Below the pieces are notes generated by a model, which saw only the letters and a list, made by a program, of their open reading frames with translations, did not search any database and was not told where the DNA came from. This document shows, in pieces, positions 1-30,856 of a DNA stretch of 30,856 nt. The position numbers were made by a program, and so were the translations under genes. This stretch comes from a virus: the IMG/VR virus record IMGVR_UViG_3300009414_000046, positions 1-30,856 of that record. The stretch is one strand, 5' to 3'. Numbering within the stretch: position 1 is the first letter of the stretch; each line of letters begins with the position of its first letter.

Positions 1-1898
1 CCTCCACCACCTTGATAACCAATTCTTCCGCCTTGAGCGGCAAATGTTCTATTACCTTGAAGCATTGGCACATATTCAGGATGCTCTGCTATCATTCGAT
101 TGTATTCTGCTTCATTCTTTCTTTTTAAATCTGCCATCTGTTGTGCGAATTGTTCTTGTGACTCCATCATTCCAAGTCCAGAAGAACCTGCTAACATAGG
201 AACAAATGTTCCGGGTTTACTAGCTGCCGTACCTAATGCTCCCCATGAAAATGGTTGCGCTCCTGCCGAACTACCCGGAATATTTAAAGTAGAACCAGCT
301 TGAATTAAATTTGGATTAGTTATAGATGGATTAGCAGCCATCCATGCAGCTTGGTTTCCACCATGAGTACCCATTAATCCACTAAGTGTATCTCCTGATA
401 CTACTGGTGTTGTAGCTGCTCCTGCTGCTCCTGCTGCTTCTTTAGCTGCGAAAGGACCACCCATCATCGGTAATAATTTACCCAGACCATAACCTGTTAA
501 TCCAGCTAATAAACCTTTCTGCGCATCACCTGTTTGTGCAAATGTAGCTAAACCAGAACCTAATGCCGCTCCTCCTATAGTACCTATGCTGCCGCCTAAC
601 ATTCCAGCAGTGCCTAACGCACCGCCAGCCAATGAGCCTAATAATGGTACCAAGAAAGGAAGGAAAGCTTCCGGTTGCCCTGTTTCTGGATTAGTTGTTA
701 TAGGCATTACTTGTGATAATCCTGCAACTTCTGCTGGATTAACGTGCATTAACATGGAATCGCCATAACGACCCTGTGCCGCTACATTCTGTGCTTGTTG
801 TACTAAACCGCCTCCTGCATAAGTACCATACTGTCCTTCAGGCATATTCTGTAATGCTGCCATTCTTCTTTGTCTTTCTCGTTCTATTTTAGCTAACCTT
901 ATTTTCTCTGCCCGTTCTTTCTTTTTATTCCTAACTCCAGTTGCAGCGTATAACCAATCGACATCAATTGTCTCAACTATACTTCTTGTATCGAGGTTAT
1001 TGTCTTGAACAAACTCTGATAATGTATAAAGAAAATCTTTTCTTATTAAATCAGTATTTTTTGCAAGACTCTCTGCTCCTTCACTTGCGTATTTTTTAAC
1101 TATATCTGCATACTTTGTAATTAATTTTTCTGCACCTTTACTAGCTTTAGTAACATCTAAACCAAGTTCTCCAGATTTAATGTATTGATCGGCTCTATCT
1201 AATCCGTTAATTACTGCACCAACATCCTCATTTAAAAAATTAGTAATACCACCTTTTATTGCATCTGGTGCTTCATCTACTGCTTTATTAACTGCTTTTG
1301 TAGCATTTTCTGTTGCTTTAGCAACTTTCTCTGAAACATTAGCAGCAACAGGTTCTAGTGCATTAAAAATACCAGCTCCTAATTCTTGCAATGTTGGCTG
1401 ACCAGAAACACCAAGACCAACTGGCATCCCTGTATTTGGATCATACTCGATATTAGATGCGCCCGGTATTTGACCTTCATCAGGTGCTGGTCTTTTAAAC
1501 CAATCCCATGCTGATTTTCCTAATTCTTGTAATGTTGGCTGACCAGAAAGATCAACACCTGCGGACATTCCACCCGCCATTTCCACATTAGACATACCAG
1601 CTATTTGTTGATCAACTGAAGGATGAACAGGCTGCAAGAAAGGTTTTCCCATATCGGATGGTACTGGAATACCATCTATCATATCGTGGGTAGGCATTCC
1701 GGCAATAGCGCCTTGATCGGCTGGAGGAGTCACAGTAACTGGTGTTGCTGCACCGGGTACATTCATCATTCTGTCGTAATAGATTAAGTCTCTATCTTTA
1801 ATTTGTTGATTAGCATCCATTAAAGCATCTACTGTAGTGCCGTATCTTCTAGCTAATGCTGACAAGGTATCACCTTGTTGTATTTTATATTGTGCCAT
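1..1898 (-). CDS. Large LysM-domain virion-type protein, partial (C-terminus beyond left edge)
   Basis: The frame is open from the ATG at 1898 to the window edge (about 632 codons), so the C-terminus is missing. It starts MAQYKIQQGDTLSALARRYG, a clear LysM peptidoglycan-binding motif at residues 3-45. A second LysM-like stretch (GDTLSGLMGTHGG, then NPNLIQAGSTLNIP) is encoded near 280-405. Between them are a degenerate repeat containing SGQPTLQELG twice, a Lys/Glu-rich helical part, and a Gly/Ala-rich hydrophobic stretch near 480-680. The last visible residues are AAQGGRIGYQGGGG, a glycine-rich ending common in marine phage proteins. The ATG overlaps the stop of the upstream gene as TAATG. LysM plus hydrophobic segments fits a virion protein that contacts the cell wall during DNA entry, but no catalytic domain is visible in this part. 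Confidence 0.8.
   Translation of the reverse strand, partial: MAQYKIQQGDTLSALARRYGTTVDALMDANQQIKDRDLIYYDRMMNVPGAATPVTVTPPADQGAIAGMPTHDMIDGIPVPSDMGKPFLQPVHPSVDQQIAGMSNVEMAGGMSAGVDLSGQPTLQELGKSAWDWFKRPAPDEGQIPGASNIEYDPNTGMPVGLGVSGQPTLQELGAGIFNALEPVAANVSEKVAKATENATKAVNKAVDEAPDAIKGGITNFLNEDVGAVINGLDRADQYIKSGELGLDVTKASKGAEKLITKYADIVKKYASEGAESLAKNTDLIRKDFLYTLSEFVQDNNLDTRSIVETIDVDWLYAATGVRNKKKERAEKIRLAKIERERQRRMAALQNMPEGQYGTYAGGGLVQQAQNVAAQGRYGDSMLMHVNPAEVAGLSQVMPITTNPETGQPEAFLPFLVPLLGSLAGGALGTAGMLGGSIGTIGGAALGSGLATFAQTGDAQKGLLAGLTGYGLGKLLPMMGGPFAAKEAAGAAGAATTPVVSGDTLSGLMGTHGGNQAAWMAANPSITNPNLIQAGSTLNIPGSSAGAQPFSWGALGTAASKPGTFVPMLAGSSGLGMMESQEQFAQQMADLKRKNEAEYNRMIAEHPEYVPMLQGNRTFAAQGGRIGYQGGG
1380..1549 (-). 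repeat. In-frame 29-bp direct repeat (two copies)
   Basis: A 29-bp sequence at 1380-1408 recurs at 1521-1549 with one mismatch. The period is 141 bp (47 codons), so both copies encode SGQPTLQELG in the LysM protein. The surrounding residues (QIAGMSNVEMAGGM and QIPGASNIEY) are also alike, and a third weaker unit (AIAGMPTHDMIDGI) lies upstream. This looks like an internal duplication of a protein segment. Confidence 0.75.
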
Positions 1899-2236
1899 TA
1901 TCTAACCTCTTTAGTTTCACAGCCGAATAAATTAAAACTGACATCAGCTCCGCTTGCGTATACTTTTATTACATCAGTTTGTGCCAATGTCATTCCTATA
2001 ACTACTGTTCGTGTGGTAGTTGCCGCCAATGATTCATCATAAAAAATATATTGTTTGTCATTAGCGCCAGCTCCGGCAGGATGAACGCTTACCCTGAAGG
2101 TAATAGCCGACCCTGTACGATTACATATAACGAGCGAACTAATGGTTGTTTGTGTCATATCAGGTACTGTATATAACGTGGTTACAGTAGTTGCTGACGG
2201 GTCTAGTTGACCCAATACTTTTAAAATATCAGCCAT
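1898..2236 (-). CDS. Small phage structural-type protein, 112 aa
   Basis: The product is beta-rich and has no signal peptide or membrane segment. It starts MADILKVLGQLDP and contains LYTVPDMTQTTISSLVICNR and VIGMTLAQTDVIKVYAS. From memory, this pattern recurs in small proteins of marine phage tail regions, usually annotated only as hypothetical or structural. Its stop overlaps the ATG of the LysM gene (TAATG), and its start overlaps the end of the 66-aa gene upstream by 8 bases, so these genes are probably translated together. A virion or tail accessory role is inferred from position only. Confidence 0.75.
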   Translation of the reverse strand: MADILKVLGQLDPSATTVTTLYTVPDMTQTTISSLVICNRTGSAITFRVSVHPAGAGANDKQYIFYDESLAATTTRTVVIGMTLAQTDVIKVYASGADVSFNLFGCETKEVR

Positions 2237-2429
2237 CTTTAGCGCCCATTAACAGAAAAGAATGTCTTTTAAGTGAGTTACTGGCAACTGTGGTTTTCAG
2301 TTCTTCCAATCGTTTAATTTTAAAACTGATATCTTCAATTGCCTGTTCAATACTTCTTCGTGTAACCGCTTCATCATTTGCGTCATATTCTTCCGAAGGC
2401 AATGGTAATGAAATACTTCTAATATCCAT
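2229..2429 (-). CDS. Small helical hypothetical protein, 66 aa
   Basis: This short ORF begins MDIRSISLPLPSEEYDAND and continues into a charged helix (SIEQAIEDISFKIKRLEELK) that could form a short coiled coil. Its ATG at 2429 directly abuts the stop codon of the nuclease gene (2430-2432), and its end overlaps the next gene by 8 bases. Those tight junctions support it as real. I do not recognise a family function. Its place among tail genes suggests a small virion or assembly protein. Confidence 0.65.
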   Translation of the reverse strand: MDIRSISLPLPSEEYDANDEAVTRRSIEQAIEDISFKIKRLEELKTTVASNSLKRHSFLLMGAKDG

Positions 2430-2849
2430 TTAAGCTGCCCTCTTGTTATATTCTTCAATGTGTTCTGGATATAGCACTTTGATTAAGTAAACAAAGTCCT
2501 CAAAAAATAAATCGCAAGTAATAAAATTATTAACTGGTAAATAATTATTTACAGCGTGTAACGGCAATCTAACTTTAATTGGTTGCCTATCAAATTTATA
2601 AATTAATGTAGGCGTACCTTTATCTTTGGAAGCTTCTACAACTTGTTCCCACCATGCAGTAGCTGGTTCTTTTCCGCTTGCATATCGCTTGCATTCCAAA
2701 TGCCAATCACCAAAAATTAAATCTGGTAAATGTTTTTCTCTGGTTTGTTCCAGTATTCTTTTTAATTTAACCACAAGACCAAGCTCTTCCGACAATGAAT
2801 TTGCTATCATTCTTTCAAAACTCGCTCCTTTATTCCTTGAATTAGTCAT
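2430..2849 (-). CDS. PD-(D/E)XK nuclease, Holliday junction resolvase-like
   Basis: This is a 139-aa soluble protein. It shows the resolvase-type nuclease signature: GASFERMIANSL with Glu12 in the first helix, LPDLIFG with Asp43, then LECKR with Glu52 and Lys54, the E-x-K of the PD-(D/E)XK fold. Small enzymes of this kind cut branched DNA and can debranch replicating phage DNA before packaging. Here it sits among tail genes rather than replication genes, which is common in small marine phages. The exact substrate cannot be told from sequence; VRR-NUC-type or other structure-specific nucleases are alternatives. It abuts the 622-aa gene end to start. Confidence 0.75.
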   Translation of the reverse strand: MTNSRNKGASFERMIANSLSEELGLVVKLKRILEQTREKHLPDLIFGDWHLECKRYASGKEPATAWWEQVVEASKDKGTPTLIYKFDRQPIKVRLPLHAVNNYLPVNNFITCDLFFEDFVYLIKVLYPEHIEEYNKRAA

Positions 2850-4718
2850 CTATCTCTTCCCGTCAGGTCTAATATCCAATCTCAAGTCTCCCAATCGCCA
2901 GCCAAAATCACTCGAAGAATTTGATATTCTTAATGCACATTGTCTGCTTCTGGCTCTTGTATTGCTGAATGTAGATTCAGGGGTAACACTTATTGTCTGT
3001 AAAGTTGATAAACTTGATAAAGGATAATCCCTGCCTTTGATGATAAAAGACACTGTATCATCAGTTGTTTGTTGATCCCTAAATTCTATATCAGGTATCA
3101 ATCTTGAAATGTGAAGAAAATGATCCCCATCAGGCTGTAAATCAAAATCACTGGATTCTATATAGGCGGTAAATGCACTACCATCATCTCCGTGACCCTT
3201 CTCGTGATCATATAAATAATTGGTGTTGACCGAGCTACTGTTCTTACTGGCTGCAATGGGATAATCCAATAGATTTGCCTCATCCCAAGCGGTTCTTACA
3301 AAGTTATCGGTTGTTGTTCCTACTGACCAGACTTGCTCCAAGAAGTTATATAAAACATATTTATCAACTTCACTGCTGCTTCCTGACGGATAGAACCATA
3401 TAATCTCATTGGCATTGGAATTAACACCGGCAAATATCTTATGTGCCTGTTCCAGATTCAGATCAGATAAAACATGATCCAATACGGAACAGGGCAATCT
3501 GGATACAGAACCTGAGTAAACATAAAATCCGCCTCTATCCATGAAATAAACTTTATTATCCGCATTAATGGATGCATTCGGAGATATCAAGGAAAAGCCT
3601 TCGGCAACCTCATTAAATGAAAAAACAAAAGGTGATCCCACAAACCTCATGGAAACCAATCCAACATCGGTGAATATTAATATTTCCTGTCTTGTTTTAA
3701 GAGCGCCTATAATCTCTGATCCTTGCGATAACTGGACACCACCCGCCTGATTAATTGCCGTGGGAGTCCAATCTCCGGCACTCTCTGTATCTGAAAATCT
3801 TACCAATAACGGATCAATCGTACTACTTCCGATTGTATTGCAACCAAATGCTATAACGTGCCGATCAACATCCGATACCATTACCTGTAATGCTATGGTG
3901 GGAGCATCACTCGCTCCGCCTATTGCGGTAAGATTTGTTCCCCGTGCGGATGTACCGGCTGATTCATCCCAATAATAAATAGCACCGCCTCTCACGCAAG
4001 CAAGAACATCATCCCCGAAATTATCAATAGACCATAATCTTAATTGATTGCTTGCGGATAATGATGATGTTGATCCAAATGTACGTGAACCCCAAGCATC
4101 GGTTCCCCATCCCGTTGACTTAACATAAACATCCAATCCAGAATTAATCTGATATACGCCATCAACGCCTGAACCGCCATTACCGGAATCGCTGCTATTT
4201 GCTGTCACTTCATCGCCAGAAGTATCTTTTGCCGTAATAGTATAAGTATTTGTCGTTGGAACAGAAGCTATTTGATATTCTTGGTTTAGAACATCGGCAG
4301 TAATTAAACCACCTAAAGTAACTGCACCGCTTATTGTTACAAAATCACCTTCTTTAGCTCCATGAGAACTATCGGTAGCAGTAATGATGGATGATCCATC
4401 AGTAGCCGCAAATGTAATACCATCGGTAGTGGTAGCCCTCTCAGGCGTAATATCATAAAAACTGACTCCTTCCTTGACGTACAGTTTTTGATGGGTTCCC
4501 ACTATAGTATAATTTGTACCGGCAGTATCATTATATACAAGAATTTTTCTACAGGTTCCTATAAAGCTATTACTACTATTTTTTAACCATCCGCCAATTC
4601 TTTCAGGTCTGCCTTTCCTGAATCTGACTTTATCGGCATCGTACCAACCATTCTCGTTGCTGTAGTTAGTTCCTTCTTTATTAATACCGGGTTTGAAAAT
4701 ATATTTAACTAATGGCAT
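2850..4718 (-). CDS. Large virion protein, 622 aa, possible tail/DNA-stabilisation protein
   Basis: The protein starts MPLVKYIFKPGINKEGTNYS and then has WYDADKVRFRKGRPERIGGW, an N-terminal pattern I associate with a conserved structural protein of podovirus-like marine phages. Residues from about 100 to 170 form a Thr/Ser/Gly-rich insert (VTISGA, EYQIASVPTTNTYTI). The rest is beta-rich with repeated WSIDNFGDDVLACV-type blades, compatible with a propeller. I suspect a distant relation to packaged-DNA stabilisation proteins such as P22 gp10, but this is not proven by any motif. It lies directly after the lysozyme gene with no gap. Confidence 0.7.
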   Translation of the reverse strand: MPLVKYIFKPGINKEGTNYSNENGWYDADKVRFRKGRPERIGGWLKNSSNSFIGTCRKILVYNDTAGTNYTIVGTHQKLYVKEGVSFYDITPERATTTDGITFAATDGSSIITATDSSHGAKEGDFVTISGAVTLGGLITADVLNQEYQIASVPTTNTYTITAKDTSGDEVTANSSDSGNGGSGVDGVYQINSGLDVYVKSTGWGTDAWGSRTFGSTSSLSASNQLRLWSIDNFGDDVLACVRGGAIYYWDESAGTSARGTNLTAIGGASDAPTIALQVMVSDVDRHVIAFGCNTIGSSTIDPLLVRFSDTESAGDWTPTAINQAGGVQLSQGSEIIGALKTRQEILIFTDVGLVSMRFVGSPFVFSFNEVAEGFSLISPNASINADNKVYFMDRGGFYVYSGSVSRLPCSVLDHVLSDLNLEQAHKIFAGVNSNANEIIWFYPSGSSSEVDKYVLYNFLEQVWSVGTTTDNFVRTAWDEANLLDYPIAASKNSSSVNTNYLYDHEKGHGDDGSAFTAYIESSDFDLQPDGDHFLHISRLIPDIEFRDQQTTDDTVSFIIKGRDYPLSSLSTLQTISVTPESTFSNTRARSRQCALRISNSSSDFGWRLGDLRLDIRPDGKR

Positions 4719-5129
4719 TTAACCCTCTACTATCATTATTCTTAGTCTTTCGCTTCTCGCTCCAACCTGTTTACTCCATTTGCTGTCCATCATTTCTATA
4801 CCGGCTTTTTCCCAATCTTTTGCTTCCATTGCTGCAAGAAATTTTTTAAAACCGAGTAATCTGGTTAGACCTAGATTGAAACACATATTGATTAATGCTC
4901 TTGCACGAACATCGTTTAAATCCTTATACCAATCAAATGTTTTATTCAATTCTTTCGTGCATTGAATAATATCATTTACCAGTAAATATTCTATTTCATC
5001 TTGAGATAAGCCAACTTCCTGAATATTTCTGCCAACACCGATTGTCCATATGCCCAATGAATCCTGATAAGCTTTATGCTCAATTCCTTCATCCCGTTTC
5101 AATTCTTCAATTAGTTTCTCGTTATCCAT
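4719..5129 (-). CDS. Endolysin, T4-type lysozyme (glycoside hydrolase family 24)
   Basis: This 136-aa muramidase cleaves the glycan backbone of peptidoglycan at lysis. The catalytic triad is visible with T4 lysozyme spacing: Glu14 in LKRDEG, Asp23 in YQDSLG and Thr29 in WTIGVG (spacings of 9 and 6, as for T4 E11/D20/T26). The NMCFNLG and LLGFKKFLAAM segments match the C-terminal lobe. There is no signal peptide, so release through the holin encoded just upstream is expected. It is slightly shorter than the 164-aa T4 enzyme. Confidence 0.93.
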   Translation of the reverse strand: MDNEKLIEELKRDEGIEHKAYQDSLGIWTIGVGRNIQEVGLSQDEIEYLLVNDIIQCTKELNKTFDWYKDLNDVRARALINMCFNLGLTRLLGFKKFLAAMEAKDWEKAGIEMMDSKWSKQVGARSERLRIMIVEG

Positions 5130-5134
5130 ATTCT

Positions 5135-5614
5135 TTATGATTTTTCTTCTTTATTAGAAGCTCCAAAATAAAAACTAGATATACCTGATACAAGACCACC
5201 TAAATATCCTAATACCAAACTAACAATAGTGTCGCTATTTTGATCTGGAGGTAAAATAGTTACAGTAAATATGTAACCCACAAAAGCTATCAAAGCAATA
5301 AGACCAAATACTTTTGGAGTCCAATCTTCTTTAAAAGCTTTTCTGGCATCTTGTATATCCTGTGTTTCAAGGGCATATAGATCAACATCGAGTTCTTTCA
5401 TCTTTACTTCAAAGTCAGCATCAATCTTTTTAAGTTCTGTAAGTTGCTCTGGTGTTGCTGCTTGCATGGCTTGTTCTATTTTTTTTGGAGCAGGATCACA
5501 TCCTAATACGTCAGCCACCATATTTGCTGCCATATTTCCCATTGGACCGCCTAAAGCCGTACCAATTGTAGGAGCTACAGCACCGATAATATTTTTTATA
5601 AGTTTAAACTTCAT
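5135..5614 (-). CDS. Holin, three-transmembrane gene-transfer-release type
   Basis: This 159-aa membrane protein has a glycine-rich hydrophobic N-terminus (IIGAVAPTIGTALGGPMGNM), a charged middle helix (about residues 45-92), and two clear C-terminal membrane segments, VFGLIALIAFVGYIFTV (about 101-117) and IVSLVLGYLGGLVSGISSFY (about 130-149). This matches the three-segment holin family first linked to gene transfer agent release. It ends 5 bases before the lysozyme gene starts, making a normal holin-endolysin pair. It starts 22 bases after the cyclase stop. Confidence 0.85.
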   Translation of the reverse strand: MKFKLIKNIIGAVAPTIGTALGGPMGNMAANMVADVLGCDPAPKKIEQAMQAATPEQLTELKKIDADFEVKMKELDVDLYALETQDIQDARKAFKEDWTPKVFGLIALIAFVGYIFTVTILPPDQNSDTIVSLVLGYLGGLVSGISSFYFGASNKEEKS

Positions 5615-5636
5615 TTGATATTTCCATTAATATTGA

Positions 5637-7418
5637 TTAACTGTAATTGTTTTCCCATGTATATACTTCTAATGGTTTTTCTTTTCCTTTAACTTCAATA
5701 GGTTGCAATGATTTTAATTTAAAATTACTGTACTTAGAAGTTTCTTCACCAATCAGTACATTAACTCCTGCTACTTTTGTCGCACTTTCCAATCTTGCAG
5801 CTACATTACAGGGATCACCGATAAGGGAAAAAGCAAATCTATCCGTAGCACCAAAGTTACCTGCAATACAAATACCTGAATTGACACCTATACCTATCGC
5901 TATTTCAGGGATTCCTTCTTCTTTAAACTTTTTATTTAATTCAATTATATTTGTTTCTATCTGTCTTGCAGCCTGTAAAGCTAAATTATGGTGATCTTCC
6001 TGCGGTAAAATAGTATTCCAGTGAAACATTCCAGCATCACCAATAAATTTATCAGTGACCCCTTCATATTGATTGACCGCATTTACCTGAACATTCAATA
6101 CATTATTCATTATGTAAGTTACCTGCTCTGGTTCAACAGATTCAGATAAACTGGTAAATCCTCTAAGATCAGTAAAAATAATACTGCAATCCCTTCGCGC
6201 TCCATTAACTTTACATAATGCAGGGTTATCCTGTAATTTCTTAACCATTCTAGGATCAAGATATTTGCCAAATTGCTTTTTAATCTGTTGTCTAAGTTTA
6301 TATTGCTGCCTAAATCTTAGATAAAATGCCGTAGCTCCTGCTATAAACTGGCATATTAAAGTCCAAGTAACATCGACCAATAATCCATGTTGTATCATAT
6401 AGAAGCCGAAATACGCGCTTACAGACATTATTGCTGCAAATAGGCTAATACCTAGCGTAATACCAAATAAAAGCAATACAAGCCAAATAAGAGCCACTGA
6501 GAAAAAAAGTATCAGCATCTCTAATGCTAAAGCATAATCAGGTATATAAGGGCTATCTTCTATTAAAATACTTTCAGCCAAAGCTGCCTGTATTTTATGT
6601 GGTTCCAATAAACCTACTGGAGTAGCAAGTTGAGGCATTACTCCTTTGGCAGTGACACCGACAAATACAAACTTACCTTCTACATCCATTTCTTCCAAAG
6701 TTGTCTGTGGTGTATCTACCCAACTGATCCACTTTCTGCCAAACGAATCCACTTTCACGGCAGGTAAACCTCTAACCCTTATTTCTTCTAAACCATTTTG
6801 ATTTGTCTTTATGACATAAGTATCAGCATCTACCAATACTTTTAATACTTCTGTGCCATAAGCAGGAACCCAACCATCAGGAGTACGCATTAATAATGGT
6901 AAACGCCTGACTAGATTATCTATATCAGTTCTTGCTACTGCTATCCCTTCATTGGCAACCTCTGACAACATTGGAATATTGTTAAGCACACCTTGTGATT
7001 CAATACCGCCAGTATCTTCCCCCAATATGACTGTACCAATCGTCTTGGGATATTGGTTATTATTATTTTCAAATAAAGGCAGAACCGAAGGTGCATAACT
7101 CAAGGATTCGGCAAAAGCATCATCGCCACCCAATCTATCTTTATGTGGGAATCCAATAACCCAACCTACTCCTATAGCACCTTTTTGTAGTAATTCTATC
7201 TGTATTTCAGCCAATCTTTGTCTAGGTAAAGGATACCCGCCTTCTTTATCAATATCTTCTTCAGTGATATTGAGAATTGTAAAGTAACCCGAAGGTGGCT
7301 TTTCAGCGACTAAAGCATCAAAAGTCTTTAGTTTTAGTACCTCTAAAGGTTCCCATTGGAAAGATACTGGAATAAAAAATAATACAATTAATGCAAATAA
7401 TTGCACATATCTAATCAT
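5637..7418 (-). CDS. CHASE2-domain class III adenylate cyclase, membrane-bound
   Basis: The 593-aa protein should make cAMP from ATP under control of a periplasmic sensor. An N-terminal membrane segment (residues 5-20) is followed by a CHASE2 region (about 25-295, with FDALVAEKPPSG, PLPRQRLAEI and GKFVFVGVTAKGV). Three membrane segments (about 297-367) and a short linker then lead to the catalytic domain (about 405-590). The active site looks complete: Asp417 (IIFTDLRGFT) and Asp461 (KFIGDAG) for metal, Lys457 and Asp535 for adenine, Asn538 and Arg542 for the transition state (IGDPCNVAARLE). The Lys/Asp pair favours ATP over GTP. Its ATG overlaps the end of the second curlin gene by 8 bases. 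CHASE2 cyclases often neighbour FecR-domain genes in bacteria, as here. A phage-borne copy is unusual. Confidence 0.93.
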   Translation of the reverse strand: MIRYVQLFALIVLFFIPVSFQWEPLEVLKLKTFDALVAEKPPSGYFTILNITEEDIDKEGGYPLPRQRLAEIQIELLQKGAIGVGWVIGFPHKDRLGGDDAFAESLSYAPSVLPLFENNNNQYPKTIGTVILGEDTGGIESQGVLNNIPMLSEVANEGIAVARTDIDNLVRRLPLLMRTPDGWVPAYGTEVLKVLVDADTYVIKTNQNGLEEIRVRGLPAVKVDSFGRKWISWVDTPQTTLEEMDVEGKFVFVGVTAKGVMPQLATPVGLLEPHKIQAALAESILIEDSPYIPDYALALEMLILFFSVALIWLVLLLFGITLGISLFAAIMSVSAYFGFYMIQHGLLVDVTWTLICQFIAGATAFYLRFRQQYKLRQQIKKQFGKYLDPRMVKKLQDNPALCKVNGARRDCSIIFTDLRGFTSLSESVEPEQVTYIMNNVLNVQVNAVNQYEGVTDKFIGDAGMFHWNTILPQEDHHNLALQAARQIETNIIELNKKFKEEGIPEIAIGIGVNSGICIAGNFGATDRFAFSLIGDPCNVAARLESATKVAGVNVLIGEETSKYSNFKLKSLQPIEVKGKEKPLEVYTWENNYS

Positions 7419-8208
7419 ACTGATTGACTGTAATCGTTTTATTGCAAGTACCAGTGCAATCCAATGTTACTGTGTAATTCTGGTTCGTTGAGCCTGATTG
7501 TGTAGCATTAACTGTATAACTACCCTGTTTTACTAAAATATTCCCGACATGAGTGCCATTACCACTTTGCGTTAGATTGACTGTATTGTTATCTGATGGG
7601 TTATTTCTAAATTCTATATCCCCGTCTTTAGCACCACTACCTGATTGTGTAATCGTTGCATCATTATTATTGCAATTACCACAGGATTTTATGTAAGCGT
7701 TATGGTTTCCTGTTCCAGATTGTGTGATTGTCCAGTCAGAATAATCACCGAAAGCGTACATCTTGGCGTAGAAATCATCCCCTGTTTGGCTAATGATATA
7801 GTTATTGTTATCACCGCCCATATATATCTCAGCATAATCATCATTTCCTATCTGGGTAATGGTGGTAACATTATTACTGTAATCCAGATCAAGGTAAGCG
7901 GTGTTATTATCCCCTTCCTGCTGAATCGTATATTCATTATTCGTATGATTAGTAAACTGTGAATAGGCTTTTGCAAGGTTTCCATCGCCAGTCTGGTCTA
8001 TATCAATATCGGCATTGGTGCATAAATGAGTATCAAAAGTGCCATCGGACAATCCGCACCATACCCTCGCGGTATTACCTGCACCTATCTGATCTACCAG
8101 AATCTCAGTACCACTGCCTTTGGTTCTTACTTCAACAGTATTATCTGCCGCCCATAAGGGAAGGCTAATTAGACTGATTAATAGTAATCGAACTATCGCC
8201 ACCACCAT
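7411..8208 (-). CDS. Secreted curlin-repeat protein 2 (CsgA/CsgB-like amyloid subunit)
   Basis: The 265-aa protein has a signal peptide (LLLISLISLPLWA, cut near Ala20-Ala21) and then about ten curlin-type repeats of roughly 20-25 residues. The core is I-x-Q-x-G-x-x-N or a variant: ILVDQIGAGN, IDIDQTGDGN, YTIQQEGDNN, TTITQIGNDD, WTITQSGTGN, ATITQSGSG, VNLTQSGNG. It ends TITVNQYD, recalling the NQY end of E. coli CsgA. It is larger than CsgA (151 aa). Unlike CsgA it has three pairs of cysteines (51/63, 176/179, 251/255) lying between repeats. The start overlaps the FecR gene by 44 bases, and an AAGG lies about 12 bases upstream. Probable role: fibre subunit or nucleator exported through the CsgG homologue. 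Confidence 0.88.
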   Translation of the reverse strand: MVVAIVRLLLISLISLPLWAADNTVEVRTKGSGTEILVDQIGAGNTARVWCGLSDGTFDTHLCTNADIDIDQTGDGNLAKAYSQFTNHTNNEYTIQQEGDNNTAYLDLDYSNNVTTITQIGNDDYAEIYMGGDNNNYIISQTGDDFYAKMYAFGDYSDWTITQSGTGNHNAYIKSCGNCNNNDATITQSGSGAKDGDIEFRNNPSDNNTVNLTQSGNGTHVGNILVKQGSYTVNATQSGSTNQNYTVTLDCTGTCNKTITVNQYD

Positions 8209-9244
8209 TGATTGTTGCCCTTATTTGTTTTCCAGCAGTTAAAATATTAAGGTTATAAGCTCCTTCCTTATCCAGTTCCAAATCAACTGTATTTTCCACT
8301 TGCCTGAAAATGGTTAATATTTCACCTTCCACGAAGGTATAAGTCTGATTATTCTGGTCAAATCCTGCCAATATTCCTTCCAATTGAACTCCATCCAACT
8401 CACTGACCTTTTCTTTATCTTTACCGACATCTTCAATGACATCCAATAAATCAGCAAGAAAATCCACGTTCAATAGGTCTATATCTAAACGATTGACTTC
8501 ATCCAACTCATTCTCATCAAGATCATTCTCATCCAGTTCAGTTTCTTCCAGTAAATCAACATCCAGTATATTGGAAGCTGTAGCACTTTGTTCTTCCACA
8601 GCCCTTTCAATTTCATCTGGCGGATTAACAATTAATAAATTATCAATAAAATCAAGGGTTAAGTTGATTAAAACTACTGGCTTTGTCGGCATGGATTCAC
8701 CTACACTGACCATCGTTGCCTGAAAAGGCTCGTTTAGCACCACAGTACCTGCTAACGAATCTACTGTTATTTCTCCTGACGAAGTTCCATCTGCATCAGG
8801 TAAAAGAATAACCAGACTTCTGCCTATCTCATCTACTGTAGTAGTGAAATCAGTTCCACGAATCGCAATATTGGCTGTTGGAGTCTTAATACTGATATTT
8901 TCTTTATTGATCCTGCCTAATGCGCCTGTAATAAATCTTGCCGTACCACTAGCCATACGAAGTGCCATCTTGCTTTTGGCTGGATTAGGATCATAAATAT
9001 ACTCGTCAATAATAATCTTGGAATGTTCTGTCAACCTAACTGTAGAAGAATCAAGAAACTCAATAGCTATTCGACCATCGCCAGTACGGACATCATCAAA
9101 AGAAAAAATATCTAAAGCTAGCTCTGCCAATAATTTATCCTGCTGGTTAGTGCGTAAAACTTCACTATTTCCTCTTAATTCAGATATTTCTCCTACCTGT
9201 GCAAAAGAAACAACAGGAATAAGCGCTAACAACCACTTGTGCAT
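8165..9244 (-). CDS. Secreted FecR-domain protein with acidic repeat and curlin-like C-terminus
   Basis: The 359-aa product has a signal peptide (MHKWLLALIPVVSFA, cut before Gln16). It then shows a FecR domain at about residues 48-140: DVRTGDGRIAIEFLDSSTVRL, LRMASGTARFITGALG and TPTANIAIRGTDF. Residues about 228-265 are an acidic Leu/Asp/Asn repeat (ELDEN, DLDEN, ELDEV). The C-terminus is beta-rich and ends GGGDSSITINQSN, which resembles a curlin half-repeat. It lacks the cytoplasmic anti-sigma part and inner-membrane segment of classical FecR, so it looks purely periplasmic or exported. It overlaps both neighbouring curlin genes (19 and 44 bases). A sensor, adaptor or minor fibre component is plausible. 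Confidence 0.9.
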   Translation of the reverse strand: MHKWLLALIPVVSFAQVGEISELRGNSEVLRTNQQDKLLAELALDIFSFDDVRTGDGRIAIEFLDSSTVRLTEHSKIIIDEYIYDPNPAKSKMALRMASGTARFITGALGRINKENISIKTPTANIAIRGTDFTTTVDEIGRSLVILLPDADGTSSGEITVDSLAGTVVLNEPFQATMVSVGESMPTKPVVLINLTLDFIDNLLIVNPPDEIERAVEEQSATASNILDVDLLEETELDENDLDENELDEVNRLDIDLLNVDFLADLLDVIEDVGKDKEKVSELDGVQLEGILAGFDQNNQTYTFVEGEILTIFRQVENTVDLELDKEGAYNLNILTAGKQIRATINGGGDSSITINQSN

Positions 9245-9933
9245 TGATCTATATCAATCGTGCCGCTTGTTGTTGTTGATACAATATTCACGATACCACT
9301 GGTGCTTGCGCCACTATTTGTTTGGTCAATGTCAATATTATTGCTATTACCTGTGATAGAAGCAGTAATGGAATGGTCTGCATTACCTGTTTGGGTAGTG
9401 TCTATATCGTTACCATCCCCACTTACTGTCCAGTTATTAATACAACCCACAACCTCACAGGTGGCATTAATGTTGTTTGAAGTTCCTGTTACCGCAAAAT
9501 CCTGATTACCACCTGTGGCAGTGGCTGCTGCTCCTTGTGTCATCACAAGAACATTACTGTCTCCTGTGGCTGCATAATCAAAATCCGTACCTGCTATATC
9601 TCCAGTGGCACCACCAGCGAGGGTAGTGACATTACTATCGCCTGTCGTATTAACTGTAAAACTACTGTTATTGGCTTGAACAGCACTTGCTGCAAGCGTA
9701 TTACTATCGCCTACTTGGTCAATATCAACAGTGACTGTCGATCCAGTAAACGTAGCTCTAGCTTGCGCTGATCCCACAGTATTACTATTGCCAATCTGGT
9801 CGATATTCATTGTTAATCCAGTTCCAGATTGGGTAATATATATCAGGTTATTTGCTCCAAAAGCGACACTTGCAGTACAAGCTAAAACCAAAAGTATAAA
9901 AGATGACATTCCCATAATAATAAAATGTCTCAT
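9226..9933 (-). CDS. Secreted curlin-repeat protein 1 (CsgA/CsgB-like)
   Basis: The 235-aa protein has a signal peptide (SSFILLVLACTASVAFG, probable cut before Ala27). The mature part is built of degenerate curlin-like repeats: IYITQSGTGL, NIDQIGNSNT, DIDQVGDSNT, VNTTGDSNV, AATGDSNVL, VTGTSNN, VSGDGNDI, TTQTGNADH, SITGNSNN, IDIDQTNSG and IDIDQCTSGC. Several repeats lack the usual Gln, so it is more divergent than the 265-aa protein. Two cysteine pairs are present (159/164 and 231/235, the last closing the protein). LVLAC could be read as a weak lipobox, in which case it would be a surface-anchored nucleator. It starts one base after csgG ends and overlaps the FecR gene by 19 bases. Confidence 0.85.
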   Translation of the reverse strand: MRHFIIMGMSSFILLVLACTASVAFGANNLIYITQSGTGLTMNIDQIGNSNTVGSAQARATFTGSTVTVDIDQVGDSNTLAASAVQANNSSFTVNTTGDSNVTTLAGGATGDIAGTDFDYAATGDSNVLVMTQGAAATATGGNQDFAVTGTSNNINATCEVVGCINNWTVSGDGNDIDTTQTGNADHSITASITGNSNNIDIDQTNSGASTSGIVNIVSTTTSGTIDIDQCTSGC

Positions 9934-9934
9934 A

Positions 9935-10717
9935 TCAATCCTCCGTCTTTATATCCCATACATCTCTATCAATTCCTTGTTTAATTAATGCGTAAACTGC
10001 TGTTTCTATGGCAGATTTTACTGCATATCCCGTTGTTTCATTCTCAGTTATCCCTGATTCCAGTTCAACTAATTCGGTCCCGTTTTCCGTAAATCTAAAA
10101 CCATCCATACCAGCACCAACAGAAAATATTGTTTTGCTTGCTGATACATTTAAAATTATCTCTCCAGTTTGGACAAGAACAGCTCTTAAAGCTACTGTAA
10201 CACGATCCCTTCTGTATTGATTAGTCAATCCTATCCCTAAATAACGCGCTCCCGTACCACCAGTCTGGTAATTGGCATCATAAGAAATAATGCCTCCTTC
10301 CATGATTAATCCCGAATATAATAACGGCATTAATTTATTGGCACCTTCTCCATCGTAACTATTCCTAGTAGAAACAATGAGTTGCCTTTCCCTAGTTAAA
10401 TGGTCTAAACCGACACGTTCAGCAACAGTGAACCAGCTTCCTTTTCCTGCATTAATCAATGCTTCGATTAAGTATAAATCAGCGCCTTGAGTAACGGCTG
10501 TGCTGAATAAAGCCATATTATCTGCTGACTTACGTTGTCCAGTCAGATCGGGAAACTTATAAACAGAAACAACCGCTTTCTGTTCTGGAACGGGTAAATC
10601 TATAAGTGCTTGCAAGGAAGGTCTTTCAATGATTGGACCTTCAGTATCTCCTACTACAGTTATTCCAGCACATCCTGAAATTAACAAAAAATACAACCAT
10701 ATGATTAAGGTACGCAT
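9935..10717 (-). CDS. csgG: CsgG homologue, curli secretion pore lipoprotein
   Basis: The 260-aa protein matches E. coli CsgG (277 aa) along most of its length. The lipobox is LISGC with Cys16, the same position as in E. coli. Conserved blocks are SVYKFPDLTGQ, FSTAVTQ, GGTGARYLGIG, ALRAV-TGEI, SKTI, SAIETAV and GIDRDVWD. CsgG forms a nonameric outer-membrane channel that exports unfolded curlin subunits. In the constriction loop the Phe equivalent to F56 is kept (Phe71 of the precursor), while N55 is Leu and no Tyr stands at position 51. The C-terminal tail after WD is shorter than in E. coli. It overlaps csgF by 13 bases and precedes curlin gene 1 by one base. Confidence 0.95.
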   Translation of the reverse strand: MRTLIIWLYFLLISGCAGITVVGDTEGPIIERPSLQALIDLPVPEQKAVVSVYKFPDLTGQRKSADNMALFSTAVTQGADLYLIEALINAGKGSWFTVAERVGLDHLTRERQLIVSTRNSYDGEGANKLMPLLYSGLIMEGGIISYDANYQTGGTGARYLGIGLTNQYRRDRVTVALRAVLVQTGEIILNVSASKTIFSVGAGMDGFRFTENGTELVELESGITENETTGYAVKSAIETAVYALIKQGIDRDVWDIKTED

Positions 10718-11211
10718 TCATCTGAAGAACAGATACCAAAAGACCCTACAGGAATTATAATCTCTGTTGTTACTCCATCTTCATCAATAATAGTTAATAT
10801 AATCTCCGTACCAGTATTAACAAAAGTAATCACATTACCTTCCAAAACAATACTTCCGCCTGTGCCGCCTGTGTCACTATTAAACAGGGATTCAGCAAGA
10901 TCACGGGAAAGCTGGGAATAAATGCGAGATTCCAGATTTCTAAGAAATTTAGCTAAAGTAGTGTTATCGGCATCTCTAGCAGCTTCGTTTAAAGCGGATT
11001 CTATATCTTCGGCAATCTTTTCCCTTCTGGAATTTTCCTGCTCATCTATAGTTAAATAATGGGCTGATGTACCAATACCACTAAAAGAAGGGTTATGAAA
11101 CTTAAATGTAATAATATCTGCTTTGATTGAAGCAGAACAAAAAGATAGCAAGATTAACCACCCTATTATTAACAATCCGTTATCATTTAATCTTTTTATT
11201 CTTTTTTTCAT
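10705..11211 (-). CDS. csgF: CsgF homologue, curli pore accessory factor
   Basis: The 168-aa protein has a long signal peptide (hydrophobic core about residues 12-28, cut near Ala31). The predicted mature N-terminus is IITFKFHNPSFSGIG, very close to the E. coli CsgF segment TMTFQFRNPNFGG that inserts into the CsgG channel and forms a second constriction. Downstream are a helical charged region (EKIAEDIESALNEA), a Gly-rich linker (DTGGTGGSIV), and a beta C-terminus with two Cys in its last eight residues. CsgF links the pore to the nucleator at the cell surface. It overlaps csgG by 13 bases and the upstream membrane-protein gene by 29 bases. Confidence 0.9.
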   Translation of the reverse strand: MKKRIKRLNDNGLLIIGWLILLSFCSASIKADIITFKFHNPSFSGIGTSAHYLTIDEQENSRREKIAEDIESALNEAARDADNTTLAKFLRNLESRIYSQLSRDLAESLFNSDTGGTGGSIVLEGNVITFVNTGTEIILTIIDEDGVTTEIIIPVGSFGICSSDECVP

Positions 11212-11446
11212 GTTTAGCAGACTCTCTTAATTCAATTACAGTATCGAGTTTTTGTTGAAGTCGAATGATGTCATTATCCAGCATTCTAATTCTGTCAATT
11301 AACTCAATTAAGGTAACAGAAGTTTCTGATAATTTCTTTTTTATATTATTAGTAATAAACCCCCAAATAAAATAAATCATATATAGCAGACCAACTGTAG
11401 CTACGATAGGAAATCCGTATTCGCTGATGATTGTAGCTATATCCAT
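11183..11446 (-). CDS. Small membrane protein with coiled coil, holin-like, 87 aa
   Basis: An N-terminal membrane segment (about residues 10-32, GFPIVATVGLLYMIYFIWGF) is followed by a basic patch and a charged heptad-like helix (IRMLDNDIIRLQQKLDTVIE) with a Lys-rich end. The N-terminus resembles the next protein upstream (GFPIVATVG against GFPIAMALIG), so the two look like tandem paralogues. The build recalls small BhlA/UviB-type holin-like proteins. It overlaps csgF by 29 bases and the 93-aa gene by one base (TAATG). Confidence 0.7.
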   Translation of the reverse strand: MDIATIISEYGFPIVATVGLLYMIYFIWGFITNNIKKKLSETSVTLIELIDRIRMLDNDIIRLQQKLDTVIELRESAKHEKKNKKIK

Positions 11447-11727
11447 TAATCCCTTCTAGCATCTTCTTTGCCATTAGCTCTAGCTATCCTTTCAAGGTCA
11501 GGTCGAATACCAATAACACTACATAAGGTAGCATCCATTCGGATCATATCGTGATTCATTGTTTTTACTCGATTATCCAATGAAGAAACAATACCATGTA
11601 TAGCATCTACTTGACCAATAACGCTTTCCAAAATGTACTTGATAGTAAGAAATATGAAGAATCCGCCAATCAAAGCCATAGCAATAGGAAAACCAACATC
11701 AGCTATTAATGAAAATACCTCATTCAT
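11446..11727 (-). CDS. Small membrane protein with coiled coil, paralogue of its neighbour, 93 aa
   Basis: Residues about 12-34 (VGFPIAMALIGGFFIFLTIK) form one membrane segment. A helical cytoplasmic or periplasmic tail follows (IVSSLDNRVKTMNHDMIRMD), ending in basic residues. It has the same plan and a similar start to the 87-aa protein downstream. The gene abuts the nuclease gene stop (TAA then ATG). Function is unknown; a holin or antiholin-like role is inferred from size and topology. Confidence 0.7.
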   Translation of the reverse strand: MNEVFSLIADVGFPIAMALIGGFFIFLTIKYILESVIGQVDAIHGIVSSLDNRVKTMNHDMIRMDATLCSVIGIRPDLERIARANGKEDARRD

Positions 11728-12150
11728 TTATTCAACTGGTGTATACATACCAGCATCAATTAATTTTTGTCTATTAACTAAATGTTCTGCTTCTATGTCA
11801 TCTTTAGATTGACCAAAGTAAGCTACAGCTAAATTATTAGCTATCATGGCTTGATTTATATTAACGCCATCAACAACAACATCTCCTAAAACTCTACCAA
11901 ATTTACCTTTAGAATCTTTTAATTTAGTTTGTATGATAACTTTATTGCCGTTATCTACAGCGACTTGTAAAAATGCACCAGCTAGTTTACCTCTAACTTT
12001 TTCATCTTTATCTCGTGTCCTAGATTCGGGCGTATCAATGCCGTAAAGACGAACCCTAGAACGATAAAGAATATCGAAGCCCAAGTCCAAAATAACATCA
12101 ATAGTATCGCCATCAACGACTCTATCAACTTTACAACTATATTCATACAT
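11728..12150 (-). CDS. Staphylococcal nuclease (SNase)-family thermonuclease
   Basis: The 140-aa protein carries the SNase active site: Asp15 in VVDGDTIDV, Arg34, Asp39, Thr40 and Glu42 in VRLYGIDTPE, and Arg86 in GKFGRVLGDV. These correspond to D21, R35, D40, T41, E43 and R87 of the staphylococcal enzyme. The family hydrolyses DNA and RNA with calcium. No signal peptide is present, so it should act in the host cytoplasm, for example in nucleic acid breakdown, or else leave at lysis. Its ATG overlaps the stop of the 54-aa gene (TAATG). Confidence 0.9.
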   Translation of the reverse strand: MYEYSCKVDRVVDGDTIDVILDLGFDILYRSRVRLYGIDTPESRTRDKDEKVRGKLAGAFLQVAVDNGNKVIIQTKLKDSKGKFGRVLGDVVVDGVNINQAMIANNLAVAYFGQSKDDIEAEHLVNRQKLIDAGMYTPVE

Positions 12151-12314
12151 TATTTATCTTTCGCTTTTCCAATATTTAAAGCCAATGTTTCAATGATTTT
12201 ATATATCTTTCCCATCCAAGCATTATCTTTTGGTGTTGGAGTAAGAGCAGTAATCAGTGATGCCACTGTAACTATTATCGCAATCCAACCCACTAAATTA
12301 ACTATCATATCCAT
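12150..12314 (-). CDS. Small membrane protein, 54 aa
   Basis: The short ORF starts MDMIVNLVGWIAIIVTVASL, a membrane segment, then has ITALTPTPKDNAWMGKIYK and a basic end, GKAKDK. The TPTPKD-W-GK-YK pattern recurs, from memory, in small proteins near lysis genes of marine phages. A good ribosome site (AAAGGA, about 10 bases upstream) and the TAATG junction with the nuclease gene support it. Holin-like function is possible. Confidence 0.75.
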   Translation of the reverse strand: MDMIVNLVGWIAIIVTVASLITALTPTPKDNAWMGKIYKIIETLALNIGKAKDK

Positions 12315-12329
12315 AATATTTTATTTCCT

Positions 12330-12506
12330 TTAAAAAAGTTGACCTGTCAGTATACTTCCCATACCTAATAATAACGTAACGAGGGTTGCAACAATAAAGA
12401 TTTCAACCCTTTTTACACGATTAAGTATTTCTAACCAACGCTCCGCACAAACTGCTTCATGCTTCGCTAAATCTGTTACCACTTGATTCACAGTCATTTT
12501 CGCCAT
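12330..12506 (-). CDS. Small membrane protein, XhlA-like, 58 aa
   Basis: It starts MAKMTVNQVVTDLAKHEAVC. A charged amphipathic N-terminal helix (AERWLEILNRVKRVE) is followed by one C-terminal membrane segment (IFIVATLVTLLLGMGSIL). This N-out helix plus single segment resembles XhlA-type haemolysin/holin accessory proteins. The ATG at 12506 overlaps the stop of the oxygenase-like gene (TAATG); an in-frame second Met at residue 4 is an alternative start. It ends 15 bases before the 54-aa gene. Confidence 0.75.
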   Translation of the reverse strand: MAKMTVNQVVTDLAKHEAVCAERWLEILNRVKRVEIFIVATLVTLLLGMGSILTGQLF

Positions 12507-13201
12507 TAAGCTGCTTCTTTTACATCCCAGCAGTTTAAATTTGCTGCAACTGTTCTTCTCTCACCCTCTCCAAAGAAAGGATATACCATATGCTGTAAGC
12601 CATTGGGAAACATATATTGCACCCCTACTTCTGGCTTAACCACACAACTTTGTGGTGGAAACAATCTATCTGCATCCATCAATGAATTTCTACCATATTG
12701 AAACGCTAAACAGCCATCACTATGCCCTGAATCATTATACAAACTGTATTCTGTGGTGCCTGATGTTGGCTGGTCTAAAATCTGTTGTGGCACTTTAGTC
12801 CATGTCGTACAGGAAATTCCTGTTATGGTTTTTGTGCCGTGATCGTGAATCGGGTTATAGTCTCCCTCAAAACTATGTACCGACCAAAGTTCGTCTAGGT
12901 CTACCTGTTTATTAGTCTTAAATTTAACCCCTGTGGAATTAATGAAATGATTAATATAGGCAACCCCTAAGTTACATAAATATTCTGTATATGGCTTAAC
13001 ACGCTCATCGTCAGTAGGGGGAATATTTAACTGCTCTCCCTGATGAATCTGCCCGACTAGGGTTTTTGCCAAAGATTCCCTTTCTTCATCTTCCCGTAAT
13101 TCATCCAAGTAATCATTTAATCCTTCAACCAATCCGTCAGGTATTTTTGCCTTTAACATAAATACGGCTGGCATTGTATAGATTTCTACTTCATGTTCCA
13201 T
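12506..13201 (-). CDS. Putative 2OG-Fe(II) oxygenase-like phage protein, 231 aa
   Basis: The start at 13201 is chosen because AAAGGA lies about 6 bases upstream; the longer frame to 13249 would need a TTG start. The core has WSVHSFEGDYNPIHDHGTKT (His119 and His121), then GISCTTW, and finally GLQHMVYPFFGEGERRTVAA (His204, Arg215/216). That order of a His motif, a distal His and then Arg fits the double-stranded beta-helix oxygenases that use 2-oxoglutarate and iron, a group frequent in marine phages. Substrate unknown. The first 60 residues are helical and acidic. Confidence 0.7.
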   Translation of the reverse strand: MEHEVEIYTMPAVFMLKAKIPDGLVEGLNDYLDELREDEERESLAKTLVGQIHQGEQLNIPPTDDERVKPYTEYLCNLGVAYINHFINSTGVKFKTNKQVDLDELWSVHSFEGDYNPIHDHGTKTITGISCTTWTKVPQQILDQPTSGTTEYSLYNDSGHSDGCLAFQYGRNSLMDADRLFPPQSCVVKPEVGVQYMFPNGLQHMVYPFFGEGERRTVAANLNCWDVKEAA

Positions 13202-13211
13202 ATTATTTCCT

Positions 13212-13355
13212 TTAAGGCAATTGCTGATGTTCTTGCCATAATTGACCAAAAGAACTACTAGCTTCTTGATGCTCTACAGATTTATCGTTATCGTTAAATA
13301 AGATAAAGCCTATTATTACAGTTCCTACTGTAAGTAGTTTTAATACATCCTGCAT
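13212..13355 (-). CDS. Very small membrane protein, 47 aa
   Basis: It starts MQDVLKLLTVGTVIIGFILF, one membrane segment, followed by a hydrophilic tail (NDNDKSVEHQEASSSFGQLW). It fills the gap between the oxygenase-like gene and the 105-aa gene, starting 4 bases after the latter ends and stopping 10 bases before the oxygenase start. No strong ribosome site is seen (TAATAGG touches the ATG), so expression may depend on coupling. Function unknown. Confidence 0.55.
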   Translation of the reverse strand: MQDVLKLLTVGTVIIGFILFNDNDKSVEHQEASSSFGQLWQEHQQLP

Positions 13356-13359
13356 CCTA

Positions 13360-13677
13360 TTAGCTAGGTACTGCAAAAGATTCATCAGCGACTGGCGGAA
13401 CTACAGGACTCGTAATTACCGAATCTACTTGACTGGCGAATATAGCATCCCAACTAGATACAGGACATAGCGCTGTCAAGGCTGCTAGGCTGAATGAGCC
13501 TTTAGCTGCTGCGGTAAAATCACCATCGGCTGCTATTGCTACATGATGAAAAGTAGTAGTATAGTAGGTTGCATCACCTTCACTATCGTTCTCGTACTTC
13601 ATTTGCATATGCCATTCTTGTGCCTTGCTTGACTTTTCATGCGGTATCGCTTTAGTCATTGCTTTTGTTACTGCCAT
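13360..13677 (-). CDS. Hypothetical phage protein, 105 aa
   Basis: The start is MAVTKAMTKAIPHEKSSKAQ; the middle is EWHMQMKYENDSEGDATYY and the C-terminus is Pro/Val-rich (ITSPVVPPVADESF). There is no signal peptide or membrane segment. It sits six bases after the stop of the long tail fibre, so a fibre-associated or assembly protein is a guess from position. I do not recognise the family. Confidence 0.65.
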   Translation of the reverse strand: MAVTKAMTKAIPHEKSSKAQEWHMQMKYENDSEGDATYYTTTFHHVAIAADGDFTAAAKGSFSLAALTALCPVSSWDAIFASQVDSVITSPVVPPVADESFAVPS

Positions 13678-13683
13678 TTTATT

Positions 13684-16600
13684 TTACTCCTTGCACTTAT
13701 CGTGTGCTTTTGTTTCTAATTCTTCGACCTTTGCCGAAAGTTCTTGGACTGCGTTGATTAACATAGGCACTATATTTGTATAGTTAATACCATATCTAGT
13801 TTCATCTTCAGTTAAATTAACTAAAAGACTATTATCATTATTACTACCAAAACCGTGTTCTTTTTCTATTTCTAGTACATCTTGCGCTATAAGTCCTACT
13901 TCAACTTTAGGTTTTGTTAAAGAGCCATCAGTTTTTACTGCCAGTATATCTTCAGGTGTAGCATCTTCATCAACATACCAAGACCTTCTATCCCATTGGT
14001 AAGTAACTGGCTTCATTTTATTTATCCAGTCTAAACCATTACTAAAATCTGTAATATTTCTTTTATCTCGGACATCAGAAGTATTAATTGTGCCTTGTGT
14101 GCAAAATAAAGTTCCTAGATTATCGTCACCTAAACACATAATATTACTTTCTGTAGTAAGATTACCGCTAGGACTTCCTGTTATTCCTGAACCTTCTCCA
14201 ATACAAGTATTCCTACCGCCTGTTGTTATTGCCTGACCAGCTCTAAAACCTAATGCCACATTGTTACTACTTGTAGTGACTGCGCTTAAAGCGTTGTAGC
14301 CTACTGCTGTGTTATTATCACCTGTGGTATTACCATCTAAAGCATAAGTTCCTACTCCTGTATTAGAAGCGCCTGTGGTGTTTGCGACTAAGGCATTATA
14401 ACCCATAGCAACATTATTCGATGCTGTCGTGTTAGCAGACAATGCAGTGTAACCAACGGCAACATTGTTTGATCCAGCGACCACACCCGTCATCGAACCT
14501 TTACCTAACGCTGTATTGCCAGTACCTGTAGTGGCGTTTGTTAATGCTTCGTGTCCAACAGCAGTATTATTGCTAGATGTCGTAATCGCATCTAAAGCTA
14601 TAGCACCAACAGCAGTATTTCCTGCTCCTGTGGTGTTTGCTGTTAAAGCCTCTAAACCAACTGCTGTATTATTGCTTGCTGTTGTATTCGCTGTTAAAGC
14701 AGCCGTACCGACTGCGGTATTATCTGCTCCAGTTGTATTTGTTGCTAAAGCTAATCTACCAATAGCTACGTTTTGACCTGCTGTCGTATTAGCTATCAAA
14801 GCATCTTTACCAACTGCGGTATTAGCACCTCCTGTTGTGTTTGCTGTTAAAGCATCCATACCAACTGCTGTATTGTTATCAGCTAAATTGGCTCTTAGTG
14901 CGTCTTTACCAACAGCCGTATTTGACGTGCCAGTTACATTTAATTTTAAACTTGATAAACCAACTGCTGTGTTATCACTAGCTGTGGTGTTTGCTCCTAA
15001 AGCATCTTGCCCTACCGCAACATTGTTTGAACCAGTTGTATTAGCGTCTAAAGATGTATAACCAACTGCTGTGTTAGAAGCACCTGTGGTGTTTGCTACT
15101 AAAGCCTCGTGACCAACTGCTGTGTTGTTACTTGCTGTGGTGTTTGCTCCTAGTGCGTTCCGACCTACTGCAATATTACCTGAACCAGTGGTGTTTGCGT
15201 CTAATGCCTGATTACCAATGGCGACTAGATTATCTCCTGTCGTATTAGAGGTTGCTGCATTATAACCAACAGCAGTATTAGATTCTCCGCCTGATGTTTG
15301 TGCAGCTAAAGTTCCATAACCAATAGCAACATTATTACCTGATGTGGTGTTTACTGCTAAAGAATTATAACCTACTGCTGTATTGCTAGATGCCGTGGTA
15401 TTGTCATTTAAAGCCAGTTGTCCTACTGCTACGTTGTTAGCACCTGTGGAATTAGCTGCTAGAGCCTGTGAACCAAGAGCAGTATTATCAGCTCCTGTGG
15501 TGTTAGCACTTAAAACATTATAACCAACACCTGTGCAGTTTGCTGCCGTTGTATTAGCGTCTAAAGCTTGAAAACCAATGCCCGTGTTACCTGCACCTGA
15601 AGTATTTGCGTATAAAGCAGCATAACCAACAGCCGTGTTACCACTAGCTGTAGTTGCTGTTCCCAGAGCTTCAAGACCAATCGCAGTATTATCACCACCA
15701 GTTGTAAGTGCATCTCCTGCTTCTTTACCAACAAGCGTATTATTTGTTCCAGTTGTTATTGCTGCTCCTGCGCTTTTACCAACTGCTGTATTTCTTGTAC
15801 CTGTGGTGTTTGCTGTTAAAGCGTCTTTACCAACTGCGGTGTTGTTATCTGCTGTGGTGTTAGCGTCTAAAGCATATGCACCAACAGCAACATTATTTGT
15901 TCCTGTGGTGTTTACTAATAAAGAACTTGCACCTACGGCAACATTATAATCAGCAGTTGTGTTAGCTCCTAAAGCACTTTGACCAATAGCAACATTTTCG
16001 TCACCAGTTGTGGTAGCATCGAGAGAATAAGAACCTACTGCTACATTCTTAATACCTTCATCAATTAATTTTCCAGAATTATAGCCAATTGTAATATTTC
16101 TATCACCTGTGGTTATTGCTTCTCCAGCAGAGTAGCCAAGAGCAGTATTTTTAGTAGCTGTGGTAGATGCTGTTAAAGCGTTATATCCCACCGCAGTATT
16201 GTCAGACCCTGTGGAGTTAGCGTCTAAAGCACCTGATCCGATTGCTACATTATTATCACCTGTCGTTGTTGCGCCACCAGCATTATCACCTACTACAGTG
16301 TTATCTGAACCAGTAGTGACTGCATCCAGTGCCGCTTCACCTATTGCTACGTTATCTGTTCCTGTCGTTAAGGCTGTGCCTAAGTTACCAGAACCCAGTC
16401 CTACGTTACCTGTACCACCTGTCATATCCAGTACATCAGTAACTGCTGCGCCTGAACCTGCTCCATCTGCCACAACCATCTTAATTCCGCCATTGGGAAT
16501 AACGACATTGGCACCTGTACCTTGACTAATGGATACAGCGTAACCTGCCGAGTTCTGGATAACCCAGACTTTATTGACTGTATTCGGTGCAAGGGTAACT

Positions 16601-16830
16601 GTGTTTAATGCAGTAATAGACCCTGTCAGGGTCATTGCCATAGTTCTCGCTGCGTCTGAAGTTCCATCAGCCATAGTGATGGTATGCGTAGTGCCTGTTA
16701 TTCCTTCCGAGCCACTACCAAAAGCTTCTCCAATCAATTCGAGATTGGTATTTGTTGAAGTACCCCACGTTCCTGACTCATCACCCGTGGCGATCTCTTT
16801 TAATCTTAAATCATTTACATATGTTGCCAT
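13684..16830 (-). CDS. Long tail fibre with 17-residue repeats and S74 self-cleaving chaperone
   Basis: The 1048-aa protein begins MATYVNDLRLKEIATGDESG, a common phage fibre N-terminus (residues 1-135). Residues about 141-890 consist of about 43 units of 17 residues with consensus N-T-A-V-G-x-x-A-L-x-A-N-T-T-G-x-x, like the left-handed roll repeats of YadA-type trimeric adhesin heads. The last 131 residues are an intramolecular chaperone (peptidase S74): TSDVRDKRNI with catalytic Ser918 and Lys923, GLIAQDVLEIEKEHG, INYTNIVPMLINAVQEL and a terminal coiled coil. In this family the trimer folds and the chaperone then cleaves itself off before the Ser. It probably binds the host surface. Confidence 0.9.
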   Translation of the reverse strand: MATYVNDLRLKEIATGDESGTWGTSTNTNLELIGEAFGSGSEGITGTTHTITMADGTSDAARTMAMTLTGSITALNTVTLAPNTVNKVWVIQNSAGYAVSISQGTGANVVIPNGGIKMVVADGAGSGAAVTDVLDMTGGTGNVGLGSGNLGTALTTGTDNVAIGEAALDAVTTGSDNTVVGDNAGGATTTGDNNVAIGSGALDANSTGSDNTAVGYNALTASTTATKNTALGYSAGEAITTGDRNITIGYNSGKLIDEGIKNVAVGSYSLDATTTGDENVAIGQSALGANTTADYNVAVGASSLLVNTTGTNNVAVGAYALDANTTADNNTAVGKDALTANTTGTRNTAVGKSAGAAITTGTNNTLVGKEAGDALTTGGDNTAIGLEALGTATTASGNTAVGYAALYANTSGAGNTGIGFQALDANTTAANCTGVGYNVLSANTTGADNTALGSQALAANSTGANNVAVGQLALNDNTTASSNTAVGYNSLAVNTTSGNNVAIGYGTLAAQTSGGESNTAVGYNAATSNTTGDNLVAIGNQALDANTTGSGNIAVGRNALGANTTASNNTAVGHEALVANTTGASNTAVGYTSLDANTTGSNNVAVGQDALGANTTASDNTAVGLSSLKLNVTGTSNTAVGKDALRANLADNNTAVGMDALTANTTGGANTAVGKDALIANTTAGQNVAIGRLALATNTTGADNTAVGTAALTANTTASNNTAVGLEALTANTTGAGNTAVGAIALDAITTSSNNTAVGHEALTNATTGTGNTALGKGSMTGVVAGSNNVAVGYTALSANTTASNNVAMGYNALVANTTGASNTGVGTYALDGNTTGDNNTAVGYNALSAVTTSSNNVALGFRAGQAITTGGRNTCIGEGSGITGSPSGNLTTESNIMCLGDDNLGTLFCTQGTINTSDVRDKRNITDFSNGLDWINKMKPVTYQWDRRSWYVDEDATPEDILAVKTDGSLTKPKVEVGLIAQDVLEIEKEHGFGSNNDNSLLVNLTEDETRYGINYTNIVPMLINAVQELSAKVEELETKAHDKCKE
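14161..16410 (-). repeat. About 43 tandem 51-bp coding repeats in the fibre gene
   Basis: The unit is 51 bp (17 codons) and is degenerate at the DNA level but regular at the protein level, with NTAVG or NVAIG at the start of each unit and ANTTG near its end. One unit is a residue short (ADNNTAVGM region) and one a residue long (GGESNTAVG). The antisense strand keeps long open frames through the array, which are shadows. Such arrays can change length by recombination. The count is by eye and may be off by one or two. Confidence 0.88.
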
Positions 16831-16831
16831 T

Positions 16832-17527
16832 TTAAGCTACCTCTTCCCATTCTGGTGTTTGGCTATCATCTATTGTACTCCAATTAGGAGTTTGTGAATC
16901 TGATATTGTTGAATAATTTGGTGTTTGGGAAGTATCAACTAATCCCCAAACATTAACACTTGTTATACTTCCAGTACCATATATCCCCGTAAGAGATATA
17001 TTTGATATACCAGTTGCAGTTAATGAACCTACTGCACCTGTACTGGCATCTTGCGTAACCGATATAATATTATTAGTTACTAAACTTAAACTTCCTAATG
17101 CACTGGTTCCCGCTAATCCCGTAGGATAAACATTGGCAGCACCAGTTACTGTTTCATCACCCTGAGATACTGTAGATGCAGTTCCGCTAACTCCCGTAAT
17201 TGCGAAACCTGCTGCAAGAACAGTTCCTACCGCTCCTGTTCCCGCTAATCCCGTTTCAGCGACATTGGCTGCACCACTAGGGGTAACACTTGAAATTGCA
17301 CTGGTTCCAGCTACACCTGTCTCTGTGACATTAGCTGTACCCGTTATAGTGAGTGAACTTATGGCACCAGTAGCCGCTACACCTGTCTCTGCAACATTAG
17401 CATCACAAGTTACTGTTTCAGTGCCTAATGCTGTTGTTCCAGCAAGACCTGTAAGTGTTACTGCGCTAGGCTCATTCCAAGCTCCAGAACCCCATGTACT
17501 GCGACCCCAGCCAGATACATAAGCCAT
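16832..17527 (-). CDS. Repeat-rich fibre-type structural protein, 231 aa
   Basis: It starts MAYVSGWGRSTWGSGAWNEP. The centre holds repeats around T-G-V/L-A-G-T-x-A-I/L-G/S-x-V (ETGVAATGAISSL, ETGVAGTSAISSV, ETGLAGTGAVGTV, PTGLAGTSALGSL). The C-terminus has three 11-residue units, SQTPNYSTISD, SQTPNWSTIDD and SQTPEWEEVA. Both ends look like those of Gly/Ser/Thr-rich virion proteins of marine phages. Its stop lies one base before the long fibre ATG, so a linked role as tail or fibre component is likely. Confidence 0.75.
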   Translation of the reverse strand: MAYVSGWGRSTWGSGAWNEPSAVTLTGLAGTTALGTETVTCDANVAETGVAATGAISSLTITGTANVTETGVAGTSAISSVTPSGAANVAETGLAGTGAVGTVLAAGFAITGVSGTASTVSQGDETVTGAANVYPTGLAGTSALGSLSLVTNNIISVTQDASTGAVGSLTATGISNISLTGIYGTGSITSVNVWGLVDTSQTPNYSTISDSQTPNWSTIDDSQTPEWEEVA

Positions 17528-17534
17528 AAAACTA

Positions 17535-17966
17535 TTACGCTATTCTAATAACAGCGTTACTTGCATCTGCGGTTGGAAATGTAATCGTGAATGAACCCGC
17601 AGTGGAGGTCTTATCTCCACCGAAATCAAATACTGCCACCGCAGGATCACCTGATGCTGTATCGTTGTAAATCATACAACCTCTAGCAGTGATGGTAGCT
17701 GTTCCAAAAGTCAAATCAGAAAAATCAGTGAACGCAGTTGTTCCTGAAGTAGTTGGATTAACATTCGTTAATGCAGCTCCACCCGCAGTATAGTTTGTTC
17801 CTGATGCTTCTTGATTTGTACTATAAGCTGTAGTAGAAGCGCTCATTGTCGCTGAACTTGTATATAAAGCCAGCTTAAAAGAGTTTCCTCCAGAAGCTTT
17901 AAAATTATGTACTGCTTGCAAAAGTTCACTCTTAAACGAGGTACACATAGCTTGGGTTATTGCCAT
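17535..17966 (-). CDS. Conserved marine-phage structural protein, 143 aa
   Basis: It begins MAITQAMCTSFKSELLQAVH and contains FKLALYTSSATMSASTTAYS, GTNYTAGG and a beta-rich C-terminus (AVFDFGGDKTSTAGSFTITF). From memory this pattern is frequent in phages infecting marine bacteria, mostly uncharacterised and next to tail genes. AGGAG lies about 8 bases before the ATG. A minor virion protein is the best guess. Confidence 0.75.
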   Translation of the reverse strand: MAITQAMCTSFKSELLQAVHNFKASGGNSFKLALYTSSATMSASTTAYSTNQEASGTNYTAGGAALTNVNPTTSGTTAFTDFSDLTFGTATITARGCMIYNDTASGDPAVAVFDFGGDKTSTAGSFTITFPTADASNAVIRIA

Positions 17967-18256
17967 TACAGTCTCCTGATAATATTTGCTAGGTCTTTAT
18001 GACCTTGTTTTTCTAATTCGTTACATATAGTACATACATGGTTTTTAATCCCTTCTTGTACATAAAATGCAACAATCCATTTGCACCTATCTCTAAATGC
18101 GTGTGCTTGTGCTTTCACCATAGGATCAGCATTATCACTTATAGAAATTAATTTATTGGTAGCCATTTCAGCTAACTCTTCAACAGTATGACCTCTATTG
18201 TGAGTTGTTTGAACCCCTAAATTACCTATTGATATTTCAAATTTATCTGTTTCCAT
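17966..18256 (-). CDS. Conserved hypothetical protein, 96 aa
   Basis: A small, mostly helical soluble protein: TVEELAEMATNKLISISDNA, QAHAFRDRCKWIVAFYVQEG, and a CTIC motif followed by NELEKQGHKDLANIIRRL. The two close cysteines could bind metal, but only with a partner, because no second pair is present. It overlaps both neighbours by one base (TAATG at 18256). Function unknown. Confidence 0.7.
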   Translation of the reverse strand: METDKFEISIGNLGVQTTHNRGHTVEELAEMATNKLISISDNADPMVKAQAHAFRDRCKWIVAFYVQEGIKNHVCTICNELEKQGHKDLANIIRRL

Positions 18257-18996
18257 TAGTATTTATCTGGTTCAGGCACATCATTAAATTCTAAATCATC
18301 CCTTCCAATCATGCCAACAAATTCGCCTTTATCTTCAATGACTTCAGACCATCGACAAGTTTTAATAGTATTATCTTCCTTATAAGTAACTATAGGATTA
18401 TTAAGCCTATGATATCCATAGAGTTTTTCTTTCAAAGAAACATTTGTATCCATTAGATTTGAGCTAGGAGCTATACATACGTCAATCCCTTTATCGAGAC
18501 ATTTAGCTATCCAAAACTCACAACAAGCCCTACCTGCTTCGGCAAAATGCATATTATTCTTATAAGTAAAGTCCACACCGAATATATTTAATCTGCCAAC
18601 TTTATTCCATAAGGCAAAAGCAATTGAATAAGCAATAGTATTATTGAAATACGAACATCCTAAATCGGAAACCAATGGAGCCAATGGATATTCTTCTGTC
18701 GCTGGAACCCTTTGATCTACCTCACAAGTATAAATAGGATATTGTATATCTGGCAAACACCTACGCATCATTTCAGTCATGCCGCCAGCATCTTTCGTAT
18801 TAAGAAAGCGACTCATCGGGTCTAGTATAAAGGCTCTATTAACATTCGGAATAACGCCAATCATTGCATTTAAAGCCCATACTTCATCAAAATGGACACT
18901 ATGAACACGGGATAAATGAAAGTCCAACTGACTTCTTCCCATTGCAACGATAGCAATATTTTTATCTTCTAATTCTTTTATAGGTACTTTTAACAT
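18256..18996 (-). CDS. Conserved phage protein with Rossmann-like start, 246 aa
   Basis: The N-terminus (NIAIVAMGRSQLDFHLSRVH, then FDEVWALNAMIGVI and RAFILDPMSRFLNT) looks like a Rossmann-type nucleotide or sugar-binding fold. Further on are YPIYTCEVDQRVPATEEYPL, YFNNTIAYSIAFAL and LNIFGVDFTY. The pattern is reminiscent of DUF115/glycosyltransferase-like proteins, but I cannot place it. No signal peptide is seen. Its position among tail and adaptor genes could mean virion glycan modification or simply a structural role. Confidence 0.6.
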   Translation of the reverse strand: MLKVPIKELEDKNIAIVAMGRSQLDFHLSRVHSVHFDEVWALNAMIGVIPNVNRAFILDPMSRFLNTKDAGGMTEMMRRCLPDIQYPIYTCEVDQRVPATEEYPLAPLVSDLGCSYFNNTIAYSIAFALWNKVGRLNIFGVDFTYKNNMHFAEAGRACCEFWIAKCLDKGIDVCIAPSSNLMDTNVSLKEKLYGYHRLNNPIVTYKEDNTIKTCRWSEVIEDKGEFVGMIGRDDLEFNDVPEPDKY

Positions 18997-19637
18997 TAAG
19001 TAACTGCTTTTCTAGTTGTACCTGTCCTATAATTATCTTTAGTTTCCCGACCTTCTCCCAATACTTTCAGTCGCTCAATGGATTGGGCAAATCTTTCCTT
19101 ATAATTCTGCATGACATCCGCTTCGCCCTTCATAAATGTATAGGCTTCCACCAAACTGCCATATAATAGGCAGTCGGAAGCATTGGTTCCAATCCAACTG
19201 GTTCCGTCACCTGATGTCGTTATTGATGTCGGTTTATACTGATAGTGTAATTCAACAGTAGAATTGGCATTGGGTGTAGGTGCCACGATGAAACTATCGA
19301 CATCGAATACGGCATAATATTTAGGAATCCCCGTTGTACTGCTTGACGGATAGGACTCCCGTATAAAATTTACATCCTTGAATAATAAGTATTCATACCC
19401 GCTATTATCAACGGCAAGCGAAAAGGGAGCCAAAAAATCATCAGGCATACTTAAATATTGATTACCGGATGTTAATGATCCAGTAACATTTTTCCTGAAA
19501 AATGGCAGCTCGACCATTTTTAATATTCTATCTTCCGTATTTACAATAAATTCATCAAGATAGCTTGTAAAAGTTGTTTCAGTATTATTGGTATAATCCT
19601 GTATCGCAGATTTTAATGTTGTAAATGTCCACGCCAT
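18996..19637 (-). CDS. Head-tail adaptor-type protein, 213 aa (SU10-adaptor-like)
   Basis: It begins MAWTFTTLKSAIQDYTNNTE, followed by LDEFIVNTEDRILKMVELPF and FRKNVTGSLTSGNQYLSMPD, the helical then beta build of podovirus adaptor/connector proteins. PKYYAVFDVDSFIVAPTPNA and VELHYQYKPTSI are further family-like features. It probably joins portal to tail. It overlaps the zinc-ribbon gene by one base (TAATG). The specific family assignment is from memory and moderate. Confidence 0.7.
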   Translation of the reverse strand: MAWTFTTLKSAIQDYTNNTETTFTSYLDEFIVNTEDRILKMVELPFFRKNVTGSLTSGNQYLSMPDDFLAPFSLAVDNSGYEYLLFKDVNFIRESYPSSSTTGIPKYYAVFDVDSFIVAPTPNANSTVELHYQYKPTSITTSGDGTSWIGTNASDCLLYGSLVEAYTFMKGEADVMQNYKERFAQSIERLKVLGEGRETKDNYRTGTTRKAVT

Positions 19638-19978
19638 TAGCTTGTACTCACTGTTAATTTACCCACTCTACCATGCATGGTTAATCCCATTGTTCTGGAA
19701 CCCATTTTGGTAACACCGCCACCGATGGGATCAAAAGCATAATATCTTCTTGATTCCGCTTCACCTGAATCCGGTCTTGAATTATATAAGGATTGCGCAT
19801 CGCTCGTATTCAGCTCGCCTAATTTTAATTGAGGTTGATCTTCATCCAAGCATTCCGTACAGACTCTTTGCCCGTTCCTGATGCTATTCTCAATCTGATA
19901 AAACAATTCATTTAACTTATAAGTGAATCCGCAACGATCACAAATACCTAATGCCTTTTTTCCGATTGCATAACTCAT
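19637..19978 (-). CDS. Zinc-ribbon phage protein, 113 aa
   Basis: Two CxxC knuckles are present, Cys13/Cys16 (GICDRCGFTYKL) and Cys40/Cys43 (RVCTECLDEDQP), a classic four-cysteine zinc ribbon. The C-terminal half is Gly/Arg-rich (DPIGGGVTKMGSRTMGLTMH). It lies between two adaptor-type genes, so it may be a small connector or assembly protein stabilised by zinc. A nucleic acid-binding role cannot be excluded. Confidence 0.75.
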   Translation of the reverse strand: MSYAIGKKALGICDRCGFTYKLNELFYQIENSIRNGQRVCTECLDEDQPQLKLGELNTSDAQSLYNSRPDSGEAESRRYYAFDPIGGGVTKMGSRTMGLTMHGRVGKLTVSTS

Positions 19979-19986
19979 AAATTCAT

Positions 19987-20685
19987 TTAATAATTGTTAT
20001 ACGATAAATCAGGCACAAATCGAACTGATGCCCTTTCCCTGTCAGCATCGCTGACATCACGCCATAATTCATCATACCTTAGTTTTATCATCGGAATTTT
20101 TTGTAATGCTTCAGGATTTTTACAGGCAACATTATAAGCAAGTGCATAAGTTAAACAGGGTAAATATCGTGCCGGTATATCTGCATTATTACTGGCAACT
20201 GTACCGACATCCTCTATCCTTTTTACATAATCATAGACTAATGTATAAGTATCTGCGTCATCAGGTGTTGCCCACAATACAATAGTATTGGTTCCCGTGT
20301 TCTTGTCGATATAAAATTGCGTTGGCTTTGAGCGTGTTAATTTGGTGGCTTGGTGATTATATTGGGTACGGGAAATTCTGTTTAATCTCTGATCCATCTG
20401 TTTATCGGTATCTCCCGCATCTGTCCTTATAAATGCATCTACCACATCCATTGCCGATGATTCCAGACTATAACTACTAGTGCCAGCCGTTAAGGAAGCG
20501 CTTGCCTGTGCTATTGTCCAAAGATTCAATCCTTTGTTCTGCCACTCCAGAAAAACCAGATTCAACGCTCTTTTAGCGCCACGATAATCGTAGCCTGTAC
20601 GAAGCTCCATCCCGCAAAGATCGTAGGCTTCTTCCATGATATCAGCTATATCCAGATTAAATGATGTTGTTCCGCTTGTTGCCAT
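19987..20685 (-). CDS. Head completion / tail accessory connector protein, 232 aa
   Basis: After an N-terminal tail it has FNLDIADIMEEAYDLCGMEL, RTGYDYRGAKRALNLVFLEW and QNKGLNLWTIAQAS, a helical pattern seen in portal-bound connector proteins of P22-like and marine podovirus-like phages. VPARYLPCLTYALAYNVACK-like and YDELWRDVSDADRERASVRF segments close it. A P22 gp4-like ring that seals the portal is the likely role. No lytic motif is visible. Confidence 0.7.
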   Translation of the reverse strand: MATSGTTSFNLDIADIMEEAYDLCGMELRTGYDYRGAKRALNLVFLEWQNKGLNLWTIAQASASLTAGTSSYSLESSAMDVVDAFIRTDAGDTDKQMDQRLNRISRTQYNHQATKLTRSKPTQFYIDKNTGTNTIVLWATPDDADTYTLVYDYVKRIEDVGTVASNNADIPARYLPCLTYALAYNVACKNPEALQKIPMIKLRYDELWRDVSDADRERASVRFVPDLSYNNY

Positions 20686-20814
20686 TTATTTTTTCCTCTT
20701 ACCTGCTTTCTGCATGGCAATAGCTATTGCCTGTTTTTTAGGTTTACCTTCTTTAACCAAAGTAGATATATTCTTGCTGATTACCTTTTTTGAGCGCCCT
20801 TTATGTAAGGGCAT
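20686..20814 (-). CDS. Very small basic protein, 42 aa
   Basis: The ORF reads [20 protein letters not shown], then [20 protein letters not shown] and two further Lys. It is strongly basic with an amphipathic helix. From memory, near-identical small proteins are found beside structural genes in many phages. It stops directly before the connector ATG (20685) and starts 2 bases after the next gene ends. A nucleic acid-binding or virion role is a guess. Confidence 0.75.
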
Positions 20815-20816
20815 AA

Positions 20817-20996
20817 TTAAGTTTCCCCGCCACCAAACATACGCTTGATGTATTCCTTATAGGATTCAACCTTATTTTCTTTTCCTATTTCAGTGGCTCC
20901 CTTGTTCGCATATTTATTTTTACGAACTCTAGGTTTGCCTCCACCGGAATAGCCGTGAGGTTCTTTAAACCTTGTGTTCCTACCAAATCCTTTCAT
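20817..20996 (-). CDS. Small basic hypothetical protein, 59 aa
   Basis: It starts [20 protein letters not shown], continues [20 protein letters not shown] and ends [11 protein letters not shown]. It is Gly/Lys/Arg-rich and probably partly disordered. An AGGT lies about 8 bases before the ATG at 20996. It starts after the longest spacer of the structural region. Function unknown. Confidence 0.7.
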
Positions 20997-21079
20997 AGTT
21001 ATTACCTATATAATTGAAATAAATAAACATAACACCTTGATATACAAGGCATTATGAATATTATTAATTGACGTTCTAA
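20997..21079 (-). other. AT-rich 83-bp spacer with small inverted repeat
   Basis: This spacer contains the inverted repeat CCTTG-atata-CAAGG at 21037-21051. No T-run follows it on the minus strand, so it is a poor intrinsic terminator. The AT-rich segment just upstream of the 59-aa gene could hold a promoter, but no good -35/-10 pair stands out. Its length, against near-zero spacing elsewhere, suggests some regulatory use. Confidence 0.25.
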
Positions 21080-21367
21080 TTACTTTTTCTTGGCGGTTTT
21101 CTTCTTGGCTGCCTTCTTTTTAGCCTTCTTTTTACCGCCTACATAAGCTTCATTAACATCAGGTGTTGATGGATCATCCGATTTGAAATGACCTGATTTA
21201 GTACGCGCACGTTTACCGGCATTAGCCAGTTCATTATATTTACGTTTCGCATCGTCTAAATCTGGGTCAGGTCCGAATATGGGAATAAAAATACCATCAT
21301 CCCCTTTTTTAAGTACATTATACTGAGCAGGAAATTCCCCTGTCTCAGCTATAATATATTCACTCAT
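21080..21367 (-). CDS. Small protein with histone H1-like lysine-rich tail, 95 aa
   Basis: Residues 1-60 are an ordinary soluble region (AQYNVLKKGDDGIFIPIFGP, DLDDAKRKYNELANAGKRAR). After DVNEAYVGG the last 17 residues are only Lys, Ala and Thr, in KKKAKKKAAKKK style. Such tails bind DNA non-specifically. It lies between connector and decoration-type genes, so it could be packaged with DNA or bind host DNA. The function is not established. Confidence 0.7.
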   Translation of the reverse strand: MSEYIIAETGEFPAQYNVLKKGDDGIFIPIFGPDPDLDDAKRKYNELANAGKRARTKSGHFKSDDPSTPDVNEAYVGGKKKAKKKAAKKKTAKKK

Positions 21368-21380
21368 AAGCTTTGACTCC

Positions 21381-21788
21381 TTAGTCCGAATAAACCTTAA
21401 CCATCTCTATAACGATGGAATAAGTATCTCCAGAACTATGTCCTAATGTTGTAAATAGAATATCACCAGTCTTACCGCTACCCGCATTATTCGGTATACC
21501 GCCAAAATCTTCAAAATTAAGATGTCCATTACTGCTTTCAGCCAAATCGCACAATAAAACATTTGACGTGGCATCCAATAATAGTTGAACGGACATCCCA
21601 ACAATGGCATGGGTAATACGCATGACCCTAACCTCAGAACAGGAAGTTCCTGCTGCGTTAGGTGATAAAGCAGAAACATCTACTTTAACAACTGCGGATT
21701 CCCCACTGCCATCGCTGACGTTGGTAAACTTCATAACGCAGTTTCTTGAACCATCAATGATGGTCTGTGAAGTTACTGCATCAGCCAT
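21381..21788 (-). CDS. Conserved phage structural-type protein, 135 aa
   Basis: It begins MADAVTSQTIIDGSRNCVMK and is beta-rich (FTNVSDGSGESAVVKVDVSA, LLCDLAESSNGHLNFEDFGG, GDTYSIVIEMVKVYSD). No membrane or signal sequence is present. Its pattern is common in marine phages beside capsid genes. A head-decoration or minor capsid protein is a plausible role from position. Confidence 0.7.
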   Translation of the reverse strand: MADAVTSQTIIDGSRNCVMKFTNVSDGSGESAVVKVDVSALSPNAAGTSCSEVRVMRITHAIVGMSVQLLLDATSNVLLCDLAESSNGHLNFEDFGGIPNNAGSGKTGDILFTTLGHSSGDTYSIVIEMVKVYSD

Positions 21789-21799
21789 TATTTACCCCC

Positions 21800-22357
21800 T
21801 TACTCGAATGGAGTAGCTAATGTGCCGTCACCATGAAGGAATGCTTCACAATGCCACACTGCTGCTGTAGTAGCCACCAGACGAATAACTCCGCCTACCA
21901 ACCAACCTTGCGCTGCTGTTCCCAAATCAATGGTATCGTCATCACTCGCATCAGGAATAAAGGTATTATTATCTGTTGCAGTTGCCGGATCAAATATCGT
22001 GGCAAAACCAGAGAATAAATCGCTGGTATTATCCGTATTGATCTGTCCTGCACCCGTGAAGGTTGTACCGACTATAAAGGTATAGTTTAAACCTGCTGCG
22101 GCAGTAGGTAGTGTTACCACGATCCCTGCTGCTCTATTCAGCGTATAGACTGTACCTGAGTCTGTTGACTCAACGCTGTGTGTAGCACTTGTAATGCTCT
22201 CTATTTGTGAATAAGCAGATAAATAACCTGTCGTAGTAATATTACCACTTGTATCAATATCCAGATTTGTCGTGATGGCACCTGTAGTAGAGTTTTTGCT
22301 GATTTGTTCAAATCCGCCTATCGCCCTGACATTGCCTGTAAAAGTTGTATTAGCCAT
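21800..22357 (-). CDS. Virion structural protein, 185 aa
   Basis: It starts MANTTFTGNVRAIGGFEQIS. The N-terminal third is fibre-like (TTGAITTNLDIDTSGNITTT) and the rest is beta-rich (VYTLNRAAGIVVTLPTAAAG, WLVGGVIRLVATTAAVWHCE). The layout resembles small decoration or fibre-like virion proteins. AGGAGA is about 6 bases before the ATG. It is the first gene after the terminator behind the capsid gene. Confidence 0.7.
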   Translation of the reverse strand: MANTTFTGNVRAIGGFEQISKNSTTGAITTNLDIDTSGNITTTGYLSAYSQIESITSATHSVESTDSGTVYTLNRAAGIVVTLPTAAAGLNYTFIVGTTFTGAGQINTDNTSDLFSGFATIFDPATATDNNTFIPDASDDDTIDLGTAAQGWLVGGVIRLVATTAAVWHCEAFLHGDGTLATPFE

Positions 22358-22384
22358 AAATGATTCTCCTGTTTAGGCTATTGT

Positions 22385-22402
22385 CCACTACATATGTAGC
22401 GG
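22385..22402. promoter_or_regulatory. Palindrome between terminator and next gene
   Basis: CTACATATGTAG at 22388-22399 is a perfect 12-bp palindrome. Allowing one mismatch, CC/GG flanks extend it to 18 bp (22385-22402). It lies 9 bp downstream of the T-run of the terminator and 28 bp before the next ATG. It could be an operator, a processing hairpin, or part of a promoter that restarts transcription. Confidence 0.35.
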
Positions 22403-22410
22403 TCAGGATT

Positions 22411-22439
22411 AAAAAAAGGGGGATAGTCTCCTACCCCCC
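22411..22439 (-). terminator. Intrinsic terminator after the major capsid gene
   Basis: Read on the minus strand, a 9-bp stem (GGGGGGTAG paired with CTATCCCCC, one G-U pair) with a GAGA tetraloop is followed by seven T. It begins 8 bases after the capsid stop codon. This is a textbook rho-independent terminator. It would cap the packaging/head transcript and limit expression of the genes that follow. Confidence 0.88.
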
Positions 22440-22446
22440 GTTAAGC

Positions 22447-23385
22447 TTACGAACTACCCGGTGAACCCCAGATACCTAGCGGATCGGATACCCCGAAGGA
22501 ATATCTTTCTCTTGCTTTATATCTGACATTACCAGTGTCAAAGTCGCCATCCATGTTTGTAGACATGGGTGTCCTGATAAATTGCTTCATGCCATCAGGA
22601 ACATCGGTGACAATAAAGAAGGCATTCGTATCGGTCAGATAATGATTGACCGAATAACCTTCAGGTATCACACCATTGGTCTTGAGAGCATTGACATCAT
22701 TATCAGCAGTGCCGACTCTGTAATCGCTCTTTAAAAGGCGAGTAGCAGTAAATTGAAGATCAGTGGGAACGATCAATTTCTTTGGTCGTGCCGCGATCTT
22801 TAGACCTCTTTCATCAGTCCACTTACTGATCTGAATGACAGCATTCTCTAAGGAAGTCTCATTCAAGTCAGCAGCAGTCGCAGGTCTATTACTGTTTTTA
22901 CCACCACTTACCAATGGATGTCCGTCACCGCCAGTCACACCATCACTTGATGCTGTGAACAAGTTCACTCCATCGCCTGATTGATAACTGTTGGTAAATC
23001 CATTGTTAAGAGGGAAAACCGCCTTTACTTGCTTTGTATATGACATCGCACGAGCAAGTGCTTTGGTATAACGAGCAGAAAGTGAAACATAGAGATTATC
23101 TTCCATTGCTTCTTCTGTAATCGCATATCCCATTGCAATTGTTTCGTGAGTGTAGCGAGCCACAAAAGATTCTTGTGCAGTATCATAAGCGATAGCTGAA
23201 CCTTCATCTTTAACTGGTGCCGCACCGAAACCTGATAACTTGAGTTCTTCCTCGAATGATCTGTCGGAGTTCTCAGATGTATAGATTTCCTGATGTTCGT
23301 TCTCGTAACGAGCATACTCTTCACCAAACAGGGCATTAAGACCCGGTAGGAGTTGATGTAGCTCTTGCGCTCTTGAAATCGCCAT
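22447..23385 (-). CDS. Major capsid protein
   Basis: The 312-aa protein follows the scaffold and head genes and has a good AGGAG site. Typical features are MAISRAQELHQLLPGLNALF and GEEYARYENEHQEIY at the N-terminus, ARYTHETIAMGYAITEEAME, YTKALARAMSYTKQVKA, an insertion loop rich in Gly/Asn, and the end VRYKARERYSFGVSDPLGIW. These match HK97-fold capsid proteins of the Mu gpT-like/marine phage kind. Position, size, strong ribosome site and immediate terminator all fit the most abundant virion protein. Confidence 0.88.
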   Translation of the reverse strand: MAISRAQELHQLLPGLNALFGEEYARYENEHQEIYTSENSDRSFEEELKLSGFGAAPVKDEGSAIAYDTAQESFVARYTHETIAMGYAITEEAMEDNLYVSLSARYTKALARAMSYTKQVKAVFPLNNGFTNSYQSGDGVNLFTASSDGVTGGDGHPLVSGGKNSNRPATAADLNETSLENAVIQISKWTDERGLKIAARPKKLIVPTDLQFTATRLLKSDYRVGTADNDVNALKTNGVIPEGYSVNHYLTDTNAFFIVTDVPDGMKQFIRTPMSTNMDGDFDTGNVRYKARERYSFGVSDPLGIWGSPGSS

Positions 23386-23400
23386 AACTATATTCTCCTA

Positions 23401-24009
23401 TTAGCCTATACCAGTCGCTTGAAGCAACTGATGCCCGCCTGTTCCGAAAGCGGATTGTGAATTGAATACTACTAATACATCCGTGTAAGCATCCCCGATA
23501 GCACTATCTGGACCATCAACAAAGTCAATGATCTTAACAGGTAATGTACTGGTTGTTGCTACAGTAGATATATCAACCGAGTTCTTGCTTCTTCCAATCG
23601 AAGTTGATCCTGCGGTCTGCACGACTGCACAGTTTTTACCAAGATCGTCTTGGTCTGCTGCACCATCGCATTGCATTTGCATGATAACAAAAGGATCAGA
23701 AGCAACATACGCTACAATATCACTCGCAGCAGTTGATGCTGGAAAATATTGATTTGGCGTAAATTGTTTTGTCGTTGGATCAGTGTAAGCGCATCCAAGA
23801 AATACACCTATAGGGGTACAAGCTGTTGTGCCTGTATCTTTAGCTATAGTCGTATTCGGATTGTCATCAGCCCATTTTACAAAGTCACCATAAAATATGG
23901 AAGTACCATAAGCACTCTTGATTTTATAGTGCGTAACTTTGGCATTGTATGCACAAGACACTAATGATCCAACAGGCGTAGCTCCATGAGGAGTTGCACT
24001 TGCCGCCAT
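23401..24009 (-). CDS. Head structural/decoration-type protein, 202 aa
   Basis: It starts MAASATPHGATPVGSLVSCA and is beta-rich with YGDFVKWADDNPNTTIAKDT, GVFLGCAYTDPTTKQFTPNQ and DVLVVFNSQSAFGTGGHQLL. Small proteins of this look lie directly before the capsid gene in many marine phages. AGGAG lies about 7 bases before the ATG. It probably decorates or stabilises the capsid. Confidence 0.75.
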   Translation of the reverse strand: MAASATPHGATPVGSLVSCAYNAKVTHYKIKSAYGTSIFYGDFVKWADDNPNTTIAKDTGTTACTPIGVFLGCAYTDPTTKQFTPNQYFPASTAASDIVAYVASDPFVIMQMQCDGAADQDDLGKNCAVVQTAGSTSIGRSKNSVDISTVATTSTLPVKIIDFVDGPDSAIGDAYTDVLVVFNSQSAFGTGGHQLLQATGIG

Positions 24010-24035
24010 GATTGTCTCCTATAAAAGTTAAATTA

Positions 24036-24054
24036 AGTGACTCTAAGAATCACT
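24036..24054 (-). promoter_or_regulatory. Short hairpin over the stop of the 172-aa gene
   Basis: AGTGACTCTAAGAATCACT forms a stem of five and three base pairs separated by one mismatch. On the minus strand it is followed by the T-rich TTAATTTAACTTTT. It may be a weak terminator or RNA-processing site before the decoration and capsid genes. Evidence is limited to the fold. Confidence 0.3.
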
Positions 24055-24561
24055 CCCAAAAGTTGTCCTAGTCTTGCGTTCAAAGACTTGCTTTGTCGCC
24101 ATCCTAGAATCTTGATCTTTAAAATATGCGTTGTCTACAGATTCCATTTGTGTGTGAGCCATTTTTCTAAAATGCTCATCTCTAGCTTCCGCTCGTTCTT
24201 TTGGCATCTTGCATAACAATTGCCCACCAATCTCTATATTCCCTTGTTCCGCCCATTGTGAATTGTGATCCATCATATGGATATGAAGTTCCGGGTGATC
24301 TTCTAATTTACAAGGCACCCAGCCTTCACGAAGTTTTTGAGAAACATTAGGATTATCTGCTTCACCTAAAAGGCTTGTCCTTATGTATCTAAAAACCCAA
24401 CCATCTATTGGGTCTGGATCGGGTAAAATCGATGGATTGTCCCAACTTTGCTCTCTTTGTTCCACCTTTCGGCTTTCTGAACCCCTTGGGGTACGCTCTT
24501 GGTTTGCAGGTTCTTCTACATCAGAAGTTTCAATATTATTTGTTTGATTAATTTCTGACAT
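24043..24561 (-). CDS. Conserved phage head-region protein, 172 aa
   Basis: The first 45 residues are polar and likely disordered (EINQTNNIETSDVEEPANQE). Then come DPIDGWVFRYIRTSLLGEAD, REGWVPCKLEDHPEL and a helical charged C-terminus (MPKERAEARDEHFRKMAHTQ). From memory this pattern occurs between scaffold and capsid genes in marine phages. An assembly or minor head protein is likely. Confidence 0.7.
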   Translation of the reverse strand: MSEINQTNNIETSDVEEPANQERTPRGSESRKVEQREQSWDNPSILPDPDPIDGWVFRYIRTSLLGEADNPNVSQKLREGWVPCKLEDHPELHIHMMDHNSQWAEQGNIEIGGQLLCKMPKERAEARDEHFRKMAHTQMESVDNAYFKDQDSRMATKQVFERKTRTTFGSDS

Positions 24562-24564
24562 AGC

Positions 24565-25545
24565 TTAACTCTCCCGTAAAAGTTGATTTGCATATGACTC
24601 ATTTGTTATTCCAAGTTTCTTAGCGATTCTCACTTGGCTTTGAGTCAAACGTATTGAGCGAGGTTTTTTACCGCTATTCCTCTGAGCGGGTGCGACAACA
24701 TTTGCCGGTTGTCGTTTAGGTGCTTCTTCTTGAACAATTTCTGTTTCATTGGAAGATTGCACACCAAAAAATTCAGGAAATTGACCTTTCATTGCTGTAT
24801 CAATTTCACTGTAATATTCCTTTGACTGAGTAGCAGGATCAACGCCTTTCGCCTTTAAACTCTGATCCAGATACATGGCATAGGATGTCATCTCCCTATG
24901 CGCTGGATCAGTACCCATGAACCACGGGTTTTTACCTGACCACTCTTGCATCTCAGGGTCAAGTTTAGGTTGAACCGGCTGTTGAGGTGCATTCTTTGCT
25001 ACCTGATTCTGTATCGATTGAGCGTAAGCAGGTGCATTTTGTTCGGCATAGGTCGCTCTGGAAAGTAATTCCTGCGCTTTTGCCATTTCATCTGCATCGC
25101 CTTCATCATAAGCTTTCTTGAATTGAGCCTGTGCATTGTGCTTTGCCCACTGAGCATTATTCATGGCTTGCTTATTCAAGGCATCACCGCCTTGATTGAC
25201 CATTTCCTGCAAGCGTTGATTTTCCTGCATGACTGTTTTTAAATTATTGACAGCCTCTTGGCTTTCCCTATTTGCCGCTTCTTTAGCCCTGCGTTCTTCA
25301 TGGTACTCGTATTTGATCTTATTGATACGATCACCGGCACGTTTGCTATATTCGGATATCTCCTTATCTAGCGTATCATCATCAACATCGTCACTGGCTG
25401 TTTCCTGTTTCTTTGGTCTGCGATCTTCTTCGGGAGTATCATCCACAATCTCAACTTTAAGATCATCGGGTACTACTGAAGTAATATCAGTCTTTACCCC
25501 GAAAAATTTTTCTTCTTCAGTTGCTTTTTCTGTTGCTTCGCTCAT
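24565..25545 (-). CDS. Capsid scaffolding protein
   Basis: The 326-aa protein is acidic at the N-terminus and highly helical. Coiled-coil segments run from about residue 60 to 120 (YSKRAGDRINKIKYEYHEER, VNNLKTVMQENQRLQEMVNQ) and Gln/Ala-rich helices from 125 to 190. A Pro/Gln linker and a basic C-terminus (KKPRSIRLTQSQVRIAKKLG) follow. This build and the place between portal and capsid genes are typical of scaffolds. It overlaps the co-chaperonin gene by 4 bases (ATGA). Confidence 0.8.
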   Translation of the reverse strand: MSEATEKATEEEKFFGVKTDITSVVPDDLKVEIVDDTPEEDRRPKKQETASDDVDDDTLDKEISEYSKRAGDRINKIKYEYHEERRAKEAANRESQEAVNNLKTVMQENQRLQEMVNQGGDALNKQAMNNAQWAKHNAQAQFKKAYDEGDADEMAKAQELLSRATYAEQNAPAYAQSIQNQVAKNAPQQPVQPKLDPEMQEWSGKNPWFMGTDPAHREMTSYAMYLDQSLKAKGVDPATQSKEYYSEIDTAMKGQFPEFFGVQSSNETEIVQEEAPKRQPANVVAPAQRNSGKKPRSIRLTQSQVRIAKKLGITNESYANQLLRES

Positions 25546-25934
25546 GCTCTCACCACTCCTGTCGGGTTTTCGACAACTGCTTCCACAGTGTCATCGTTGA
25601 TTAAGCGAAACTCTTGTCCGTACATCTTTATGCGAGTGCCAGAATAAGCACGAAATAATACCCAATCGCCTTTTTTACACCAAGCTCCACTCGGAAATCT
25701 CTTGGCATCCTTATAGCAATCAGGTCCGAGTTTTAAAACAAATCCGCAAATATTCGCGGTTTCTTCTATCTGTCTTGTTTCCTCGGCTTTTATAATACCG
25801 CCTTCCGTTTTTTCCTTAGACTGTGGCATGACTACCAATATCTTCCATCCTTTCGGATCAGGCATTTGGCTTTTGCCATCTAAATCTATGGGTGGTTTTT
25901 CGGGAGATATTTTTTTTGCTGTGCTTTTATTCAT
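25542..25934 (-). CDS. GroES-like co-chaperonin
   Basis: The 130-aa protein has a Cpn10 fold signature: WKILVVMPQSKEKTEGGIIK with the mobile-loop region around KEKTEGGI, FVLKLGPDCYKDAKRFPSGA, KKGDWVLFRAYSGTRIKMYG and EFRLINDDTVEAVV. It probably caps host GroEL while the capsid protein folds, as phage co-chaperonins T4 gp31 and RB49 CocO do. It carries an N-terminal extension of about 28 residues. Being next to the scaffold and just upstream of the capsid genes supports that role. Confidence 0.85.
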   Translation of the reverse strand: MNKSTAKKISPEKPPIDLDGKSQMPDPKGWKILVVMPQSKEKTEGGIIKAEETRQIEETANICGFVLKLGPDCYKDAKRFPSGAWCKKGDWVLFRAYSGTRIKMYGQEFRLINDDTVEAVVENPTGVVRA

Positions 25935-25943
25935 AGTGTTGCA

Positions 25944-25965
25944 CGACTTTAGGAGTCGAGTTCCT
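25944..25965 (-). promoter_or_regulatory. Hairpin between ribosome site and GroES-like start
   Basis: The only Shine-Dalgarno-like AGGA (25962-25965) is 27 bases before the ATG, too far for normal use. Between them a 5-bp stem, CGACT-N5-AGTCG (25944-25958), would shorten the effective spacing to about 12 bases if folded. Phage messages are known where a hairpin brings the site near the start, such as T4 gene 38. This is suggestive only. Confidence 0.3.
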
Positions 25966-25966
25966 G

Positions 25967-26167
25967 TTATTTAATATGCTTTTCACTCCAGTCCAGCATT
26001 TCTCTTTCCGCGAGTGCCAATCCTTCAATAACACCAGCCATCTTTTGATAATCGCTAAAATCCTTACAGGCACCCGTTGCCATGTGATCAGCGTGTTGAT
26101 TCATCAGCTCCCTTAGACGTTTCTTTAAAAAAGAAGAGAGTGATAGCTGTGTGATATCATTTGTCAT
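25967..26167 (-). CDS. Small helical hypothetical protein, 66 aa
   Basis: It starts MTNDITQLSLSSFLKKRLRE and is helical throughout (LMNQHADHMATGACKDFSDY, VIEGLALAEREMLDWSEKHI). It overlaps the portal gene end by 11 bases and so is probably coupled to it. Similar small proteins follow portal genes in other marine phages. Function unknown. Confidence 0.65.
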   Translation of the reverse strand: MTNDITQLSLSSFLKKRLRELMNQHADHMATGACKDFSDYQKMAGVIEGLALAEREMLDWSEKHIK

Positions 26168-28640
26168 TCTTATTGATATCTTTGGCTATATCGATACCAA
26201 TGTCAAGACCCTTCATATATTCTTCGCGCTCTGCTTTTTTATCTTCTTGTTCGTTTGATAGCAGATCGCTTGCAATTTGCTGTCCTACTTTTAATCCTGC
26301 TATTTCTTCTTGTGACTTAATTCGTTTTTCTTCAAGCTCTTTATTACCACTGGCTTTAGCCGCATCCAGCAATATTTTGGCTTGACCTTCCTGTAATTTG
26401 CGTTGCACTTCCGCTTCCTTGATACCGAGTTCCCTTTCCTTCGCCTGTATCAATGGGTCTTTCATTTGTTCTTGTATACGTTGTTGTTCCGCTTGCGCTT
26501 GCGATGTCATGGTGACCCGCTTCGCTGCTTCGGCAACCAACTCGGAAATCCGTTTCTCAACATCGGCAGGGATAGGCTCGCCTTCTGGCGGTAACTCAAT
26601 ACCCATTTCCTGCTCAACCTGTTTCCTGAACTTCATGGTCAGGTGCTCATTCACATAGGCTGATGCTGCCGCTTGTATTGCTGCTGCATTCGGTGCCTTT
26701 TCAACCAGTTGCATGATTTCAGGATTTTCTTGAGCTGATGCCACTGTCATTATATGTGCTTCGTGATCCTGCTCGATAAATGCCTTAACGGGATTGCCGT
26801 TGATTAAATTCTGTACTGCCGTGACGGGATCGACTGGTTTAATGTCATCCTCAGTCGGAACGATATCTTCCACGTTTCTGATTCCCAATACTTCCAGCAT
26901 CTGCCGATGCAATTCAGGCAGGTTATACATCTGCGGTGCGGTGGTCGCCAATTGCATGGCGGCTTGATACTGCATGATGCGTTGTGCCATTGTTGCAGCA
27001 TTCGGATCGGATACGGGCAAGACATCCACCCTTTCATCAAAATCCTCCGCCTTGATAAATTCTTCTTCATCCATCTCGTAGGGGTAAGCGGGATCGGTAA
27101 AATCGGTAACGATATTGACCAATATATCAAATTCCTTGCGCATGGAAGCATGAAGCCGTGCTTGTACCGCACTCATCACTTTCATGTTTCTTTCCATCAA
27201 TGCCAGCGTTGTGCCGACAGGAGCCTGATTATTCATGTCCGATATCTTCATATCGGAGATACTGGCAAACCTTCTTCCTTCCTCAACAATATTCTGCAAT
27301 AGCTGGTATAGCGTTGCCGATGGTTCCTTGTAAGGCAGGAAGGTAATATTATCCCGAATCGCGCCACCGGGAATATCGACATCCCTGAACTCGCCCGGCA
27401 TGATCGGGGTATCATCGCCCTTAATGCGTAATCCTCTGGCTTTCAAGCCGCCCGGTAAATTGGATAACGTACCTGCATCCACTAACTGCCTTAATAGGCT
27501 GGTGGCTGATTTGGCTAATCCGCCTATCATGTGGATCAATCCAAAGCCGTAAAAACCGATTCCCGGTAAATACTGGTAATGCACAAAATGCATACGCCTT
27601 AATTTTTTCGGGTCATCCTCATACCAATTCCTGCGGATACTCAGGACAATCCCGCTTGGATAGTCCATCGTTACCACATAAGGTACCGCTATTCCCGTTG
27701 CATTCCCTGATTCATCGGTATCTTCAAATCCCTGTAAATCCAGATTTACCTGCATTTCCAGTAATACATGGCGATTATCAAGGTTGTAAGTATCGACATC
27801 GCCCGTCATCTCGTCATATTTTTTGGCGATATCGCTTGAATTTGGTGATGCATCCGGTAATTCGACATCCCTGTAGAAGCCGCTTACCTGCATCTTGCGT
27901 ACATCATTGGAAGATTTCTTCATTATGTGCGTGGCACGTTCACAGGTTTCCAGATCACTTGCTCCGTAATTCACGATAACATCTTCTGCCGGTACAAAAA
28001 TCGAGCAGGGTCTATCCAAATTAGGATCGTAATATACTTTACGGAACGCGGAACCCGCCAACGGAAGGGAAAATAACATCTTTTCCGTTTCGGTTCGGTA
28101 TTCCGTCATCTCGTGGGTCAGCAGGAAGTTGAGATAATCTTGGACACGCTGTGCCTGTTTTGTCTTATCTTCAGTGACCTTGCCGACTATTTTTGTCCTG
28201 ACAGGACCTTGTGCTGGAAACATTTCCGAAATTGCCTGAGATTGAAAACGGATGACCGCTTCACTCATCATCGGGTGAAACACGCCACAGGCTCCAGCCC
28301 ACGGGGTGGTACGATCTTCAAACTTCAATCCGAGCTGATCCAGTCCTTTGGTGTAAGTCTCTTCCCAATCAGTACGGGATTCCTTGTCGCCCGCATACGA
28401 TTCAATCAAATCCATGCCCAATGTATCCAATTCCTGCTCATCGATAAAATTGACCAGATTGGAATCAAATTCAGATTCTTCGGATTGTCCTGCATTCGGG
28501 TCAAAATCAATAATGACACCGCCATCCTCAGTCTCTATCGCCACCGACTCAGGGTTCTCAATGGCAATCGAGAGTTCCTCTTCAGGCTCCTGTTCAATGG
28601 TACCTTCTATCGGGGTAGCAGGTCGTCTTTCTATAGCCAT
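26157..28640 (-). CDS. Portal protein
   Basis: At 827 aa it is long like P22-type portals (725 aa) rather than HK97-type ones. After an acidic first 60 residues it has YAGDKESRTDWEETYTKGLD, GACGVFHPMMSEAVIRFQSQ, AISEMFPAQGPVRTKIVGKV, RKVYYDPNLDRPCSIFVPAE, YEDDPKKLRRMHFVHYQYLP and GFGLIHMIGGLAKSATSLLR, which are portal-core features. Residues about 690-810 are a long Gln/Glu/Lys coiled coil (IQEQMKDPLIQAKERELGIK), suited to a barrel. The dodecameric ring is the DNA gate and binds terminase. It follows terL by one small gene. Confidence 0.9.
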   Translation of the reverse strand: MAIERRPATPIEGTIEQEPEEELSIAIENPESVAIETEDGGVIIDFDPNAGQSEESEFDSNLVNFIDEQELDTLGMDLIESYAGDKESRTDWEETYTKGLDQLGLKFEDRTTPWAGACGVFHPMMSEAVIRFQSQAISEMFPAQGPVRTKIVGKVTEDKTKQAQRVQDYLNFLLTHEMTEYRTETEKMLFSLPLAGSAFRKVYYDPNLDRPCSIFVPAEDVIVNYGASDLETCERATHIMKKSSNDVRKMQVSGFYRDVELPDASPNSSDIAKKYDEMTGDVDTYNLDNRHVLLEMQVNLDLQGFEDTDESGNATGIAVPYVVTMDYPSGIVLSIRRNWYEDDPKKLRRMHFVHYQYLPGIGFYGFGLIHMIGGLAKSATSLLRQLVDAGTLSNLPGGLKARGLRIKGDDTPIMPGEFRDVDIPGGAIRDNITFLPYKEPSATLYQLLQNIVEEGRRFASISDMKISDMNNQAPVGTTLALMERNMKVMSAVQARLHASMRKEFDILVNIVTDFTDPAYPYEMDEEEFIKAEDFDERVDVLPVSDPNAATMAQRIMQYQAAMQLATTAPQMYNLPELHRQMLEVLGIRNVEDIVPTEDDIKPVDPVTAVQNLINGNPVKAFIEQDHEAHIMTVASAQENPEIMQLVEKAPNAAAIQAAASAYVNEHLTMKFRKQVEQEMGIELPPEGEPIPADVEKRISELVAEAAKRVTMTSQAQAEQQRIQEQMKDPLIQAKERELGIKEAEVQRKLQEGQAKILLDAAKASGNKELEEKRIKSQEEIAGLKVGQQIASDLLSNEQEDKKAEREEYMKGLDIGIDIAKDINKNDK

Positions 28641-28660
28641 GATTTCTTCACATAATTCTC

Positions 28661-28870
28661 CTAATGCAATACCCTGTTGTCAGTTTTGTGGATAAAAAGA
28701 TCATCCATGATTTCCTGTAGTTCCTGTTCAAATTCTTTGGTTAACTCGACTTGTAAAATCAATCCGTGAGATTTAGCCAACTCTCTGGCATTCATCCATG
28801 TATCCGCATGGATATTCGGACCTTCGTATTCATCGCCATCTAAAAAAAAAGAAGTTGAAAATATTTTCAT
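28661..28870 (-). CDS. Small hypothetical protein between terL and portal, 69 aa
   Basis: The ATG at 28870 overlaps the terL stop as TGATG; a frame extended one codon would need TTG. The protein starts MKIFSTSFFLDGDEYEGPNI, then has TWMNARELAKSHGLILQVEL and a helical acidic end (EFEQELQEIMDDLFIH). It is soluble and acidic. The position would suit a packaging accessory protein, but no family is recognised. Confidence 0.65.
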   Translation of the reverse strand: MKIFSTSFFLDGDEYEGPNIHADTWMNARELAKSHGLILQVELTKEFEQELQEIMDDLFIHKTDNRVLH

Positions 28871-30378
28871 CAATAATAATTTGCGATTCTATTATGCTCC
28901 AAAGGTTCATCCTCTTCATCGGAATGCAGTGGAACGAACCCGCCTTGCCTGAATCTTAACAGAGCTTGCGTTGTGCTATCAACTAAATCGTCATGTTCCA
29001 TGTTGGGGAATCCTGCAAATTCTTCTATGACTTCTTCCGCCCATCGTGTTGAGGGGTGCCATACCACGCCTGATGCAAATAAATCGGAAACCGCATTCAC
29101 CCTTGAAATCTTATCATTGCCGCGACTCGGTGTGTATTCCTGCACGGGTATCCCCATTTGCCTTAATTCAAAGATAAGGGGGGTACCAGCCGCTTTCGCT
29201 TCGACAATGAATGCATCCGGTTTATACATCTGATATTTATCCATTGCCTTCTTTTTCAACTCTGGAAACTCCAAGCGTTCCTTGTAGGCATCCAGTAAAA
29301 TTAAATTCGGTGCAAGCTTGCCTTCATCGTTCTCACGATAGAATACTCCCCATGTGGTACAGGCGGAGTAGTCGGCTCGCTGTGTTTTCAGGAATGCCGT
29401 ATCCCATGATTGAATAATGAAATCACAATCGGGAGGATTAAGACCTTCCCATTCTTTCCACCATTCGCGTTTGACCAATGCACCTTCTTCCGAAGTCGGG
29501 TCCTGTTGGTACTGAGCCATCCATTTACTGCTCGGTAGTTCCGACCTGAGTGCATTTAATTCATCTATATCCCAAAATTCAGCCCATAACGGATTACCTG
29601 ACGGCATAATTGCAGGTAATTCAATCACTTCCCACTTCTCTGTGCCACCACGTTTGATGCTGGAATCAACCAATTGACCGGTCAGGTCACGATTATGCCA
29701 GCGTGTCATCACGACAACGATGGAACCCTTCGGTTGTAGACGCTGTCTTGGACCAGAGGTGTACCATTCGTAAGTGCGATTGAATATGTTGATATCCGCA
29801 CTGACACCTTCCTGTTCCGAATGCGGGTCATCGATCACCAATAGATCGGCACCTTTACCCGTTACCGCACCGCCAACACCGATAGCAAAATACTCGCCAC
29901 CCTTGTTGGTATTCCAACGACCAGCCGCCTTGCTATCCGCTTGCAGACTGACATCGGGGAAAATACTCTTAAAATCGGTACTGTTGACCAGATTACGCAC
30001 CTTTCTGCCGAATCCCACCGCCAGTTCTGCGGTATGTGCAGTCTGAATGATCTTCTTTTCTGGATATTGACCCAAAAACCATGCAGGTAACAGGTAGGAA
30101 GCAAACTCCGACTTGGTATGTCGTGGCGGCATATTGATAATCAACCGCTTCAGCTTGCCTTGTGCAACCCGTTCAAACGCTTCAGCCATGATGGAGTGGT
30201 GTTTACCTTCAATAAAGGCAGCCCACATCTCTTTTACAAACGGCATAAACCCGTCATGACACTTCTCAGACCTTTCGGCACGTTCAAGGTCACGAAATAA
30301 CTCGACATACTCACGCTGTTCATCAACAGGCAAGCTCTTTATCATATTCAGGGCTTTATTATTCAGAAAATTCACCAT
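28870..30378 (-). CDS. terL: Terminase large subunit
   Basis: The 502-aa packaging motor has an ATPase half with MPPRHTKSEF (residues 83-92, a Walker A variant), a Q-motif-like IIQTAHTAELA, Walker B LLVIDDPH (Asp183/Asp184) and VVVMTRWH. The nuclease half has SWDTAF (Asp326), DAFIVEAKAAG (Glu393) and EHDDLVDSTT (Asp463/464), the RNase H-like metal site. It packages DNA into the prohead through the portal. The start at 30378 has no strong ribosome site; Met12 is an alternative. It is the first gene of the block. Confidence 0.95.
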   Translation of the reverse strand: MVNFLNNKALNMIKSLPVDEQREYVELFRDLERAERSEKCHDGFMPFVKEMWAAFIEGKHHSIMAEAFERVAQGKLKRLIINMPPRHTKSEFASYLLPAWFLGQYPEKKIIQTAHTAELAVGFGRKVRNLVNSTDFKSIFPDVSLQADSKAAGRWNTNKGGEYFAIGVGGAVTGKGADLLVIDDPHSEQEGVSADINIFNRTYEWYTSGPRQRLQPKGSIVVVMTRWHNRDLTGQLVDSSIKRGGTEKWEVIELPAIMPSGNPLWAEFWDIDELNALRSELPSSKWMAQYQQDPTSEEGALVKREWWKEWEGLNPPDCDFIIQSWDTAFLKTQRADYSACTTWGVFYRENDEGKLAPNLILLDAYKERLEFPELKKKAMDKYQMYKPDAFIVEAKAAGTPLIFELRQMGIPVQEYTPSRGNDKISRVNAVSDLFASGVVWHPSTRWAEEVIEEFAGFPNMEHDDLVDSTTQALLRFRQGGFVPLHSDEEDEPLEHNRIANYY

Positions 30379-30434
30379 ATGGTAACCAGATGTTATATAT
30401 ACCTAATAGTGTATATACCATATAACTAAAATAA

Positions 30435-30458
30435 ATTACTTAGTAACCATTACTTAGT
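30435..30458. repeat. Direct repeat ATTACTTAGT, two copies, 14-bp period
   Basis: ATTACTTAGT occurs at 30435-30444 and 30449-30458, separated by AACC. It lies just upstream of the 16-bp palindrome on the plus strand. Iteron-like or protein-binding repeats are possible. Confidence 0.6.
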
Positions 30459-30463
30459 GGAAT

Positions 30464-30497
30464 TAGTAGGTACCTACTATTTATTAGGTAGATACCT
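30464..30497. promoter_or_regulatory. 16-bp perfect palindrome plus related inverted repeat
   Basis: TAGTAGGTACCTACTA (30464-30479) is a perfect palindrome. Seven bases on, AGGTA-ga-TACCT (30486-30497) is a second inverted repeat with the same AGGTA half-site. Two paired sites of one motif, 86 to 119 bp upstream of terL, look like operators for a dimeric DNA-binding protein. Further CCTACCCTT copies lie at 30520-30528 and 30579-30587. Confidence 0.5.
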
Positions 30498-30768
30498 CTG
30501 GCTAGATTATAACAAAATACCTACCCTTCACAGAAAAAGCAATAAATTTTTGAAAAAAATATTGACCCGTCTAGGATTCCTACCCTTTTTCCTGAAAAAA
30601 AATATATTTTGCGCTAAATATGCTTGCATTTTGAAATATAATAGGGGGGGGTATGAAACTAAGTCTATGAATGTGGAGATCACTGTGTGTGTGTGTCGGA
30701 CAAGTACCCTAATCCTAAAAGCGGGGGGTGGGGGTCGCCATAGAAATCCAGTCTTTTTTACCTATGAC

Positions 30769-30808
30769 GTGATAGTCCTACAGTGTCATTTTATCTAGTG
30801 TGATAGTC
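30769..30808. repeat. Direct repeat GTGATAGTC, two copies, 31-bp period
   Basis: GTGATAGTC occurs at 30769-30777 and 30800-30808. Each is preceded by a Thr-like T/A-rich stretch with no other shared sequence. Nine bases twice in this small block is suggestive of binding sites but could be chance. Confidence 0.4.
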
Positions 30809-30856
30809 GTATGGTTTAGTCGGATTACTCATTTTCTGCCATGAGTGTTTTCAATC

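Follow-up and report, generated by a model that had tools for sequence, protein, structure and literature searches.

The stretch of ocean phage DNA analysed here (IMG/VR record IMGVR_UViG_3300009414_000046, positions 1 to 30,856), which we call the window, encodes terminase, portal, head, tail-spike-like and lysozyme genes, ruling out a bacterial contig in place of a phage. Between positions 5637 and 11211 lie six open reading frames, all on the minus strand and overlapping or 1 base apart, which encode CsgF, CsgG, a first curlin, a FecR-domain protein, a second curlin and a CHASE2 cyclase. An earlier note on this DNA had called them an export operon with two cargo proteins, and Pfam, matches to PDB sequences and curlin repeats supported both that description and the gene identities. 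All six genes were present in the order claimed, but the note had overlooked two small genes of the same block, sm1 (11446..11727) and sm2 (11183..11446), also on the minus strand. One flank of the block carries a lysozyme gene (PF00959, 5e-15) and an ORF of PHROG 1544, and the other carries SNase, 2OG oxygenase and tail-spike-like genes. The note's ‘holin’ is at most plausible, since PHROG 1544 is a family of unknown function. An Rfam search of the window gave no match at gathering scores, the 17 promoter predictions were uninformative (shuffle mean 37), and there were 6 terminator predictions against a shuffle mean of 4.6.

Profile searches recognised CsgF, CsgG, the FecR domain, the CHASE2 cyclase and curlin-2, while curlin-1 fell under the Pfam cut-off. 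As the note had proposed, Pfam placed the 260-aa protein (9935..10717, minus strand) in CsgG (PF03783, E 6.9e-48) and the 168-aa protein (10705..11211, minus strand) in CsgF (PF10614, E 2.1e-12). Against PDB sequences the former matched E. coli CsgG at 4e-43 and the latter gave a weak match (E 0.088). Read by the lipobox rule, ISGC (10670..10681, Cys16; G15 and C16 invariant in 8/8) marks CsgG as a lipoprotein, and profile, lipobox and E. coli match agree on a predicted outer-membrane location. The N-terminal segment FKFHNPSFSG of CsgF (11077..11106) is the counterpart of the stretch by which E. coli CsgF enters the pore, as Pfam, an alignment to 6l7a chain J and conservation all indicate; F38, P41, F43 and G45 are invariant in 16 of 16 sequences. 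Neither csgE nor csgC was recognised.

Curlin-2 (7411..8208, minus strand, 265 aa; Curlin_rpt E 3.3e-15) has nine QxG units spaced 22-32 residues apart and matches CsgA among PDB sequences at 2e-4. It holds five copies of QxGxxN, compared with a mean of 0.22 and a maximum of 3 over 2000 shuffles. Curlin-1 (9226..9933, minus strand, 235 aa; Curlin_rpt E 0.0028, 18.0 bits against the 20.7 cut-off) holds two, where shuffles gave a mean of 0.13 and a maximum of 3, and four of the seven first-curlin homologues scanned score above the cut-off. Curlin-2 is predicted to form a beta-solenoid (model pLDDT 82), for which Foldseek and VIA returned general beta-helices and no curlin among the best 50 matches listed. 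Among three second curlins scanned, that of phage HTVC008M carries a PA14 domain, a domain that often binds glycans.

The FecR-domain protein (8165..9244, minus strand, 359 aa; PF04773, E 9.7e-13, residues 50-144) looks exported when judged by eye. It contains no 19-mer with mean hydropathy above 1.6, that is, no membrane helix; with its FecR domain beginning at residue 50, it has no inner-membrane helix joined to a cytoplasmic anti-sigma part. At its C-terminus lies a curlin-type strand, ITINQ (8174..8188). The strict form of this pattern occurs in 67 of 68 distinct phage FecR ends, in 57/62 first and in 68/69 second curlins; among other phage ORFs it turns up in 5 of 383, with control scores of 1/71 for CsgG, 0/67 for CsgF, 0/66 for the cyclase and 1/36 for SNase; a looser form scores 10/71 in CsgG. 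That looser form was found in none of 26 bacterial FecR proteins, one of which (L184) looks like a wrong frame. This control covered 30 loci, each the best match of its genome; 27 gave full-length frames and three gave frames truncated where the locus stops (L174, L175 and L197, the last pattern-positive at its cut end); the single positive among the 27, L195, is a phage-type module and was left out. At E 10 the Pfam curlin repeat matched none of six FecR C-terminal pieces, which share the short strand pattern and not a full repeat; the likeness may therefore have arisen by convergence. The structure model of the FecR protein is of moderate confidence (pLDDT 66, pTM 0.49); its FecR domain shares the fold of the PupR signalling domain (6ovk; Z 15.6, rmsd 2.3, 136 aligned). 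A match to the ‘cell surface anchoring domain’ of 5ix9 (Z 7.2, rmsd 2.5, 74 aligned, Foldseek E 8.6e-3) is below the level trustworthy on its own, and a FecR-protein profile run against PDB sequences up to E 10 found no relative, one chance-level match aside. The analysis suggests that the phage FecR protein goes with the fibre proteins and is no regulator.

The last gene of the block (5637..7418, minus strand, 593 aa) matches CHASE2 (PF05226, E 5.1e-25) and Guanylate_cyc (PF00211, E 1.1e-18) and, judged from its sequence, is a class III nucleotide cyclase. Its catalytic domain (5661..6191), identified by Pfam and by PDB sequences of adenylate cyclases such as CyaB (3.6e-25), retains the canonical residues, whose roles we take to be metal binding, purine recognition and transition-state stabilisation; all six are kept in 76 of 81 near-full-length cyclases. 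The small genes encode a single-helix coiled-coil membrane protein (sm1, 93 aa; PHROG 18771, E 2e-29) and its paralogue (sm2, 87 aa; PHROG 18771, E 2.9e-28). Spanins were considered for this pair and rejected: the PHROG 89 match was weak (3/27 homologues, best E 0.011), and charges read by eye place the tail in the cytoplasm.

Three other IMG/VR contigs (L002-L004) share the block and its flanks from 2OG oxygenase to lysozyme, with CsgG 100% identical; because they do, an assembly chimera is ruled out. The complete eight-gene string occurs in 46 of 109 locus rows, in which some contigs are counted twice, and most other module rows are cut by contig ends. FecR and a second curlin are present in all 16 CsgG-found loci extending past curlin-1, and the cyclase in 11 of 15 extending past curlin-2, the remaining four retaining FecR; both counts include near-copies (L002-L004, L012-L014). 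The module genes are under purifying selection: between the window type (L002) and L005, dN/dS was 0.09 for CsgF, CsgG and curlin-1, 0.16 for FecR and 0.04 for curlin-2, and all finite values were at most 0.37.

The window is a further member of a published kind of phage type VIII secretion system (T8SS) and not its first case. The earlier note knew of no phage with the full set, but Wittmers et al. 2022 had reported it together with the cyclase, and the records of the phages HTVC008M and Melnitz contain it too. Wittmers et al. (PMC9599517) describe the module in pelagiphages (HTVC023P-type and myoviruses) in the same order: one or two small genes, CsgF, CsgG, curlin, FecR, curlin and cyclase. 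The phage is nevertheless a different one, since megablast of window positions 9900-30856 against 50,697 phage records gave no match. HTVC008M (KC465899) and Melnitz (MZ577097) also keep the order, with CsgG 47% and 45% identical, but they are myoviruses in which the module adjoins replication and baseplate genes, and their second curlin is longer than the window's. What our analysis adds is the FecR architecture and tail pattern, the nature of the small genes, the cyclase's kept residues and its absence from some modules, the scarcity of cNMP-binding domains in SAR11-like genomes and the dN/dS values.

CsgF matched in 7 of 385 genomes searched; G184 was left out as below the cut-off, and G001 was set aside because both its CsgF matches sit on contigs with the phage order. 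Chromosomal T8SS loci of Alphaproteobacteria (L125-L129) have adjacent csgF, csgG and curlin genes, as in the window, but none of these five 19-kb stretches matched the FecR, cyclase, sm1 or sm2 profiles or united CsgFG, FecR and cyclase in one operon; distant homologues may escape FecR and cyclase profiles trained on phage proteins. A profile search of genome contigs gave seven matches, all beginning with the phage order, though cut or incomplete in some, which we read as phage contigs within MAGs.

The explanation that we find most likely, at about an even chance, is that the phage brings along a type VIII (curli) secretion module whose working amyloid export remodels the surface of the infected cell. 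CsgG would form the outer-membrane pore and CsgF cap it; both curlins would cross the inner membrane by the host Sec system and, once outside the pore, build up a beta-solenoid amyloid on the cell surface. The FecR protein would be exported as well, and because its C-terminal strand carries the pattern of the last strand of both curlins, we propose that it docks on the curlin stack. There it may nucleate, plug or anchor the fibre at the pore, in a role like that of CsgB but with an unrelated fold. The cyclase, dispensable, and the two small membrane proteins would be attached parts. The likely gain for the phage is an altered cell surface that may exclude rival phages or aid attachment. In favour of this explanation stand the profile matches, the recurring eight-gene string, the conserved CsgF segment, the low dN/dS, the shared C-terminal pattern, the predicted solenoid of curlin-2, FecR and a second curlin in all 16 loci, and the PA14 domain in HTVC008M; export itself, fibre formation, the role of FecR and the gain are inferred. 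Against it we count the unrecognised CsgE and CsgC, the lack of a Pfam curlin match in the FecR C-terminal pieces, the sub-cut-off curlin-1, the moderate FecR model, the looser pattern in CsgG and the general beta-helices, not curlin, listed for curlin-2.

Wittmers et al. (PMC9599517) read the set as regulatory: FecR and the adenylate cyclase, together with a ‘histidine kinase’ encoded upstream, would control the curli genes or answer iron via cAMP. The PupR-type fold and the retained catalytic residues are consistent with signalling, and FecR and CHASE2 genes adjoin one another in 3 of 30 bacterial loci and in an operon for biofilm formation in Burkholderia (PMC5192318), a pairing comparable with the window's. 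In the text seen of that paper, however, CHASE2 belongs to a histidine kinase and curlin is not mentioned, and bacterial FecR proteins lack the C-terminal pattern. Unlike PupR/FecR surface signalling proteins, the phage protein has neither transmembrane helix nor anti-sigma part and ends in a curlin-type strand, and 4 of 15 FecR-keeping modules do without the cyclase. The 87-93-aa sm2 and sm1 occupy the position of the published ‘HK’ genes, an equivalence drawn from position; 27 homologues matched 27 Pfam families, among the 25 listed of which there was no HisKA or HATPase, the nearest kinase-linked match being dCache_3 (E 0.11, 1/27). We therefore find neither published name, histidine kinase nor iron-dependent regulator, supported. 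Moreover, cNMP_binding domains occur in 2 of 61 SAR11-like genomes, which represent the likely host group (relatives of a Candidatus Pelagibacter MAG, taken from this and from their size to be SAR11), and in 0 of 12 phage records. The note's ‘own signalling arm’ thus draws weak support, and we regard regulation as unlikely.

Two further readings were weighed. CsgG, with or without CsgF, could be a leak or uptake channel or a lysis timer with the curlins as relics, in line with the pinholin-like role proposed by the Melnitz authors (PMC9004378), with the adjoining lysozyme in the window and its relatives, with the weak holin-family match of 12 of 27 sm1/sm2 homologues and with the unrecognised CsgE; yet a second curlin in 16/16 loci, purifying selection on both curlins (0.09 and 0.04 against L005) and the CsgF pore segment kept in 16/16 make this quite improbable. 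Fibres might instead join daughter or neighbouring cells and thereby bring new hosts within reach of released phages (‘sibling capture’), as proposed in PMC7029224 and PMC9599517 and as the PA14 domain of HTVC008M would fit. The note, too, had suggested aggregation, but Melnitz-infected cells were reported without clumping in cytograms or TEM (PMC9004378), and we hold this reading very unlikely; the missing clumping, in a phage whose record contains the whole module, counts against the export module as well.

Within the export module, the FecR protein could be a hybrid sensor-anchor, its curlin-like tail part of the growing fibre or waiting in the CsgG pore and its folded FecR domain kept on the periplasmic side. 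It would hold the fibre much as retention domains hold large adhesins and would signal export state to the CHASE2 cyclase where one is present. We consider this somewhat unlikely; if true, the phage would have combined a curli operon with a FecR-CHASE2 sensor pair into a checkpoint for fibre export. The near-absence of cNMP-binding domains from SAR11-like genomes questions the published cAMP reading, and the shared C-terminal strand points to a specific partner of the FecR protein that experiments can test. Viral curli proteins are present at all 65 GOV2.0 stations according to Wittmers et al. 2022 (PMC9599517), which gives global reach to the puzzle of a virus of bacteria supplying both a secretion system and its amyloid cargo to hosts reported to have neither.

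The earlier note had described six genes, for CsgF, CsgG, a curlin-repeat protein, a FecR-domain protein, a second curlin-repeat protein and a CHASE2 adenylate cyclase (5637-11211), and all six were recovered there on the minus strand, overlapping or 1 base apart. In Pfam searches the second curlin, CsgG, CsgF, FecR and the cyclase protein (CHASE2 plus class III cyclase domain) all scored over the family cut-offs, while the first curlin fell under its own. The six-gene description had overlooked two small upstream genes of the block, sm1 (11446-11727, 93 aa) and sm2 (11183-11446, 87 aa), one or both of which stand ahead of CsgF in those podovirus and myovirus loci long enough to include this region. 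All 27 sm1/sm2 homologues tested matched PHROG 18771 (function unknown), 12 of the 27 gave weak matches to a holin family, and no histidine-kinase domain appeared among the 25 listed of 27 Pfam families matched. By position, these are presumably the genes meant by Wittmers et al. 2022 (PMC9599517, available portion) as ‘HK’. Directly upstream of the block lies a staphylococcal-nuclease homologue (11728-12150; PF00565, E 8e-13), also found near the block in relatives.

A curli module in phages is of an already published kind: the pelagiphage gene order in the available portion of PMC9599517 is the same as here, cyclase included, and it recurs in the records of HTVC008M and Melnitz. Two curlin-repeat proteins are annotated for Melnitz (L022:9851-12645), contrary to its paper, the available part of which describes the phage as without csgA and csgB (PMC9004378). 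The window itself is a 30.9 kb virus record with a terminase 52-57% identical to those of the HTVC023P-type phages HTVC023P, HTVC027P and 023Pt_psg01. Because the terminase of DSL-LC04, a phage labelled Gammaproteobacteria, is equally close (56%), Pelagibacter is only the likely host.

The window CsgG aligned with E. coli CsgG at E 4e-43. The match of CsgF to solved structures was weak (E 0.088), but it nonetheless lined up the N-terminal segment, which we take to be the part that enters the CsgG pore. CsgF residues F38, P41, F43 and G45 are invariant across 16 homologues, which bears against a possible loss of CsgF-CsgG pairing in phages, as suggested in the available text of PMC9004378; the two phage proteins may still pair. 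In one related locus (L104:6505-8016) a single 504-aa open frame spans CsgG and curlin-1, either a frameshift or a real fusion. A CsgG relative (42% identity) is also encoded by OR851715.1, which is 1,499 bases long and bears the name Salmonella phage S.Kent 1-2-1; this may be a piece of a host gene.

Curlin-2 has nine QxG units spaced 22-32 residues apart and was modelled as a beta-solenoid (pLDDT 82, pTM 0.84), for which structure comparison returned general beta-helices and no curlin among the 50 matches listed. The second curlin of HTVC008M (L021:10626-11960) carries a PA14 domain N-terminal of its repeats (PF07691, E 2.8e-6, over cut-off), possibly a glycan-binding fibre part. With stop-to-stop reading frames, comparison of the window type with the related locus L005 gave dN/dS values of 0.09 for CsgF, CsgG and curlin-1, 0.16 for FecR and 0.04 for curlin-2; all finite ratios across ten pairs were at most 0.37, with synonymous sites saturated in many comparisons.

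The FecR protein is not a FecR-type membrane regulator, because a hydropathy scan found no 19-residue stretch over threshold and residues 1-16 resemble, by eye, a short Sec leader. Its model (pLDDT 66, pTM 0.49) comprises a beta-rich FecR part structurally matching the PupR signalling domain (Z 15.6), an acidic low-confidence linker and a C-terminal beta domain, whose final strand shares the pattern of the final curlin strand. Scored within 6 residues of the C-terminal end and counting distinct ends, a strict form of this pattern occurred in 67/68 FecR, 57/62 curlin-1 and 68/69 curlin-2 ends, versus 1/71 for CsgG, 0/67 for CsgF, 0/66 for the cyclase, 0/43 for lysozyme, 1/36 for SNase and 5/383 for other ORFs 120 aa or longer. 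A looser form was found in 67/68 FecR ends, 10/71 CsgG ends and 12/383 other ORFs; it closed 73 of 74 phage FecR ends, versus 3.5% of internal windows, and none of 26 bacterial FecR proteins. The Pfam curlin repeat matched none of six FecR C-terminal pieces at E 10, which counts against common descent with curlin repeats. Since the strict pattern ends five of the ten ORFs picked by curlin profiles in bacterial loci, the strand is a frequent, not constant, curlin trait. A limited literature search found no report of this curlin-like end; PMC9599517, in its available portion, was the sole one naming FecR among the matches listed for FecR, curlin, amyloid and operon.

The whole eight-gene string was present in 46 of 109 locus rows, a set that pools MAG contigs and phage records with CsgG-found and FecR-found loci (for the latter, the best 80 of at least 556), with some contigs entered twice and two rows without a module. 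The CsgG-found loci are free of the best-80 selection bias; there, FecR and the second curlin each occurred in 16/16 loci extending past curlin-1, and the cyclase in 11/15 extending past curlin-2, the block lacking an adjacent cyclase in L005, L008, L011 and L020. Within these counts L002-L004 and L012-L014 are near-copies. Downstream of the second curlin in five cyclase-less loci (L008, L011, L020, L070 and L101) are two ORFs that by eye resemble spanins, one of TM-coil type and one lipoprotein-like. A lysozyme comes next, preceded by an SNase in L011 and L101 and by a small ORF in L070. The phage-type module also occurs on genome contigs L024, L025, L027 and L029, titled Synechococcus, Maricaulis, Planctomycetaceae and Flavobacteriaceae, which are probably phage contigs binned into MAGs.

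Six canonical cyclase residues are kept in 76 of 81 near-full-length cyclases (some copies share a contig). The window cyclase is 70% identical to that of L010 over the CHASE2 part and 39% over the cyclase part, and 66% and 84% identical, respectively, to that of L105; the two halves thus have separate histories, and cyclase domains seem to have passed between phages separately from the CHASE2 sensor. FecR-CHASE2 neighbours occur in bacteria, in 3 of 30 loci (flanks up to 1.5 kb) and, in the available text of PMC5192318, in a Burkholderia biofilm operon where the CHASE2 protein is a kinase, and the phage block therefore resembles a union of a curli operon with a FecR-CHASE2 pair. The Sinorhizobium cAMP regulator Clr targets a FecR-domain gene (PMC5498481, available portion).

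We favor the reading that a working amyloid-export module would change the surface of the infected cell, with the FecR protein as fibre component or fibre anchor and the cyclase as an optional part. The published rival is regulatory; the conserved cyclase residues and the bacterial FecR-CHASE2 pairs speak for it. Against it stands the scarcity of likely readers of the cyclase product, a cNMP_binding domain having been found in 2 of 61 SAR11-like genomes and in 0 of 12 phage records, of which ten may be fragments. A class III cyclase occurred in 3 of the 61, two of the three on contigs bearing the phage module. Another rival would confine the module to a pore or to lysis, a role favored by the weak holin-family matches of sm1/sm2 and opposed by the constant presence of the second curlin. 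Capture of siblings is a further rival, against which stands the absence of clumping in Melnitz cultures, as the available part of PMC9004378 describes them. What a specialist would not expect is the end strand of the FecR protein and the missing cNMP receptor.
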